Assembly: GCA_034003725.1 (NCBI GenBank)
Contig: JAVEYB010000008.1
Span: 1 to 64,000, forward strand
Length of the DNA: 64,000 nt
Source: Candidatus Zixiibacteriota bacterium
GTDB lineage: Bacteria; Zixibacteria; MSB-5A5; GN15; FEB-12
Direction of reading: 5' to 3'
A program made the position numbers and the translations under genes. Below are positions 1-64,000 of the stretch, one piece after another; positions within the stretch are counted from its first letter, which is position 1; each line of letters opens with the position of its first letter. The notes beneath the pieces are model-generated. The model was not told the DNA's origin. It worked only from the letters and a program-made list of their open reading frames with translations, and did no database searches.

Positions 1-58
1 ATCGATCTCACAACGGGAGCATCGGTGACACTCCTCCAACCGGTGCAGAAACAGAAAC

Positions 59-102
59 TGTAACCAATGTCCTGACACAATATGTAACACATGTCTTGAC
101 AC
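59..102. repeat. Two direct repeats resembling an IS481-type terminus
   Basis: Two 20-bp copies at 59-78 and 83-102 match at 17 of 20 positions (first copy TGTAACCAATGTCCTGACAC), with a 24-bp period. Each contains TGTC-NN-GACA. Read from the right edge on the minus strand, the sequence begins TGTCAAGACA, which resembles the TGT-starting, internally repeated ends I associate with IS481-family elements. The element body would lie left of the window. The family assignment is inference. Confidence 0.4.
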
Positions 103-160
103 CGTACACCGTCTTCGAACCCGCCACGCGCAGGCCGAGGCTGCATGCAGCCCGGCTCAG

Positions 161-180
161 TCAGGTCGCAAGCGACCTGA
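161..180. repeat. Perfect palindrome TCAGGTCGC-AA-GCGACCTGA
   Basis: Nine-base arms with a 2-nt centre, followed directly by a CTGACCTAC string (177-185). That string recurs inside the intergenic repeats at 9517, 9824, 27540 and 27577. One further occurrence lies in coding sequence near 35400, so the short string alone is not diagnostic. Confidence 0.5.
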
Positions 181-295
181 CCTACTTCCGGATGGATGCC
201 CCGCCGCGGCGGGCCGGCATGACACGCCTCCGGCGCGTCGCCGCTGTCGGATGTGAGCATCCGTCAGAACAAGGAAAGAAAGGAACTTAACATAT

Positions 296-2923
<2,628 letters not shown>

Positions 2924-2966
2924 CCTGTGATACGTAGTCGGTGCTTCGTGTCACACCCCTGACTCC

Positions 2967-2993
2967 CCGGCGGGGCTGTTTCCGCCCCGCCGG
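2967..2993 (+). terminator. Terminator after clpB
   Basis: Perfect 10-bp GC-rich stem (CCGGCGGGGC / GCCCCGCCGG) with a 7-nt loop. A pyrimidine-rich tract containing TTCTTTTTCTT starts about 8 nt after the stem. Confidence 0.75.
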
Positions 2994-3044
2994 TTCACTA
3001 TTCTTTTTCTTGCGTCAACGTGAGTGCGTCGATACTCTATCGCC

Positions 3045-4031
3045 ATGCACTCAATCTGGGCCTGGATAGGCTTCAACCTGTTTGTCATCCTGATGCTGGC
3101 GGTCGACCTGGGCCTGTTTCATCGTACCGCCCATCGGGTGAAGATGTCGGAAGCGGCTGTATGGTCCGCGGTCTGGGTTACGCTCGCGATTATCTTCGGC
3201 ATAGGCGTGCACCATTTCATCGGTCCGCGCGCCGGCCTCGAGTACTTCACCGGCTACCTGATCGAGAAAGCGCTCTCCGTCGACAACATTTTTGTTTTTG
3301 TAGTCATTTTTAGCTACTTCAAAGTCCCGCCGGAATACCAGCACCGAGTCCTGTTCTGGGGCGTGCTCGGGGCGCTTGTCATGCGCGGTATTATGATCGC
3401 CGCCGGCGTTGTCCTGATTCGCGAGTTTTCGTGGATATTGTATGTCTTTGGCGCGTTCTTGATTTTCACCGGCATAAAAATGGCTTTCCAATCCGAGCAT
3501 TCCGTCGATCCATCGCACAACCCCGTGCTCAGGCTCATTCGGAGAATTATGCCTGTCACCGACGAGTACCACGGGCCGAGGTTTTCCACCAAACGACCGA
3601 TCAAGGGCAAGCTGCGGCGTGCGGCAACCCCGATGCTCGTTGTGCTGGCGGTTGTTGAATCAACTGATGTGGTCTTCGCCGTCGACTCAATCCCGGCCAT
3701 CTTTGCGATTACTCAGGATCCCTTTATCGTCTACACCTCGAACATTTTCGCCATACTCGGCCTGCGTGCCCTGTATTTCCTGCTCGCCGGCTCGGTAGAG
3801 AAGTTCCACTACCTGCGGTACGGTCTCTCTGCCGTACTTGTGTTTGTGGGAATCAAAATGGTTGTGGCGAAGTTTTTGCATGTGCCGATCGGTCTATCGC
3901 TGGGGGTTGTCGGCGGCCTTCTTGCCATCTCAGTCGTCGCATCCCTGATGCATTCCCGCCGCCACGAGTCCGAGCACACAAATACCGATCGATCTGTGCT
4001 GTCGGACGACTCGTCTGACAGCGCACCGTAG
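3045..4031 (+). CDS. TerC family integral membrane protein
   Basis: A 328-residue polytopic membrane protein of the TerC/Alx family, implicated in metal (manganese) export or tellurite resistance. The acidic family motifs are present: SVDNIFVF near residue 75 and ESTDVVFAVDSIPAIFA near residue 205, with multiple hydrophobic segments between. The C-terminus is a hydrophilic His/Ser/Asp-rich tail. I chose the ATG giving MHSIWAWIGFN because family members usually start close to that motif; a GTG at 3024 is possible. No clear Shine-Dalgarno precedes either start. It stands alone between two terminators, so the substrate cannot be inferred from neighbours. Confidence 0.88.
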   Translation: MHSIWAWIGFNLFVILMLAVDLGLFHRTAHRVKMSEAAVWSAVWVTLAIIFGIGVHHFIGPRAGLEYFTGYLIEKALSVDNIFVFVVIFSYFKVPPEYQHRVLFWGVLGALVMRGIMIAAGVVLIREFSWILYVFGAFLIFTGIKMAFQSEHSVDPSHNPVLRLIRRIMPVTDEYHGPRFSTKRPIKGKLRRAATPMLVVLAVVESTDVVFAVDSIPAIFAITQDPFIVYTSNIFAILGLRALYFLLAGSVEKFHYLRYGLSAVLVFVGIKMVVAKFLHVPIGLSLGVVGGLLAISVVASLMHSRRHESEHTNTDRSVLSDDSSDSAP

Positions 4032-4081
4032 CTTCAGGGTTCTCGCAACTCGACTGTTCCAACGATTGTCACTGTCCGGCA

Positions 4082-4115
4082 ATAAGAAAGCCGCCGAGCG
4101 AATTTGCCCGACGGC
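4082..4115 (-). terminator. Terminator for the leftward gene ending at 4146
   Basis: Imperfect hairpin GCCGCCGAGCGAA / TTTGCCCGACGGC (4090-4115). Read on the minus strand it is followed by CTTTCTTATT. It lies in the convergent gap between the TerC gene and the exported unknown. Confidence 0.6.
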
Positions 4116-4145
4116 AGCACGTTCTATCGACTGACGTCACAGTCG

Positions 4146-4727
4146 TCACCGCTGCCCGTAATCCAGACGCCCCTTTTGCATAATCTCAAGATTGCGTACC
4201 GCCGAGACAAACTTCTCTTCTGCGGCAAACCGAAGTGCCCGCTCGGAAATGACCAACTCGAAGATAATCAGCTCCGTACCACCATCGATATAGGCAATCA
4301 TCACGTTCGGCAAGAAACGTTCGGGTGAGTTGATGTAGAACGTTCGAGCATATTCTCCGCTGTAGCTCGAAATCGAGTCCACTTCGTTCATGATGACATC
4401 CGGACCGTAATGTTTGCGAAGACTGGCCGTGTCCGATGCAATCACGTCGTCGACATCAAGCTCGCGGATCTTGTATATGTTGATCCCGATCAGGATGTCG
4501 GTGCTGTCGTAGCGGGCGGCGTCCGGAATAAACGCGAATGAGTACCCGTCGTTGACCGCTTCCCGGCCGATCATCCTGAAGTGAGGTGGCGGGTTGAATA
4601 CGTAGTTCAACGACTCGCCTTCGTAAAACGCGGCATTCGAGTCCACCGGATTATCGACCGTGGGCGTGGCGACCACGCCGGGCGCGAACAACGCGCCCAC
4701 CAGGAGCACATAGAGCAGTGGTTTCAT
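4146..4727 (-). CDS. Exported protein of unknown function
   Basis: A 193-residue protein I do not recognise. The N-terminus (MKPLLYVLLVGALFAPGVVA) is a good Sec signal peptide with likely cleavage around residue 20, so the product should be periplasmic or surface-located. The mature part is a mixed alpha/beta sequence with no Cys, no lipobox and no beta-barrel pattern. It is transcribed divergently from the HMG-CoA synthase operon and has its own downstream hairpin. The frame, signal peptide and terminator support a real gene. Confidence 0.75.
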   Translation of the reverse strand: MKPLLYVLLVGALFAPGVVATPTVDNPVDSNAAFYEGESLNYVFNPPPHFRMIGREAVNDGYSFAFIPDAARYDSTDILIGINIYKIRELDVDDVIASDTASLRKHYGPDVIMNEVDSISSYSGEYARTFYINSPERFLPNVMIAYIDGGTELIIFELVISERALRFAAEEKFVSAVRNLEIMQKGRLDYGQR

Positions 4728-4837
4728 ATGTTACTGTTATCGGCAGGAGCCAGGCGCCCGTTAACCTCGTTCGGGGAGCCGTCTCGCCAGTTCTAAGCCG
4801 CCACGCCCCTTACGGTTCCGGGGAGAAGCTTTCCCGC

Positions 4838-4866
4838 TTGTATTCGTGGATACTGCGGTTTATAAT
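4838..4866 (+). promoter_or_regulatory. Housekeeping promoter of the HMG-CoA synthase operon
   Basis: TTGTAT, exactly 17 bp, then a perfect TATAAT, ending 76 nt before the HMG-CoA synthase ATG. Confidence 0.75.
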
Positions 4867-4942
4867 AGCACGTTGTGTGTCTGAAACCGGCACTGCTGCG
4901 GATCACGACAGTAACCCAAACCGGTAGCAATAGAGGTACACC

Positions 4943-5992
4943 ATGGCAGGAATTGTTGGGTATGGCGCTCACCTTCCGCGACATCGGATCAAAGCGGAAG
5001 AAATCGCCAAAACCTGGGGCGCCGACGCTCCCAGTTACAAAAAGGGGCTGATGCTTCGCGAAAAGTCGGTTCCGCCCCCGGATATGGACACCATTACCCT
5101 GGCTGTCGAGGCTGCCAAAAACGCGCTGAAACGCTCCGGCGGAGTCAATCCCGCCGATATCGGCGCTATTTATATCGGTTCTGAATCGCATCCGTACGCC
5201 GTGAAACCGTCGGGGACCGTCGTCGCCGAAGCGATCGGCGCCACGCCGCACATCCACTGCGCCGACTTCGAGTTCGCCTGCAAGGCCGGCTCTGAGGCCA
5301 TGTTTGTCGCGCTTTCACATATCGACGCCGGCGCTATGAAATACGCCCTTGCCATCGCCGCCGATACCTCACAGGGCGCGCCCTCTGACGCGTTGGAGTT
5401 TTCGGCCGCCGCCGGCGCCGGCGCATTTATCATGGGCAAAGACAATCTCATCGCGGAGTGTTTGTTCACTCATTCGTACATGACTGACATGCCCGACTTC
5501 TGGCGCCGCGAACACGAGTTTTATCCTCAGCATGCCGGCCGGTTCACCGGTGAAGAAGCGTACTTCGCCCACACCAAAGGTGCCTCGACGGCGCTTCTCG
5601 AAAAATCGGGCATGAAGCCCAAGGATTTTCAATGGGCCGTTTTCCACCAGCCCAACGGCAAGTTTCCCTCCCGTGTGGCCCAGGAGCTCGGTTTCACCAA
5701 AGCCCAGATCGAACCCGGCCTGTTGGCTCCGGCCCTCGGCAACACCTACTCCGGGGCGTCGCCGATCGGCCTGACCGCCACCCTTGATGTCGCCAAGCCG
5801 GGTGACATGATCTTCATGTGCTCCTACGGTTCCGGGGCAGGTTCGGACTCGTTTGTCTGGAAAGTGACCAAACGCATCGACGAAGTCCGCGACAAGGCGG
5901 TCAGGACCGCCAAGCTGCTCCACGAAAACCTCATCTACGTCGACTACGGCACCTACGCCAAGTACCGGCGGAAGATCAAGAAGAACTACTAG
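4943..5992 (+). CDS. Archaeal-type hydroxymethylglutaryl-CoA synthase
   Basis: Condenses acetyl-CoA with acetoacetyl-CoA to HMG-CoA, the committed intermediate of the mevalonate pathway. At 349 residues it has the compact archaeal form rather than the longer bacterial MvaS form. The expected catalytic residues are visible: Glu81 in [11 protein letters not shown], Cys113 in FACKAG and His235 in FHQPNGK. A good purine-rich site (AGAGGT) precedes the ATG. It is first in a tight operon with a thiolase and a DUF35 protein. In archaea these three products form one complex that passes acetoacetyl-CoA between active sites. A role in acyl-CoA breakdown is possible given the carboxylase operon downstream. 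Confidence 0.92.
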
Positions 5993-6005
5993 GAGGGACA
6001 CAACT

Positions 6006-7169
6006 ATGAGAGACGTATGTGTAGTTGGTGTCGGCTTGAGCCAATGGGGTGAAGTCTGGCGGCGCTCCCTCCGGCAGTTGTTTGTCGATGCCGCGACCGG
6101 TGCAATCAAGAACGCCGGAGTCGATCACCTCGACGGGCTTTATGTCGGCTGCATGTCCGGCGGTTTATTTGTCGGACAGGAGCACCTCGGCGCGCTCATG
6201 GCCGATTACCTCGGCATGAAGGGCATTCCCGCTATGCGCGTCGAGTCTGCCTGCGCATCCGGCGGCATGGCCGTGCGCGCGGCTTTTGTCGAAGTTGCCT
6301 CCGGACTCGCCGATATCGTCATGGCAGCCGGTGTCGAGAAGATGACCGACTGCTCCGGCGATGATGCTACGTTTGCGCTGGCGACCGCCGCCGACCAGGA
6401 GTACGAAGTTTTCAACGGCGCCACGTTCCCAGGACTGTACGCCATGATGGCCCACGCCCACATGGCGAAGTACGGGACGACCCGCCAGATGCTGACCGCC
6501 GTGTCCGTGAAAAACCATGCCAACGGGGCGAAAAACCCGGTTGCGCAGTATCCGTTTGCGGTTTCCGCGGAGACGGTGGAATCTTCCGTCATGGTCGCCG
6601 ATCCGCTCCGCATCATGGACTGTTCGCCGATCACCGACGGCGCCGCTGCCGTAATCGTTACGACGACCGAGATCGCGAAGAAACTCGGCAGGCCGTACAT
6701 CAGGATTATCGGCTCCGGTGTCGGCACCGACACGATCCAGCTCTGTCAGCGTGACGACATGACAACCATCAAAGCGACCACGCTGGCGTTCGAGCGGGCG
6801 CTGAAGATGTCCGGCAAGAAGCTCGGCGACATCCAGTTCACCGAGGTGCACGACTGCTTCACGATTGCCGAACTGGTCGTGCTCGAGTCGATCGGCAAGT
6901 ACAAGCCCGGTCAGGCCGGTCCCGCGACTGTGGCAGGGGAGACTGCTCTCGACGGCACGTTCCCGGTCAATCCGTCCGGCGGCCTGAAGTCGAAAGGCCA
7001 TCCAGTCGGCGCTACCGGTGTCGCGCAGATCATCGAGGTCTACAAGCAACTCACCGGTCAGGCGGAAAACGGCCGCCAGATCCCGAATAGACCGAAAGTC
7101 GGCATGGCCCAGAACATGGGCGGCTCCGGCGCATCATCGGTCGTCCACATCATGGAGGTGGGATCATGA
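6006..7169 (+). CDS. Archaeal-type acetoacetyl-CoA thiolase
   Basis: A 387-residue thiolase-superfamily protein of the SCP2/archaeal branch, expected to condense two acetyl-CoA to acetoacetyl-CoA. The nucleophile is Cys83 in ESACASGG, and His332 lies in GHPVGATG. It is preceded by an AGGAGGG ribosome site and starts 13 nt after the HMG-CoA synthase stop. Its stop overlaps the next start (ATGA), indicating translational coupling. The gene order synthase-thiolase-DUF35 is the archaeal one, so it most likely works in the channelling complex rather than as a stand-alone beta-oxidation thiolase. Confidence 0.92.
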
Positions 7170-7567
7170 CGATGTTCAGCTCCCGCAACTGGCGCGAGTA
7201 CCCCCAGCGCTATCGCCTGGAGGCGTCGAAGTTCAAAAAGAGCGGCAAGACCTACTTCCCGCCCCGCGAAATCGATCCGGAAACGGGCGACACCGAACAG
7301 GAAATCGTCCGGCTGCCCGATACCGGCACGATAGTCACCTACACCGTGATCCGCGTGGCGCCGTCGATGTGGGGGGACATGTCTCCCTACGCGCTGGCGA
7401 TCGCGAAACTGACCGACGGTACCCTGGTGACCGCGCAGGTGACGGACTGCGACGTCGACGAAGTCAAGATCGGGATGGAAGTGCGGGTCGAGTTCCGCCG
7501 CATCCAGACCGAGAGCCACGAGGGCGTCTTGAGCTACGGTTACAAGTTCGTCCCGAAGTGGTATTGA
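7166..7567 (+). CDS. DUF35 OB-fold protein, partner of thiolase/HMG-CoA synthase
   Basis: A 133-residue acyl-CoA-associated DUF35 protein. The C-terminal OB-fold (about residues 45-125) and the FPPRE motif near residue 33 are recognisable. Family members normally carry an N-terminal rubredoxin-like zinc ribbon with CxxC pairs. Here the corresponding segment reads [14 protein letters not shown] and the Cys positions are replaced, so zinc binding is probably lost. The only Cys is in the OB-fold (VTDCDVDE). The four-base overlap with the thiolase and the archaeal gene order support a structural role, bridging thiolase and synthase and sharing the CoA site. Confidence 0.88.
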
Positions 7568-7622
7568 TTCAGCAGGGCGTGTCCGCTGTCGGACCCGCCA
7601 ATAACCAATATGACATCTCTCG

Positions 7623-7657
7623 TGCCGCCGTGCGACCCCGCACGGCGGCATTGATTT
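7623..7657 (+). terminator. Terminator after the HMG-CoA synthase operon
   Basis: Perfect 12-bp stem (TGCCGCCGTGCG / CGCACGGCGGCA) with a 4-nt loop, followed by TTGATTTTT. Confidence 0.85.
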
Positions 7658-7750
7658 TTGATGGTCGTGAGTGAATGGTAGAACCGCATCGTCCGTCGCT
7701 TCGGCGCGCAGGCGCCGCGGCGGACTGGGGCTTTGCCCCACACGTGCCTC

Positions 7751-8179
7751 TCAGGCCCGCTTGCGCGATCCACTCGGCTTCAGCGATCTGTTCAACTCCA
7801 CTGCCGCGCGGATAAGGGCTTTCAACGCTTTTTCGTTGATTTTGTCGCCCTCGTGGATGTCAATCGCACGGCGGGTGTTGCCTTCGAGGCTTGAATTGAA
7901 CAGCCCCGAAGGGTCCGGCAACGACGCACCTTTCGCAAACGTCAACTTGACGGCATTCTTATACGTTTCGCCGGTGCAGATGATTCCGTCGTGCGACCAC
8001 ACCGGCACCCGCCACTTCCACTCTTCGATCACATCCGGGTCGGCCTGCCTGATGATTTTCCGTATTCGTGCCAGCATCTCTCCGCGCCAGTCATCCAGCT
8101 CGCGGATCCGGGTATCGATCAGCTGCGAGGGAGAGTTCCCGGCGGGCAGGGGGGTCGAATCGCCATTATTGGTTTTCAT
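7751..8179 (-). CDS. DUF1801 domain protein (YdhG-like)
   Basis: About 142 residues from the chosen ATG. A TTG at 8197 in the same frame would add six residues. The pattern, with IIRQADPDVIEEWKWRVPVW in the middle, TYKNAVKLTFAKGASL further on and IDIHEGD near the end, is typical of DUF1801 proteins. Their biochemical role is not established; some relatives bind iron chaperone-like partners or nucleotides. It lies 58 nt downstream of a second, diverged DUF1801 gene on the same strand, so the pair is probably co-transcribed and arose by duplication. Confidence 0.8.
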   Translation of the reverse strand: MKTNNGDSTPLPAGNSPSQLIDTRIRELDDWRGEMLARIRKIIRQADPDVIEEWKWRVPVWSHDGIICTGETYKNAVKLTFAKGASLPDPSGLFNSSLEGNTRRAIDIHEGDKINEKALKALIRAAVELNRSLKPSGSRKRA

Positions 8180-8236
8180 GTTAACGGTCTCGGTCAATGA
8201 TAAGGTTTGTTGATTCCGGGTGATTCGCCGCGAGTG

Positions 8237-8710
8237 TCAGAGGGTCCCCCAGCCGGGAAGTTTGCTCGCCTGTCGGACCCACCGCATGAACTGCGTTTCG
8301 TTAACTGTGTCCCCTTCGTAGATGTCCAGGTACCGGGTGGCTTTGCTTTTTGATTCACCCGGGGGAAGGGGTTTCAGTGAAGCGCCGTTGAAAAACGCGA
8401 CTTTGATGTATCGCGCGTAGCAATGAAAACTCACGATCCAGCCGCTTCCTTCGATCCCATAAAACGGCGAGTTCCATTTAACCGCTTTGATGATGTGTGG
8501 CGCCGCACGCTCGATCAGACTGTCGAGACGACTGCCGGTCTCGGATTTCCATCCCGGCATGGCCGCGATATAGGCCTGCACGGGTTTATCGCCGTACCCT
8601 TTGGCGATCTGGGGGTTTCCGCCCGACAGGAGGGGCACCTCGGCGCTGCTTCGCGCGGAGCGAGTCTTTTTAGTGGTCGTGTTCGACGAACGGGATTTTT
8701 CAGAGGCCAT
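8237..8710 (-). CDS. Second DUF1801 domain protein
   Basis: About 157 residues from MASEKSR. An ATG at 8728 would add six residues. The N-terminal 30 residues are Ser/Thr/Lys/Arg-rich and look disordered. The DUF1801 core follows: AAPHIIKAVKWNSPFYG, CYARYIKVAFFNGASL and YLDIYEGDTVNE. It is a tandem paralogue of the next gene on the same strand, recognisably similar at the W-x-x-P-x-(Y/W) and (I/Y)-(D/H)-x-x-EGD motifs but divergent elsewhere. Function is unknown beyond the domain. Confidence 0.8.
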   Translation of the reverse strand: MASEKSRSSNTTTKKTRSARSSAEVPLLSGGNPQIAKGYGDKPVQAYIAAMPGWKSETGSRLDSLIERAAPHIIKAVKWNSPFYGIEGSGWIVSFHCYARYIKVAFFNGASLKPLPPGESKSKATRYLDIYEGDTVNETQFMRWVRQASKLPGWGTL

Positions 8711-8973
8711 ACTGCACCGTTTTAACATGGGTCAATACAATCTATGATACCGTCGATTGCGCGTGGTGTCAAGTCCGGCTGTGCGGGCCGTGGAAAAGGG
8801 ACGATCTGTAATCGCAGAGAACATAGAGCACTCCCGCACTCTGGTGCTGCGCCAGAGATATGAGCCTTGCTGTGACCTGCTTTTGCCGGGGGGAGTGGTC
8901 TTGCCTGTGCCGGTCGCAGCGGTGCCGAGAAAGAAAAAAATCGTTGTACAAGCGTGATTGCGTGCACGTTACG

Positions 8974-9000
8974 GCGAAATGGCTTTGTTTTGTCATTTTT
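8974..9000. repeat. 27-nt string identical to 27650-27676
   Basis: Begins GCGAAATGGC and ends in five T. All 27 positions are identical at the two loci, with weaker similarity in about 30 bases upstream (CGTTGTACAAG here against CGTCGTACAAG there). This marks a dispersed intergenic repeat family. Confidence 0.7.
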
Positions 9001-9150
9001 AGTGGGCCCCCATTTTTCGTTTTCCTGGACCTGAATGGACGTATTGCGTTGATTGATCGCATCTTGAGGTGTGCGAGTCAGGTGAACATTGGTCGGTTTT
9101 CGGTCGGTTCGTCGGCATGTCGTTCGGCTCCTGTGTTTACTAGAGGGGGT

Positions 9151-9184
9151 GCGCCATTTTTCCCATCGACTTGATCGGGAAACC
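9151..9184. repeat. Dispersed repeat, GCGCCATTT type, copy 1
   Basis: GCGCCATTT...CCCATCGACTTGA...GAAACC here resembles 9946-9984 (GGCGCCATTTGTGCCATCGG...GCGAAAGTGGGG) and 27785-27825 (CTCCAGTATTTCCATCGATT...GCGAAACTGCCGGG). Copies 1 and 2 flank the 307-bp tandem array on both sides. Confidence 0.5.
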
Positions 9185-9287
9185 GTGTGGGGGCGGAGGG
9201 GGTGTACGGCAGACACGAGTCGCGGCTGGCGGTTTCGAGGACGGAACCGCGCTGCTCAGACTACTCAACGATAGAATCTGTGGGAAT

Positions 9288-9311
9288 GGCACGTCTGGGG
9301 ACAGACATGCC
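9288..9311. repeat. Hairpin 1 of the 307-bp unit
   Basis: GGCACGTCTG / GGGA / CAGACATGCC: a 10-bp stem with one non-Watson-Crick pair. It is repeated at 9595-9618 and 9902-9925. Confidence 0.65.
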
Positions 9312-9339
9312 CTACAGTGACTTGTATCATTTCCGAAGT

Positions 9340-9376
9340 CCCACCCGACGTTCGCCGCGGGCGAACTCTGGGTGGG
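9340..9376. repeat. Hairpin 2 of the 307-bp unit
   Basis: Outer arms CCCACCC / GGGTGGG and a perfect inner stem GTTCGCC / GCG / GGCGAAC, separated by 3-nt internal loops (GAC, TCT). It is repeated at 9647-9683, where the outer arm has one mismatch (GGGTAGG). Confidence 0.7.
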
Positions 9377-10078
9377 CCACAGGTGGAGGCAGGATGTGTG
9401 GTGACATAGTGCGCGTTGTCCGAACTGGGCCGCGGCGGGGAGGTGGTGGTGGATGTCAGCACCGTTTGCGGGAGAGATTTGTTTCGATTGTTGAGTTGGT
9501 GGATGTGCAAACGGAGCTGACCTACGGCTCTCATTGCGGTTTCGAAGACGGAACTGTTTTACTCAGACTACTCAATGATAGATCCCGTGGGAATGGCACG
9601 TCTGGGGACAGACATGCCCTGCGATGACTTGTATCATTTCCGATGTCCCACCCGACGTTCGCCGCGGGCGAACTCTGGGTAGGCCACAGGTGGAAGCAGG
9701 ATGTGTGGTGACATGGTGCGCGTTGTCCGAACTGCGCCGCGGCGGGGAAGTGGTGGTGGATGTCAGCACCGCTTGCGGGAGAGATATGTTTCGATTGTTG
9801 AGTTGGTGGATGTGCAAACGGAGCTGACCTACGGCTCTCATTGCGGTTTCGAAGACGGAACTGTTTTACTCAGACTACTCAATGATAGATCCCGTGGGAA
9901 TGGCACGTCTGGGGACAGACATGCCCTACAGCGACTGGACAGGACGGCGCCATTTGTGCCATCGGTGTTGCAGCGAAAGTGGGGACGTGGACCGGGGGTG
10001 ATTCAACGAGAGAGCACGCGGGAGACGGAGAATTCAAGGATCCCATGGCAAGTTATGGGCGACCACGGTCTCATTGAA

Positions 10079-10097
10079 CCCACCGCGGAGGGGTGGG
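10079..10097. repeat. GC-rich palindrome, variant copy
   Basis: CCCACCGC-GGA-GGGGTGGG, one mismatch from the perfect CCCACCCC-GGA-GGGGTGGG palindromes at 34141 and 34202. In all three cases GGGC(G/T)ACTCG follows. Confidence 0.65.
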
Positions 10098-10161
10098 CTA
10101 CTCGGCTGATCCGGTCCGTGGCGTACATCTTCGTGCGCTACGCCGCAACCCCTTTTTGAAT

Positions 10162-10190
10162 TTGATTCGCACCCCCGGAGTACGTATCCT
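10162..10190 (+). promoter_or_regulatory. Putative housekeeping promoter
   Basis: TTGATT, 17 bp, TATCCT, ending 20 nt before the ATG of the small membrane protein. Confidence 0.5.
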
Positions 10191-10210
10191 GCCTATACAC
10201 GAGGAAAACC

Positions 10211-10474
10211 ATGCTAATCACCCTTGGATACATTCTGGTCGGCTTTGCCATAACCTTCGTCCTCACGAGAGCCGTCGGATCGATCGTGCGACGGTTCGTC
10301 CGCGATGAGTCTTCGCCGGTCTGGACGTTCGCCGTCACCGTCATTCTGCTGTTCGTGTTTGCGTACTTCACGGTCCGATTCCGCCTCGGTATCGCGCTGT
10401 TTGCGCCCGGGCTGATCGTCTGGCTGCTGTACGACCTGAAAAAGCGACCGCGCAAAAACGCCCATATCCGATAG
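10211..10474 (+). CDS. Small two-helix membrane protein, unknown
   Basis: 87 residues. Two to three hydrophobic segments (about residues 3-21, 39-55 and 60-75) with a basic loop between them (RRFVRDE) and a positively charged tail (KKRPRKNAHIR). This predicts an inner-membrane protein with cytoplasmic termini. GAGGAAAACC precedes the ATG and a plausible promoter lies upstream, so expression is likely despite the repeat surroundings. No family recognised. Confidence 0.65.
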   Translation: MLITLGYILVGFAITFVLTRAVGSIVRRFVRDESSPVWTFAVTVILLFVFAYFTVRFRLGIALFAPGLIVWLLYDLKKRPRKNAHIR

Positions 10475-10568
10475 TACTATCCCGGTAACAGGTCCGATCT
10501 ACCGATTTGCGATCCACGCGGGCGATTGCAGGGTCCGTCGGAGGGCAGGGTCAAAGTTGCTGTTGCAG

Positions 10569-10744
10569 GGGGGCGCGGCGCACGGGGACGTACGCCACGC
10601 ACGGGACTCGAAGGGGGCGCAGTGCATGGGGACGTACGCCACGCACGGGACTCGAAGGGGGCGCGGCGCACGGGGACGTACGCCACGCACGGGACTCGAC
10701 GGGGGCGCGGCGCACGGGGACGTACGCCACGCACGGGACTCGGT
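10569..10744. repeat. 44-bp tandem repeat, four units
   Basis: Units at 10569, 10613, 10657 and 10701, each 44 bp, with the core GGGGACGTACGCC-ACGCAC. Units 1 and 3 are nearly identical; unit 2 has three to four changes and unit 4 diverges at its end. There is no spacer, so this is not CRISPR. The array fills most of the gap between two convergent genes. Two more units with the same 44-bp offset lie at 34.27 kb. Confidence 0.85.
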
Positions 10745-10755
10745 GGGACCGGTTT

Positions 10756-11742
10756 CTACATCACCGGCACCTGGGTCAGGGCCTCAGGATACGGCTCAAA
10801 AAAGGTCTGCTCTGTCAGATACGGTTTTTCGTATCGCGCTTCCCATGCCCTGAGGACGGCCAGGACGGTCGACAGCGGCACGAGTTCTTCACGGTAAGAC
10901 TCGACCGTATTCAGAAACTGCTGTTTCTCGCGAGCGGTCAGGTCATTTTTGAAATATCCGAAGGCGTGGTGGGCGACATTGATGTTTTGTTTGATGCGGG
11001 CCTGACGCGAGAGCGCCGACTCCAACAGCGCTTCGTATCGGGCGACGATGTCGGCAATAGGCGCAGCTTTGAGCGCAGCGACGAGCTTGCCCATCTCGCG
11101 TAGTTTCGTCTGACTGTATGCCATGAGCAGCAATTTGTTCCGCGAGTGGAAGTCGACCAGTTTTCGCGCGCTCGGTTTTTTCATCGATTCACGAAACAAT
11201 GCCAGCGCGTAGAGCCTGGTCAGCCAGTGGTGGCGGATTTGGATGTCGTTAAGCCGACCTTCGTCCTCGATCGCTTTGCCGCCGAATCGTTTCAGCACCT
11301 CGGCCGCAAACAGCCCGGACTCCTTGTGTGTTACGGTCATCGGGTTGTCCGCGCTGGAGCGGAGTTTGGCGCTCATCACGCCGCACGAGGGGGACTTGCG
11401 TTTGAGAATGAACCCGTCGACCTCCCGCACACCGGACAACCATCGCGACGAGAACTCATTCATGTCGTCGGTGACGTCGCGGCCGGTCGACGGCTGGTAC
11501 AGCGCGATCCGCCGACCCTCCCGTACCAAGTGGATTGCGGGTCGGGGCGTGCCCAGTCCGATCTCGACTTCGGGACACACGGGAAGAAAGGTCACATGCG
11601 GCTGCAGTTTTTGTACGAACTTGTCCGACAGTCGTGCCCCGTTGTAGCGGCAGGCATCAAACTCGAGACACTTGCTGATGATGACAATAGGTTTTGGGAA
11701 ATCGCGCAAACGCCGTCCTCCTGCCGCCGACGCGGACGCCAT
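10756..11742 (-). CDS. DUF523-DUF1722 fusion protein (TudS/YbgA-like)
   Basis: About 328 residues from MASASAAGG; an ATG at 11772 adds ten residues. The N-terminal DUF523 domain is the family of TudS, an iron-sulfur desulfidase acting on 2-thiouracil. The three expected cluster ligands are visible: Cys25 in SKCLEF, Cys56 in PVCPE and Cys120 in SPSCG. The C-terminal half (about 185-310) is DUF1722/YbgA. Such fusions have been linked to thiolated-nucleobase or tRNA 2-thiouridine desulfuration; that function is inferred here. No operon partner. The gene runs leftward into the 44-bp repeat array. Confidence 0.85.
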   Translation of the reverse strand: MASASAAGGRRLRDFPKPIVIISKCLEFDACRYNGARLSDKFVQKLQPHVTFLPVCPEVEIGLGTPRPAIHLVREGRRIALYQPSTGRDVTDDMNEFSSRWLSGVREVDGFILKRKSPSCGVMSAKLRSSADNPMTVTHKESGLFAAEVLKRFGGKAIEDEGRLNDIQIRHHWLTRLYALALFRESMKKPSARKLVDFHSRNKLLLMAYSQTKLREMGKLVAALKAAPIADIVARYEALLESALSRQARIKQNINVAHHAFGYFKNDLTAREKQQFLNTVESYREELVPLSTVLAVLRAWEARYEKPYLTEQTFFEPYPEALTQVPVM

Positions 11743-11810
11743 CAAGGTAGCACGGCGTCGGCGCGCGAACAATAGGAATCGTTTTCAGGCAACCGGCCAT
11801 CCCGTTTTGC

Positions 11811-11839
11811 TTTACAAGCCAGTGGTGATAGGGTATATT
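11811..11839 (+). promoter_or_regulatory. Promoter of the AtuA/carboxylase operon
   Basis: TTTACA, 17 bp, TATATT, ending 61 nt before the GTG start. Confidence 0.65.
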
Positions 11840-11900
11840 CGGGCTTTCCGGTCAGGAAAACGCTGGGTGGAATCGCGCACATTCGGAGTAAGAGGACGGC

Positions 11901-13709
11901 GTGGGAAACAAACGCAAGATTCGCATCGGTAACGCCGGGGGATACTGGGGGGACGACCTATCCGCTCTCAAACGTCAGCTCACGGGGGGGCCGCTCGACT
12001 ACATTACTATGGATTTCCTGGCGGAAATCACCATGTCGATTCTGCAGCGCCAGCAGAAGACGCAGCCCGACCTTGGGTATGCGGTGGATTTTATCGATCA
12101 GCTGGAGGAATGTCTCCCGCTGATTGTCAAAAAGAAGGTCCGTGTTATCTCCAATGCCGGGGGCATCAACCCGATCGGAATGGGACGTCGGATTATCCAG
12201 ATGGCGCGCTCAATGGGTCTGGATATCAAGGTTGGCATCGTCTACGGAGATGATATTGTCAACCAGTTGTACGAGCTGACGGCGGCAGGAGAGAAATTCA
12301 GCAATCTGGAGACGGGCGAGCAGTTTTTGCCGTACCGATCGCGCATTGTGGCGGCGAATATTTATCTCGGCGCGGAGCCGGTTGTCAAGGCACTCGAGGC
12401 GGGTTGTCACATTGTGGTGACCGGCCGCGTAACGGATACGGGGATCACGCTTGCGCCGATGATTCACGAGTTCAACTGGTCGATGGACGACTGGGACAAG
12501 ATGGCGGCCGGTGTGGTGGCGGGGCATATTATCGAGTGCGGCTGCCAGGCATCGGGCGGCAACATCACCGACTGGCAGGATGTGGCGTCGTTCGACAATA
12601 TCGGCTACCCGATCATCGAGATGGAGCATACGGGGGAGTTTGTGGTTACCAAGCACAAGAATACGGGCGGACTGGTCTCAGAGAAGACCGTCAAGGAGCA
12701 GCTCGTGTACGAGATGGGTGACCCGGCGAACTACATTTCTCCCGACGGTATCGCGCGCTTCGACACGATACAGCTCCGGGCCGAGGGGAAAGACCGCGTG
12801 CGTGTATTCGGGATCACGGGGAAGCCGGAGCCGGAGCAGTTGAAAGTTTCGATGGCGTACGAGGACGGGTGGAAAGCCTCGGGCGAAGTGCTTGTTTCCG
12901 GGCCGGACACGTACCGGAAGGCGGAGAAGATCGCCGATATTTTCTGGAAGAAGCTTCGGCACGATTTTGAATCGACCCGCACCGAAATGCTCGGGTCGGG
13001 CACGATCTGGCCGTCGGCGCTGTCGCGTTGCGAGACCAGCGAGATATTGCTGCGCTTCAGCGTGCGCGATCGGGACAAAAACAAGATCAAGGATTTCGGG
13101 AAGGCGTTATCGACGTTGATACTTTCCGGGCCGCCCGGCATGGCGGTGACCGGGCAGGGGCGTCCCAAGCCCAAACAGGTGATCGCGTACTGGCCGGCCC
13201 TGATACATCGCAGCCGGGTCAAGGCGCGCGTGCTGGCGATCGGCACCGACCGTCGCGAGGAGTTTTACGAGATAACGTTTCCGCTTCGCACGCATGCGCC
13301 GGCGCCCGGCGGTACGGTCGAGCAGGCGCGTCAGCGCAGGGCGAAAAAGCCGTCGGGCAAGCCGACGCGGATCCGGCTGCAGGACATCTGCTATGCACGT
13401 TCCGGCGATAAGGGGGATACGTGCAACATAGGGGTGCTGGCGCGCTCGCCGGAGATCTACGATTGGATTGTCGAACACCTCACCACCGATAGAGTGAAGC
13501 GTTTTTTTGCCGGTATCACGCACGGTGCGGTTATCCGGTACGAGCTGGAGAATCTTCACGGGCTGAATTTTCTTTTGGAGGAGACGCTCGGCGGCGGTGG
13601 GACAAAATCGTTGATGATTGACCCGCAGGGGAAGACACTAGCCCAGGCGCTTCTGCAAATGGAGCTGGTGGTTCCTTCGGGGCTGCTCAAGACTATAACG
13701 CGGAAGTAG
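11901..13709 (+). CDS. AtuA-like protein (DUF1446, acyclic terpene utilization family)
   Basis: 602 residues. The N-terminal DUF1446 domain (about 5-455) begins with [13 protein letters not shown] and contains [14 protein letters not shown]-terminal AtuA-like ferredoxin-fold domain (about 485-590) contains [15 protein letters not shown] and EETLGGGGT. AtuA proteins belong to acyclic terpene (citronellol/geraniol) and related branched acyl-CoA pathways; their reaction is not firmly established. The start is a GTG after AGAGGA. It opens an operon with a methylcrotonyl/geranyl-CoA carboxylase-type enzyme and a methylglutaconyl-CoA hydratase-like protein, which matches the family's usual company. 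Confidence 0.88.
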
Positions 13710-13714
13710 CAACC

Positions 13715-15322
13715 ATGTATCGGATTGAGAGTAAGGTTGACAAGAACAGCGAGCTGTACAAGGAAAACGACCGATCGAATCGGGAGGCGCATCGCCTGTT
13801 CAAGGAGCGGCTGGAACAGGTGAAACTGGGCGGCCCGGAGCGGGCCCGTCAGCGTCATGTTGAACGCGGCAAGCTTCTGCCCCGCGAGCGTGTGGCCCGC
13901 CTGCTGGATAAGAACACGCCTTTTCTCGAGTTGAGTCCGCTTGCCGCATACGACATGTACGACAACGACGCCCCGGCGGCGGGTATTATCTGCGGAATCG
14001 GGGTCGTGCACGGTCGGGAGGTCATGGTGATCGCGAACGACGCCACGGTCAAGGGTGGCACGTATTATCCCATGACGATTCTGAAGCATTCGCGCGCTCA
14101 GCGGGTTGCGGAGGAGAATCATTTGCCGTGCGTGTATCTTGTCGATTCGGGCGGGATTTTTCTGCCGCTGCAGGAAGGCACGTTCCCCGACAAAGACCAC
14201 TTCGGCCGGATTTTTTACAACGAGGCGCGCATGTCGGCGAAGGGGATCGCGCAGATTTCGGTCGTGCTCGGTTCGTGTACGGCCGGCGGCGCGTATCTTC
14301 CGGCGATGTCCGACGAGTGTGTTATCGTGCGGAAGCAGGGGACGATTTTTATCGGTGGTCCGCCATTGGTGAAGGCGGCGACAGGCGAAGTTGTCACGGC
14401 GGAGGAGCTGGGCGGGGCCGATGTCCACTGCCGCACATCGGGAGTGACCGACCATTATGCGCAGGATGACGCTCACGCCCTGGCGATTACGCGCAATATC
14501 ATTCAGAATCTGAACCGGGGGGCGAGAACCGAAATCCAGCGCGACGCGCCGGAGGACCCGTATTACGATCCGGAGGAGCTGTACGGCGTGGTCTCCAACG
14601 ACCTTCGCAAGCCGTTCGACATCCGTGAGGTGATCGCGCGGATAGTGGATGGATCGCGATTCCACGAGTTCAAGGAACTGTACGGTTCGACCCTGGTGTG
14701 CGGGTTCGCGCGTATAATGGGATACCCGGTGGGTATTCTCGGTAACAACGGCGTGTTGTTTTCGGAGTCATCGCTGAAGGGCGCACACTTTATCGAACTA
14801 TGCACGCAGCGAAAGATTCCGCTACTTTTCCTCCAGAACATTTCCGGTTTCATTGTCGGTCGTCAATACGAGGCGGGAGGGATCGCCCGCGACGGGGCGA
14901 AGCTGGTTCATGCCGTCGCCAATGCCGATGTGCCCAAGTTCACGGTCGTGGTCGGCGGATCGTATGGCGCGGGCAACTATGCCATGTGCGGTCGCGGCTA
15001 TTTTCCACGGCTGATGTGGATGTGGCCCCACGCCAAGATCTGCGTGATGGGCGGCGAGCAGGCGGCCGACGTTCTCGCCACCGTAAAAATCAAGCAGCTC
15101 GAGAGCGAGGGGAAGAAGCTCAGCGAGGGGGAAATCAAGGCCATTCGTCAGCCGATCATCGAGAAATACGAGCACGACTCAAGCGCCTATCATTCCGGCG
15201 CGCGGTTGTGGGATGACGGGATAGTCGGGATGACGGAGACACGAGAGGCGCTTGCGCTGGGGATAGCGATGTCGCTGAACGCACCAATTCCGGACCAGAA
15301 GTACGGCGTTTTCAGAATGTAG
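13715..15322 (+). CDS. Acyl-CoA carboxylase carboxyltransferase (beta) subunit
   Basis: 535 residues, matching methylcrotonyl-CoA carboxylase beta subunits. The N-terminal half holds [11 protein letters not shown] and an acyl-CoA-binding region around [14 protein letters not shown]. The C-terminal half has [20 protein letters not shown] and the oxyanion-forming [11 protein letters not shown]. It transfers CO2 from carboxybiotin to the acyl-CoA. The operon includes separate biotin carboxylase and biotin carrier genes, with an enoyl-CoA hydratase between. 3-Methylcrotonyl-CoA (leucine breakdown) or geranyl-CoA (terpenoid breakdown) are the likely substrates; sequence alone does not decide. Confidence 0.92.
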
Positions 15323-15331
15323 GTGAGGGTT

Positions 15332-16126
15332 ATGGCGTATACGACGATTAGGTACGACAAGAGTCCGCATATCGCGCGGGTCAGTTTCTGCCGGCCCGAG
15401 ATCCACAACGCGTTCAACGCGACGGTGATCAGCGAGATGTCGGATGTTTTCGAGAAGATCAACGCCGATGATTCCATCCGTGTGGTCCTGTTGACCGGCG
15501 AAGGCAAGTCTTTCTGCGCGGGAGCGGATCTCAACTGGATGAAGGCGGTGGTCGATCAATCGTACGAGCAGAATCTGGCCGAGTCCAGCGGGCTCGCGGA
15601 TTTGTTCTACCAGATGTACACGTGTCCGCGACCGATAGTGGGGCAGATCAACGGCGCAGCAATCGGAGGCGGTACGGGTTTTGTCGCCGTATGCGACATC
15701 GCCATCGCCGCCAATTCCGCCAAATTTTCTTTTTCGGAAGTGAAGATCGGGGTGGTGCCCGCCTGTATCGGGCCGTACGTGATACGGAAGATCGGCGAAG
15801 GCAAGGCCCGCGAGCTTTTCATTACCGGTGAGCGGATGCGGGCCACGCGGGCGCTCGAAGTCGGGTTGGTGAACAAGGTGGTCGACGACGATCGTTTAGA
15901 CGACGAGGTTGACAACCTGGTTGACTCGATCCTGTCGTCGGGGCCCAACGCGATAGCGATGGCCAAGCAGCTGGTCAGCACGGTGCCGATGATGACACCC
16001 GAGCAGTTCAAACCGTATACGGCCGAGATGATAGCACGGTTGAGAATCTCCGAAGAAGGGCAGGAGGGGATGAACGCGTTTCTGAACAAGCGGCGTCCCT
16101 CGTGGACCCTTTCCGAGAAGGAGTGA
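15332..16126 (+). CDS. Enoyl-CoA hydratase, methylglutaconyl-CoA hydratase-like
   Basis: About 264 residues of crotonase fold. SFCAGADLNWMK (oxyanion-hole strand) and NGAAIGGGTGF are the family signatures. The DLNWM motif is typical of methylglutaconyl-CoA hydratases, which convert the carboxylase product 3-methylglutaconyl-CoA to HMG-CoA. I used the ATG behind GGTGAGGG; an in-frame GTG sits nine bases upstream. It lies between the two carboxylase subunit genes, supporting consecutive steps. No HMG-CoA lyase gene is in the window. Confidence 0.88.
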   Translation: MAYTTIRYDKSPHIARVSFCRPEIHNAFNATVISEMSDVFEKINADDSIRVVLLTGEGKSFCAGADLNWMKAVVDQSYEQNLAESSGLADLFYQMYTCPRPIVGQINGAAIGGGTGFVAVCDIAIAANSAKFSFSEVKIGVVPACIGPYVIRKIGEGKARELFITGERMRATRALEVGLVNKVVDDDRLDDEVDNLVDSILSSGPNAIAMAKQLVSTVPMMTPEQFKPYTAEMIARLRISEEGQEGMNAFLNKRRPSWTLSEKE

Positions 16127-16138
16127 CAACGGAAGGAT

Positions 16139-17668
16139 ATGAATACGCTGTTCAAGAAGATACTCGTCGCCAATCGATCCGAGATTGCCGTTCGCGTGAT
16201 GAATGCCTGTCACACGCTGGCGATTCCATGCGTGGCGGTGTACTCCAAGGCGGACGTCGACAGCCGTCATCGCCGGGAGGCCGACGAATCGGTGTTTATC
16301 GGCGAGGCGCCGCCGCGAGAGTCGTATCTCGATATCGAGAAGATTATCAGTGCCGCCAAGGAAAGCGGGTGCGACGCGATCCATCCGGGGTACGGATTCT
16401 TGTCGGAGAATTCGCTTTTCCCGCGCAGGTGCGCGGAGGAGGGACTTGTTTTCATCGGGCCGCCGCCCGATGCCATGTTGCTGATGGGCAACAAGGTGGA
16501 GTCACGCATGCGCATGGCGGATGCGGGTGTGCCGCTGATCCCCGGCATGAAAGGCAGCGGCGCGGACACGGCCGCGTTTGAACGTGCCGCCGACGAGGCC
16601 GGATTCCCGGTGATCATCAAAGCGGCGGCGGGAGGCGGGGGGAAGGGCATGCGGGTCGTACACGAGCGCTCGCAGCTTGCCGATGCGGTTGAGGCTGCGA
16701 AGCGCGAGGCGGCCAATGCGTTCGGCGACGATACCGTGTACCTGGAGAAATACGTCAGTAATCCCCGCCATATCGAGTTTCAGGTGATTGCGGATATGCA
16801 CGGTACCTGCGTGCATGTTTTCGAGCGCGAATGCTCGATCCAGCGTCGGCACCAGAAGATCATCGAGGAAACGCCGTCGGTTGCGCTGACCCCGGAGATT
16901 CGAGCGAAAATGGGCGCCGACGCCGTGAAAGTGGCGAAAGCCGCCGGTTATGTCAACGCGGGCACGGTGGAGTTTCTGTTCGACCAGTCCGGCAATTACT
17001 ACTTCCTCGAAATGAACACCCGGATACAGGTGGAGCACCCGATCACGGAGATGGTAACCGGCACCGATCTCGTCGTGGAGCAGATTCGCATCGCGGCCGG
17101 GCTACCGCTTTCGGACGGCTTCCGAAGTCTCTCCCAGCGAGGGCATGCGATCGAGTGCCGTATCTACGCGGAGGACGGCGAGAACAACTTCATGCCGTCG
17201 ACGGGGAAGATCGTGCATTATACCGAACCGATCGGTCCCGGGGTTCGTGTGGACTCCGGTGTGCAGCCGGGCAGCGAGATCACGATCAACTACGACCCGA
17301 TCATGGCGAAGCTGATCGTCCACGCGCCGACCCGCGATCTGGCGATTCGCAAGATGATCGCGGCACTCAACAACTACAAGATCCTCGGCGTGAAGACGTC
17401 GAAACGATTCATGATCGACTGCCTGTCGCATCCGGAGTTCGCCGCCGGTCGGACGTACACGAACTTCATCGAGACGCACATGGCGGACCGTCCAGACCGT
17501 TCCGGAGAGATTCGCGCGATCGCGGTTGCGGCGGCGTCGGTGGCGGCGGCGAGTCGGACGGCACCTGCCGGGGTCGGAGGCGACGGCATCGCGCCGAGAG
17601 ATACGGTCAGCCCGTGGCAGACGATCGGCAGCTGGCAGATTGGAGATCGCATCCATGAACAGGTATGA
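16139..17668 (+). CDS. Biotin carboxylase subunit of acyl-CoA carboxylase
   Basis: 509 residues: N-terminal biotin carboxylase domain (ILVANRSEIAVRV at the start), ATP-grasp with the glycine-rich loop AAAGGGGKGMR, and the catalytic segment EMNTRIQVEHPITEMVTG. It carboxylates the biotin carried by the next gene's product using bicarbonate and ATP. The usual alpha subunit fuses this to a biotin carrier domain. Here the chain ends in a short Ala-rich tail and the carrier is a separate gene overlapping its 3' end. Confidence 0.93.
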   Translation: MNTLFKKILVANRSEIAVRVMNACHTLAIPCVAVYSKADVDSRHRREADESVFIGEAPPRESYLDIEKIISAAKESGCDAIHPGYGFLSENSLFPRRCAEEGLVFIGPPPDAMLLMGNKVESRMRMADAGVPLIPGMKGSGADTAAFERAADEAGFPVIIKAAAGGGGKGMRVVHERSQLADAVEAAKREAANAFGDDTVYLEKYVSNPRHIEFQVIADMHGTCVHVFERECSIQRRHQKIIEETPSVALTPEIRAKMGADAVKVAKAAGYVNAGTVEFLFDQSGNYYFLEMNTRIQVEHPITEMVTGTDLVVEQIRIAAGLPLSDGFRSLSQRGHAIECRIYAEDGENNFMPSTGKIVHYTEPIGPGVRVDSGVQPGSEITINYDPIMAKLIVHAPTRDLAIRKMIAALNNYKILGVKTSKRFMIDCLSHPEFAAGRTYTNFIETHMADRPDRSGEIRAIAVAAASVAAASRTAPAGVGGDGIAPRDTVSPWQTIGSWQIGDRIHEQV

Positions 17669-18158
17669 GATGCTGTATGACGGCGCCCCGGTGGAGACGA
17701 CGGTGGATCGCGAGGGAGAGAACTTCGTCGTGACGGTCGAGAACCATACGTATCGCTTTCGTCCGCTGAGCCGTGATCTGTATGCCGTTGACGTCGACGG
17801 ACGGCGGGTGGTGGTTGCGGCCGCGTTCGGCAAGGATGCGTGTTTTATCGATATCGAATCACACCTTCTGGAGATCCGGGAAGCGTCCGACGAAGGGTTC
17901 GCCGGTTCGGCCGGCGATCACGCGGCGGTGAAAGACAAGGTATTCGCGCCCATGCCCGGCAAGATCGTCAAGATCATGGCAAACGTCGGCGACGAAGTGA
18001 AAGAGAAGCAGCCCCTGGTGATCGTCGAGGCGATGAAGATGGAGAACCAGGTAAACTGCAGGGCTGCAGGGAGAGTGAAGGCGGTCAACTTCAAGGCCGG
18101 AGACCAGGTCGATACGGAGACGCCGATAATCGAATTGGAGATACCTGAAGGGGTGTAG
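17655..18158 (+). CDS. Biotin carboxyl carrier protein
   Basis: 167 residues. The last 75 form a biotinyl domain with EAMKMEN; Lys128 is the biotinylation site. The first 80 residues are a small beta-rich region resembling the linker found in fused alpha subunits. The ATG at 17655 lies inside the end of the biotin carboxylase frame (14-nt overlap), as if one ancestral alpha-subunit gene had been split. The operon ends here. The biotin importer gene bioY 7 kb downstream fits the cofactor demand. Confidence 0.93.
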   Translation: MNRYEMLYDGAPVETTVDREGENFVVTVENHTYRFRPLSRDLYAVDVDGRRVVVAAAFGKDACFIDIESHLLEIREASDEGFAGSAGDHAAVKDKVFAPMPGKIVKIMANVGDEVKEKQPLVIVEAMKMENQVNCRAAGRVKAVNFKAGDQVDTETPIIELEIPEGV

Positions 18159-18202
18159 GTAGAATCGACCCGAGCCCGGGATGAGCGTGGTCTTGCCGCG
18201 TG

Positions 18203-18787
18203 CTACAATCCGACGCCCAGCATGAACGGGATGTAGGTGTAGTTTTTGACGATTGAGCCAGAGACGTTCACCACGCGCGCTTCGATGAACACGTGAACGT
18301 TCGGTCTGGAGAAGACGACGATACCGGCTCCTGCGGTAAGATAGGGCCCGGTTTCGGTACGTTCGCCAACGGCTCGTACGACGATATCACCCGATGCCGA
18401 CCGTCGCTCCAAATCGTAGGCGGAGCGAGAGACGTGGGTGAATCCGCCGCCCCCGATCAGGTAGAGATGGGGCGCGGACTGCGGCCGAAGGTTCAAGCGA
18501 AGGTGAGCGCCCGCGGATAGAAGCCGGACGTCCGGTTTCGTGGATGCCGTCGCGGCAAAGCCGCCAAGACTACCGACCAGCAGCACATCGAGCTCACGGG
18601 AAGACACCGGGGCGGGCGTCAGTCGCAGTCCCAGTTCGGCGCACGCACCGAAGTCAGCCGTTCCCAGCAATTCGCCCGAGGCGCTTCCGAAGCCGCCGGC
18701 AGCGCGGGCACCTACGATCGGGTGTCGTGAGTGAGCCGAGGCTGCTAGTATCAAAAGTGATATCAATACTGAGATCAGGATCCGCAC
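18203..18787 (-). CDS. Exported beta-barrel-like outer-membrane protein
   Basis: 194 residues: signal peptide (MRILISVLISLLILAASAHS), then alternating Gly- and aromatic-rich strands (AGAHLRLNLRP, LYLIGGGGF, YLTAGAGIVVF) ending FMLGVGL, the pattern of a small outer-membrane barrel. It belongs with the two related genes to its right on the same strand. It is convergent with the carboxylase operon. Possible ligands or partners are unknown. Confidence 0.75.
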   Translation of the reverse strand: MRILISVLISLLILAASAHSRHPIVGARAAGGFGSASGELLGTADFGACAELGLRLTPAPVSSRELDVLLVGSLGGFAATASTKPDVRLLSAGAHLRLNLRPQSAPHLYLIGGGGFTHVSRSAYDLERRSASGDIVVRAVGERTETGPYLTAGAGIVVFSRPNVHVFIEARVVNVSGSIVKNYTYIPFMLGVGL

Positions 18788-18924
18788 ATTGTCGCTCCTC
18801 TGCGCCGGTGGCTTTGTCAGCCTTTGATACGGCGACAGGGTGATACAGGAGTAATATAGAGCGACGGATGTGGATGTGCTAATGTAAAATCCGGAGAGGA
18901 ATGAGCGGGATTTGTTGAGTGGAA

Positions 18925-18961
18925 TAAAAACGGCCGGAACCTCGGGGTTCCGGCCGTTTCT
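18925..18961 (-). terminator. Strong bidirectional terminator
   Basis: 14-bp perfect stem (AAACGGCCGGAACC / GGTTCCGGCCGTTT) with the 4-nt loop TCGG, flanked by A-rich sequence on the left. Read leftward it ends in TTTTTATT. It terminates the barrel gene that ends at 18981. Confidence 0.85.
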
Positions 18962-18980
18962 GATGATCCGCTGAAAGAGA

Positions 18981-19586
18981 TTAGAAGAACTTCAGCCCGA
19001 GTGAGAGCGGGATGAAGGTGGCCGCATCGCCTTCGGTGGCGACGCTGACATAGCGCACCTGAGCGAAGAAGCTCATGGCGGGGCCCATCTTGAAGTCGGC
19101 GCCGGCGCCAACGTTGAAGTAGGCCTTGGTCTGGTCTTCGAGCGAGCTGTTCACAGCGGTCGCGAGGACCAAATCGGTACCGGAGAACTCATCGGTCTTG
19201 ATATTGGCGAATCCACCGCCGCCGAACAGGAACGGCTTAAACGGGGCCGCCGGGACTCCGAACGAGAACCGCGCATCGGCGCCAAACATCAAGATATTCT
19301 GGTTTCCGCCGTCGTCGAGGCCCGGGTACTCAGTGTTGTCCCAGTCGAAGGAAAACGTGTTGTACTCGATCTTTCCGACAAGCTGCATTTTGGGGACGAA
19401 GCTGTAGCCGACACCAGCGAAACCATGGTAGCCAGTTTTGTATGTTTCCTTGAATCCGTCCGGCGACTGCGGCATCGATACCGCCCCGCCGACGTAGAGG
19501 CTGAACGGGGACGACGGCACCTGCGCTGAAACAGCGGCCGCGACCACGAACACCAGGGAAACAGCCAGAAGGAATCTCTTCATCAC
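18981..19586 (-). CDS. Outer-membrane beta-barrel protein
   Basis: 201 residues with a signal peptide ending at SAQ, followed by an OmpA/opacity-like eight-strand pattern: SLYVGGAVSMP, GFAGVGYSF, LFGGGGFANI, YFNVGAGADF and a C-terminal LSLGLKFF. The terminal Phe is the BAM recognition signal of outer-membrane barrels. An AGAGGAGGT ribosome site lies just upstream of the start. It is clearly paralogous to the gene at 19836-20417: both share PFSLY(V/A)GG near the mature start and the LGLKFF end. Confidence 0.85.
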   Translation of the reverse strand: MMKRFLLAVSLVFVVAAAVSAQVPSSPFSLYVGGAVSMPQSPDGFKETYKTGYHGFAGVGYSFVPKMQLVGKIEYNTFSFDWDNTEYPGLDDGGNQNILMFGADARFSFGVPAAPFKPFLFGGGGFANIKTDEFSGTDLVLATAVNSSLEDQTKAYFNVGAGADFKMGPAMSFFAQVRYVSVATEGDAATFIPLSLGLKFF

Positions 19587-19777
19587 AAACCTCCTCTAAT
19601 GGGTGATGATTCCGGTTTCTCCGTAAATCGGTTATCCGGCCGAGAGACTTTAGACAGTCTGGCGGGGGGCGGAGGGCGAAAACGCTAATTCGTTGCGGTT
19701 CAGGGGATTAATAATCGACGTAAAGGTCGGCTGTACGCGCGGATGTGGAATGGGTGGCGTCAGTAAGCGGGGAGAGC

Positions 19778-19807
19778 GCTCTGCCGGCCCGAAGGGCTCG
19801 GCAGAGC
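19778..19807. repeat. Inverted repeat between the two barrel genes
   Basis: GCTCTGCCG / CGGCAGAGC arms with a further GCCC-GAA-GGGC stem inside. It may terminate the barrel gene ending at 19836, but no T-run is present. Confidence 0.45.
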
Positions 19808-19835
19808 ACGGAACGCCTGCAAGTCCGGGGTACGA

Positions 19836-20417
19836 TTAAAAAAACTTCAGGCCGAGAGTCACCGGCAGGAAACTGGTGGGTTCTCCTTCGGTGCTGATGT
19901 AGACGTAGCGTCCCATCAGGAAAGCCGACACTTTCGGCGCGAGCGAGAACTCAAGCCCGCCGCCAACGTCGAAGTAGACGCTGGTTTCGCGTTCCCATTC
20001 CGGAAACAGGAGGGAGTCTTCGAGAGTCGCCTCGGTTCGTTCCGTGAAGGCCGCGCCGAATCCGGCGAGGGCGAACGGTCGGAAGGAAGCGGTCGGAACG
20101 CCGAGGCCCGCCCGCACGGCCGCGCCGATCATGGAAATCTGCACGGTGCCGCCGTCGACGCCGGCGCCGAGGTCATTCGGGAAGGAGTTGTATTCTCCCT
20201 TTATCATACCCTCGAGCGCCGGCATAAACCGGTAGCCGAGTCCGCCGAGGAGGGAGAACCCCATTTTGTTTGCCTGAGAGAAGGCGGTATCGGGTTCGAG
20301 GGGGAAGCCGATTCCGCCGCCCGCGTAGAGCGAGAACGGGACCGGGTTCGGTGTCTGTGCGGTTGCGCCGGCGATCAGCGCGGCACATGCAATGAAAGTG
20401 CAGAAGAGTGTTTTCAC
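19836..20417 (-). CDS. Outer-membrane beta-barrel protein, paralogue
   Basis: 193 residues with a signal peptide ending at TAQ, then PFSLYAGGGIGFPL, LLGGLGYRFMP, FALAGFGAAF, YFDVGGGLEFSL and a C-terminal LPVTLGLKFF. Same architecture and ends as the neighbouring barrel, so the pair looks like a tandem duplication. Each gene has its own hairpin downstream, suggesting separate transcription. Probably a structural or adhesin-like outer-membrane protein. Confidence 0.83.
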   Translation of the reverse strand: MKTLFCTFIACAALIAGATAQTPNPVPFSLYAGGGIGFPLEPDTAFSQANKMGFSLLGGLGYRFMPALEGMIKGEYNSFPNDLGAGVDGGTVQISMIGAAVRAGLGVPTASFRPFALAGFGAAFTERTEATLEDSLLFPEWERETSVYFDVGGGLEFSLAPKVSAFLMGRYVYISTEGEPTSFLPVTLGLKFF

Positions 20418-20618
20418 GGTATTCCTCGCTGCTGCGGAAGTGAACTAACGCGTCAAGATAGGTCCATAACGACCATCAATCAAGCCTCTTCGTGTGACTC
20501 TCTGACGGCGATCGGGGTGAACGATTGCGGCGGTCAGAAGCGAACGGGACAGTGGCGTGAGGTCGAGGCGGTCGCAGTTCAATTCTGCTTGTTTGTCGTC
20601 GCATGTGAACGGTGTCAC

Positions 20619-20647
20619 TTGCGCTTGGGGGCGGTTTTGCGTACAAT
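20619..20647 (+). promoter_or_regulatory. Promoter of the thiolase/dehydrogenase operon
   Basis: TTGCGC, 17 bp, TACAAT, ending 49 nt before the thiolase ATG in a 279-bp divergent gap that otherwise shows nothing recognisable. Confidence 0.6.
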
Positions 20648-20696
20648 GGCATAATCGAATTACGCAGCATGAGCATAGGACTTTGGAGGAATTTGT

Positions 20697-21887
20697 ATGG
20701 CGCAGCGTGAAGACGCGTATATCGTATCAATCTGCCGTTCGGCGATTGGTGTGTTGCATGGGGGAATCGGAAGTCTCAGCGCGACCCAGTTGGGCGCCCT
20801 GGCGATCAAAGAAGCCGTGAAGCGTGCCGGAGTAGATTCGGCGAAGCTGGATGAAGTGATTATGGGGCAAGTGGTTCAGGGCGGCGCGGGGCAGGCCCCG
20901 GCGCGGCAGGCGGCGATTCACGGGGGGATTCCCGCGACCGTGCCTGCGCTGACGATCAATAAGGTATGCGGTTCGGGGCTGAAGGCGGTAATGCTGGCTG
21001 CGCAGTCCATTCGGGCCGGCGATCAGCACGCAGTCGTGGCGGGCGGGATGGAGTCGATGTCGCAGACGCCGTACGTGATTCGGGGCGCCAAAACCGGCAC
21101 CAAGTTTGGCCATCAGAAGCTTGATGATATCATGGTTTCGGACGGTCTGTGGGACAGCTTCAACAACTTCCACATGGGCTCGGCAGCCGAGTATACCGCC
21201 CGGAAAGCCAAAATCACGCGTGAGATGCAGGACGAGTTTGCGTTCCACTCACACCGCAAGGCCAACGAGGCGTGGGCTGCGGGCAAGTTCGGGGCCGAAA
21301 TCTTTCCGATCGAGATTCCCCAGCGCAAGGGAGCGCCGGTCATTTTCCAGAAAGACGAAAACCCGCGTCCGGAAATCTCCGTAGAGGGGCTGGCGAAGCT
21401 TCGCCCGGCGTTTGAGAAGGAGGGGACGGTTACCGCCGGTAATGCGCCGGGGCTGAACGACGGTTCCGCCGCGTCGGTGGTAGTGTCCGAGTCATTCCTG
21501 AAGGCCAACAACCTGAAGCCGATTGCGCGGGTGGTGGACTATGCGGTTGCGGGCACCGAGCCGATCGAGCTGTTTTTCTCCCCGATTTACGCCGTGCAGA
21601 ACCTGATGAAGAAGATGAACGTGAAGATCGACCACTGGGATCTGATTGAGGCCAACGAGGCATTTTCGGCACAGGCGCTGGCCGACGGTAAGGGACTGGG
21701 ATGGGACTGGGATCGGGTCAATGTTCATGGTGGCGCGGTTGGCCTGGGGCATCCGATTGGGGCTTCGGGCACGCGCATACTGGCGACCTTGATTTACGCG
21801 CTGAAAGATCGCGGCAAGAAAAACGGTCTTGCGACTCTGTGTCTGGGCGGCGGCAATGCGGTCGCGCTGGCAATTGAAATCGTCTAA
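20697..21887 (+). CDS. Acetyl-CoA C-acyltransferase (thiolase)
   Basis: 396 residues of the classical degradative/biosynthetic thiolase type, distinct from the archaeal-type thiolase at 6006. Nucleophilic Cys91 in NKVCGSG, GHPIGASG near residue 350 and a second Cys in CLGGGNAVA near the C-terminus. It interconverts acetoacetyl-CoA and acetyl-CoA or releases acetyl-CoA from 3-ketoacyl-CoA. TTGGAGGAATTT precedes the ATG. It leads a four-gene operon with a hydroxyacyl-CoA dehydrogenase and two acyl-CoA dehydrogenases. Confidence 0.94.
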   Translation: MAQREDAYIVSICRSAIGVLHGGIGSLSATQLGALAIKEAVKRAGVDSAKLDEVIMGQVVQGGAGQAPARQAAIHGGIPATVPALTINKVCGSGLKAVMLAAQSIRAGDQHAVVAGGMESMSQTPYVIRGAKTGTKFGHQKLDDIMVSDGLWDSFNNFHMGSAAEYTARKAKITREMQDEFAFHSHRKANEAWAAGKFGAEIFPIEIPQRKGAPVIFQKDENPRPEISVEGLAKLRPAFEKEGTVTAGNAPGLNDGSAASVVVSESFLKANNLKPIARVVDYAVAGTEPIELFFSPIYAVQNLMKKMNVKIDHWDLIEANEAFSAQALADGKGLGWDWDRVNVHGGAVGLGHPIGASGTRILATLIYALKDRGKKNGLATLCLGGGNAVALAIEIV

Positions 21888-21908
21888 CTGGTCCGGGAGT
21901 GTCACAGT

Positions 21909-22772
21909 ATGAAAGTGGATGATATCAAAAAAGCGGCCGTGATCGGCTGCGGTACCATGGGCAACGGCATCGCGCAGGTCTTTGCGACGACCGGCTACGG
22001 TGTCGTACTGATTGACGTGAAGCAGGAGTTTCTCGACAAGGCCGTATCTACGATCGGGGGCAGTCTCGATCGTTTCGTGAAGAAGGAAAAGATGACCGAG
22101 GACCAGAAGTCCGCGGCGATGTCCCGAATCAAGACATCGACCGATCTCGGTGCGGCCAAAGATTGCCAGATCGTGATCGAGGCCATCACCGAGAATCTCG
22201 ACATCAAGCTCAAAGTCTGGAGGCAGCTCGAAGAGGCCTGTCCGCCGGAAACGATATTCGCGTCAAATACGTCGTCGCTTCCGATCACGCAGCTTGCCGC
22301 GTCCACGAAACGCCCGGACAAGTTTATCGGGATGCATTTCATGAATCCGGTTCCGATGATGAAACTGGTGGAGATGATTCGCGGCATAGCGACGTCGGAC
22401 CAGACGACGGCGCTGGTCAGCGAGCTGGCGAAGAAACTGGACAAAGTTCCCGTCGAAGTACAGGACTATCCGGGGTTTATCGCGAACCGCATCCTGATGC
22501 CGATGATCAACGAGGCGATCTACGCGCACATGGAAGGCGTGGGGACGGTTGAAGCGATCGACGAGGTCATGAAGCTGGGGATGGGTCACCCGATGGGTCC
22601 GCTGTTCCTTGCTGATTTTATCGGACTGGACGTGTGTCTGGCCATTCTCGAGGTGATGCATGAGGGGCTGGGCGATCCGAAGTACCGTCCCTGCCCGCTG
22701 CTTCGCAAGATGGTCCAGGGCGGGTATCTCGGCCGGAAATCGGGCCGCGGCTTTTACGACTACAGCAAATGA
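21909..22772 (+). CDS. hbd: 3-hydroxybutyryl-CoA dehydrogenase
   Basis: 287 residues. The N-terminal Rossmann fold has [11 protein letters not shown] for NAD(P). The catalytic-region motif [15 protein letters not shown] and the C-terminal dimerisation domain with LGMGHPMGP are present. It oxidises 3-hydroxyacyl-CoA to 3-ketoacyl-CoA, feeding the thiolase upstream. The gene starts 21 nt after the thiolase stop and ends 11 nt before the chosen acyl-CoA dehydrogenase start. Confidence 0.93.
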
Positions 22773-22783
22773 GGAGATATCGG

Positions 22784-23926
22784 ATGGACTTCAAGTTGTC
22801 CGAAGAGGACCTCGAACTCAAGAAGATGGCCCGCGATCTGGCCGAGAAGCGAATTTACCCGATCGCGCTGGAGATGGATGAAAATGAAGAGACTCCGGAG
22901 GCGCTTATCAAAGAGTGCGCGGAGTTGGGCTATTTCGGTTTCACCGTTCCGGAGGAGTACGGCGGTCTGGGCATGAGTGCGACGTCTTTCATGGGCGTGC
23001 TCGAAGAGATCTGCGCTGCATCGGCCGGTTTCGGGATAATGCTGTCGGTACACAATTCGCTTGCCTGCGAGATCATCAGGTTGTTCGGTTCCGAGGAACT
23101 CAAGCAGACGTATCTGCCGGTCATGGCGGCAGGGGAGAAGATCGGTTCGTATTGTGTCACGGAGCCAAACGCGGGGACCGATGTCGCGTCCTTGTCGACC
23201 AACGCCGTGCTCGACGGTGACCAGTGGGTCATAAACGGAACCAAGACTTACGTAACGAACGCCAAATACGCCGGGGTGTTCATCGTGTTTGCGAAGACCC
23301 ATCCCGACGAGGGCCGTAACGGCATTTCGTGTTTTGTCGTCGATGCGGGCACGCCGGGCATGACGATCGGCAAGGCCGAAAGGAAGTGCGGCATCAAGGC
23401 GTCGGATACGCGTGAGGTAAGTTTCGCGGACGTTCGCATACCGAAAAGCAACATGCTCGGTCACGACCGCGACGGTTTCCGGATGGCGGTGACTATTCTC
23501 AACTCGGGGCGAATCGGGGTGTCGTTCCAGGCAATCGGTATCGCTCAGTCGGCGCTCAACGAGGCGTTACGGTACTCGAAGGAGCGTCGGCAGTTCAACC
23601 AGCCGATCAGCAATTTTCAGGCGATCCAGTTCAAGCTGGCCGACATGGCGACGCGAATCGACGCCGGCCGACTGCTGGCTTACCGGGCGGCGCGGCTGAA
23701 GGATGCGGGCGAACCCTGTCATCGGGAAGCATCGATGTCCAAGCTGTACTGCTCCGAGATGGCCAATTTCGTCTGCAACGAAGCGGTGCAGATTCATGGA
23801 GGCTACGGGTACATCAAGGAGTACCCGGTGGAGCGGTATTTCCGCGACGCCCGGGTGACGGAGTTGTACGAAGGGACCTCCGAGGCCCAGCGTATGGTAA
23901 TTTCCAGAGACCTGCTGAGGGAGTAA
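22784..23926 (+). CDS. Acyl-CoA dehydrogenase (butyryl-CoA type)
   Basis: 380 residues. FAD-binding segments YCVTEPNAGTDVAS and WVINGTKTYVTNA, QIHGGYGYIKEYPVERYFRDARV, and the catalytic glutamate region LYEGTSEAQ near the C-terminus. I chose the ATG with GAGGAGATAT upstream; an in-frame ATG at 22769 overlaps the preceding stop. Likely short or branched-chain specific. The second dehydrogenase follows after 3 nt. Confidence 0.92.
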   Translation: MDFKLSEEDLELKKMARDLAEKRIYPIALEMDENEETPEALIKECAELGYFGFTVPEEYGGLGMSATSFMGVLEEICAASAGFGIMLSVHNSLACEIIRLFGSEELKQTYLPVMAAGEKIGSYCVTEPNAGTDVASLSTNAVLDGDQWVINGTKTYVTNAKYAGVFIVFAKTHPDEGRNGISCFVVDAGTPGMTIGKAERKCGIKASDTREVSFADVRIPKSNMLGHDRDGFRMAVTILNSGRIGVSFQAIGIAQSALNEALRYSKERRQFNQPISNFQAIQFKLADMATRIDAGRLLAYRAARLKDAGEPCHREASMSKLYCSEMANFVCNEAVQIHGGYGYIKEYPVERYFRDARVTELYEGTSEAQRMVISRDLLRE

Positions 23927-23929
23927 GCC

Positions 23930-25075
23930 GTGCTGGAGAAAAAGCATCTCGAATTCCGGGAAAAGACACGCGCCTTCATGGAGCAGACGATAGCGCCGCT
24001 GGCCGCCCGACTCGATCTGGAGCAGCGGTTCCCCGACGAGCATATGGGGCCGCTTACGCGCGAAGGCTATCTGAGTATGCTTATTCCCGAGGAATACGGC
24101 GGCAAGCCGACCGATACGCTCTCGTACACGATTGCGGTCGAAGAGGCCTCGCGGGTTTGCGGATCTACCGGTATCATGTTAGCGGCGCACAATTCACTCG
24201 GTTGTTTTCCCATTCTCAAGTTCGGTACGGAAGACCAGCGTCGCCGGTATCTCCCGCGCGCCGCGCAGGGTGAATTGCTCGCGTTCGGGCTCTCGGAGCC
24301 GGATGCGGGCTCGGATGCCGGGGGAACGCGGACGATCGCGTACAAGAAGGACGATCACTGGCTGATGAACGGCAGCAAATGCTGGATCACATCGGCCACC
24401 AAGGCGTTCGCCACCATAGCATCGTCGCGCACGTCGGACGATCCGGAGGATCGCGAGATAACCTGCTTCATACTGGAGAAGGACTGGCCGGGGTATGCGG
24501 TGGGCAAGAAGGAGAACAAGCTGGGCCTGCGCGGGTCCGACACGGCGTTCCTTCATTTCGACGATCTAAAAGTTCCTCTCGAGAACCAGCTTGGGGAGAT
24601 TGGCGAAGGGTTCAAGCAGATGCTGATCACGCTCGACGGCGGGCGAATCTCGATCGGCGCGATGGCGCTCGGCTTGGGACAGGGGGCGTATGAATGTGCG
24701 CTCAAGTACGCCGCGGAGCGCGTGCAGTTTGGAAAACCGATCGCATACAACCAGGGTATCCAGCATAAGCTGGCCGATATGGCGACGGAGTTGGAGGCGG
24801 CCCGTCTGCTGTGTTATGAGGCCAGCCGGATGAAGGACGCCGGCGTGCCGTTCGGGCATTACTCGGCCATGGCCAAGCTGTATGCCTCGGAAGTGGGGAC
24901 ACGTGTCGCCGCCAAAGCAGTCGGAATTCTCGGGGCGGTTGGTTACGACACGGGGAGATATCCTGCCGAGCGTATCTGGCGCGACGTCAAGCTCTGCGAA
25001 ATTGGCGAAGGAACGTCGGAAATCCAGCGCCTGGTGATAGCCCGTCATTTGATCAAGTCGGTCCAGCATACCTAG
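23930..25075 (+). CDS. Acyl-CoA dehydrogenase, second paralogue
   Basis: 381 residues, GTG start 3 nt after the previous stop. FGLSEPDAGSDAGG and WLMNGSKCWITSA mark the FAD/substrate regions. The C-terminus reads IGEGTSEIQRLVIARHL, with the catalytic glutamate in GEGTSE. It is diverged from the first dehydrogenase, so the two probably take different chain lengths or branching. With the nearby carboxylase operon, one may act as isovaleryl-CoA dehydrogenase; this is inference. Confidence 0.92.
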   Translation: MLEKKHLEFREKTRAFMEQTIAPLAARLDLEQRFPDEHMGPLTREGYLSMLIPEEYGGKPTDTLSYTIAVEEASRVCGSTGIMLAAHNSLGCFPILKFGTEDQRRRYLPRAAQGELLAFGLSEPDAGSDAGGTRTIAYKKDDHWLMNGSKCWITSATKAFATIASSRTSDDPEDREITCFILEKDWPGYAVGKKENKLGLRGSDTAFLHFDDLKVPLENQLGEIGEGFKQMLITLDGGRISIGAMALGLGQGAYECALKYAAERVQFGKPIAYNQGIQHKLADMATELEAARLLCYEASRMKDAGVPFGHYSAMAKLYASEVGTRVAAKAVGILGAVGYDTGRYPAERIWRDVKLCEIGEGTSEIQRLVIARHLIKSVQHT

Positions 25076-25095
25076 CACGGGGCGAGAAAACGGCT

Positions 25096-25124
25096 TTGAC
25101 GGAAGCGGCCCCGGCCGTTATATT
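25096..25124 (+). promoter_or_regulatory. bioY promoter
   Basis: TTGACG, 17 bp, TATATT, leaving about 75 nt of leader before the bioY ATG. Confidence 0.7.
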
Positions 25125-25151
25125 GGATCAGATTGGTCGATTCTTGACGCG

Positions 25152-25170
25152 TGACCGGCATTGCCGGTCA
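25152..25170. promoter_or_regulatory. Perfect palindrome in the bioY leader
   Basis: TGACCGGCA-T-TGCCGGTCA, 9-bp arms around one base, about 30 nt downstream of the promoter -10 box. It could be an operator or an mRNA hairpin. It does not match the BirA operator form (TTGT...ACAA half-sites). Confidence 0.45.
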
Positions 25171-25204
25171 ATACACGGACAGATTCAGCACAAGGACAGG
25201 CGCC

Positions 25205-25780
25205 ATGCAGATTTCCGTACCCGGTACCGCATATTCGCTCATTCAGCCCAAATCCCGGTGGATGGAAGTTCCTCTCCTGCTCGGGTTTAACCTCCTGCTG
25301 GTTGCGTGCGCGTACATCTCGATTTCCCTTCCGTTTTCGCCCGTGCCGATTACGGGACAGACGTTCGGAGTGCTTTTGATCGCGATGGCACTCGGCAGAG
25401 TGCGAGGTACGGTCGTGGTGCTGGCGTATCTGCTGGAAGGGGCCGCGGGACTGCCCGTGTTTGCGGGCGGCAGCGCCGGTATCGGCGTGATTGCAGGACC
25501 GACAGGCGGATACCTGCTTGGTTTCGTGACCGCAGCCTGGACGGTTGGCTATCTGGCCGACCATGCCTGGGACCGGACGGTCATTCGTTCGGTTTTTGCG
25601 ATGTCAATCGGAACCGCGATCATTTTCATATGCGGGCTGGCCTGGCTTGCGCGCTTTGTGCCGGGCGACGCTCTGCTGACGGCCGGGCTGACGCCGTTTA
25701 TTCCCGGAGCGCTGGTGAAAGTCGCACTCGCGTCGGTCCTGCTGCCGGCGGTCTGGCGGTTCGTCCGCACTGATCATTAG
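25205..25780 (+). CDS. bioY: BioY family biotin transporter substrate-binding component
   Basis: About 191 residues with six hydrophobic segments. The BioY hallmarks are present: PFSPVPITGQTFGVL and the glycine-rich GPTGGYLLGF. BioY captures biotin in the membrane, alone or with an ECF ATPase module; no ECF genes are adjacent. The ATG used gives MQISVPG; an upstream in-frame start at 25151 would overlap the leader palindrome. It lies next to genes for biotin-dependent carboxylation. Confidence 0.93.
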   Translation: MQISVPGTAYSLIQPKSRWMEVPLLLGFNLLLVACAYISISLPFSPVPITGQTFGVLLIAMALGRVRGTVVVLAYLLEGAAGLPVFAGGSAGIGVIAGPTGGYLLGFVTAAWTVGYLADHAWDRTVIRSVFAMSIGTAIIFICGLAWLARFVPGDALLTAGLTPFIPGALVKVALASVLLPAVWRFVRTDH

Positions 25781-25833
25781 GGGCGGTCGGTTCTTCAGCG
25801 TGTACTCGAGGCGGGGCGGGTCGACGATTTCCG

Positions 25834-25862
25834 TTGTTCTGTCCGAGTCAGTCGCCTATTTT
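25834..25862 (+). promoter_or_regulatory. Promoter of ilvE-rpiB
   Basis: TTGTTC, 17 bp, TATTTT, ending 43 nt before the ilvE ATG. Confidence 0.5.
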
Positions 25863-25905
25863 GTGCCGAAATGAGTCCGGTTGCGTACCAGTGCAGGAGT
25901 AATTC

Positions 25906-26853
25906 ATGTCTATTCCGCAGACCGAATACATCTGGATGAACGGCGAATTCGTCAAGTGGGCCGACGCCAGAATTCATGTTCTTTCCCATGTCGTGCATTA
26001 CGGATCATCGGTGTTCGAGGGCATGCGTGTATACAAAGGCCCCGACGGTCCGCGCGCGTTCCGGCTCGGCGAGCACACCGAGCGGTTGTTCAATTCCGCC
26101 AAGATCTATCGCATGAAGATCCCCTTTACACCCGACCAGATCGATCGGGCGATACTGGATCTGGTGGCGATGAACAGGCTCGAGGCGTGTTACGTGAGAC
26201 CGGTGGTGTACCGCGGGTACGATACGCTGGGGGTGGATCCGGCGAAGTGCCCGATTGAGGTGGCGATTGCGGCCTGGCCGTGGGGGAAGTATCTCGGCGA
26301 CGAGGCCCTGGAGAAAGGCGTTTCCGTTTGTTTCTCGTCGTGGAACCGGATGGCCCCGAACACTCTTCCGGCGATGGCAAAGACCGGCGCCAACTACATG
26401 AACAGCCAGTTGATCAAGATGGAAGCGCTGAATCACGGTTATGTCGAGGGGATCGCGCTCGATGTTTCCGGGCATGTTTCCGAAGGCTCCGGCGAGAACA
26501 TCTTTCTCGTGCGCAAGGGCGCGCTGATCACGCCGACCTTTACGGCCTCGATCCTTCCGGGTATCACCCGGAGTTCGGTCATGCGGCTGGCCGAGGACAT
26601 GGGGTTGAAGGTGATCGAACAAAACGTTCCCCGTGAAGCGGTGTATCTGGCCGATGAGGTGTTTTTCACCGGCTCCGCCGCGGAGATTACGCCGATCTCG
26701 TTCGTCGACAACATCCAGATCGGCGAAGGGAAGGCGGGGCCGATTACGCGGCGTCTCCAGGAGGCGTTTTTCGATATTATCGAGGGACGAGTCGACGACC
26801 GGTACGGGTGGCTGACTCCGATCCCCAAACCGAGTAAGGTAACGGCACGATGA
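25906..26853 (+). CDS. ilvE: Branched-chain amino acid aminotransferase
   Basis: 315 residues, PLP fold-type IV. The pattern HVLSHVVHYGSSVFEGMR, AKTGANYMNSQLIK with Lys159 as the Schiff-base lysine, and GHVSEGSGENIFLVRKG define bacterial IlvE. It performs the last step of Leu/Ile/Val synthesis and the first step of their breakdown, a link to the acyl-CoA genes upstream. CAGGAG lies before the ATG. It overlaps rpiB by four bases (ATGA). Confidence 0.94.
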   Translation: MSIPQTEYIWMNGEFVKWADARIHVLSHVVHYGSSVFEGMRVYKGPDGPRAFRLGEHTERLFNSAKIYRMKIPFTPDQIDRAILDLVAMNRLEACYVRPVVYRGYDTLGVDPAKCPIEVAIAAWPWGKYLGDEALEKGVSVCFSSWNRMAPNTLPAMAKTGANYMNSQLIKMEALNHGYVEGIALDVSGHVSEGSGENIFLVRKGALITPTFTASILPGITRSSVMRLAEDMGLKVIEQNVPREAVYLADEVFFTGSAAEITPISFVDNIQIGEGKAGPITRRLQEAFFDIIEGRVDDRYGWLTPIPKPSKVTAR

Positions 26854-27296
26854 GAGTTGCGGTCGGCGCCGACCACAAAGGGGTGGAGGTCAAGGAGAAG
26901 GTCAAACAGATCCTCGTGTCTCTGGGGCACGAGGTGACCGATTTTGGCACCGACGGCACGGAGTCGGTCGACTATCCCGATTTCGGACTCAAGGTCGCTC
27001 ATGCAGTCGCGGATCACACGGTCGATCGCGGAATCAATATTTGCTGGACCGGCAACGGCATGAACATGGCCGCCAACAAAGTCAAAGGCGTGCGCTCCGG
27101 CCTGGTGATCGAACCGGAGATGGCGTACCTCACCCGGCGGCACAATGACGCCAACGTGATGAGTCTGGCCGCCAAGTATTCGCAACTCGACAAACTCGAC
27201 GAGATAGTGCGCTTGTTCCTCGAGACGGAGTTCGAGGGCGGGCGGCACGTGGCCCGGCTCGACAAGATTAAAGCCGCCGAGCGGGAAGGCTGCTGA
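26850..27296 (+). CDS. rpiB: Ribose-5-phosphate isomerase B
   Basis: 148 residues, RpiB/LacA fold. VGADHKG at the N-terminus, catalytic Cys65 in NICWTGNGMNMAANK and His98 in RRHND, and FEGGRHVARLDKI near the end. It interconverts ribose-5-phosphate and ribulose-5-phosphate. The residue after the active-site Cys is Trp where Gly is more usual. Translationally coupled to ilvE. Confidence 0.92.
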   Translation: MRVAVGADHKGVEVKEKVKQILVSLGHEVTDFGTDGTESVDYPDFGLKVAHAVADHTVDRGINICWTGNGMNMAANKVKGVRSGLVIEPEMAYLTRRHNDANVMSLAAKYSQLDKLDEIVRLFLETEFEGGRHVARLDKIKAAEREGC

Positions 27297-27404
27297 GACC
27301 GGCATCGACGAACACTTCAATTCTGTCATTCCCAGCCCGTACGCCACAGGCGCACCCAGCGGCTTTCGAGGGAATGACAAGCTCTGTGGGTCCTCCCTGA
27401 TACC

Positions 27405-27648
27405 TCTCCGAAACCAGAACTTCGTCGTTCAAGTGTATCCGCGTGTATCTTAGTTGATTGCAGGTCAGACAAGCGCCGTCAGCACCGGTCGCTCGCAGTG
27501 CACCTGAAAACTCGTTCTGATCTGCAATCGCGACCGGAGCTGACCTACCAGGCAATTTGTCGGGCGGGCACGCCGCCTGACCTACCCGACCTGAGATCGC
27601 TCCACAGACCAAAACTTCGTCGTACAAGTGTATCCGCGTTCGGCTTAG
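27405..27648. repeat. Pair of ~49-nt related units
   Basis: Both units contain ACTTCGTCGT(T/A)CAAGTGTATCC followed by GCG and end in CTTAG. They differ mainly at their 5' ends and near the 3' end. A weaker third copy lies before the 27-nt string at 8941-8973. Confidence 0.6.
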
Positions 27649-27649
27649 A

Positions 27650-27676
27650 GCGAAATGGCTTTGTTTTGTCATTTTT
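27650..27676. repeat. 27-nt string identical to 8974-9000
   Basis: Directly follows the second ~49-nt unit. All 27 bases match the other locus 18.7 kb away. Confidence 0.7.
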
Positions 27677-27952
27677 GGGGTTCCCTTGTTATCTTCTCTC
27701 TCCCACGGGCCGTTTCTTAGGGTGGAATTGGATTGTGTCACAGAGCAATTCCGCATATCGCCTCCTTCAGTCTATAAAGGGGCCGGCTCCAGTATTTCCA
27801 TCGATTTGACAGCGAAACTGCCGGGTATTTGTGCCGGAATGACCTTCGAGAAGTCACGCGGACTCCGTAAGGCGGGCGGGGCGTAATATCCATTTCGAAG
27901 ACGTGTTCCTGTTGGGCCGCAATCGGGTTGAACGGGGGTTGTCCGTATCCGT

Positions 27953-27981
27953 TTGACCCGGCATCGGCTTTTGCATAGATT
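27953..27981 (+). promoter_or_regulatory. glyA promoter
   Basis: TTGACC, 17 bp, TAGATT, ending 31 nt before the glyA ATG. Confidence 0.7.
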
Positions 27982-28012
27982 AGCTGCAACAATGGAGATT
28001 CGGAGGGAACGT

Positions 28013-29275
28013 ATGTCGTACTTGCAGAAGGTAGATCCTGAGATATATGAGGCGATGGTCAAGGAGACCAACCGCCAGTCGTCCAAGCTCGAACTTATCG
28101 CATCGGAGAATTTCACCTCCGAGGCGGTGATGGAGGCCTGCGGCGGGGTGATGACGAACAAGTACGCCGAAGGTTATCCAAGCAAGCGGTACTACGGGGG
28201 TTGCGAGTTTGTGGACGTGGCCGAAGATTTGGCTCGAGAGCGGGCGAAGCAGCTTTTCGGCGCCGAGCACGCCAATGTCCAGCCGCACTCGGGTTCATCG
28301 GCCAACATGGCAGTCTATTTCACGGTCCTGAAACCGGGCGACACGGTGATGGGACTGGATTTGTCACACGGCGGCCATTTGACGCACGGTCACCCGATCA
28401 ATTTCTCCGGCATCCTGTACAATTTTATCGGTTACCAGGTGGATCGCGAGACGGAGACGGTGGATTACGACAGCCTGCTGGAGCAAGCACGGCAGGTGAA
28501 ACCGAAGATGATCGTGGCGGGGGCGTCGGCGTATCCGCGATTCTGGGACTTTGAACGTATCCGTGCCGCGTGTGACGAGGTCGGCGCGTATATGATGGTG
28601 GATATTGCGCATATCGCGGGGCTCGTGGCGGCGGGCCTGCACCCGTCGCCGGTTCCGATCGCCGATTTCGTGACCACCACCACGCATAAGACCCTTCGCG
28701 GTCCGCGCGGCGGCATGGTCATGTGCAAGGAGAAGTACGCCGCCGATCTCGACAGGACGGTGATGCCGGGGCTGCAGGGCGGGCCGCTGATGCATATTAT
28801 CGCGGCCAAGGCGGTAGCGTTGAAGGAGGCGCTGACGCCGGAGTTCAAGCAGTATCAGAAGCGGGTTATCGACAACGCCCGCACGCTGGCTGAGGCGATG
28901 AAGTCACACGGTTACCGGCTGGTCGCCGGGGGGACCGACACGCATTTGTTCCTGCTGAACTTTATCGACGTTCCGAATGTCACCGGGAAGAAGGTGGAAA
29001 AGGCGCTCGACCTGGCCGGTATTACGGTCAATAAGAACACGGTGCCGTTCGATCCGGAGAAGCCGTTTGTCACCTCGGGTATCCGGGTGGGGACGCCGGC
29101 GGTGACCACGCGGGGGATGGGTGCGAACGAGATGCGCAAAATCGCCGAGTTTATGGACCGGGGCATCAAGGCCCGCAAGGACGAGCAGGCGCTCGGCGCC
29201 ATAGCGGAGGAAGTGGCTGCGTTTTGTGACCGCTTCCCGCTCTATCCCGAGCGGCCGCACGAGGTGAGGGCATGA
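28013..29275 (+). CDS. glyA: Serine hydroxymethyltransferase
   Basis: 420 residues from [15 protein letters not shown]. An upstream extension in frame would overlap the promoter and lacks a ribosome site, whereas CGGAGGGAAC precedes this ATG. PLP enzyme converting serine and tetrahydrofolate to glycine and methylene-tetrahydrofolate. [13 protein letters not shown] contains the Schiff-base Lys226; LIASENFTS and [13 protein letters not shown] are family signatures. The next gene overlaps by four bases. Confidence 0.96.
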
Positions 29276-29580
29276 TAGTCAGTCTCGCCATGTTCCCGAC
29301 GTCGAAAGGGACCGACTCGGCCTCGACCGATGTCGCCAAGGTGATCGACTTGATCGACCGGTCGGGTCTGCCATACAGGCTGGGAGCGATGGCGACGGCG
29401 ATAGAGGGGGAGTGGGACGAGATTATGCCGCTAATCAACCGGGCTCGCAAGATGCTCCGTCGAAAACACAGTCGCATCTACATCGTCATGACAATTGACG
29501 ATCGTAAAGGGGCGCGCAACCGACTGACCGGCAAGGTGCGGTCGATCGAAACACGGCTCGGCCGGGAGGTAAACAAGTGA
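29272..29580 (+). CDS. MTH1187/YqgV family thiamine-binding protein
   Basis: 102 residues, DUF77 fold (ferredoxin-like): [13 protein letters not shown] at the start and [16 protein letters not shown] in the middle. Relatives bind thiamine-like ligands and are thought to act in cytoplasmic thiamine homeostasis. Coupled to glyA (ATGA) and to cutA. The operon reason for grouping with glyA is not obvious. Confidence 0.85.
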
Positions 29581-29897
29581 TGGAGAACATTCGCGTCGTA
29601 TTCATATCCATACCGCGCGACGAGGCCGGCCAGTTCGGCCGGCAACTCGTGGCGAACCGGCTCTGCGCGTGTGTGAATGTTGTCCCGAAGATAGAATCGT
29701 ACTTCTGGTGGGACGGCGAGGTCGAGAAGGACGAGGAGTCATTGCTGCTCGTCAAGACTACCCAGGACCGATTCCCCGAACTAATGGCGTGGGTCAAAGA
29801 GAATCATCCGTACGACGTCCCCGAAGTCATCTCGGTGCCGCTGGCCGGCGGGTTGCCCGAGTATGTCGCGTGGGTCAAGGACGAGACGTCGAAGTAA
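29580..29897 (+). CDS. cutA: Divalent-cation tolerance protein CutA
   Basis: 105 residues; a GTG three bases upstream is in frame. CutA1 trimer signatures: LVANRLCACVNVVPKIESYFWWDG, where the Cys pair ACV is conserved, and ENHPYDVPEVISVPL. Implicated in copper and divalent metal tolerance; its exact biochemical role is unsettled. The start shares a base with the previous stop. Confidence 0.92.
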   Translation: MENIRVVFISIPRDEAGQFGRQLVANRLCACVNVVPKIESYFWWDGEVEKDEESLLLVKTTQDRFPELMAWVKENHPYDVPEVISVPLAGGLPEYVAWVKDETSK

Positions 29898-29932
29898 TCC
29901 TATCAGCGGAGTCGTAAACTCAGCGGGTTGCC

Positions 29933-30382
29933 ATGCGCTGTCCCCACTGCGGACATGAAGAGAACCGGGTGGTTGACAGCCGTCCGTCGCAGGACGGCTG
30001 GGCGATCCGTCGTCGCCGCGAGTGTCTCGGCTGCAGGGAGCGGTATACCACCTACGAATATGTCGAGCGTTCCGGGATGACGGTGGTGAAGTTCGACAAT
30101 CGCCGGGAGAAGTTCGACCGAACGAAGCTGATGCAGGGGATAAAACTGGCCTGCAACAAGCGGCCGGTCGACAGCCGGCAGATGGAGCAGGCGGTCGACG
30201 AGATCGAGGCGGAGATCAGCACGCGCGGCAAGCCCGAGATTTCGAGCCAGGAGATCGGGGAGATGGTCATGGCGAAGCTCAAGGTGCTCGACGAGATCGC
30301 CTACGTGCGTTTTGCCTCGGTCTACCGCAAGTTCAAGGACAAAGAAGAATTCCTCGAAGAGTTGAAGCGCCTGATGGACTGA
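29933..30382 (+). CDS. nrdR: Transcriptional repressor NrdR
   Basis: 149 residues. An N-terminal zinc ribbon with Cys3, Cys6, Cys31 and Cys34 (MRCPHCG ... RECLGC) is followed by an ATP-cone domain. It represses ribonucleotide reductase genes in response to dATP/ATP. No nrd genes or NrdR boxes are in the window. Its last base is shared with the ATG of tatC. Confidence 0.95.
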   Translation: MRCPHCGHEENRVVDSRPSQDGWAIRRRRECLGCRERYTTYEYVERSGMTVVKFDNRREKFDRTKLMQGIKLACNKRPVDSRQMEQAVDEIEAEISTRGKPEISSQEIGEMVMAKLKVLDEIAYVRFASVYRKFKDKEEFLEELKRLMD

Positions 30383-31197
30383 TGGTTCGCCGGATGTCGG
30401 TCGAGACATTCAGGTTGACAGGCCGCGCCGCACAAACGTTTCTTCCCCGTATGACCCCACGTGACCAACCCGATCCGGGCAGCGACAACCCGGCAGGCAA
30501 CGCGATGCCGTTTCTGGATCATCTCGAAGAACTCCGTCGGCGAATCCTGAAATCGATACTTGCCGTGGTGATCCTTTCCGGGGTCGCGTTTTATTTTGCC
30601 GAAGATCTCATGCGCTTTCTGATCCGTCCGCTGGGGGAGGTGAAGCTGCATGTGACGGAAGTGTCCGGGTCGTTTTACGCGTATATCAAGGTAGCGCTCA
30701 TATTCGGTATCGGCGGATCGCTGCCGGTGATCTTCTACCAGTTGTGGATGTTCATTTCGCCGGGGCTGTACCGGCGCGAGCGCGCCATGGTGCTGCCGTT
30801 GATCCTGCTGTCCGTTCTACTGTTTCTGATCGGAGCGGGTTTCTGTTACCTCGTTGTGCTGCCGTTTGCGCTGGAGTTTCTGATCGGTTTCGGGGGCGAC
30901 ATTCTCAGCCCGATCATCACGGTGAGCAGTTATCTCGGGTTTGCGGGGATGCTGCTCTTGTCGTTCGGATTCGGGTTCGAACTGCCGATCCTGGCCTACT
31001 TTATGGGCAAGATGGGCCTGATATCTTCGCGGGCGCTGGGGCGGTTTCGACGGTATGCTATTGTGGTCATTCTGATCGTAGCGGCGATATTGACACCGAC
31101 GCCCGACGTCTTCACGCAATTGTTGCTGGCGGTTCCGCTGTATGTCCTCTACGAGATCTCGATCGTGGTGGTCCGGGTCTCGGGACGGCGTCATTAG
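30382..31197 (+). CDS. tatC: Sec-independent translocase TatC
   Basis: Six-helix core component of the twin-arginine translocase, which recognises RR signal peptides of folded proteins. MPFLDHLEELRRRI marks the conserved start of the domain, followed by FYAYIKVALIFG and PVIFYQLWMFISPGL. The start is uncertain: 30382 is coupled to the nrdR stop, but 30394, 30451 and 30505 are in frame, and the first 40 residues are not typical of TatC. No tatA or tatB nearby. Confidence 0.93.
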   Translation: MVRRMSVETFRLTGRAAQTFLPRMTPRDQPDPGSDNPAGNAMPFLDHLEELRRRILKSILAVVILSGVAFYFAEDLMRFLIRPLGEVKLHVTEVSGSFYAYIKVALIFGIGGSLPVIFYQLWMFISPGLYRRERAMVLPLILLSVLLFLIGAGFCYLVVLPFALEFLIGFGGDILSPIITVSSYLGFAGMLLLSFGFGFELPILAYFMGKMGLISSRALGRFRRYAIVVILIVAAILTPTPDVFTQLLLAVPLYVLYEISIVVVRVSGRRH

Positions 31198-31204
31198 AAG
31201 GCTG

Positions 31205-31233
31205 TTGACAAGGCCCGCACCCCGGAATAGATT
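31205..31233 (+). promoter_or_regulatory. Promoter of tRNA-Gly
   Basis: Perfect TTGACA, 17 bp, TAGATT, ending 20 nt before the tRNA. Confidence 0.8.
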
Positions 31234-31253
31234 ATCTGATTATACGGTACGAA

Positions 31254-31325
31254 GCGGGCGTAATTCAGCGGTAGAATGCAAGCTTCCCAAGCTTGACGTC
31301 GTGGGTTCGACTCCCATCGCCCGCT
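31254..31325 (+). tRNA. tRNA-Gly, anticodon CCC
   Basis: 72-nt cloverleaf: acceptor GCGGGCG / CGCCCGC, D-stem ATTC/GAAT, anticodon stem CAAGC/GCTTG around TTCCCAA, T-arm with TTCGACT, discriminator T. CCA is not encoded. A run of T follows directly and could end transcription. Confidence 0.95.
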
Positions 31326-31356
31326 TTTTTACATGCCGAAAAACGACGCAGAGAAT

Positions 31357-32640
31357 ATGAAAGTACTCAGTATAGACCCCGAATCCCCGTTGTTCGGCTA
31401 TGTCCGTCCGGGTTACACCGTGCTGTCGGTGAACGGAAGTTCGATCCGCGACGAGATCGACTTTCGGTTCAAGACGACCGACGAGCGCGTTGATATTGTT
31501 TTTGCGGATCCCAGCGGGGCAGAGGTTCGGTTTCAGTTCGACGATTATTCGGCGTATGAACTGGGCATTACGCTGGACGACCGCAAGATCAAGCTGTGCA
31601 AGAACGACTGTATCTTTTGTTTCGTGCTGCAGCAGCCGCAGGGGATGCGGCGGTCGTTGTATCTCAAGGACGAGGACTATCGACTTTCCTTTACGCACGG
31701 CAATTTCATCACGCTGTCCAACACGACCGATGACGACATCAGGCGGATAATCGAGCAGCGGCTGTCTCCGATCTACGTGTCGGTTCACGCGACCGACGAC
31801 AAGCTGCGCCGCTGTATGCTTCGCAACGAGAAGCTCGCGCCGATCATTCCCCGGCTGAAGGAACTGTCCGAGAACGGAATCACGATCCACACGCAGGTGG
31901 TGCTCTGTCCGGGGGTGAACGACGGCGGGCAGCTGGACAACACGATCGACCAACTCGCAGAGTTGTGTCCCGGTGTCGAGACTCTCGCGGTGGTGCCGGT
32001 CGGTTTGACCAGGTTCCGTGAGGGGCTGGCGAAGCTTCGGACGTACGGTGCGGAGGAGGCGGGGGAGATAATCGACTATATCGAGTCGCGGCAGCGGGAG
32101 TTCCATTCGGACCTCGGCACCCGTTTCGTATGGGCGGCGGACGAGTTTTACGTGATCGCGGAACGCGCATTTCCGGCGCGTGCGGACTACGAGGAGATGA
32201 GTCAGTTCGAGAACGGCATCGGCATGTGCCGCGAGTTCATCACCGGCTTCAACCGTCGGCGACACCGACTTCGCGACCTGCGCTCGACCCGGCGCGTCTT
32301 GTTTCTGACGGGGCGGTCGGCGTACGCGTTTCTTCGGCGCGACGTTTGGCCGTTTGTCGAGAAGGAGCTCGGGTTCGATGCGCGACTCGAAGCGGTTGAC
32401 AACCACTTCTGGGGGGAGGGGGTGACGGTGTCCGGCCTTTTGACGGGGCAGGATCTGCTTCGGCATGCCCGGAGCCGGGAGTACGAGTACGACGCGGTTG
32501 TGTTGCCTCCCAACTGCCTCAATCACGACGATCTGTTCCTGGACAATCTTTCGCTCGAGCAGTTCGAACGGGCTATTCAGAAGCCCGTGCATGTCGGCCA
32601 GTACGATCTGGCGGCGACCCTCAGAGAAGCGTTCCAATGA
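31357..32640 (+). CDS. DUF512 radical-SAM-like protein with N-terminal PDZ domain
   Basis: 427 residues from MKVLSIDPES; an ATG at 31333 directly after the tRNA adds eight. A PDZ-like domain (about 1-65) precedes a radical-SAM-type region with Cys81, Cys85 and Cys88 (LCKNDCIFCF, CX3CX2C), then the DUF512 domain. The reaction is unknown. The four-base overlap with der is a conserved arrangement in many bacteria and suggests a link to ribosome assembly or tRNA/rRNA modification, but that is inference. Confidence 0.9.
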   Translation: MKVLSIDPESPLFGYVRPGYTVLSVNGSSIRDEIDFRFKTTDERVDIVFADPSGAEVRFQFDDYSAYELGITLDDRKIKLCKNDCIFCFVLQQPQGMRRSLYLKDEDYRLSFTHGNFITLSNTTDDDIRRIIEQRLSPIYVSVHATDDKLRRCMLRNEKLAPIIPRLKELSENGITIHTQVVLCPGVNDGGQLDNTIDQLAELCPGVETLAVVPVGLTRFREGLAKLRTYGAEEAGEIIDYIESRQREFHSDLGTRFVWAADEFYVIAERAFPARADYEEMSQFENGIGMCREFITGFNRRRHRLRDLRSTRRVLFLTGRSAYAFLRRDVWPFVEKELGFDARLEAVDNHFWGEGVTVSGLLTGQDLLRHARSREYEYDAVVLPPNCLNHDDLFLDNLSLEQFERAIQKPVHVGQYDLAATLREAFQ

Positions 32641-33956
32641 GACTGTCCACGGTCGCAATTGTCGGCCGGCCCAATGTCGGCAAGTCATCGCTGTTCAACC
32701 GCTGTATCCGGCAGCGGCTGGCGGTGGTTGATTCACAGCCGGGGGTTACTCGCGACCGGAATTATGCGGTGTGCGACTGGGCGGGGAGGGAGTTTCGGCT
32801 GGTCGATACGGGGGGAATCGTGCCGGGGAGCGCCGATCTGATGGAGAAGCTGATCGCGGACCAGGTGGAGTTTGCGCTGAGCGAATGTGACCTGGTGCTG
32901 CTGGTTGTCGACACGCAAGTGGGGGTAGATCCGACGGAGCGGCAGATCGCATCGCGGCTTCACCAGACCGGCCGTCCGTGTCTTTTGATCGCCAACAAGT
33001 CCGACAACGATATCCTGCAGAACGACATTTACGATTTTCTGAGTCTCGGCCTGGGTGAGCCTTTGCCTGTTTCGGCCACGGTGGGGCGGGGGATCGGCGA
33101 GATGCTGGATGCGATCGTGGCGCGCCTGCCTGTGCCGGATGAGGACGAAAAATCAGAGGAGGGGGTGATTCGGGTGGCGCTGGTGGGCCGGCCGAACGTG
33201 GGCAAATCGTCGTTCATAAACAAGCTTATCGGGCAGGATCGGCTTATCGTGTCGCCGATCGCCGGGACGACGCGCGACGCGGTCGATACGCCGGTGGAGA
33301 TAGAGGGGCGAGCGTACCGGTACGTGTTTATCGACACCGCGGGCCTTCGGAAGAAATACAAGGTCAAGGAGTCGCTGGAGTTTTTCACGACGCTTCGCAC
33401 CACGCGGGCGATCGAGAACAGCGACGTCTCGATCGTACTGACCGACGCCGACGCCGGGATCGGGGTTCAGGACCAGCACATAATCGAGCAGATAATCGAG
33501 ACGCGCCGGGCGGGGATACTGGCGGTGAACAAGTGGGACGTGATCGAGAAGGACGACATGACGGCGGTGCGGTTCGAGAAGACGATCCGCGAGCGGATTG
33601 CCAAGTACGACTTTCTGCCGATCATATTCATCTCAGCGCTGACGGGCCAGCGCGTGTTCAAAGTGCTCGACCTCGTGGACAAGGTTTACGAGCAGCACAA
33701 TCGGACAATTTCGACCACTGAGTTGAACGATTTCCTTCAGGCGGCGTTTGCGCACCGCAAGCCGCCCGCAAAGCAGCGGCGGTTTATCCAGATGAAATAC
33801 ATAACGCAGACGGAGACGGCTCCGCCGACGTTCGTCATTTTCACCAATCATCCCGAGCTGGTCGACAAGTCTTATATCGCCTATCTGATCAATCAGCTTC
33901 GCCAGCGGTTCGGATTCGAGGGCGTGCCGATTCGGTTGAAGTTCCGCCAGAAGTAA
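32637..33956 (+). CDS. der: Ribosome-assembly GTPase Der (EngA)
   Basis: 439 residues with tandem G domains, both starting GRPNVGKSS (Gly10 and Gly184), with G3/G4 motifs DTGG, NKSD, DTAG and NKWD. A C-terminal KH-like domain ends in GVPIRLKFRQK. It is needed for 50S subunit maturation. Coupled to the DUF512 gene by ATGA. No terminator is visible before the repeat tract that follows. Confidence 0.96.
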   Translation: MRLSTVAIVGRPNVGKSSLFNRCIRQRLAVVDSQPGVTRDRNYAVCDWAGREFRLVDTGGIVPGSADLMEKLIADQVEFALSECDLVLLVVDTQVGVDPTERQIASRLHQTGRPCLLIANKSDNDILQNDIYDFLSLGLGEPLPVSATVGRGIGEMLDAIVARLPVPDEDEKSEEGVIRVALVGRPNVGKSSFINKLIGQDRLIVSPIAGTTRDAVDTPVEIEGRAYRYVFIDTAGLRKKYKVKESLEFFTTLRTTRAIENSDVSIVLTDADAGIGVQDQHIIEQIIETRRAGILAVNKWDVIEKDDMTAVRFEKTIRERIAKYDFLPIIFISALTGQRVFKVLDLVDKVYEQHNRTISTTELNDFLQAAFAHRKPPAKQRRFIQMKYITQTETAPPTFVIFTNHPELVDKSYIAYLINQLRQRFGFEGVPIRLKFRQK

Positions 33957-34140
33957 GAGCCGGGCGGAGTACGACCGCGGGGCACGGTTGCGCCGGGCAC
34001 CGGTCGGTCGATGTTCGGCTGGCGGGGAGCGGATGAGGCGTCGTGCAGAGGGCGCCTTGTTTTCGGGGCACGGATCACCTCCCTGGGCTCAGTTCCCAAT
34101 CTAACCTGTTAGCTATGTCGCCGGTTTGTACCCGGATCAA

Positions 34141-34220
34141 CCCACCCCGGAGGGGTGGGCGACTCGATCAGGAGGCACACTCTACGGCAACAGCTCTACA
34201 ACCCACCCCGGAGGGGTGGG
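34141..34220. repeat. Two perfect palindromes, CCCACCCC-GGA-GGGGTGGG
   Basis: Copies at 34141-34159 and 34202-34220, each preceded by A and followed by CGACTCG. A variant copy lies at 10079-10097. Confidence 0.75.
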
Positions 34221-34265
34221 CGACTCGGTGGTGGGACGAGAGAGACGAAAGGTTGCGCGGTGTAT

Positions 34266-34322
34266 GGGGACGTACGCCGCGCACGAGCGCGGGGGGTGGC
34301 GCGGCGCACGGGGACGTACGCC
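34266..34322. repeat. 44-bp repeat family, second locus
   Basis: The core GGGGACGTACGCC occurs at 34266 and 34310, exactly 44 bp apart, the same period as the four-unit array at 10569-10744. Flanks are more degraded here. Confidence 0.75.
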
Positions 34323-34377
34323 ACGCACAAATAGGACAGGACTTGTCGCCACGCACAAAAGCGGGGGTGGCGCGGTT

Positions 34378-34393
34378 TGGGGCGGTGGTTGCC
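34378..34393 (+). promoter_or_regulatory. Weak sigma-54-like site before the rsbU-like gene
   Basis: TGGGGCG-GTGG-TTGCC has the GG-N10-GC spacing and a TTGC element but differs from TGGCACG at two positions. A GCCGATAG string at 34458-34465 could alternatively be a sigma-28 -10 element. Neither is strong. Confidence 0.3.
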
Positions 34394-34472
34394 GGCGCTG
34401 TTTCACTTTGAAACAGGTGGTCGAGATCCCTGTTGGCTCAACCCCTTTGACGTTTACGCCGATAGCCTTCGT

Positions 34473-35765
34473 ATGAAGACGACGGCCGACAGTCGCCATA
34501 TAATAGAGCAGCTTGAAGATCGGCTGGCGGCGCAAAAGGCGCAGCTTCGCGATCTCGCCATGATGGGCACGGTCATCACATCGATCCACGAGACGGATGC
34601 GGTGCTGTCGGTGGTGATGGATATGGCACTGCGGCTGGTCGACGGCGAGGTGGGGCTTGTCATGACGGACGAGACGGGCTCGCTCAGGCAGAAGGTGGCG
34701 TGGGGGGTGGGGGAGCAGTTCCTGAAGACACTGATGTACCGTGACGAGCTTGATTTGCCGACGTGGGTATTCACGCGCCGCGAGGCGGTGGTGCTGTCGG
34801 ATCTGGATCTCGTGTCTGAAGAGGGGATGCGGCTGGAGTCGCTGATAGCGCTGCCGATCAAGACGAGCGGCAAATGTCTGGGCGTCATGGCGATCGTCAA
34901 CAAGTCGTTCGGCGGGAATTTCGATGAGAACGACCGCGAGGCGCTGGAGATGCTGCTGAATTTCGTGGCGGTTGCGCTCGACAATTCGCTGCTGATCAAA
35001 GAGCAGCTCAAGCAGCAGCGGCGCGAGCAGGAGATGGCGATAGCGCGGCAGGTACAGGAGACGATTCTTCCACACGGATCGTGGAAGATCCCGGGAATGG
35101 AGATAGGGGCGGTATATTTTCCGGCGCGGGAGGTCGGGGGGGACTTCTACGACATCATCCCGATCGACGATTCGCGGTTTATCGCGGTAATCGGCGACGT
35201 TTCCAACAAGGGAGTACCGGCAGCGCTGGTGATGTCGGCTTGTTCGGGAATCATAAATACCATTATCGACGGTCATCCCGACATCACCGTCTCGGCCCTG
35301 GCGGCGAAGCTGAATGACATTCTCGCAACCGTCGTGATCGGCGAGCGGGAGATGTTCGTCACGCTGTTTTTCTGCCGGTTTGATCTCGAAGCCCAGAGGC
35401 TGACCTACTGCAACGCGGGTCATCTTCCGGGGCTGTACTGGGATAATGCGGAGACAGCGATATGCGAGCTGTCCGAAGGGGGGCCGATAGTCGGTCAGTT
35501 TGAGGGGATATCGTTCAAGGAGGGGAGCCGGCCGTTAGGTTCGGGCGACCGGTTGTTTTTGTTCACCGACGGTTTGACCGAAGCCGAGGATTCTTCGGGC
35601 AACCTGTTTGGACGCGAGCGTGCCGAACAGGTGTTTTCGGCTGAGATCGGTCTGCCGCCTCACGAGTTCTGCCTTCGGGTAAAGGAGTGGGTCGACCGCT
35701 ATCAGGAGGGGACCGGTGAGGAGACACACGACGATTTTACGATTCTTCAGTTGAAGGTGGAGTGA
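34473..35765 (+). CDS. GAF-domain SpoIIE/RsbU-type serine phosphatase
   Basis: About 430 residues. A short N-terminal coiled coil, a GAF domain (about 25-165), and a PP2C-type SpoIIE phosphatase domain (about 195-425) with VGGDFYD, GDVSNKGVPAAL and FLFTDGLTEAED providing metal-binding Asp residues. It should dephosphorylate the STAS protein encoded two genes downstream. The start is ambiguous: the ATG used has no clear ribosome site and the frame is open to 34377. The next gene begins immediately after. Confidence 0.88.
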   Translation: MKTTADSRHIIEQLEDRLAAQKAQLRDLAMMGTVITSIHETDAVLSVVMDMALRLVDGEVGLVMTDETGSLRQKVAWGVGEQFLKTLMYRDELDLPTWVFTRREAVVLSDLDLVSEEGMRLESLIALPIKTSGKCLGVMAIVNKSFGGNFDENDREALEMLLNFVAVALDNSLLIKEQLKQQRREQEMAIARQVQETILPHGSWKIPGMEIGAVYFPAREVGGDFYDIIPIDDSRFIAVIGDVSNKGVPAALVMSACSGIINTIIDGHPDITVSALAAKLNDILATVVIGEREMFVTLFFCRFDLEAQRLTYCNAGHLPGLYWDNAETAICELSEGGPIVGQFEGISFKEGSRPLGSGDRLFLFTDGLTEAEDSSGNLFGRERAEQVFSAEIGLPPHEFCLRVKEWVDRYQEGTGEETHDDFTILQLKVE

Positions 35766-35767
35766 CG

Positions 35768-36193
35768 ATGGCGAGGTATGCGTTTACCTATGCCTCCGTG
35801 CCCGAATCGGAAGGCAGGATGATGGATGAGCTGACGTCGGCCGTGGAGGGCGAGGGGCTGTCGGCGGGTCTTCGGCAGGCGGTCCTGGTGGCGGTTTCCG
35901 AGGCGTTCACGAACGCGTTGACGCACGGCAACCGGTACGATCCGCTCAAGCGAATCTGGATCGAATTGTCAGTGAATGATTCGCAGGTCATAGCCGATAT
36001 AAAGGATCAGGGTCGCGGAGGGCTGGCGGGCATCGACCGCCAGCAGCCTCCGGATCAGCTGTCGGAGAGTGGACGCGGGATGGGCCTGATTCGGCACTAT
36101 TCGGACCGTGTCGAACTGATGGAAACATCCTCGGGGGGGCTCCACGTGCATATCGAGTTTGACCGGAAGAACGAGAAAGTGATATCGACATAA
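35768..36193 (+). CDS. RsbW-like anti-sigma/serine kinase (HATPase fold)
   Basis: 141 residues with the GHKL ATP-binding fold: SEAFTNALTHGN (N-box), IKDQGRGG (G1 box) and GRGMGLIRHYSDRVE (G2 box). In partner-switching systems this kinase phosphorylates the STAS antagonist and sequesters a sigma factor or other target. An in-frame GTG lies six bases upstream, overlapping the previous stop. No sigma factor gene is adjacent, so the target is unknown. Confidence 0.88.
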   Translation: MARYAFTYASVPESEGRMMDELTSAVEGEGLSAGLRQAVLVAVSEAFTNALTHGNRYDPLKRIWIELSVNDSQVIADIKDQGRGGLAGIDRQQPPDQLSESGRGMGLIRHYSDRVELMETSSGGLHVHIEFDRKNEKVIST

Positions 36194-36211
36194 ATCCGTC
36201 TGGAGGAAAGC

Positions 36212-36565
36212 ATGGATATCTCGGCGCACGAACAGAACGGCATCGTCGTCCTGAATCTCAACGGCAGGCTGGATTTGGCCAGCGGCACGCAGTTGAAGCA
36301 GGAGATCAAGCGGTACCTGGACCGCAACGTGACATCGATTCACCTGACGCTCGCCAAGGTGGAGTTTATCAACAGCTCCGGGCTGGGATCGCTGGTGTCA
36401 ATCATGAAGGAGATCAGGCTGTTGAAGGGTCGGTTCACGATGTCGGATCTTGCCAGCTATGTCCGGGAGATATTCGAGATTACGCAGTTGTCGCATATTT
36501 TCGAGATTTATGCGACGGAGGGAGAGGCGCTGGCCTCGTATCAGCCGTCGGTAACCCCCTCCTGA
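36212..36565 (+). CDS. STAS-domain anti-sigma factor antagonist (RsbV-like)
   Basis: 117 residues. The phosphorylatable serine lies in FINSSGLGSLVS (Ser55/Ser56). LDLASGTQLKQEI and a C-terminal IFEIYATEGEAL fit SpoIIAA/RsbV proteins. TGGAGGAAAGC precedes the ATG. With the kinase and phosphatase it completes a three-gene partner-switching module at the head of the chemotaxis genes. Confidence 0.9.
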   Translation: MDISAHEQNGIVVLNLNGRLDLASGTQLKQEIKRYLDRNVTSIHLTLAKVEFINSSGLGSLVSIMKEIRLLKGRFTMSDLASYVREIFEITQLSHIFEIYATEGEALASYQPSVTPS

Positions 36566-36598
36566 TATGAGCGCACCCGCAACCGGAGGGGTACATCG

Positions 36599-38506
36599 AT
36601 GAGTACAGTCATAGACCGGATCGGGGAGCTGCTGTCGCAATTGCAGTCGCCCGATTACTTCGAGCGCGAAGAAGCCGTCAAGGAGCTGGGGACCTATACC
36701 GAGGATGAGGCGGTCGCCGGGCTGGTGATCGCGATGGAAGACCCTGATCTCGGTATTCGCGAGCTGGCGGCGGATTTTCTGTCGCGGCTTAACGGCGCGA
36801 CGGCCGTACAGCTTCTCATCAGGTTTTTAGGTCACGACGATATCGGCACCCGCAACCTCGCGTCGGAGATTCTCGTGAAGATCGGTGAGGACGCGGTGCT
36901 GCCGCTGATCGATCATCTCACGGCGGACGATCACGACGTTCGCAAGTTCATCTGCGATATCCTCGGTCTGATCGGCGACGAGCGGGCGGTGGAGGCGTTG
37001 TGTGAGCGGTTGTGGGACGACAACGGGAACGTGGTCTGTTCGGCAGCCGAGGCGCTGGGCGAGATCGGTTCGCCGCGGGCCGTCAGGCACCTGCTGGCGG
37101 TGTACGAGAAGATCGAGGACGTTCGCCTGCAGGCGGTCGAGGCGCTCGGCAAGATCGGCGATCAGTCGGCGCTGGAGTCGTTGTATACCTGCATGCGTTC
37201 ATCCGATCCGATGATTACGTACGCGGCGGTGGAAGCGATCGGCGCGATCGGCGCGATGGATTCGGTTGAGCAGCTTATGCCCATGTTGAACAACGCCGAC
37301 CGACTCATTGCGGAAGCGACGATGATGGCGATAATCCGGATCAGCGAACGGCACAACGGGCGGATGGAGGTCGATCTGCCGCTCAACGAGTTTCAGCAGT
37401 TCCTGTTCGACGGGATACGCAACCGCAACGAGGATGTCACGCGATTTACACTGGGTCGCCTGACGCACTGGTACGGCAGCGACGTTATCAAGGGTCTGCT
37501 TGACGTGGTAGACTACGTGGACGAAGAGACGCTGACGGAGGTGACGACGATTCTCGGACAGGTCGGGCCGAGTGCGGCGCGATTCATGACCGAGAAGCTG
37601 AAAACGGCCTCGACGGGCCTGAAGCTGAAGCTGCTGGACGTGATCAAGCAGTTCGCGGACGAAAATCTGGCGGTGGAATTGATGCCGCTGGCGAGCGATC
37701 CCGACCCGGAGGTACGACAGCGGGTGGCGCACGTGCTGGGGATATCCGGCCATACCGAGGCCGTGACGACACTTGCGCGGCTGACCAGTGATCCGATCGG
37801 TCATGTCCGTTCCGCGGCGTACTCCGCTCTCGGATGGTTATGCACGGAGTCGCAGGCGGACCTTTTGTTTGCGGGACTTGACGATCGGTATCCCGACGTA
37901 CGCGATTCCGCGATGGGCGCGTTGATCGTGATCGGGGGCCGGTCGGTGGTGAAGCGTTTTACGCGTGATTTGAACCACGACGATCCGGAACGGCAGCGAC
38001 TGGCGGTGACGGCGCTGGGCTGGATAGGCGAGGCGGACGTCGTGGAGCCGCTGTTGTCGGCGATCAACAATGCGGATCCGGCGATCCGGCGTTCGGCGCT
38101 CAATTCGCTGACGCGGATCGGCGACGTGGAGAATATCGGACCGATCGTGACGGCGTTGTCGGACGAGAATTCCGCCGTACGCAAGGCGGCGGTGACGGCG
38201 CTTCTGACGCTTCGCGGCGAGGAGGCGATCAACGACGTACGCCTGCTGCTCGAAGACGAGGACGTGTGGGTGAAGTATCACGTGATCAGCACGATCGGAG
38301 AGCTGGGGACGCGTCGGCTGGGCGAGTACGTGATGCCGTACCTGGACGACGACCAGGACATTATACGGATCGCCGCCGCCAAGGCGCTGGCGCAGCTGGG
38401 CAACCGGTCGGCGCTGCCGGCGCTGGAGCGTTTGCGGGACGAGCGGAATCCGGATCTCGCCGCCGCGGCGCAGATGGCGGTCGATCAGCTGGGAGGCCGT
38501 ACATGA
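36599..38506 (+). CDS. HEAT-repeat scaffold protein
   Basis: 635 residues made almost entirely of about 30-residue HEAT/PBS-lyase-type repeats (for example EALGEIGSPRAVRHLLAVYE, AVEALGKIGDQSALESLY, ALGWIGEADVVEPLLSAI). No catalytic residues or signal peptide. Such solenoids bind proteins. Its position between a partner-switching trio and a response regulator, with ATGA coupling to the latter, suggests a scaffold in this signalling pathway. No direct homologue with known function recognised. Confidence 0.85.
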   Translation: MSTVIDRIGELLSQLQSPDYFEREEAVKELGTYTEDEAVAGLVIAMEDPDLGIRELAADFLSRLNGATAVQLLIRFLGHDDIGTRNLASEILVKIGEDAVLPLIDHLTADDHDVRKFICDILGLIGDERAVEALCERLWDDNGNVVCSAAEALGEIGSPRAVRHLLAVYEKIEDVRLQAVEALGKIGDQSALESLYTCMRSSDPMITYAAVEAIGAIGAMDSVEQLMPMLNNADRLIAEATMMAIIRISERHNGRMEVDLPLNEFQQFLFDGIRNRNEDVTRFTLGRLTHWYGSDVIKGLLDVVDYVDEETLTEVTTILGQVGPSAARFMTEKLKTASTGLKLKLLDVIKQFADENLAVELMPLASDPDPEVRQRVAHVLGISGHTEAVTTLARLTSDPIGHVRSAAYSALGWLCTESQADLLFAGLDDRYPDVRDSAMGALIVIGGRSVVKRFTRDLNHDDPERQRLAVTALGWIGEADVVEPLLSAINNADPAIRRSALNSLTRIGDVENIGPIVTALSDENSAVRKAAVTALLTLRGEEAINDVRLLLEDEDVWVKYHVISTIGELGTRRLGEYVMPYLDDDQDIIRIAAAKALAQLGNRSALPALERLRDERNPDLAAAAQMAVDQLGGRT

Positions 38507-38877
38507 GCCGGCCGTCAATCATGGTCGTCGATGACGAGTTGCTGATTCGCGACCTGTTATACGACTTTTTCACTGGCCAGGGCTGGGAGATCACGGTGGC
38601 CGAGAGCGGCGCGAAAGCGCTGGAGATGCTCCGGCAGAAGCCGGCAGACCTGGTCCTGAGCGATATTAAGATGCCGCAGATGGACGGTCTGCAGCTGGCA
38701 GGTGAACTTCGGCGCGCCTATCCCGGTATGCCGGTCGTGTTGATGACCGGGTATCCGTCGGTGGACTCGGCGGTATCGGCGCTTCGCGCGCGGGTGGAGG
38801 ATTATGTCATCAAGCCGTTCAATATCAATCAGCTGTTCAAGCTGATCGAAGCGACCGTCCACAAAGACGGCCGGTAG
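38503..38877 (+). CDS. Single-domain response regulator
   Basis: 124 residues, receiver domain only: VVDDE acidic pocket, phospho-acceptor Asp54 in LSDIKMPQMDG, LMTGYPS, and Lys in VIKPF. It lacks an output domain, so it must act by protein contact. Coupled to the HEAT-repeat gene by a four-base overlap. The sequence is more NtrC-receiver-like (KMPQMDG) than CheY-like. Confidence 0.9.
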   Translation: MSRPSIMVVDDELLIRDLLYDFFTGQGWEITVAESGAKALEMLRQKPADLVLSDIKMPQMDGLQLAGELRRAYPGMPVVLMTGYPSVDSAVSALRARVEDYVIKPFNINQLFKLIEATVHKDGR

Positions 38878-38915
38878 AGGCATTACACCGGGAAAGAGGG
38901 ACAGAGGGCGGACAC

Positions 38916-39902
38916 ATGATTACCGGTCAGACGCCAGACCTTCAGATGACGCCGGAAGAATTCACGATGATTCGTGATTTCATTCACGAGCGCAGCGGCA
39001 TCTTCTTCGCAGAGAACAAGATGTATCTCGTGAAGAACCGTCTGCAGAAGCGGATGGAGCAACTCGACATCAAATCCGTGCGCGACTATTTCTATCACGT
39101 CAAGTACGACCTGTCGCTCAAGGAATTCAATATTTTGATGGACCTGGTCACGACCAACGAGACCAGTTTCTATCGCAACGAGCCGCAGTTGCTGTCGTTT
39201 TCGGAGGAAGCACTGCCGCTGATCGTGAAGGACAAGACGGCGGAGGGGAGTCGTTCGATTCGGATCTGGTCGGCCGGGTGTTCGTCGGGCGAGGAGCCGT
39301 ACACGCTGGCGATCATGATCAAGGAGAAGCCGCTTCTGGCGGGCTGGAATGTCGAGATTTTCGCATCGGACATTTCCGAGGAGATTCTGCAGAAGGCGCG
39401 TCACGGGGAGTACCAGGGGCTGACGCTACGGAACGTGCCGTCATATCTTCTGGCGAAGCACTTCACGAAATCGGGGGAGAGCTACCGGGTCAATCCGGAG
39501 GTGAAGGCGCTGGTGAAGTATTCGCAGTTGAACCTGAATGACCAGCGCAAGGTGTCGTTCATGAACAACATGGACGCGATATTTTGTCGGAACGTGATGA
39601 TTTACTTTTCCGACGAGGTGAAAAAGCAGCTCGTGCGGGGCTTTTTCAACAACCTTCGTCCGGGCGGTTACCTGTATATCGGGCATTCCGAGACGCTGCA
39701 CGGCATATCGAAAGCGTTCAAGCTGGTGTATTTCAAGAACGCGCTAGTGTACCAGAAAGAGGCGTCCGAATCGGCCGCGACCAAATCTGGCGCGGTATCA
39801 ACGGCGCGCACGGCGGCGGCGCCTCGGGGCGAGGGGGGCGGCGCGAGCCGGGCGCTGGACCTGTTGAGCAAGATCAAGCAGCCGGCGGCCGCGGGAAAAT
39901 GA
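38916..39902 (+). CDS. cheR: Chemoreceptor methyltransferase CheR
   Basis: 328 residues. N-terminal helical domain, then the S-adenosylmethionine-binding motif WSAGCSSGEEPYTLA, and FCRNVMIYFSDE typical of CheR. It methylates glutamates of chemoreceptors for adaptation. The last 55 residues are an Ala/Ser/Gly-rich disordered tail. No receptor or cheW gene is in the window. The tail-to-next-gene gap is 31 nt. Confidence 0.93.
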   Translation: MITGQTPDLQMTPEEFTMIRDFIHERSGIFFAENKMYLVKNRLQKRMEQLDIKSVRDYFYHVKYDLSLKEFNILMDLVTTNETSFYRNEPQLLSFSEEALPLIVKDKTAEGSRSIRIWSAGCSSGEEPYTLAIMIKEKPLLAGWNVEIFASDISEEILQKARHGEYQGLTLRNVPSYLLAKHFTKSGESYRVNPEVKALVKYSQLNLNDQRKVSFMNNMDAIFCRNVMIYFSDEVKKQLVRGFFNNLRPGGYLYIGHSETLHGISKAFKLVYFKNALVYQKEASESAATKSGAVSTARTAAAPRGEGGGASRALDLLSKIKQPAAAGK

Positions 39903-39933
39903 AGATACGGGCTAAACATACAGGACTGATGCA

Positions 39934-40305
39934 ATGAGTCAGACAATTCTCGTCGTCGATGATTCTCCGACTGTCGTGAAGTTCGTGAGTTTCTCCCTGA
40001 AGAGCGGCGGTTACAACGTGGTGACCGCCTGCGACGGCATGGACGCAATCGAGAAGCTGTCGAACCTGGCGGAGAGCGTAGATCTCGTGATAACCGACCT
40101 GAATATGCCGAACCTCGACGGGTACGGGCTGATCGAGACTCTTCGGAGCAACGATCAGCACCGCGAGACGCCGATCATCATATTGTCTTCGGAAGAGGGC
40201 GAAGCGGATCGGCAGCGGGGCATCGAGGTGGGCGCGACTTCGTATCTGGTGAAGCCGTTCAAGTCGCAGTTGCTGTTGTCCGAGGTTTCGAAGTACCTGA
40301 AGTGA
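39934..40305 (+). CDS. CheY-like response regulator
   Basis: 123 residues, single receiver domain with VVDDSPT, Asp55 in ITDLNMPNLDG, Ser-Ser at the switch position (IILSSEEG) and Lys in LVKPF. More divergent from classical CheY than the next gene, so it may act as a phosphate sink or address another target. Confidence 0.9.
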   Translation: MSQTILVVDDSPTVVKFVSFSLKSGGYNVVTACDGMDAIEKLSNLAESVDLVITDLNMPNLDGYGLIETLRSNDQHRETPIIILSSEEGEADRQRGIEVGATSYLVKPFKSQLLLSEVSKYLK

Positions 40306-40336
40306 GAGAACAATCAGCGTTTGGTAAGGAGGAAGC

Positions 40337-40711
40337 GTGGCGGACCTCAAGATACTTGCGGTTGATGACAGCCCTACCATGCGGCGCATCATAATCAACA
40401 CGCTCAAGCGTGCCGGGTTTCAGAACGTGGTCGAGGCCAACGACGGCAAGGATGCGCTGGCCAAGATGAAGGTCGAGCCGGTGAATTTCGTGATCACCGA
40501 CTGGAACATGCCGGAGATGGACGGACTGACGTTCGTGACGACGCTGCGGTCGATGGAAGAATACAAGAACCTTCCCATTCTGATGGTGACGACCCGTTCG
40601 GTCAAGGACGACATACTGGAAGCCATGAAGGCGGGGGTCAACAATTATATCGTCAAACCGTTCACGCCGGACACACTCAAAGAGAAAATTGAGTCCATCC
40701 TGGCAGGATAA
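40337..40711 (+). CDS. cheY: Chemotaxis response regulator CheY
   Basis: 124 residues from a GTG behind AAGGAGGAAGC. The classical CheY signature VITDWNMPEMDG carries phospho-acceptor Asp55; AVDDSPTMRR, MVTTRS and YIVKPFTP complete the active site. Phosphorylated CheY binds the flagellar switch. The phosphatase gene cheZ follows after 27 nt. Confidence 0.94.
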   Translation: MADLKILAVDDSPTMRRIIINTLKRAGFQNVVEANDGKDALAKMKVEPVNFVITDWNMPEMDGLTFVTTLRSMEEYKNLPILMVTTRSVKDDILEAMKAGVNNYIVKPFTPDTLKEKIESILAG

Positions 40712-40738
40712 GGCAGCACGGATTCGAGGAGGAGAACT

Positions 40739-41347
40739 ATGTCCGGCCCAGAAACGCTTCAGGCCAAGATACAGCGCGAGATCAGCGAGCTATCCGAAGC
40801 CGTCATCAAGGTAGTCGACAGTTTCCGGCAGGTGAAAAACCCGCTGGTCGAGTCGCAGGAAAAGGTGCCGATGGCCACGGACCAACTCGACAAGATCAGC
40901 GAGCAGACCGAGGCGGCGGCGCACCAGATGCTCGACAGGGTGGAGCGTATCACCCAGCGCGAGGAGGAGATCATCGCGGGTCTCGGCGAGATCCGCAAGG
41001 GGGTCGACGGGGGGAGCCACGAACAGGTAGTCGGGGTGATCGACGCCATCCGGAGCAAGGCGGAAACGAATTTGAACGACGCATACATGATCATGGACGC
41101 CCTGCAGTTTCAGGATATCACGGCCCAGCAGATGAACCACGCGGCATCGCTGCTGGAAGATATCGAGGAGAAGCTCAAGCGGATAGTCGCGGCGCTCAAC
41201 GGTCAGGGTGCAGAGATCGGCGACGACCAGGGCGACGTCAGAGAGAAGCGGCTGCGGGTGTTCGATCCCCACGCCGATTTTGCGGACAAACGGACCGAGC
41301 AGGAAGATATCGATTCACTGTTCGAGCGTGAGAAGAAACGGCGCTGA
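40739..41347 (+). CDS. cheZ: CheY-P phosphatase CheZ
   Basis: 202 residues, predominantly helical. The catalytic stretch ALQFQDITAQQM places Asp126 and Gln130 at the positions that act in CheZ. A disordered linker and an acidic C-terminal helix (QEDIDSLFEREKK) resemble the CheY-tethering peptide. CheZ outside Proteobacteria is less common but known. Follows cheY directly behind AGGAGG. Confidence 0.88.
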   Translation: MSGPETLQAKIQREISELSEAVIKVVDSFRQVKNPLVESQEKVPMATDQLDKISEQTEAAAHQMLDRVERITQREEEIIAGLGEIRKGVDGGSHEQVVGVIDAIRSKAETNLNDAYMIMDALQFQDITAQQMNHAASLLEDIEEKLKRIVAALNGQGAEIGDDQGDVREKRLRVFDPHADFADKRTEQEDIDSLFEREKKRR

Positions 41348-41365
41348 GCCGTCCAGGAGATATAT

Positions 41366-43135
41366 ATGAGCAGCGATATGGATATCGGTCTCGACGACAT
41401 GAAGGAGATAATCGACGAGTTTATGGTCGAGGCGGACGAACTGATCAATTCGCTGGATACCAATCTCGTGACACTGGAGACGTCGCCGCACGACCTGGAT
41501 CTGCTCAACGAGATATTCCGCGCCGCCCACACGATCAAGGGAACGTCGAGCTTTCTCGGATTCGACCAGGTGTCAAGCCTGACGCACAGGATGGAAGACG
41601 TTCTCAACAAGCTGCGCAAGTCCGAGATGGTAGTGACGGCGGAAATCATGGACCTGCTGCTGGCGTCGGTGGACATTCTGAAGCAGCTGCTGGGCAACGT
41701 GCGAGAAGGCAACGGCGAGACGATCGATCTGACCGAGATAACACAGCGTCTGGAAGCTGCGATCGGCGGGCAGGCGGCATCGAAGGCCGCGCCGACGGCG
41801 GTCCGGACCGCGGAGGTTGCGCCGGTCGCGCCGGTAATAGAGCACACGGAATCGTACTCCGAGCCCGAGGTTGTCAGTGAGGCGTCCGCGAGCGAGCCGG
41901 GCACGTCACCGGCGCGCAGGGTTGGTCACGAGCGCAAGGCGACCGGCGACCAGACGATTCGGGTGGATGTCAACCGGCTCGATTCGCTGATGAACCTCAT
42001 GGGCGAACTGGTGCTGGGCCGGAATTCGCTGATGCAGACGGTAAGCAAGCTTGGCCCGGAGGCCGGGGTTGAAGATTTCGAGCGTGTTAACCAGTCGGCG
42101 GCGGCGGTGAACTATATCACCACGGAACTGCAGTTGGCCGTCATGAAGATGCGCATGCAGCCGGTGGGAAAGGTCTTCAGCCGGTTTCCGCGGCAGGTTC
42201 GGGACCTGTCCCGCGACGCGGGCAAGCAGATCGAACTGATCATGTCCGGAGAGGACACCGAACTGGACAAGTCCGTGATCGAGGAGATTGGTGACCCGCT
42301 GGTGCACCTGATCCGGAATTCGTGCGATCACGGGATCGAGCCGCCCGAGGAGCGTGTCGCCGCCGGCAAGCCGGCGAAGGGCACGGTCTGGCTCAGCGCG
42401 AGTCAGGAAGGCTCCAATATCGTGATCAAGATCCGTGACGACGGTCGCGGGCTGGATGTTGATGCGATCCGCACGAAGGCGGTCGAGCGCGGTCTCGCCG
42501 GTCGCGCGGAGGTGGACAGGATGGCCGACCGGGAGGTGTTCTCTTACATCTTCGAGGCGGGTTTCTCCACGGCGAAGAAGATAACGGATGTGTCCGGACG
42601 GGGGGTCGGGATGGACGTCGTTCGGACCAATATCGAGAAGCTCAACGGCATGATCGAGCTGGAGTCGGCGCGGGGTGAAGGGACGACGATTTCGATCAAG
42701 CTGCCGCTCACCCTGGCGATTATCCAGGGGCTTCTGGTTGAATCCGACGGCGAGGTATACATACTGCCGCTCTCGTCGGTGCACGAGACGGTCAAAACGG
42801 ACCACGCGCAGATTTACTATGTCAACCAGCGGCCGGTATTCCGGCTGCGCGACGAAATCATTCCGGTGGTCAATATGGGCGGCATCCTTCGGACGCAGGC
42901 ATCGGGTTTCACCCTGACCGAAAAGCCGTATATCGTGGTGGTCGGCCTGGCCGAGAAGAAGCTCGGTATCAATATCGATCGCTTCCTCGGTCAGGAAGAG
43001 GTGGTGATCAAGTCGCTCGGAGACTATTTGGGCGGGGCCGAGGGAATCGCGGGGGCGACGATCCTCGGTGACGGACGCATTCGGCTGATTGTCGATCTGA
43101 TCGGGCTGTTCAATCTGGCCCGGAAAGTCAACTGA
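41366..43135 (+). CDS. cheA: Chemotaxis histidine kinase CheA
   Basis: 589 residues: P1 HPt domain with phosphorylated His55 in AAHTIKGTSSFLGF; an Ala/Pro-rich linker (about 125-190) where a CheY-binding P2 domain is absent or very small; P3 dimerisation; P4 ATPase with HLIRNSCDHGIE, IRDDGRGLD and GRGVGMDVV; and a CheW-like P5 domain. It phosphorylates CheY and CheB. cheB follows after 20 nt. Confidence 0.96.
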   Translation: MSSDMDIGLDDMKEIIDEFMVEADELINSLDTNLVTLETSPHDLDLLNEIFRAAHTIKGTSSFLGFDQVSSLTHRMEDVLNKLRKSEMVVTAEIMDLLLASVDILKQLLGNVREGNGETIDLTEITQRLEAAIGGQAASKAAPTAVRTAEVAPVAPVIEHTESYSEPEVVSEASASEPGTSPARRVGHERKATGDQTIRVDVNRLDSLMNLMGELVLGRNSLMQTVSKLGPEAGVEDFERVNQSAAAVNYITTELQLAVMKMRMQPVGKVFSRFPRQVRDLSRDAGKQIELIMSGEDTELDKSVIEEIGDPLVHLIRNSCDHGIEPPEERVAAGKPAKGTVWLSASQEGSNIVIKIRDDGRGLDVDAIRTKAVERGLAGRAEVDRMADREVFSYIFEAGFSTAKKITDVSGRGVGMDVVRTNIEKLNGMIELESARGEGTTISIKLPLTLAIIQGLLVESDGEVYILPLSSVHETVKTDHAQIYYVNQRPVFRLRDEIIPVVNMGGILRTQASGFTLTEKPYIVVVGLAEKKLGINIDRFLGQEEVVIKSLGDYLGGAEGIAGATILGDGRIRLIVDLIGLFNLARKVN

Positions 43136-43155
43136 GGCGGACGGGAGCTACCGGC

Positions 43156-44286
43156 GTGAGCATCGACAAACCGATCGAAACCATCCGCATACTGGTCGTG
43201 GACGATTCCGCGTTCATGCGCAAAGCGATCAGCATGATGCTGGAGTCCGACCCGGCGTTGAAGGTGGTCGGCACGGCACGTGACGGGGAAGAGGGGGTGG
43301 AGAAGGTCCGCCTGCTCAAGCCCGATCTGGTAACGATGGATATCGAGATGCCGCGCATGGACGGGCTGGCGGCGCTTCGCGAAATCATGCTCAAGTGTCC
43401 CACGCCGGTGATGATGATCTCGTCGATTACAACCGAGGGGGCCGAGGCGACGCTGGAGGCGCTGGAGCTCGGAGCGGTTGACTTCATCCCCAAGCAAAGT
43501 TCGTATGTCAGTCTGGATATCGTCAAGATTCGGGACGATCTTCTGACGAAGATCAAGGACATCGTCAAACGGAAGCACCGCCTGATGGCGATGTACCGCC
43601 AGCGCCAGTTTTCGCGGCTGGCATCATCGACCGCCGCCCCGGTTGCAGCGCCCCCGGCGACGCGCAGTTATACGCATGTGTCGATCGACAGGCCCCGGGT
43701 GGTCGGCAAGCGGCAGCATCCGATCGATATAATTGCGATCGGTTCATCGACCGGCGGGCCGCCGGCGCTGCAGAAGGTGATTCCGGCCCTGCCGGGGAAT
43801 CTGCCGGTAGGGGTTGTGATTGCACAGCACATGCCGCCGATGTTCACGAAGTCTCTTGCGGACCGATTGAACGGTTTGTCCAAGGTGAGCGTTCGCGAGG
43901 CGGTCGACGGTGAGACACTGGAGCCGGCGACCGTGTTGATTGCGCCGGGCGGTCAGCACCTGACAGTGAAAAAGCGCGGGACGAAGGCCCTGATTCGGGT
44001 GTCTCCGGAGCCGAAGGAGACACTGTATCATCCGTGTGTCGACGTGCTTTTCAATTCCGTGGCCGACGAATTCGCACGTGCGACGATGGGTGTGATGCTC
44101 ACCGGCATGGGTTCAAACGGGCTGGTCGGCGCGCGCAATCTGAAGGAACGAGGCGGCGTCCTGATAGCGCAGAACGAGGAATCGTGCGTGGTGTACGGGA
44201 TGCCGCGGGCGGTAATCGAAGCCAACCTTGCCGATCACATCACCTCGATTGATACGGTGTCCGACGAGCTGCTAAGCTATTTTTAG
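43156..44286 (+). CDS. cheB: Chemotaxis methylesterase CheB
   Basis: 376 residues from a GTG. The receiver domain has Asp62 in TMDIEMPRMDGL. The methylesterase/deamidase domain has the catalytic serine in IGSSTGGPPAL (Ser197-Ser198), a conserved His in AQHMPP and Asp in LTGMGSNG. It removes receptor methyl groups; with CheR it sets adaptation. Ends the che gene run. Confidence 0.95.
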   Translation: MSIDKPIETIRILVVDDSAFMRKAISMMLESDPALKVVGTARDGEEGVEKVRLLKPDLVTMDIEMPRMDGLAALREIMLKCPTPVMMISSITTEGAEATLEALELGAVDFIPKQSSYVSLDIVKIRDDLLTKIKDIVKRKHRLMAMYRQRQFSRLASSTAAPVAAPPATRSYTHVSIDRPRVVGKRQHPIDIIAIGSSTGGPPALQKVIPALPGNLPVGVVIAQHMPPMFTKSLADRLNGLSKVSVREAVDGETLEPATVLIAPGGQHLTVKKRGTKALIRVSPEPKETLYHPCVDVLFNSVADEFARATMGVMLTGMGSNGLVGARNLKERGGVLIAQNEESCVVYGMPRAVIEANLADHITSIDTVSDELLSYF

Positions 44287-44325
44287 CTAAAGTTTTTGTT
44301 GAATCCGCGGGCGCTCGCGCCCACC

Positions 44326-45711
44326 ATGCACTCAGCCAACTGGATGAGGAAGTACATGGAAGAGCGCTACAGCCCGGCTGCATTTCCTGCCATGGAGGGC
44401 GACGAGATCAGCCGTTTCACCGAGTCCTACGCATCGTTCAGTCGTGTCGTTAACTCATTGCAGCGTCAATACATAACCCTGAAGGACGAGTTCGCCGCAC
44501 AGAACCGTCTGCTCGCCGAGACCAACGGGAAGTTGCTGGATGCGACACAGCGCAATCTGAAGGCGACGTCGTTTCTTCACAACATCCTTGATGCAATCAC
44601 GGCGGGAGTGGTGGCGGTCGATATGGACGGCCGGGTGACGCATTTCAATCCGGCGGCGGAGCGGCTGCTTGGCCTGAGCGCCCGTGATGTGGTTGGCCGG
44701 CAGTACCGCGAGCTGTTGCCACCGGGCCAGCCGAGCGATGCCAATGCATTGCGGGCGGCCGAATCCGGGAAGGCGGTGTCCGGAATCGACAAGGTGTGGC
44801 AGTCGGCCGACGGGGGACGACTGATGGTATCGGTATCGACGGCGATCCTGCATGACGACGACGATCGGCCCACCGGGGCGATCGAAGTCTTTCATGACCT
44901 GACGAAGATGAAGCAGATGGAACAGGAGCTGGCGCGGTTGAACACGCTGGCGGCGCTGGGGGAGATGGCGGCGACGATCGCGCATGAGGTTCGGAATCCG
45001 CTGACGGGGATCAGCGGTTTCGCGGCATTTTTGAAGCGGGATCTGGCGCCGGACGATCCGCGCCAGAAGCTGGTGGCGAAGATATCGCGGGGGGTGGAAT
45101 CGCTCAACCAGACGGTGACATCGCTTCTGAATTACACGCGATTCGACGAGGTCAACAGCGAGCCGGTCGATTTCGGGACGTTTGTCCGCCGCACGGTGGA
45201 GCAGTTTCGCTACGATCAGCCGGAGCTGGCGCGGGGGGTGAAATTTGACATTCGCTCGCAGGTCGCCGACGACGGAGCCGCCGTGCTGGTGACGTGCGAC
45301 CCGATGCTCCTGCGGCAGATGATGTTCAACCTGTTCACGAACGCCATAGAGGCGCACGACGACAAGCCGGTCATCACGATCCGATTCCGGAAGCTGCCAC
45401 GCACGACAGCGGCGCGTGATTACGGCGGCCGGCTGATACTGGCGCAGGACCAGACGGCGGTAGAGGTCACGGTTGCGGACAACGGCCCGGGGGTGCCCGA
45501 GGGACAGCGGGAGAAGCTGTTTGCGCCGTTTTTCACGACCAAGCCGGGCGGCAACGGCCTGGGCCTGGCGATGGCCTGGAAGATCATGAAAGCACACGGT
45601 GGTGACATATTTGCAGATAACGGCGCGTCGGGCGGCGCGGTGTTCACCTTATTGCTGCCTGTACGGATCGAAACACCCTCGGCGACGCCGACCTGGTCTC
45701 ACGAAGCATAG
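44326..45711 (+). CDS. PAS-domain sensor histidine kinase
   Basis: About 461 residues. N-terminal coiled coil, a PAS domain (about 95-205), HisKA with the phosphorylated His in IAHEVRNPLTGISGF, and HATPase with MFNLFTNAIEAHD, DNGPGVPEG and GNGLGLAM. No membrane segment, so it senses a cytoplasmic cue. It sits 12 nt upstream of a sigma-54 activator, like FlgS/FlrB kinases of flagellar cascades. A TTG start at 44296 is possible. Confidence 0.92.
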   Translation: MHSANWMRKYMEERYSPAAFPAMEGDEISRFTESYASFSRVVNSLQRQYITLKDEFAAQNRLLAETNGKLLDATQRNLKATSFLHNILDAITAGVVAVDMDGRVTHFNPAAERLLGLSARDVVGRQYRELLPPGQPSDANALRAAESGKAVSGIDKVWQSADGGRLMVSVSTAILHDDDDRPTGAIEVFHDLTKMKQMEQELARLNTLAALGEMAATIAHEVRNPLTGISGFAAFLKRDLAPDDPRQKLVAKISRGVESLNQTVTSLLNYTRFDEVNSEPVDFGTFVRRTVEQFRYDQPELARGVKFDIRSQVADDGAAVLVTCDPMLLRQMMFNLFTNAIEAHDDKPVITIRFRKLPRTTAARDYGGRLILAQDQTAVEVTVADNGPGVPEGQREKLFAPFFTTKPGGNGLGLAMAWKIMKAHGGDIFADNGASGGAVFTLLLPVRIETPSATPTWSHEA

Positions 45712-45723
45712 GGAGTGTTGCGG

Positions 45724-47094
45724 ATGACGTATTCGGTTCTGGTAGTCGACGACGACAGCCTGGTCAACGAGTTTCTCGTGGAGACGATCCAGCGGGCGGG
45801 GTACGCCTGCCGGTCGGTGTTGTCCGGTGAAGAGGCACTCGATGCGATCAGGGAACAGCCGTATGATATCGTCCTGACGGATCTGAAGATGAAGCAGATG
45901 GACGGCATCACGCTATTAGAGCACATTCGTCAGCACACGCCGGAGGCAGTGGTGGTGATGATGACCGCGTACGGGTCGGTGGAGACGGCGGTGGACGCGA
46001 TCAAGAAGGGCGCGCACGACTTTCTGCTGAAGCCGGTCCTGCCGGATACGCTGGAACACATTCTTCAGCGAATCACCGAGATGCTCAATTTGAAGGCGGA
46101 GAACGCGGTCCTGAAGCGTGACCTGGCGTATCGATTCCAGAACATTATCGGTAAGTCCGGGGCGATGAAGGAGATATTCGACCGCATCCAGACGATCGCC
46201 GACGCGCGGGCAACGGTGTTGATTACGGGCGATTCCGGAACCGGCAAGGAGATGGTGGCCAGAGCGATACATTACACCTCCAACCGTCGGGAGATGCCGT
46301 TTATCCGATTGAACTGCGCCGTGCTGCCGGAGAATCTGGTGGAATCCGAGTTGTTCGGGTACGAGAAAGGCGCGTTTACGGATGCGAAGAAGACGACCCG
46401 TGGTCGGTTCGAGCTGGCGGACGGCGGCACGCTGTTGCTGGACGAGATTTCGGAGATGCCGCTCAATCTGCAGGCGAAGCTTTTGCGCGTAATCCAGGAG
46501 CGTGAGTTCGAGCGGGTGGGGTCGTCGCAGACGATCCAGGTGGACGTGCGGCTGGTAGCGACCTCGAACCGCAACCTGAAGGAAGAGATAGCGTCGGGCC
46601 GGTTCCGCGAGGACTTGTTCTACCGGCTGGATGTGGTGCCGATCCATATCCCGACGCTGGCAGAGCGGAAAGAGGACATTCCGCTTCTGGCGACTCACTT
46701 TGTCCAGAAAAGCAACGAGCAGAACGGGCGGTCGGTCAAGGGGATCGACGACAATGCGCTCAAGCTGCTGATGAAATACAACTGGCCGGGCAATGTCCGG
46801 CAGCTGGAGAACTATATCGAACGGGCGGTCATAACGTGCCGCGAGGACTATTTGACCGAAGACGATTTTCCGGCCAGTCTGGCGTACGGCGAGGCCGGAA
46901 ACGGCGCGGGGCTGCAGGTTCCGATGACGCTCGAGGACGGCAAGCGCTACCTGATTCTCAAGACGCTTGAGAAGTGTCAGGGGAACAAGACGCGGGCGGC
47001 GGAGATGCTGGGTATCACGACGCGAACGATACGCAATATTCTCAAGGATTTCGACGGCGAGCCGGCCGACATGGTCGAGTCCGGCACCAACTGA
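45724..47094 (+). CDS. Sigma-54-dependent response regulator (FlgR/FlrC-like)
   Basis: 456 residues. Receiver with Asp53 in LTDLKMKQMDG; AAA+ domain with Walker A GDSGTGKE (169-176), sigma-54-contacting loop GAFTDA (216-221, usually GAFTGA) and Walker B LLLDEI; Fis-type helix-turn-helix at the C-terminus (KTRAAEMLGITTRTIRNIL). Its position beside a kinase, motAB and two sigma-54 promoters for rod genes makes it the likely flagellar activator. That assignment is inference. Confidence 0.92.
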   Translation: MTYSVLVVDDDSLVNEFLVETIQRAGYACRSVLSGEEALDAIREQPYDIVLTDLKMKQMDGITLLEHIRQHTPEAVVVMMTAYGSVETAVDAIKKGAHDFLLKPVLPDTLEHILQRITEMLNLKAENAVLKRDLAYRFQNIIGKSGAMKEIFDRIQTIADARATVLITGDSGTGKEMVARAIHYTSNRREMPFIRLNCAVLPENLVESELFGYEKGAFTDAKKTTRGRFELADGGTLLLDEISEMPLNLQAKLLRVIQEREFERVGSSQTIQVDVRLVATSNRNLKEEIASGRFREDLFYRLDVVPIHIPTLAERKEDIPLLATHFVQKSNEQNGRSVKGIDDNALKLLMKYNWPGNVRQLENYIERAVITCREDYLTEDDFPASLAYGEAGNGAGLQVPMTLEDGKRYLILKTLEKCQGNKTRAAEMLGITTRTIRNILKDFDGEPADMVESGTN

Positions 47095-47100
47095 TTATCC

Positions 47101-47124
47101 CCGGCGGGCTTTCGGGTCCGCCGG
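47101..47124 (+). terminator. Possible terminator after the kinase/activator genes
   Basis: CCGGCGG / CCGCCGG stem with a 10-nt loop, 7 nt after the activator stop. No T-run follows, so the assignment is weak. Confidence 0.4.
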
Positions 47125-47141
47125 CGGCTCTCACTCCCCGG

Positions 47142-47168
47142 TACAGAAACCTTACATCATGCCGATAA
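47142..47168 (+). promoter_or_regulatory. Sigma-28 (FliA)-type promoter of motAB
   Basis: TACA, 15 bp, GCCGATAA, against the consensus TAAA-N15-GCCGATAA. It ends 66 nt before the motA ATG, in the 140-bp gap that separates motAB from the activator gene. Confidence 0.6.
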
Positions 47169-47234
47169 AAGGGGTACGTACAGCCAACTGGATGGATGTG
47201 CGAATTCTGGACACCGGCACCGGATAAAATACGC

Positions 47235-47999
47235 ATGGATTTCGCAACGATTATCGGGATGTTGCTGGCGGTGGCCGCCATCGGCGGCGCGTACCACCTG
47301 GAGGGCGGCAACTTCGCCACCATCTTTCTCGGTGCACCCATGCTGATCGTGATCGGGGGGACGCTTGGCGCGACGATCGTGACGACCTCGATGGACACGG
47401 TCCGCCAGGTTCCGGGGTATCTGCGTCGCGCGCTGTCCGGAACGAGCTATCGCTTCACTGACACGATTGAACGGATCGTCCATCTCGCCGAGAAAGCGCG
47501 GCGGGAGGGAATACTGGGGCTCGAGAACGATCTGAGGCGGGAGCGCGATCCGTTTCTCAAGAAAGCGTTGCAGCTCGTGGTCGACGGCACGGAAGTAAAC
47601 ACGCTTCGAGACATACTGGAAATCGAGAGCGCGTACGCGGCCGAGCGGGAGAAGAAAGGGATTTACTTCTTTCGCAAGGCGGGCGGGTTTTCGCCGACGA
47701 TGGGGATACTCGGCACCGTGCTGGGTCTGGTGCACACACTGAGCAACACCAGCGACGCATCGCGTATGGCGGCGGCAATCGCGGCCGCTTTCATCGCCAC
47801 CCTTTGGGGAGTGGGTCTGGCCAACATCTTCTTTCTGCCCGTGTCCGACAAACTTCGCTTGCGACTCGACGAGGAATCCGCGCATCTGGAACTGATCACC
47901 GAGGGCGCTGTCGCGATCCAGTCCGGTGAGAATCCGCGGAATATCCGCCGCCGACTTCTGTCGTTCATCGAGCCGGTCGAGCGGAAGGACAACGAGTAA
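47235..47999 (+). CDS. motA: Flagellar motor stator protein MotA
   Basis: 254 residues, four membrane segments: two near the N-terminus (residues 4-22 and 27-50) and two after the cytoplasmic loop (FSPTMGILGTVLGLVHTL; AAFIATLWGVGLANIFFLPV). The charged loop with EKARREGILGLE contacts FliG. The ATG used excludes an N-terminal extension that lacks MotA features. One base separates it from motB. Confidence 0.95.
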   Translation: MDFATIIGMLLAVAAIGGAYHLEGGNFATIFLGAPMLIVIGGTLGATIVTTSMDTVRQVPGYLRRALSGTSYRFTDTIERIVHLAEKARREGILGLENDLRRERDPFLKKALQLVVDGTEVNTLRDILEIESAYAAEREKKGIYFFRKAGGFSPTMGILGTVLGLVHTLSNTSDASRMAAAIAAAFIATLWGVGLANIFFLPVSDKLRLRLDEESAHLELITEGAVAIQSGENPRNIRRRLLSFIEPVERKDNE

Positions 48000-48000
48000 C

Positions 48001-48747
48001 ATGAAGCGCAAGTATCGTTCCGGAGAAGAGGACGACGAGAATCTCGATCGGTGGCTTCTGACGTACGCCGATCTGATCACGCTCCTACTGGCATTTTTCA
48101 TCGTGATGTACTCGATGTCGCAGCTGGACGCCAAGAAATTCGGAAAGATGACCGAGGCGCTGACGGGGGTACTGCGCGGCGGGGAGAGCATTCTGAAGGA
48201 GCAGGCGAATGCGACGAAGACCGGTCACGGTTTGCTGAATATCGGCGATCTGAAGATGATTCAGCGGCATGTGGAGGCGCGTTTCAAGTCCGCCAACGAG
48301 GAGTTGGAGATTGCCACCGAGGTCACCGAGCGCGGGCTGGTGGTCCATGTCATGGAGTCGGCCCTGTTCAAACCGGGGTCGTCGTCGCTGGAGCCCAAGG
48401 CGCGGCGGGTGCTTGATGTAGTCGCCGACATGGCCAAACCGCTTCCGAATCACCTTCGGATCGAGGGGCATACCGATGACACGCCGATCAACACGGCGGT
48501 GTACCCGTCCAACTGGGAGTTGTCGTCGGCGCGGGCGACGGAAGTGGTCCGTTATTTTACGGATGTTCACGGGATACCACCGAGTCGGATTTCCGCGCTC
48601 GGGTATGGTCAGTTTCGGCCGGTGGCGCCGAACAACTCGGTTGAGAACCGGGCCCGTAACCGTCGTGTCGACATTGTCGTGTTGACCATGGAACTGACCC
48701 TCAAGGAACCATCGTCGTCGTTATACGAGATGACGGCGCAGAAGTAA
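48001..48747 (+). CDS. motB: Flagellar motor stator protein MotB
   Basis: 248 residues. Short basic N-terminus, a single membrane helix with the proton-conducting Asp24 in LLTYADLITLLLAFF, then an OmpA-like peptidoglycan-binding domain with IEGHTDDTPI, NWELSSARA and NRARNRRVDI. It anchors the stator to the cell wall. Co-transcribed with motA. Confidence 0.95.
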   Translation: MKRKYRSGEEDDENLDRWLLTYADLITLLLAFFIVMYSMSQLDAKKFGKMTEALTGVLRGGESILKEQANATKTGHGLLNIGDLKMIQRHVEARFKSANEELEIATEVTERGLVVHVMESALFKPGSSSLEPKARRVLDVVADMAKPLPNHLRIEGHTDDTPINTAVYPSNWELSSARATEVVRYFTDVHGIPPSRISALGYGQFRPVAPNNSVENRARNRRVDIVVLTMELTLKEPSSSLYEMTAQK

Positions 48748-48867
48748 AATCTTCCCATCGGGCGGGAGTTTCTTTCCGCCGGCACGTTATTCACCCGCCG
48801 GGCCGGTTATCGCAATCTATCCGTAATTCGTTTGGTGTTAAGGCGTTAGACGAGACGCCCGGGGCTC

Positions 48868-48883
48868 TGGCACGGGGCTTGCT
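48868..48883 (+). promoter_or_regulatory. Sigma-54 promoter of the flgB-fliJ operon
   Basis: TGGCACG-GGGC-TTGCT matches the consensus TGGCACG-N4-TTGC(A/T) completely, with GG at 48869-48870 and GC at 48881-48882. It lies 41 nt before the flgB ATG. Confidence 0.85.
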
Positions 48884-48923
48884 TAATTCGCCGTTGAAGT
48901 CGTGTGGCTTTTTTGGGTGAATT

Positions 48924-49337
48924 ATGGAAAACAAGCTGACACAGATGATTTTCAGCAAGGTCGGGGTGCCGCAGTACCGCAATTTTCTCAATCTGACGTC
49001 GCTCCGCCACAAGCTGATATCGAGCAACGTGGCCAATGTGTCGACGCCCGGCTACGAATCGCAGGGAATTGATTTTCAGAAGGAAATCCAGCGAGCGAAC
49101 GGCAATACGTCGCACCTGGTTGGATACACCACCGACGCCGGTCATCTGCCGCTGGGTCAGCATCCGCAGAAATCTCCCAGAGTGCACAGCACGAATGTCG
49201 AGGTCGGCGAGATGAACTCGGTCGACATCGATCAGGAAGTCACGCGCATGGCCGAGAACGAGCTGATGTTTACGGTGGCAGCGCGGCTGCTGCAAAAGAA
49301 GTTTGACGGTCTGCGGAAGGCGATCACCAGCAGGTAA
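48924..49337 (+). CDS. flgB: Flagellar basal-body rod protein FlgB
   Basis: 137 residues. The N-terminal rod motif LRHKLISSNVANVSTPGYESQGIDF and the C-terminal NSVDIDQEVTRMAENELMF are typical of the proximal rod protein FlgB. Exported by the flagellar type III apparatus without a cleaved signal. First gene of the operon behind the sigma-54 promoter. Confidence 0.93.
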   Translation: MENKLTQMIFSKVGVPQYRNFLNLTSLRHKLISSNVANVSTPGYESQGIDFQKEIQRANGNTSHLVGYTTDAGHLPLGQHPQKSPRVHSTNVEVGEMNSVDIDQEVTRMAENELMFTVAARLLQKKFDGLRKAITSR

Positions 49338-49347
49338 AGGAGGCGTC

Positions 49348-49842
49348 ATGGGATCGGTGCTGACATCATTCGATATTTCCGCCCGAGGCTTGACGATACA
49401 GCGCGCCAAGATGGACGTTACGGCGCAGAATCTGGCCAACGCCGAGACGACCGAAACGCGGGAAGGCGGGCCGTACCGGCGCAAGCGTGTGCTTGTCAAG
49501 GAAGAAACATTCCAGGACAGCTTCAACAACGCTTTGAAACGTCCCGATACCAAACTCGTTCGCACCAACACGGCGCACCGTCCGGGGCACGTCCTGAAGA
49601 CGGGCGACCGGCTGGAGCTGTCGACCGCGGAGATGGAAGAAGTGCGCGACCCGGCGTCGAGTTTCCGTCTCGTGTACGACCCGTCGCATCCGCAGGCGGA
49701 CGAGGAGGGGTTCGTGAAGATGCCGGATATCGAGATCATCAATGAAATGGTAGATATGATGTCTGCCTCGCGAGCGTACGAGGCCAACACGGTGGCGATT
49801 TCGACCGCCAAGAAGATGGCGCAGGACGCTCTCGACATATAG
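49348..49842 (+). CDS. flgC: Flagellar basal-body rod protein FlgC
   Basis: 164 residues from the ATG behind AAAGGAGGCG. AQNLANAETTET, PSHPQADEEGFVKMPDI and the C-terminal EMVDMMSASRAYEANTVAI are FlgC signatures. Forms the proximal rod with FlgB and FlgF. Confidence 0.94.
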   Translation: MGSVLTSFDISARGLTIQRAKMDVTAQNLANAETTETREGGPYRRKRVLVKEETFQDSFNNALKRPDTKLVRTNTAHRPGHVLKTGDRLELSTAEMEEVRDPASSFRLVYDPSHPQADEEGFVKMPDIEIINEMVDMMSASRAYEANTVAISTAKKMAQDALDI

Positions 49843-49860
49843 TGAGAAGGGGATAAGGAA

Positions 49861-50169
49861 ATGAAGGTTAATCCGCTTGGTATTCAGACGTACCAGCATC
49901 TGACACGTCGCGACAGCGCGTCGCAGCAGCCCGCGACATCGACGCCGCAGGCGGCCGCGCGCGCCGAGCTGGCGATCGAGCCGCAGCAGTCGCTCGGTTC
50001 GAAGCTCGCGGTCCAGGGGCCGTCGGGCAGTTATGCCGAGTATTTGAGTGAGGCCGAGCGCAAGGCGATGGAGTTGTTGTTTGCGCGGTTCCAGGAGACC
50101 GGTCGTTTCACGGGATCGGGCGGCAATGCACGGCCGACGGTGGGTCGACTGGTAGACGTAAAGGTCTGA
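49861..50169 (+). CDS. Small unknown protein between flgC and fliE
   Basis: 102 residues, unrecognised. The first 60 residues are Gln/Ala/Ser/Thr-rich and probably disordered. A helix follows (YLSEAERKAMELLFARF), then a Gly-rich turn and a basic C-terminus (PTVGRLVDVKV). AAGGGGATAAGGAA precedes the ATG. Two bases separate it from fliE, so it is a genuine operon member. It could be a secreted rod accessory, a chaperone, or a diverged FlgM-like regulator; none of these is demonstrated. Confidence 0.75.
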   Translation: MKVNPLGIQTYQHLTRRDSASQQPATSTPQAAARAELAIEPQQSLGSKLAVQGPSGSYAEYLSEAERKAMELLFARFQETGRFTGSGGNARPTVGRLVDVKV

Positions 50170-50171
50170 TC

Positions 50172-50498
50172 ATGAGCAGCGGTATAAATCCGATCAACCG
50201 GCTGGTGCCGGGGCTGATCGAGCAGGCGGGCGTCAAGCCGGTTATCGTGACTCCGTCCGAGGTGGCGCCGCCGAAAGAGGGAAAGTTCACCGACCTGCTC
50301 GGACAATTGCTTCACAACGTCAACGATTTGCAGGTCGACGCCGGCGCGGTGCAGGAAGCGCTGCTCAACGGCGATCCGGTCGAACTGCATGACGTGATGA
50401 TCAAGCTCGAGCAGGCCGGCGTCGCGATGGATTTGCTGCTGGAGATTCGAAACCGGCTGCTGACCGGTTTCAACGAAGTGATGAGTATGCCGATGTAA
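50172..50498 (+). CDS. fliE: Flagellar hook-basal body complex protein FliE
   Basis: 108 residues. The C-terminal half (LLHNVNDLQVDAGAVQEALLNGDPVELHDVMIKLEQA followed by LLLEIRNRLLTGFNEVM) is the FliE domain, which links the MS ring to the rod. The N-terminal third is variable. Confidence 0.93.
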   Translation: MSSGINPINRLVPGLIEQAGVKPVIVTPSEVAPPKEGKFTDLLGQLLHNVNDLQVDAGAVQEALLNGDPVELHDVMIKLEQAGVAMDLLLEIRNRLLTGFNEVMSMPM

Positions 50499-50556
50499 AA
50501 GGTCACGGGCGAACGGCGGCAAGGGACTGTCGTCGGGACTGTAAATAGGAAGTACT

Positions 50557-52122
50557 ATGGAATACCTCAAGAGTCTGTTCAAGAATCTCGGAGAGTTCAC
50601 CTCCCGGATGACGCCCAGCCAGGTGATGTTGTTGCTGGGCATTGTCGCGGGTACGATTGTCGGCGGTATCCTGCTGGCCGGGTGGCTGGGGTCGGTGACG
50701 TATGCCCGGCTGTATACGGATCTCGACCAGAAGGAAGCGGGCGACATCGTCACCTATTTAACCGAGCAGAAGATCCCTTACCAGTTGAAGGACAACGGCG
50801 GGACGATCGAAGTGCCGTCGGGAGAGGTGTACCGGGTACGTCTGGCGCTGGCGTCGGAAGGACTTCCCAGCGCGGGCACGGTCGGGTATTCCATATTCGA
50901 CCAGAACAACCTCGGTATGACGGATTTCCTTCAGAATCTCAATTTTCGCAGGGCGCTCGAGGGAGAATTGACGCGCACGATCACGCAGATGAACGAGGTG
51001 AAGGCGGCCCGTGTCCATATCGTGATGCCGAAGGAACGTCTGTTCCGGCAGGATCAGAAAGAGCCGACCGCGTCGGTGGTGCTGAAGCTGTCCGGTGTGA
51101 GCGGCCTGTCGAAGCGTCAGCTGCAGGGGATCTCGCACCTGGTGGCGTCATCGGTGGAGGGTCTCAAGCCCGGCAACATCACCATAGTCGATTATGACGG
51201 CAATCTGCTTTCCTCCGGGCAGGAGGACGATCGGCTGGCGGGGTTGTCGTCATCGCAGCTCGAAGTGCGCCAGCAGGTGGAAGATTATCTCGAGGACAAG
51301 GCGCAGTCGATGCTGGACGGCGTGCTGGGACCGGGGAACGCGATCATTCGCGTCACGGCCGACCTGAATTTCCAGCAACTGGAGCGCACGGCCGAGTCGT
51401 ACGACCCCAACGCACCGTCGATTCGATCCGAGGAACGGACCCGGCAGACGGCGACATCCTCGGACAAGGCCGAGGAGGCGTCGGAGAGCACGTCCGACGA
51501 GGGCACGGAAACGACGATCACAAACTATGAATTAAACAAGACGGTTGAGCACATTATCAATGCGGTCGGGACGATCGACCGGCTGTCGGTCGCGGTGCTG
51601 GTGGACGGCACCTATTCAGCGGTCGAGGGGTCCGGCGGTACCGCAGAGCAGATATACCAGCCTCGGTCACAGGATGAGCTTGACCGGCTGGCGTCGATTG
51701 TACGGAACGCGGTAGGATTCGACCAGACCCGGAACGACCAGATCGAGATGGTCAACATCGCATTTGACCGGCAGAATCTGGAAAACGACCAGCAGGCGCT
51801 CGACTCGATGTACGTGCGTGAGTTTTACTGGGAGATCGCCAAGAAGGTTGGCCTGGTCCTGTTACTGATATTCGGATTGTTGTACCTGAAGAAGAAGTCC
51901 TCGAAGCTTTTCAAGGCGCTTGCGGCGATCCTGCCGCCGCCCCCGCCGCCGGCACCCAAGCCTCAGCCGGTGACGGTACAGGCGATCCAGGACGAGGAAG
52001 AGCCGCCGATCATAATCGAGGCCGAGAAGCGGAAACCGCGTCTTGTGGACCAGATGCAGAAGACGGCCGAAGAGCGGCCAGAGGAAATCGCAAAAGTCAT
52101 CAAAACCATGATGATTGACTAG
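50557..52122 (+). CDS. fliF: Flagellar MS-ring protein FliF
   Basis: 521 residues. Membrane helix near residues 25-48, the YscJ/FliF ring-building domain with LYTDLDQKEAGDIVTYL, and GMTDFLQNLNFRRALEGELTRTI. A second membrane helix (about 430-450) follows, then a Pro-rich cytoplasmic linker and the FliG-binding C-terminus (EIAKVIKTMM). Slightly shorter than enteric FliF (about 550). Confidence 0.95.
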   Translation: MEYLKSLFKNLGEFTSRMTPSQVMLLLGIVAGTIVGGILLAGWLGSVTYARLYTDLDQKEAGDIVTYLTEQKIPYQLKDNGGTIEVPSGEVYRVRLALASEGLPSAGTVGYSIFDQNNLGMTDFLQNLNFRRALEGELTRTITQMNEVKAARVHIVMPKERLFRQDQKEPTASVVLKLSGVSGLSKRQLQGISHLVASSVEGLKPGNITIVDYDGNLLSSGQEDDRLAGLSSSQLEVRQQVEDYLEDKAQSMLDGVLGPGNAIIRVTADLNFQQLERTAESYDPNAPSIRSEERTRQTATSSDKAEEASESTSDEGTETTITNYELNKTVEHIINAVGTIDRLSVAVLVDGTYSAVEGSGGTAEQIYQPRSQDELDRLASIVRNAVGFDQTRNDQIEMVNIAFDRQNLENDQQALDSMYVREFYWEIAKKVGLVLLLIFGLLYLKKKSSKLFKALAAILPPPPPPAPKPQPVTVQAIQDEEEPPIIIEAEKRKPRLVDQMQKTAEERPEEIAKVIKTMMID

Positions 52123-52130
52123 GCGGCGAT

Positions 52131-53141
52131 ATGGAATACGAATCACTTACAGCGCAGCAGAAAGCGGCGATCGCCCTGGTGGCGTTTGGTCCCGAAGTGG
52201 CGTCATTGGTGCTCAAGGGGATGAACGAGCACGAACTGGAGCGGATCACGATCGAGATCGCCAATCTTCGTGATGTTCCGCCGGATATCGAGGATAGGGT
52301 AATCGACGAGTGTTACCAGATCTTCATGGCGCGTCAGTACATATCGCAGGGCGGCGTGGACTTCGCATCGCAGATTCTCGAAAAGGCGGTTGGTGCGCGC
52401 AAGGCGCACGAGATCATGAAGCGGCTGGAATCATCGCTGGCATCGCGCGGGTTTTCGCTGTTGAAGGATATCGATCCCAAGCAGCTATCGGGCTTTTTCG
52501 CCAACGAACATCCGCAGACAATCGCGCTTATCCTGACGCAGCTGGCGACGCAACAGGCGGCGGCGGTAATCTCCGAACTGACGCCGGAACTGCAGGCGGA
52601 GGTGGCGCTGCGAATCGCCACGATGGAGAAGATTTCGCCCGAGATTCTCAAGGAAATAGAAGCGACGCTCGAGGGGCATTTCGAAGCGTCGGCGGTACGA
52701 GACCTGTCGGCGTCGGGCGGCGCCAAGGCGATCGCCGAAATACTGAACCTGATCGAGACGAGCGCGGAGAAGAATATCCTGCAGTCGCTGGAGGCGGAAG
52801 ATCCGGACCTGGCCGCGGAAGTCAAAAACATGATGTTCGTATTCGACGACATCGTGTTGCTGGACGACCGGTCGATTCAGCGCCTGCTCAAGGAAGTGGA
52901 GACCAAGGATCTCTCGCTGGCGCTCAAGGCAACGTCGGAAGAGGTCAAGAAGAAAATCTTCTCGAACGTTTCCGAGCGTGTGGCCACGCTTATCAAGGAA
53001 GAGATGGAGTTTATGGGCCCGACCCGCCTATCGGACGTCGAGGCGGCGCAGTCGCGTATCGTGGAGTCGGTGAGACGGCTCGAGGAAGAGGGACAGATAA
53101 TCATCGCCGGCCGCGGCGGCAAAGAGGATATTATTGTCTAG
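52131..53141 (+). CDS. fliG: Flagellar motor switch protein FliG
   Basis: 336 residues. N-terminal FliF-binding domain, middle domain with the EHPQTIALIL motif, and C-terminal torque helix with the charged residues contacted by MotA (MFVFDDIVLLDDRSIQRLLKEV). Starts 8 nt after fliF and its 3' end overlaps fliH. Confidence 0.96.
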   Translation: MEYESLTAQQKAAIALVAFGPEVASLVLKGMNEHELERITIEIANLRDVPPDIEDRVIDECYQIFMARQYISQGGVDFASQILEKAVGARKAHEIMKRLESSLASRGFSLLKDIDPKQLSGFFANEHPQTIALILTQLATQQAAAVISELTPELQAEVALRIATMEKISPEILKEIEATLEGHFEASAVRDLSASGGAKAIAEILNLIETSAEKNILQSLEAEDPDLAAEVKNMMFVFDDIVLLDDRSIQRLLKEVETKDLSLALKATSEEVKKKIFSNVSERVATLIKEEMEFMGPTRLSDVEAAQSRIVESVRRLEEEGQIIIAGRGGKEDIIV

Positions 53142-53847
53142 TATCATTCGACATGTCCGCAGCGCCCCGACCATTTTGATCGGCGAGCAACAACGCGACG
53201 CGGTGGCGGAGGCCAAAGCCGAGAAGACCCTGGGAGCGCTGTTCCCGATGGTTTCGGTTATGACCGCGGTCGACGGTTCCAAGCTGATTCCGATCGAACA
53301 GGTGTTCAAGATCGAGGATGTGTATCAGCGGGAACTGCAGCGCGCGCGGAAGGAGGGATTCGCCGAGGGACACAAACGGGGCTACCGGGAGGGGCTCGAA
53401 CTGGGGCGGGACGAAGCACGCAAAGTGCTTGCGACGTTCGACGCGGCCATCAAGGACACGGTGTCCCAGCGCGAGTCGATACTGCAGGAAGCCAAGCAGA
53501 AGATTCTGGAGCTGGTCGTGCAGATCAGCAGGAAAGTGACCTTTGAGGCGATCGATATAGACCGCGAATCCACAGCGCAATTGATCGCCGGCGTGATCGA
53601 CACGCTTGTCGACCGCTCTAAATTGAAAATCAAGGTTCACCCGGACCATCTGCCGGTGGTCGAGCAGAATATCGACCGGTTTCTCGTGAACTCGACAGCG
53701 ATCAAGGAACTGACGATCGAGCCCGATCCGCGGGTTCGATTCGGCGGTTGTTTCATCGAGACGCCGAACGGCGATGTCGACGCGCGGCTGGAGTCGCAGT
53801 TCGAAGTTATCGCGGAGTCCGTTCGTGCGGCCGAGGATCAGTCGTGA
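53134..53847 (+). CDS. fliH: Flagellar export ATPase regulator FliH
   Basis: 237 residues from a TTG start overlapping the end of fliG, with AAAGAGG upstream. A long charged coiled-coil containing GFAEGHKRGYREGLELGRDEA (GxxxG-like repeats typical of FliH) is followed by the globular FliH/YscL domain with VRFGGCFIETPNGDVDARL. It holds FliI inactive and docks it at the export gate. A GTGA overlap couples it to fliI. Confidence 0.9.
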   Translation: MSSIIRHVRSAPTILIGEQQRDAVAEAKAEKTLGALFPMVSVMTAVDGSKLIPIEQVFKIEDVYQRELQRARKEGFAEGHKRGYREGLELGRDEARKVLATFDAAIKDTVSQRESILQEAKQKILELVVQISRKVTFEAIDIDRESTAQLIAGVIDTLVDRSKLKIKVHPDHLPVVEQNIDRFLVNSTAIKELTIEPDPRVRFGGCFIETPNGDVDARLESQFEVIAESVRAAEDQS

Positions 53848-55175
53848 ACCCCATTGCCTACGACATGTACGCGGAACGGATTGCGCGGGCGAGCACGATC
53901 CGGCAATTCGGCAAAGTGACGCAGGTGGTTGGGCTGGTGGTGGAATCCGCCGGACCATCGGTGTCAATCGGTCGGCTCTGTCAGATCGAGAACCGCGATG
54001 ACGGCAGCCGTATCAAGGCGGAGGTGGTGGGGTTCCGGGACAACCGGATACTACTGATGCCGTACGGGCCGTTGACGGGCATCACGCCCGGGGCGATCGT
54101 GACGTCCACCAGCGAGCAGCTTCGCGTGCCGGTCGGCGACGAGTTGATCGGGCGGGTGCTCGGCGGGCTTGGACAGCCGATCGATGGCAAAGGTCCGCAC
54201 AACTGCACGCGCACGCGGCCGATCAGCGCGCGGTCAATACCGGTCCTGGCGCGGCGGCGCATTACAGAGCCATTGCGGACCGGGATCAAGGCTATCGATT
54301 TGCTCACGCCGGTCGGTCGCGGACAGCGCATGGGCATATTTGCCGGCTCCGGTGTCGGCAAGTCGGTCCTGCTCGGGATGATGTCCCGGGGAACATCGGC
54401 CGACGTCAACGTTATCGCCCTGGTCGGCGAACGGGGACGCGAGGTTCGTGAGTTCATCGAGCGTGATCTCGGACCTGAAGGGCTGAAGCGTTCAGTGGTG
54501 GTGGCGGTCAGTTCCGATGAGCCCGCTTTATTGCGCATCAAGGGCGCGATGACGGCGACCACGATTGCGGAGTACTTCCGGGACCAGGGGAAAAACGTGC
54601 TGTTGCTGCTCGATTCAGTGACGCGTATCGCGATGGCGCAGCGGGAGGTCGGACTGGCTATCGGTGAACCTCCTGCGTCCAAGGGGTACACGCCATCGGT
54701 GTTCGCCATGCTGCCGGTGCTTCTGGAACGCGCCGGGATGACGGAACACGGCTCGATCACCGGCCTGTACACGGTGCTGGTGGAGGGAGACGATATGAAC
54801 GAGCCGATCTCCGACGCGGTACGGTCGATACTCGACGGACACGTGTCCTTGTCGCGGCGGCTCGCGGCCATGAACCAGTACCCGGCGATCGACGTCCTCG
54901 ACTCGGTCAGTCGCCTTGCACCCGAGGTTGCGACGGAGCAGGAAAAGGAACTGGCGGCTGAAGTTCGCAGGATAATCGCGACCTATCGTGAATCCGAGGA
55001 CCTTATCAATGTCGGCGCGTACGTCAAGGGATCGAGTAAGAAGATCGACCGGGCGATTGCCAAAATCGATGATCTCAATACGTTTCTTCGGCAGGATATG
55101 ATGGAAGCGACCGATCACGAACGCAGCGTCGCCGACCTATCGCACCTGCTGGCGGTGGCGGAGGAGAAGAAGTGA
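53844..55175 (+). CDS. fliI: Flagellum-specific ATP synthase FliI
   Basis: 443 residues from a GTG. F1-beta-like ATPase: Walker A GSGVGKS (168-174), GERGREVREF and LLLDSVTRIAMAQREVGLAIGEPPAS. It energises export of rod, hook and filament subunits. The longer open frame from 53748 is the fliH region read out of frame. Coupled to both neighbours by four-base overlaps. Confidence 0.96.
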   Translation: MNPIAYDMYAERIARASTIRQFGKVTQVVGLVVESAGPSVSIGRLCQIENRDDGSRIKAEVVGFRDNRILLMPYGPLTGITPGAIVTSTSEQLRVPVGDELIGRVLGGLGQPIDGKGPHNCTRTRPISARSIPVLARRRITEPLRTGIKAIDLLTPVGRGQRMGIFAGSGVGKSVLLGMMSRGTSADVNVIALVGERGREVREFIERDLGPEGLKRSVVVAVSSDEPALLRIKGAMTATTIAEYFRDQGKNVLLLLDSVTRIAMAQREVGLAIGEPPASKGYTPSVFAMLPVLLERAGMTEHGSITGLYTVLVEGDDMNEPISDAVRSILDGHVSLSRRLAAMNQYPAIDVLDSVSRLAPEVATEQEKELAAEVRRIIATYRESEDLINVGAYVKGSSKKIDRAIAKIDDLNTFLRQDMMEATDHERSVADLSHLLAVAEEKK

Positions 55176-55621
55176 AAAGATTCCGCTATCGGATGGAGTC
55201 GCTCTTGAAGATCAAGCGGCACCGCGAGCGGGAGCGGCAGAAGGAACACGCCGAGGCGCTGCAGAAGGTGTTCGATCAGCAGGAGCAGCTTCGCCGGATC
55301 GACGATTCCCGCTCGACCATGTTGGACAGTCAGCGCGACCGGCAGGTGGGGAATCTGTCTTTGACGTATCTGCAGCTGTGCTCTCGATACCTCGTGAAGC
55401 TCAAACGCGACACGCTGGTCGGACGGGAGACGCTTCGGGCATACGAAGTCGAGGCGGAGAAACGGCGGCAGCGTCTCGTCAAGGCATCGCAGGAACGCCA
55501 GATATACGAGAAGCTCAAGGAGAGGCAGAAAGATCGGTTCTATAAGGAAGCCGATCGGCGTGAGAATAAAGAGAATGATGAGATAGCTTTGAACAGTTTT
55601 CGTCTCAACCAGCAGACCTGA
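55172..55621 (+). CDS. fliJ: Flagellar export protein FliJ
   Basis: 149 residues, almost wholly charged coiled coil (KRHRERERQKEHAEAL, EVEAEKRRQRLVKASQERQ), matching FliJ in size and position after fliI. It stimulates FliI and recycles export chaperones. Last gene before a strong terminator. Confidence 0.88.
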   Translation: MKRFRYRMESLLKIKRHRERERQKEHAEALQKVFDQQEQLRRIDDSRSTMLDSQRDRQVGNLSLTYLQLCSRYLVKLKRDTLVGRETLRAYEVEAEKRRQRLVKASQERQIYEKLKERQKDRFYKEADRRENKENDEIALNSFRLNQQT

Positions 55622-55647
55622 TATACACCCCTCTATCTCACCCAAAC

Positions 55648-55680
55648 GAAGAAGGCCTTCCGATCCGGGAGGCCTTCTTC
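55648..55680 (+). terminator. Bidirectional terminator between fliJ and the leftward exported gene
   Basis: 14-bp stem (GAAGAAGGCCTTCC with GGGAGGCCTTCTTC) around a 5-nt loop. The arm ends give A/T-rich flanks in both directions. Confidence 0.85.
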
Positions 55681-55711
55681 ATAGGTCATGCAGCGGTCAG
55701 CGCGACCGGCA

Positions 55712-56995
55712 TCATTTCATAAGGATCATCTTGCGGCTGGCGACGTTATCGTCGGTTTTCAGCCGGTACAGGTAGACGCCCGTAGACAACTCGTCACCCG
55801 ATGACGAGCGGCCGTCGAAGACAACGCGATGGAAGCCGGCGGGCATGGCCTGGTCAAGCAGCGTGCGAACGCGCTGGCCGAGGATGTTGAAGACGTCAAG
55901 CGAGACATGGCCGGCCCGGGGGAGGCTGAATTCGATGTACGTGCTCGGGTTGAACGGGTTCGGGTAGTTCTGCTCGAGCGAGAAATGCGCGGGCAGGACA
56001 CTCGGCGGTTCGTCGCCGACATCGGTTGGGACCTGAAGGGTTACCGTTCCATGATGATAGATCGGGATAATCTGTTCGCCTCCCGCGGAGGCCGTAAAGG
56101 TCAGCAGTGTCGGCTGTCCCTGTGCGGTGTCGATCCTGAGGCTGGTGTCAACGGCGGCGGAGTCCACGGTGAAAAACATCCGGCCGATCGGTCCGGCGCC
56201 GGGGGCCAGGGGAGTGCCTTCGGTCCAGCCGAGATCGAGGCGAAGTCGGTGCAGCGACGATACCGGCGTGAACAGCTTCTCGATCGCGGTGGCGCCCCGC
56301 GTGCCGGTGTAGACCATCGAGTCGATCTTGATATAGTCAGAGCCATAGTCGAGGGTAACAGTCAAGTCCAGCACGTTTCGTTCGTTGTAGAGATACAGGT
56401 CGGTGAAGAAAGTCTGTCCCGGCACCCCCGTGGCATCGTCGACCCACAACGAGTCGAGCGACGGGGGCGGGTCCTGTATTTCTATGTAACCGGGCACGAA
56501 CTGCGGGACGTAGACCGGGTCGTTGCCGCTTTTGAGAGTGTTTGAATACACGATGTTGGTAGGCGTCGTGACGGTGACGGTATCAAAGGTTACCAGCTGC
56601 GGCATGGTGGAAGGGCCGAAGGAGAAAAAGAGCTTTCCGATCAATCCGGACCCGGCGGGGAGTTCCACCGAGGGAGCCGCGCCAAACGTGAGGGTGGTGT
56701 CACTGAGCTTGCGGCGGGTGGGAAACGACGCCGATTGCAGACGTGTACCGACAAACGAAATCGAATCCAGTACCACGTCATCGGAGCTGTGGAGCAGCGT
56801 CACTTCGACGATTGAAACCGGTTGATCGTTGGTGAGGTAGACGGGAAGGATCACTCCTCCGCTGATCGTATAGGTGACGACCGAATCGACGCGGACGGTA
56901 TCGGCAACGCCGGGGTCGACTTGGGCCCGCGAGGTCATCGCGGCAAGAATGATCAGCGCGACAATCAGTATCAGAACACGCGAATGTCTGGCCAT
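55712..56995 (-). CDS. Exported protein with two cohesin-like domains and a type IX-style sorting tail
   Basis: 427 residues from MARHSRVL; the frame extends 23 residues further upstream, but SD-like TGGAAAAG precedes this ATG. Signal peptide ends near SRA. Two similar beta-sandwich segments (about 30-170 and 185-330), both with the (G)xIGxxFF pattern (GLIGKLFFSF; GPIGRMFFTV), resemble cohesin-like folds. The last 90 residues (HFSLEQNYPNPFNPST ... FNILGQRV ... STGVYLYRL) are the FCB-group C-terminal sorting domain. Probably surface-attached or secreted. It interrupts the flagellar genes on the opposite strand. Confidence 0.85.
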   Translation of the reverse strand: MARHSRVLILIVALIILAAMTSRAQVDPGVADTVRVDSVVTYTISGGVILPVYLTNDQPVSIVEVTLLHSSDDVVLDSISFVGTRLQSASFPTRRKLSDTTLTFGAAPSVELPAGSGLIGKLFFSFGPSTMPQLVTFDTVTVTTPTNIVYSNTLKSGNDPVYVPQFVPGYIEIQDPPPSLDSLWVDDATGVPGQTFFTDLYLYNERNVLDLTVTLDYGSDYIKIDSMVYTGTRGATAIEKLFTPVSSLHRLRLDLGWTEGTPLAPGAGPIGRMFFTVDSAAVDTSLRIDTAQGQPTLLTFTASAGGEQIIPIYHHGTVTLQVPTDVGDEPPSVLPAHFSLEQNYPNPFNPSTYIEFSLPRAGHVSLDVFNILGQRVRTLLDQAMPAGFHRVVFDGRSSSGDELSTGVYLYRLKTDDNVASRKMILMK

Positions 56996-57152
56996 AGACA
57001 CTTTTCCAGGGCTTATGATGGTACTGTTTTCCCTCATGATCAGCAAACAGCGTGCAGAACACATGGAGACGGCATGAGAGGATCCAGTTCGGCGCCGCGG
57101 CAGTTGGCGCGCGGCTGTAACTTCTTCTGTCCGAACGGATCAGCTTTTCAAC

Positions 57153-57181
57153 AATATAATGCAGCCATCCCCGGACGCCAA
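57153..57181 (-). promoter_or_regulatory. Promoter of the type IX-sorted protein
   Basis: Read leftward: TTGGCG, 17 bp, TATATT. The 337-bp gap 56996-57332 around it shows no other recognisable feature. Confidence 0.5.
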
Positions 57182-57332
57182 CGTCTTTTTGGCTGAGTCG
57201 CGGTAACTGCGCAAGCCGGTGCAGCCGGAGAGGACGGCGGGGAGCACAGGGGCGCCTCATCACTCTCGGGTTTTGGTGACGAACACTCCGGAATTCATTC
57301 ACTTTGCGGCGGAATCTGCCGATGAATGCAAC

Positions 57333-57545
57333 ATGAACCAGGTCAAAGACTCGCAGAAAATCAGCCGATGTGCCTACATCCGTGCCTGTTACCTCGCGGA
57401 GGAGTTGCGTTGTTTCGGATACCGGACAGACTGTGTCCTGTACCAGAAATCAAATGGTGAGTATCTCAGTGAGGATCGTTTCCACGAGGCGATGGACAAG
57501 CTGATCGACAAGACAAAAGCGAAGTACGAGAACCTGCCCGAGTAA
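57333..57545 (+). CDS. Small four-cysteine protein, unknown
   Basis: 70 residues from MNQVKDSQK. Four Cys at 13, 19, 27 and 34 (C-X5-C-X7-C-X6-C), then LYQKSNGEYLSEDRFHEAM and a Lys-rich helix. No signal peptide, so probably cytoplasmic; the cysteines could bind a metal or cluster. No strong ribosome site. It lies just upstream of the sigma-54 promoter of flgF but is not clearly part of the flagellar operon. Family not recognised. Confidence 0.6.
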   Translation: MNQVKDSQKISRCAYIRACYLAEELRCFGYRTDCVLYQKSNGEYLSEDRFHEAMDKLIDKTKAKYENLPE

Positions 57546-57681
57546 TATTCTTCAGCCGGAAACTTTTTCTCTTTTCCCCGGAAACCAATTCCGTTGCCGC
57601 GACTGGACCGGCCCGACGCCACGTCTGGCGTACCGCTGTAACCAGCACGATCACAATCAGTTGCGAGAACGCAGGGGCGCT

Positions 57682-57697
57682 TGGCACAGGTGGTGCT
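57682..57697 (+). promoter_or_regulatory. Sigma-54 promoter of the flgF-flgK operon
   Basis: TGGCACA-GGTG-GTGCT, with GG at 57683-57684 and GC at 57695-57696 (10 bp apart). Two differences from TGGCACG-N4-TTGC. It lies about 23 nt before the flgF ATG. Confidence 0.7.
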
Positions 57698-57719
57698 TTC
57701 GCGTCGGGAGGAGGATACT

Positions 57720-58457
57720 ATGCTTAAAGGTATTCGTACATCCGCGTCGGGCATGATTCCCCGGGCCAGAAAGCAGGAGATGATTGCCAACAATATCGCC
57801 AACGCGGCGACACCCGGTTTCAAGAAAGACCGGTTGTTCACCAAGGAGCTCAGTCGGGCTCAGGTGAAGCAGGCCCGAAAGGTTTCGAAATCCGACTGGG
57901 AGAAGCCGATGGTGAACAGGACCTACACGGACTTCCAGGCGGGCAGCTTCAACCACACGGGTAATCCGCTCGATCTGGCGATCGACGGCGACGGGTTCTT
58001 CCAGTTGCAGGATACCGAGGGGAACGTATACCTGACGCGCTCCGGCAATTTTTCCATCGACAATGAAGGTTACGTCACATTTCCCGGCGGCTATCGGCTG
58101 ATCGGGGAGGGTGGGCCGGTGCAACTCGGCCAGGGTCAGGTGACGGTGGGAGCCGACGGCGAAATCGATGTCGACGGACTGGCGACTGATAGAATCCGGG
58201 CGGTTGACGTCGCGGATCATTCAGTCCTGGAGAAGCTGGGCAGTTCGCTGTACGGAGTTCCCGAGGGCGAGGAGTTGCTGCCGGCGTTGCGGGGGGAGAT
58301 CCAGCAGGGGTATCTGGAGGCGGCCAACGTCGATGTCGTCCACGAGATGGTGGACATGATCATCACGTTCCGGGAGTACGAGGCCAACGCCAAGTCGCTG
58401 CAGACGCAGGACGAGTCGCTGGACCATTTGTTCCGACGGGTCGCCGGAAACGAATAG
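57720..58457 (+). CDS. flgF: Flagellar rod protein FlgF
   Basis: 245 residues, ATG behind GGGAGGAGG. N-terminal [20 protein letters not shown] and [17 protein letters not shown]-terminal [19 protein letters not shown]. FlgF and FlgG are paralogues; the first of such a pair is conventionally FlgF, and at 245 residues it is shorter than the neighbouring FlgG. Confidence 0.88.
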
Positions 58458-58488
58458 CAGACATGTTCGCGAACATAGGAGTGACGCG

Positions 58489-59277
58489 ATGATAAAAGCA
58501 CTTCGCACAGCCGCGACCGGTATGGCGGCGCAGCAGATGAACGTTGACAACATCGCCAACAATCTGGCCAACGTCAACACCACCGGATTCAAGAAGACGA
58601 ATCTCGAGTTTCAGGACGTTTTGTATCAGAACTACCGGCGCGCCGGCGCGGCGTCGGCGGTCGGATCGCGCGTGCCCACGGGGCTGGCGATCGGCTACGG
58701 CACGCGACCCGCAGCGACCGTTCGGCAGTTCACCACCGGCGACATGCAGCAGTCGGGCAACCCGCTCGACGTGGCGATCCGAGGCGACGGGTTTTTCCAG
58801 ATAACGCAGCTCGACGGCACGATCGCCTACACGCGCGACGGTGCGTTCAAACTCACCGCAGACGGGCAGCTGGTTACCTCGGACGGGTATTTCCTCGAGC
58901 CGGAGATAACGGTACCGGAAGACGCGACATCGATTTCGATCGGCGCCGACGGTACGGTGGAGGTGCTGCAGTTCGGACAGACCCAGCCGGTGCAGATCGG
59001 GCAGATCGAGCTGGCGCGTTTTGTCAACCCGGCCGGTCTGGCGGCCATCGGCCGCAATCTCATGGTACAGACGGTGGCATCGGGGGACCCGATCACCGAC
59101 GTGCCCGGTCAGCAGGGGCTCGGGACGCTGGATCAGGGCTATCTCGAAGGGTCCAACGTCAGCGTGGTCGATGAGATGGTGAACATGATCGTGGCGCAGC
59201 GGGCGTACGAGCTCAATTCCAAGGCCATTCAAACATCTGACGACATGGCACAGATAGCCAACCAATTGAAGAGATAA
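58489..59277 (+). CDS. flgG: Flagellar distal rod protein FlgG
   Basis: 262 residues, the normal FlgG length. [20 protein letters not shown] is the classic FlgG start; [24 protein letters not shown] and the C-terminal [37 protein letters not shown] are diagnostic. Forms the drive shaft crossing the P and L rings. Confidence 0.96.
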
Positions 59278-59283
59278 CGAGTC

Positions 59284-59970
59284 ATGGAACGACTTAAGAA
59301 GATTCTGTTCTGGCTGCTCATCCTGAGTGCGACCTACGGCACAACCGCGGCAGGTCCCAAGGAAGACGTGGTCGAGTGGGTGATCGACAGTTACCAACTC
59401 GATCCGCAGTGGTACGAGGTGGAGGTGCTGGAAGGGCGGCTCGACTATATCGAGCGCGACTACTCCATTGCAGTCGACAAGCCGCTGACGCAGAAAGAGC
59501 CGATCGGACTGTTTTCGGTGCTCGCGACGGTGACGTATCAGAACGGCACGACGGAGACGGTCCAGGTACGGCTTCGCATTCGAAAGTTTGCCGACGTGGT
59601 GGTCGCCGACGACCGCATGAGCCGGTTCGACGTGCTGAGTCCGGAGAGACTGCGAGTCGAGCGAACTGACATCACGACCCTTCGCGAACAGCCACTCACG
59701 TCGACGGAAAGCGTCGCCGGTCTGCGAGCCGCGCGGAATATTCGTCGCGGCGACATCCTGACGACCGGGTCGGTGGAACCGATTCCGGACATAGAGGCGG
59801 GCCGTGACGTGACGATCGTGTATCAGGACGGACCCTGTACGATCACCGCGATGGGAAAAGCGCTGGAGCGCGGCTGCCGGGGAGAGACGGTGCGAGTTCG
59901 CAACGTGTCGTCCGGCAAGGTGATCACCGCCGAGATAATCGATAACAGTTCCGTTACCGTGACACCCTAA
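59284..59970 (+). CDS. flgA: P-ring assembly chaperone FlgA
   Basis: 228 residues with an N-terminal signal peptide (ILFWLLILSATYGTTAAG) and a C-terminal SAF domain (LRAARNIRRGDILTTGSVEP, GETVRVRNVSSGKVITAEII). It assists FlgI assembly in the periplasm. Placed between flgG and flgH, consistent with ring assembly. Confidence 0.9.
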   Translation: MERLKKILFWLLILSATYGTTAAGPKEDVVEWVIDSYQLDPQWYEVEVLEGRLDYIERDYSIAVDKPLTQKEPIGLFSVLATVTYQNGTTETVQVRLRIRKFADVVVADDRMSRFDVLSPERLRVERTDITTLREQPLTSTESVAGLRAARNIRRGDILTTGSVEPIPDIEAGRDVTIVYQDGPCTITAMGKALERGCRGETVRVRNVSSGKVITAEIIDNSSVTVTP

Positions 59971-59995
59971 ACGAATAGGATTCGAGGGTAGACTC

Positions 59996-60586
59996 ATGAG
60001 CGTTAGAAAGATACTGATATTCGTCGCGATATTGCTGCTGCTGCCGTTCGCCCTGCGCGTGCAGGGACAGGATTTCGGTCGCGGCCAGTCATTGTTCTCC
60101 GATATCAAGGCTCACAATGTCGGTGATATCGTCACCATCCTGATCGAAGAGCAGAACCGCGCATCATCGCAGGTAGAATCCAAGACAGAGAAGTCGAGCG
60201 ACGTAAACACGTCGGGCGGACCGGGTGTAGGACCGATTCTGGGTCGTATCCCGCTGTTCGGTGTGAGCGCGAGCGACGACGCCAAATTTGACGGCAAAGG
60301 TGAAAATCTGAGGCAGGGAACGATCCAGGCCAAAATTACCTGCACCGTCATCGACAAAAAACCGAACGGCGACCTGGTAATAGAAGGGACACGGGTGCTG
60401 GGGATTTCCGGCGACCGCGAGACCATCACGATTACCGGAGTGGTCCGGGAGCGCGACGTAACGTCGGAGAATACCGTCCTGTCGCACCTGATCGCAGACG
60501 CCGAGATTCATTATACCGGTAAGGGCAACGCCAGCACGGCGGCTCGTCCCGGATTTTTCACCCGCCTGTTCAACTGGCTGTTTTAG
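59996..60586 (+). CDS. flgH: Flagellar L-ring protein FlgH
   Basis: 196 residues. GQSLFSDIKAHNVGDIVTILIEE, KITCTVIDKKPNGDLVIEGTR and the C-terminal FFTRLFNWLF are FlgH features. The N-terminus is a signal peptide (ILIFVAILLLLPFALRVQGQ), but unlike enteric FlgH there is no lipobox cysteine, so it should be cleaved by signal peptidase I and not lipidated. It implies an outer membrane. Confidence 0.93.
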   Translation: MSVRKILIFVAILLLLPFALRVQGQDFGRGQSLFSDIKAHNVGDIVTILIEEQNRASSQVESKTEKSSDVNTSGGPGVGPILGRIPLFGVSASDDAKFDGKGENLRQGTIQAKITCTVIDKKPNGDLVIEGTRVLGISGDRETITITGVVRERDVTSENTVLSHLIADAEIHYTGKGNASTAARPGFFTRLFNWLF

Positions 60587-60595
60587 GAGGCTCGC

Positions 60596-61732
60596 ATGTT
60601 TGCCGCACTCTACAGCCGGCTGGTGATTCCGATCGGAATTCCGCTTGTAATCGCAATCGTCCTGTTGCTGGCGCCCTCGGTGGACGGATCCAAAGTCCGC
60701 ATCAAGGACATCTGCACGTTTCAGGACAACCAGGAGGCCGACCTGATCGGCTACGGTCTGGTGATCGGACTCGATGGAACCGGGGACGGGAACGGGACCC
60801 AGTTCACGACACAGTCGCTGGTCAACATGATGGAGCGGATGGGTCTGACGGTCGACCGGAACAAGGTCAAAGTCAAAAACATCGCCGCCGTCATGGTTAC
60901 CGCCCGTCTCAGCAGTCAGTACACGACCGGCTCATATGTCGACGTAACGGTGTCGTCGCTCGGCGACGCCTCGTCGCTGCAGGGCGGTACGCTGCTTTTG
61001 ACGCAATTGTCCGACCCGGGCGGGACGGTACGAGCAACGGCGCAGGGGCCGGTGTCGATCGGCGGTTTCAACGTGCAGGTCGACGACGGCAACAAGATCG
61101 TGAACAACTACACGCTGGTGGGGCGGGTACCCAACGGGGGTCGTATCGTAAATCCGATCACGGCGACTCCGGGCAGCGAAAAAGAGCTTCACCTGTCGCT
61201 TCATTATCCGGATGCGACGACATCGCACCGGGTGGCCGAACGCATTAACATCAAGTACGGGCTGGTGGCGTATCCGGTGGACGGCGGGACGATTCGTGTT
61301 GTCGTGCCCGATACGCTGACGTATCCGACGCTTCGGATGCGCTTCATCTCCGACATAGGTCATCTGGAGGTGGTGCCGGACCAGGCCGCGAAGGTGGTAA
61401 TCAACGAGAAGACCGGCACGATCGTGGCCGGGCAATTCGTGAAAATAGAGCCGGTGGCGATCGCGCACGGGACGATCACGGTGAGCATCCAGTCACGGCC
61501 GATCATATCGCAGCCATCGCCGTTCAGCGACGGTGAGACGGTGGTGACGTCGGAGCCGAGTATCTCGGTTCAGCAGGATGTTGCGCGGGTGGTGCAGCTC
61601 GACGCGGCCGTCTACCTGTCCGATGTCGCCAACGCCCTGAACAGAATCGGCGCGACGCCACGTGATATTGTCGCGATTTTCCAGGCGCTCAAGCAGGCCG
61701 GTGCATTACAGGCCGACCTCGTCATCATGTGA
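60596..61732 (+). CDS. flgI: Flagellar P-ring protein FlgI
   Basis: 378 residues with a signal peptide. LIGYGLVIGLDGTGDGN, KNIAAVMVTARL and the C-terminal LNRIGATPRDIVAIFQALKQAGALQADLVIM are diagnostic. Forms the periplasmic bushing around the rod. AGGAGG precedes the ATG; its stop overlaps the flgJ start. Confidence 0.96.
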   Translation: MFAALYSRLVIPIGIPLVIAIVLLLAPSVDGSKVRIKDICTFQDNQEADLIGYGLVIGLDGTGDGNGTQFTTQSLVNMMERMGLTVDRNKVKVKNIAAVMVTARLSSQYTTGSYVDVTVSSLGDASSLQGGTLLLTQLSDPGGTVRATAQGPVSIGGFNVQVDDGNKIVNNYTLVGRVPNGGRIVNPITATPGSEKELHLSLHYPDATTSHRVAERINIKYGLVAYPVDGGTIRVVVPDTLTYPTLRMRFISDIGHLEVVPDQAAKVVINEKTGTIVAGQFVKIEPVAIAHGTITVSIQSRPIISQPSPFSDGETVVTSEPSISVQQDVARVVQLDAAVYLSDVANALNRIGATPRDIVAIFQALKQAGALQADLVIM

Positions 61733-62652
61733 TGAAAGCTCCAGCGATAACAGCCCCGCCGGTCCAGACCGACCTGGAGCGACTCCGCGGCCAGACGGGT
61801 CAGACGGCCGAGCAGGAAAAGGCGCGTTTGAAAAAGGCGACGCGCGAGTTCGAGGCCTTTTTCATGTACGAGCTGCTGAAGACGATGCGCAAGACGATCC
61901 CCGACGGCACGATGACGGAGGGGGCGCCGCTGACCGGTTCGATGGGCAAGGAGACATTCACGCAGATGTTCGATATGGAGATCGGTCGGCGGATCGCCAC
62001 GGGCGGGGCGGGATCGATTTCGGATATGCTGTACCGATCGCTGGAGGACGCGATAGAGGCGCGGTTCCGCGCCGCCGACACGGCAGCGCGAGGCGGGCCT
62101 ATTCCTCTCGAGCGGGAGACGGCGGTGCCGATCAAGCCCGAGCCGGTCCCGATCGCGAAGCCGGTCCGGCAGCCGATCGAGCTTCCATCCAAAAAGGAAC
62201 CGATGCCGGTGGAGTCACCGGCGAAGCAATCGTCTACGGATGTCATCAGGAGTCGATTCGGGGATCTGATCGACCGGGCGGCTGAGGAGCACAATCTGGA
62301 CTCGGCGCTGATCGCATCGGTGATCCGAGTCGAATCGGAGGGTGATCCGGCGGCGGTGTCGCCTGCCGGCGCCAAGGGGCTCATGCAGTTGATGGACGGC
62401 ACGGCGGCGGAGCTGGGGGTAGTGGATAGTCTCGATCCGGCGCAGAATATAGAGGGTGGGAGCCGCTATCTGGCGGCCATGCTCAAGCGGTTCGGCGACG
62501 TTCGGCTGGCGCTGGCCGCCTACAATGCCGGCCCCGGGGCGGTGGAGAGATTCGACGGAGTGCCCCCGTTCAGGGAGACTCGCGAGTACGTCGAGAAAGT
62601 CACACGGCTGCTGGATCAAACCCGGTCGACAGACCGAAGCACGGCCCGGTAA
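61732..62652 (+). CDS. flgJ: FlgJ-type rod-binding protein fused to lytic transglycosylase
   Basis: 306 residues. The N-terminal Rod-binding domain (about 28-105: ATREFEAFFMYELLKTMRKT) is joined by a Pro/Lys/Glu-rich linker to a C-terminal SLT lysozyme-like domain with catalytic Glu201 in VIRVESEGDPAAVSPAGAKG, then GLMQLM and LAAYNAGPGAV. Enteric FlgJ carries a glucosaminidase domain instead. It opens peptidoglycan for the growing rod. An in-frame GTG lies three bases upstream. Confidence 0.92.
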   Translation: MKAPAITAPPVQTDLERLRGQTGQTAEQEKARLKKATREFEAFFMYELLKTMRKTIPDGTMTEGAPLTGSMGKETFTQMFDMEIGRRIATGGAGSISDMLYRSLEDAIEARFRAADTAARGGPIPLERETAVPIKPEPVPIAKPVRQPIELPSKKEPMPVESPAKQSSTDVIRSRFGDLIDRAAEEHNLDSALIASVIRVESEGDPAAVSPAGAKGLMQLMDGTAAELGVVDSLDPAQNIEGGSRYLAAMLKRFGDVRLALAAYNAGPGAVERFDGVPPFRETREYVEKVTRLLDQTRSTDRSTAR

Positions 62653-62718
62653 CCGGTTAAGAGGTTGGGGTGATCTGTCGATACAGATGATGGACAAAAA
62701 CATAGAGACACATGGGAT

Positions 62719-63204
62719 ATGGTTGACCGTCTGATCACAGTCATCAGCAAGGAAGCTGCGGTTTTTGACACGTACCTGACGCTTCTCGAGCAGCAAAAAG
62801 ACGCGCTGGTCTCCAATGACCTCGAGCGTTTGAACGCGATAACGGCGCGGCAGCGTGAAGTGATCGTACAAACGCGGCTGCTCGGCGCCGAGCGCGAGAA
62901 GCTGATCGAGGATATCCGGTCGTCGCGCGCAATCGACGGCGATTTGACGTTATCGCGTCTGCTGGATCTGGTCGACGCCGCGCAGGCGTCCCAGTTGACG
63001 CGGCTTCAGGAGCTCATCCTTTCTCTCAACGAGCAGATCAACGACGTGCGTAACACTAATGCGTTATTGCTGAACAAGTCGCGGGAGTCGATCGCCAGCC
63101 TGATGAACCTGCTGGCGCGCATCCAGCATCCCGAGAACACATACAGCCGCGCCGGGACCGGGCGGCAGAGCGACGCCGCGATGGCGGTCGACAGGAGGGC
63201 ATGA
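62719..63204 (+). CDS. flgN: Flagellar export chaperone FlgN
   Basis: 161 residues, mainly helical: VDRLITVISKEAAVFDTYLTLLEQQKDALVSNDLERL and later LNEQINDVRNTNALLL. FlgN escorts the hook-filament junction proteins FlgK and FlgL. It directly precedes flgK. No flgM gene is visible between flgJ and flgN. Sequence conservation is low in this family, so position carries much of the evidence. Confidence 0.82.
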   Translation: MVDRLITVISKEAAVFDTYLTLLEQQKDALVSNDLERLNAITARQREVIVQTRLLGAEREKLIEDIRSSRAIDGDLTLSRLLDLVDAAQASQLTRLQELILSLNEQINDVRNTNALLLNKSRESIASLMNLLARIQHPENTYSRAGTGRQSDAAMAVDRRA

Positions 63205-64000
63205 TGCCGGGATTGATGCAGGGACTGGAAGTCGGGAAACGCGCGCTGCTGACGCACCAGATATCGCTTCAGACAATCGGTCACAATATCGCCAACGTCA
63301 ACACGCCGGGCTTCACGCGCCAGCGGGTGACGGTGACCTCGACTTATCCGGAAGACGCCACGTTCGGGCAGATCGGATCCGGGGTGACGGCCACCGGCGT
63401 GCGCCAGATTCGGGACCTGTTTCTGGGGACGCAGTACCGCGAGGCCAAGAAATCCGAAGGGCAGTGGGGATATAAAAGCAAGACGCTTTCACAGATCGAG
63501 TCGCTGTTCAACGAGCCCAACGAGAGTTCGTTAAACGATCTTCTCAACGGCTTTTTCGATTCGTGGTCGCAGCTGGCGACCAACTCCGATTCATCAAACA
63601 ACCGCAAGCTCGTCCTCGCGACCGCCAACCAACTGATCAACGGGATCCGGCAGCTGGCGCAGAAGCTGGACGAACTGCGCACCTCGGTCGACCGCGATAT
63701 GGTGACGATGACCAAGGAGATCAATCAGCTGACGCGGGAGATCGCCGGCATCAACCAGCAGATCAAGTCCCAGGAACTGGGCGGGCAGACCGCGAACGAC
63801 CTTCGGGACCAGCGCGACCTGTTGACCGATCAGCTCGCCGAGTTGATTGACGTGCGCGTGATCGAGAAGGACAACGGCGCCACGATCGTGCAAATGGGAG
63901 GGATGGCGCTGGTGGACGGGGGCGACAGTTTTGATATCGGTGCGGACCTGCAGAACCGCAACGGCCAGCCGATCAGTCAGCTGGTCTGGCAGGGGACGGC
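63204..64000 (+). CDS. flgK: Flagellar hook-associated protein FlgK (3' end outside window)
   Basis: First 265 residues only. LMQGLEVGKRALLTHQISLQTIGHNIANVNTPGFTRQ is the FlgK start; DLRDQRDLLTDQLAELIDVRVIE is the typical middle. The ATG at 63204 is chosen over 63201 because AGGAGGG then has normal spacing; its start overlaps the flgN stop. Joins hook to filament. Confidence 0.95.
   Translation, partial: MPGLMQGLEVGKRALLTHQISLQTIGHNIANVNTPGFTRQRVTVTSTYPEDATFGQIGSGVTATGVRQIRDLFLGTQYREAKKSEGQWGYKSKTLSQIESLFNEPNESSLNDLLNGFFDSWSQLATNSDSSNNRKLVLATANQLINGIRQLAQKLDELRTSVDRDMVTMTKEINQLTREIAGINQQIKSQELGGQTANDLRDQRDLLTDQLAELIDVRVIEKDNGATIVQMGGMALVDGGDSFDIGADLQNRNGQPISQLVWQGT

Follow-up and report, generated by a model that had tools for sequence, protein, structure and literature searches.

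Does a partner-switching module at the head of a chemotaxis cluster control a sigma factor, or does it act on the chemosensory machinery through the HEAT-repeat protein encoded in its midst? The question is raised by five intact, co-directional and tightly packed genes at 34473-38877 of a 64,000-nucleotide stretch of DNA (the window) from a genome of Zixibacteria (GN15), a little-known phylum, which we analyzed computationally (Table 1). An earlier note had listed a phosphatase, a kinase, a STAS antagonist, a 635-residue HEAT protein and a receiver followed by cheR, with no adjacent sigma factor, and had proposed the HEAT protein as the hub of a switch whose output could be motility or chemoreceptor-array control rather than sigma release. 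The genes, their order and their shared direction are as it described, and no sigma factor gene was found in or near the operon.

Table 1 Features of the partner-switch and chemotaxis locus
Feature	Position	Strand	Evidence and remarks
Sigma28 (FliA)-type promoter	34438..34464	+	TCAA-N16-GCCGATA; ends 8 nt 5' of SpoIIE start codon; pattern match
GAF-SpoIIE (PP2C) phosphatase	34473..35765	+	Pfam SpoIIE 3.1e-43, GAF 2.5e-11
RsbW/SpoIIAB-like serine kinase	35762..36193	+	Pfam HATPase_c_2 9.3e-19; 4-bp overlap with SpoIIE gene
STAS antagonist, Ser55-Ser56	36212..36565	+	Pfam STAS 2.6e-19; 18-nt gap after RsbW-like gene
HEAT-repeat solenoid, 635 aa, proposed CheR-linked family	36599..38506	+	Pfam HEAT_2 1.8e-85; 33-nt gap after STAS
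Receiver-only response regulator (RR)	38503..38877	+	Response_reg 3e-29; 4-bp overlap with HEAT gene
CheR methyltransferase	38916..39902	+	Pfam CheR 5.2e-59; co-occurs with HEAT
CheY-like receiver 1	39934..40305	+	
CheY	40337..40711	+	
CheZ	40739..41347	+	PF04344 7.9e-10
CheA	41366..43135	+	Hpt, dimerisation, HATPase, CheW domains
CheB	43156..44286	+	Receiver plus methylesterase; named from reading the translation, without Pfam scan
PAS histidine kinase, FlgS-like by position	44296..45711	+	Translation; syntenic with NtrC and motAB whether or not HEAT is present
NtrC-type sigma54 activator, FlgR-like by position	45715..47094	+	Translation and synteny
GCCGATAA, exact sigma28 -10 upstream of motA	47161..47168	+	Internal positive control for the motif

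The locus encodes a putative partner switch with intact motifs

The residues on which a partner switch depends are invariant: the metal-binding Asp 224/242/366/420/421 of SpoIIE (34 relatives), the ATP-site Glu47/Asn51/His55/Asp82/Gly84/Gly104/Gly106 of RsbW (40 relatives), the INSSG motif of STAS with Ser55-Ser56 (40 relatives), and the catalytic set Asp10/Asp11/Asp54/Thr82/Lys104 of the RR, Asp54 being present in 43 relatives. The STAS protein scored over the cut-off of TIGR00377 (7.1e-20); the RsbW-like kinase matched SpoIIAB structures (8.5e-6) and the spIIAB profile, the latter under the equivalog cut-off (1.1e-10). The trio thus has the make-up of an RsbU/RsbV/RsbW-type module, with a PP2C phosphatase, a GHKL serine kinase and a STAS protein whose catalytic residues and acceptor serine are intact. 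Single-ORF fusions occur naturally between RsbW and STAS (loci L053, L059, L070 and L073) and between SpoIIE and RsbW (L050-L052, family f2), indicating that the parts of the switch are tied together. In a model of an RsbW-STAS fusion both domains folded, with a pTM of 0.48 at which the domain arrangement is not trusted. Four strong RsbW-like kinases are encoded in the genome, so cross-talk may occur.

Gene order separates a flagellar from a chemotaxis layer

Comparison of the relatives' loci, with the CheB gene as reference, revealed the order der-SpoIIE-RsbW-STAS-HEAT-RR in all 27 loci with room to show it (27/27), a conservation far beyond chance; the five genes that the earlier note had grouped are not scattered. 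The 26 HEAT proteins from trio loci form one clade (96/96 support). In 12 of the 12 che-less flagellated relatives inspected, SpoIIE, RsbW, STAS and RR are kept without HEAT, directly 5' of the FlgS/FlgR-like pair (PAS kinase-NtrC) and motAB. These genomes rule out that HEAT is a generic conserved neighbor of the trio. FliG is present in 54 of the 61 genomes. A receiver, a PP2C phosphatase, a kinase and a STAS protein are thus encoded together with flagellar genes, as in systems of the HsbR/HsbA type. The five genes are best read as two layers, one flagellar (SpoIIE, RsbW, STAS and RR) and one belonging to chemotaxis (HEAT).

A FliA-type promoter points to sigma28

In 29/43 loci a -10 element, [CT]CGATA, lies no more than 70 nt upstream of the SpoIIE start codon (shuffled mean 1.5, maximum 6 of 500), and the bipartite sigma28 pattern lies upstream of SpoIIE in 15/43 (shuffled mean 0.04, maximum 1). 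All 15 loci with the strict bipartite pattern belong to the window's family, the motif being weaker in other families. The motif is near zero 5' of most other operon genes, is found upstream of motA in 25 of 26 loci, and in its bipartite form is enriched genome-wide (29 vs 9 for the reversed control). A scan for sigma-70 type promoters gave no more matches than chance. At the sequence level, the operon thus carries a promoter motif for the candidate target sigma factor, as a sigma switch does.

Which sigma factor could be the target? Apart from the primary sigma, FliA alone among the genome's sigma factors has region 3; 15 further sigma factors are mostly ECF-sized, and no SigB/SigF-type factor was found in the genome. 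A divergent FlgM is encoded at C8:76154-76504, about 12 kb beyond the window; this candidate scored 14.5 bits with Pfam, under the cut-off, but is syntenic with better-scoring relatives. Its presence rules out that RsbW substitutes for a missing FlgM. Since a conserved FliA-type promoter, a sole region-3 alternative sigma and an FlgM come together, control of sigma28 through FliA or FlgM would be the most economical output. The flagellar linkage supports the tie to motility proposed earlier, whereas the phrase "rather than sigma release" is weakened by the promoter, by the status of FliA and by FlgM. Against our preferred reading, FlgM already provides FliA with an anti-sigma factor, and RsbW would be dispensable in that role.

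Alternatively, FliA-driven co-expression could be the trio's only tie to flagella, its target being the primary or an ECF sigma factor, or else an effector of another type, for example a diguanylate cyclase. Switches with such targets are known: the RsbW of Chlamydia acts on the primary sigma (PMC11619594), and HsbD is a non-sigma case (PMC5085249). Moreover, the genome offers the further sigma factors counted above, and dispersed targets are invisible to synteny. We nevertheless consider this rather unlikely, since the trio is strictly linked to the flagellar operon whether or not a genome has HEAT, which, together with the FliA-type promoter, favors a flagellar target.

The HEAT gene co-occurs with cheR

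Within the taxonomic order, HEAT tracks cheR (28/3/0/30, Fisher p=2.6e-14), as it does in genomes at least 90% complete (p=3e-10), and shows no association with flagella (FliG, p=0.26). HEAT without cheR was found in a 68% complete genome (G047) and at a contig end (G026). In other phyla, full-length relatives lie directly upstream of cheR in 48 of 49 non-Zixibacteria loci, with CheW 5' of HEAT in the cases read and no SpoIIE/RsbW/STAS trio beside HEAT. The AlphaFold2 model is an all-alpha solenoid (mean pLDDT 92.6), with which a fold search returned only generic solenoids (SF3B1, the PP2A A subunit, karyopherins) and gave no functional clue. Longer HEAT proteins, searched for domain fusions that could name a partner, contained HEAT repeats only, and the text of Tran 2008 on Geobacter chemotaxis does not mention any HEAT protein. 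Most likely, the present HEAT protein serves chemosensory adaptation as a scaffold whose probable partner is CheR, CheW or CheY.

Developed into a mechanism, the reading of the earlier note has STAS, the receiver or both docking onto the solenoid, with the chemoreceptor arrays or the motor, not a sigma factor, gated by the switch. In every trio locus that has it, HEAT does sit between STAS and RR, and in Zixibacteria cheR comes second after it, behind RR. In Myxococcus, the HEAT protein Cpc7 is bound by CheY7, a receiver without output domain (PMC11514114). One genome (G053) has no che genes locally but retains both HEAT and the trio, so HEAT could conceivably be connected to the switch. We also compared the rates of STAS, RR and CheY2 relative to der/NtrC/MotA/DUF512. 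CheY2, the positive control, responded to che genes (0.47 with, 1.58 without). In the window's family STAS was somewhat slower in HEAT+ than in HEAT- genomes (0.83 vs 1.16), but it was slow as well in the HEAT-less family f4 (0.76), and RR showed little HEAT effect (0.88 vs 0.98). STAS is strongly constrained both with and without HEAT. The persistence of trio and RR in che-less relatives and the occurrence of HEAT without the trio in other phyla make a hub role unlikely.

A further reading is that a che block with HEAT simply lies inside a flagellar regulatory operon, the two layers sharing a promoter without interacting. HEAT and che are absent together in the che-less relatives, leaving the trio-RR-kinase-NtrC operon intact. 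On the other hand, Zixibacteria HEAT is always found between STAS and RR instead of beside CheR, unlike in other phyla, and a single clade has kept the STAS-HEAT-RR order. We place this reading a little short of even odds. It is compatible with our preferred explanation, but makes a stronger statement.

A proposed FliA-driven motility switch beside a CheR-linked HEAT protein

Taken together, these results lead us to favor, with a probability of about 0.55, a partner switch for motility that is driven by FliA, is of the HsbR/HsbA type and has FliA or FlgM as its target, encoded beside a CheR-linked HEAT protein. The locus would be a FliA-driven flagellar operon with two layers. RsbW would phosphorylate STAS on Ser55/56, and SpoIIE, its activity set by a ligand of the GAF domain and perhaps by the RR, would remove the phosphate. 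Free STAS would either capture RsbW, releasing FliA, or capture FlgM. Both routes would raise expression of sigma28-dependent late flagellar and sensory genes, this operon included, resulting in an autoregulated switch, while the HEAT solenoid would belong to the chemotaxis block beside CheR.

This model makes a testable prediction, that sigma28 activity is under a partner switch in a whole uncultured phylum, which, if true, would add a flagellar case to that proposed for Pseudomonas. It is likewise testable that chemotaxis clusters of several phyla carry a cheR-coupled HEAT protein, whose role is not described in the literature searched and which is open to study in culturable Geobacter relatives. 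A bolder idea, which we hold to be quite unlikely, is that HEAT is an unrecognized adaptation component, kept beside CheR in several phyla and in Zixibacteria also wired into the FliA-controlled switch; one STAS/receiver circuit would then govern both the adaptation of receptors and the expression of late flagellar genes.

Comparison with known systems

The closest arrangements for the HEAT protein are the CheW-HEAT-CheR-CheB clusters of Nitrospirota and Desulfuromonadales, whose full-length relatives (26-32% identity) lie directly 5' of cheR; there, HEAT has no trio beside it and no receiver gene intervenes before cheR. Two further proteins are likened by description. Cpc7, of the Myxococcus Che7 cluster, is a HEAT-repeat protein encoded with chemosensory genes that binds a single-domain receiver (PMC11514114); unlike at this locus, no partner switch is reported there. 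OE2401F, of the Halobacterium che region, is a HEAT_PBS protein needed for taxis signaling that interacts with CheD and CheF (PMC2666748), but it is archaeal and adjoins CheF rather than CheR.

The switch itself resembles SpoIIAA-SpoIIAB and RsbU-RsbV-RsbW of Bacillus, in which phosphatase, serine kinase and STAS have intact motifs as here. The sigB operon, which has a SigB-dependent promoter (PMC7522486), is read by its own target sigma, and this operon apparently likewise by its proposed target. The Bacillus switches differ in that here the operon has no sigma factor and the genome no SigB/SigF-type one. HptB-HsbR-HsbA of Pseudomonas aeruginosa and CrsR-CrsA of Shewanella combine the same four domain types, namely receiver, PP2C phosphatase, HATPase kinase/anti-sigma and STAS (PMC5085249, PMC6482189), and Pseudomonas provides precedents for the targets in HsbA-FlgM and HsbR-RpoS (PMC5085249, PMC6482189). 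Here a GAF sensor and an extra HEAT gene are present, and no HptB was seen at the locus. HsbR is REC-PP2C-kinase in one polypeptide, with HsbA as the STAS protein, whereas the window has separate ORFs; HsbR is echoed by the SpoIIE-RsbW fusion of family f2, and RsbW and STAS are fused in some relatives. Because the ORFs are separate and only SpoIIE-RsbW is fused (f2), we regard the locus as a probable functional counterpart of HsbR/HsbA but do not count it among the members of that system. Like this locus, HsbR/HsbA and CrsR-CrsA lie near flagellar and chemotaxis genes, and their output is motility (PMC5085249, PMC6482189).

The partner switch and its receiver accompany the flagellum

The genes for the GAF-SpoIIE phosphatase, the RsbW-like kinase, the STAS antagonist, the 635-residue HEAT-repeat protein and a receiver-only response regulator (RR) sit where the earlier note had placed them, on a single strand; two pairs overlap by 4 bp, and no gap between them exceeds 33 nt. 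Downstream come cheR, two genes for CheY-like receivers, cheZ, cheA and cheB, then genes for a PAS histidine kinase and an NtrC-type activator, and motAB. The names CheB, PAS kinase, NtrC activator and MotAB rest on reading of the translations, not on a Pfam scan. The genome is 3.7 Mb long and 99.5% complete, the window being C8:1-64000, and the named relatives of its HEAT protein belong to Candidatus Zixiibacteriota or candidate division GN15 (nearest, 81% identity). Searching 60 relatives together with this genome, we found a full-length HEAT orthologue, one per genome, in 31 of the 61 (37-81% identity). Of the 30 loci fetched with their surroundings, three end at or near HEAT; the order der-SpoIIE-RsbW-STAS-HEAT-RR was present in all 27 loci with contig room for the phosphatase-kinase-antagonist trio. 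Conservation of the gene order is therefore strong, and the observation itself is confirmed. Kinase and antagonist are fused in one ORF in L053, L059, L070 and L073, as are phosphatase and kinase in family f2 (L050-L052), and these natural fusions are direct evidence that SpoIIE, RsbW and STAS act together. Across 34-43 relatives no catalytic residue varies in the phosphatase, the kinase, the antagonist or the receiver, so the partner switch looks enzymatically intact.

HEAT is absent from 30 of the 61 genomes, 25 of which carry FliG. All 12 HEAT-less flagellar loci inspected keep der-SpoIIE-RsbW-STAS-RR directly before PAS kinase-NtrC-motAB-fliL, with neither HEAT nor cheR-cheA-cheB; three retain one CheY-like gene, and one of these also a short CheA. 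The trio and RR therefore belong to the flagellum, in line with motility, one of the two outputs suggested in the earlier note.

HEAT follows chemotaxis

Unlike the trio and RR, HEAT follows chemotaxis. Among the 61 genomes, HEAT and CheR occur together in 28, HEAT alone in 3, CheR alone in 0 and neither in 30 (p=2.6e-14; 20/1/0/18 and p=3e-10 in genomes at least 90% complete), compared with 29/2/25/5 for HEAT and FliG (p=0.26); these p-values overstate independence, the genomes being related. A flagellar-type CheR counted as present if it scored E<1e-60 or held the corresponding position; a broken fragment in G060 was left out. Of the three genomes with HEAT alone, G053 has no che genes at the locus, G047 is 68% complete, and in G026 the contig ends there. 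Genome G027, in which neither gene was found, fits the link, although its flagellar locus lies at a contig end. HEAT also occurs without canonical cheA in three nearly complete genomes (G011, G018 and G053); the CheA-like protein of G018, like that of G020, may mark a chemotaxis system being reduced or a novel type of kinase.

Scanning a collection with the HEAT alignment gave 80 loci, 51 of them outside the trio-bearing group; most of these 51 align over almost their full length at 26-32% identity. Their MAG labels include Nitrospirae, Desulfuromonadales, Geobacteraceae, Deltaproteobacteria, Elusimicrobia, Calditrichaeota, Schekmanbacteria and Latescibacterota. In none of these 51 does the trio adjoin HEAT. 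Sequence extends past the gene in 49 of them, and in 48 of these the next recognised gene 3' of HEAT is cheR, mostly overlapping HEAT or separated from it by less than 45 nt; in L159 cheR lies directly upstream, and in L170 an unassigned 124-aa ORF intervenes. HEAT is thus a chemotaxis-cluster protein, and CheR is its closest genomic companion. In four non-trio cases looked at, the gene upstream reads as CheW. The trio-bearing HEAT proteins form one clade (support 96/96), residues 81-160 are the best-conserved part across all phyla, and the structural model is a plain solenoid (mean pLDDT 92.6).

The earlier note had also suggested HEAT as the hub of the partner switch, a role in keeping with its position between STAS and RR throughout the trio clade and its retention in G053, where che genes are missing. 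Loss of a hub should relax the evolution of STAS or RR. STAS does evolve somewhat faster without HEAT in the window's family (relative rate 1.16 vs 0.83), but in HEAT-less family f4 its rate (0.76) is just as low as where HEAT is present, and RR hardly differs (0.98 without, 0.88 with). CheY2 shifts strongly, from 0.47 to 1.58, indicating that the test can respond. The rates give the hub no support, but they do not disprove it either, given that the pairs are not independent and given the position of HEAT and the case of G053. The earlier interpretation was half right, holding for motility but not, as far as genome comparison can tell, for the hub.

A FliA-type promoter precedes the operon

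Just upstream of the SpoIIE start codon lies TCAA-N16-GCCGATA, in the layout of the sigma28 (FliA) consensus, TAAA-N15-GCCGATAA. The -10 motif [CT]CGATA lies no more than 70 nt from this start in 29 of 43 loci, where 500 shuffles gave a mean of 1.5 and never more than 6; for the bipartite pattern the count is 15, against a shuffled mean of 0.04 and a maximum of 1. The shuffles preserved base composition only, and some loci come from closely related genomes. The motif is rare or absent upstream of most operon-internal genes and precedes motA, a classical sigma28 target, in 25 of 26 loci. Genome-wide, the bipartite pattern has 29 sites (9 for the reversed control), and the candidate FliA regulon (L185-L213) comprises rpoN-, HDOD-, hemerythrin-, PilZ- and PilM-like genes, named by reading; two receivers are also among the genes behind these sites. 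The flagellin gene has a weaker TAAG-N14-GCCGAAAA, seen by eye about 205 nt upstream. FliA and the primary sigma factor are the only sigma factors with region 3 in the genome. The promoter points to a likely target of the partner switch, and sigma release, to which the earlier note had preferred motility or array control as possible outputs, has to be kept in view. This promoter and the linkage of HEAT to CheR across phyla are the most interesting results of the analysis.

Features located in the window, its genome (C, contigs) and other genomes (L, loci)
Feature	Location	Strand	Remark
FliA-type promoter	window 34438-34464		
GCCGATA	window 4738-4744	-	about 10 nt before reverse ORF 4146-4727 (secreted-like, 193 aa), a possible FliA target
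Repeat GGGGACGTACGCCRCGCAC	window 10584, 10628, 10672, 10716, 34266, 34310		44-bp steps
Repeat CCCACCCCGGAGGGGTGGGCGAC	window 10079, 34141, 34202		
Repeat regions	window 10079-10734, 34138-34328		intergenic, dispersed; chance expectation 0
fliA	C1:201310-201984		after FlhG-like gene, outside the flagellar operon
flgM, divergent	C8:76154-76504		contig of the window; between FlgN-like and HDOD genes
Strong RsbW-like kinase	C8:100065		SpoIIE domain in same ORF
Strong RsbW-like kinases	C3:199030; C1:410300		other SpoIIE genes nearby
RsbW-like ORF (36% identity)	L134:1-11478		a few genes past HEAT-CheR-CheB; groundwater bacterium outside trio-bearing group
309-residue CheA-like protein, G018	L049:14127-15056		at cheA position; Hpt and ATPase only, no dimerisation or CheW domain; no canonical CheA in genome
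309-residue CheA-like protein, G020	L067:9371-10300	-	as in G018
Flagellar locus, G027 (93% complete)	L064:1-12500		CheY and CheA; neither CheR nor HEAT found in genome
869-aa HEAT ORF, G047	L056:8932-11541	-	start reads like ClpC N-domain, in frame with HEAT repeats; possibly a chimeric assembly

Comparison with known systems

The trio and receiver have the same domain set as Pseudomonas HsbR and HsbA, a motility partner switch in which FliA is released when unphosphorylated HsbA captures the anti-sigma factor FlgM, and in which RpoS is a binding partner of the HsbR kinase domain (PMC5085249, PMC6482189). The Bacillus sigB operon has a SigB-dependent promoter (PMC7522486), and the FliA-type promoter here points the same way, to a partner switch that probably sets free FliA, with either RsbW binding FliA or STAS binding FlgM. 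RR may feed into the switch, as the receiver of HsbR does, or work with the PAS kinase encoded nearby. Chemotaxis roles are known for HEAT proteins of Halobacterium (PMC2666748) and, as PMC11514114 cites, of Myxococcus (Cpc7).
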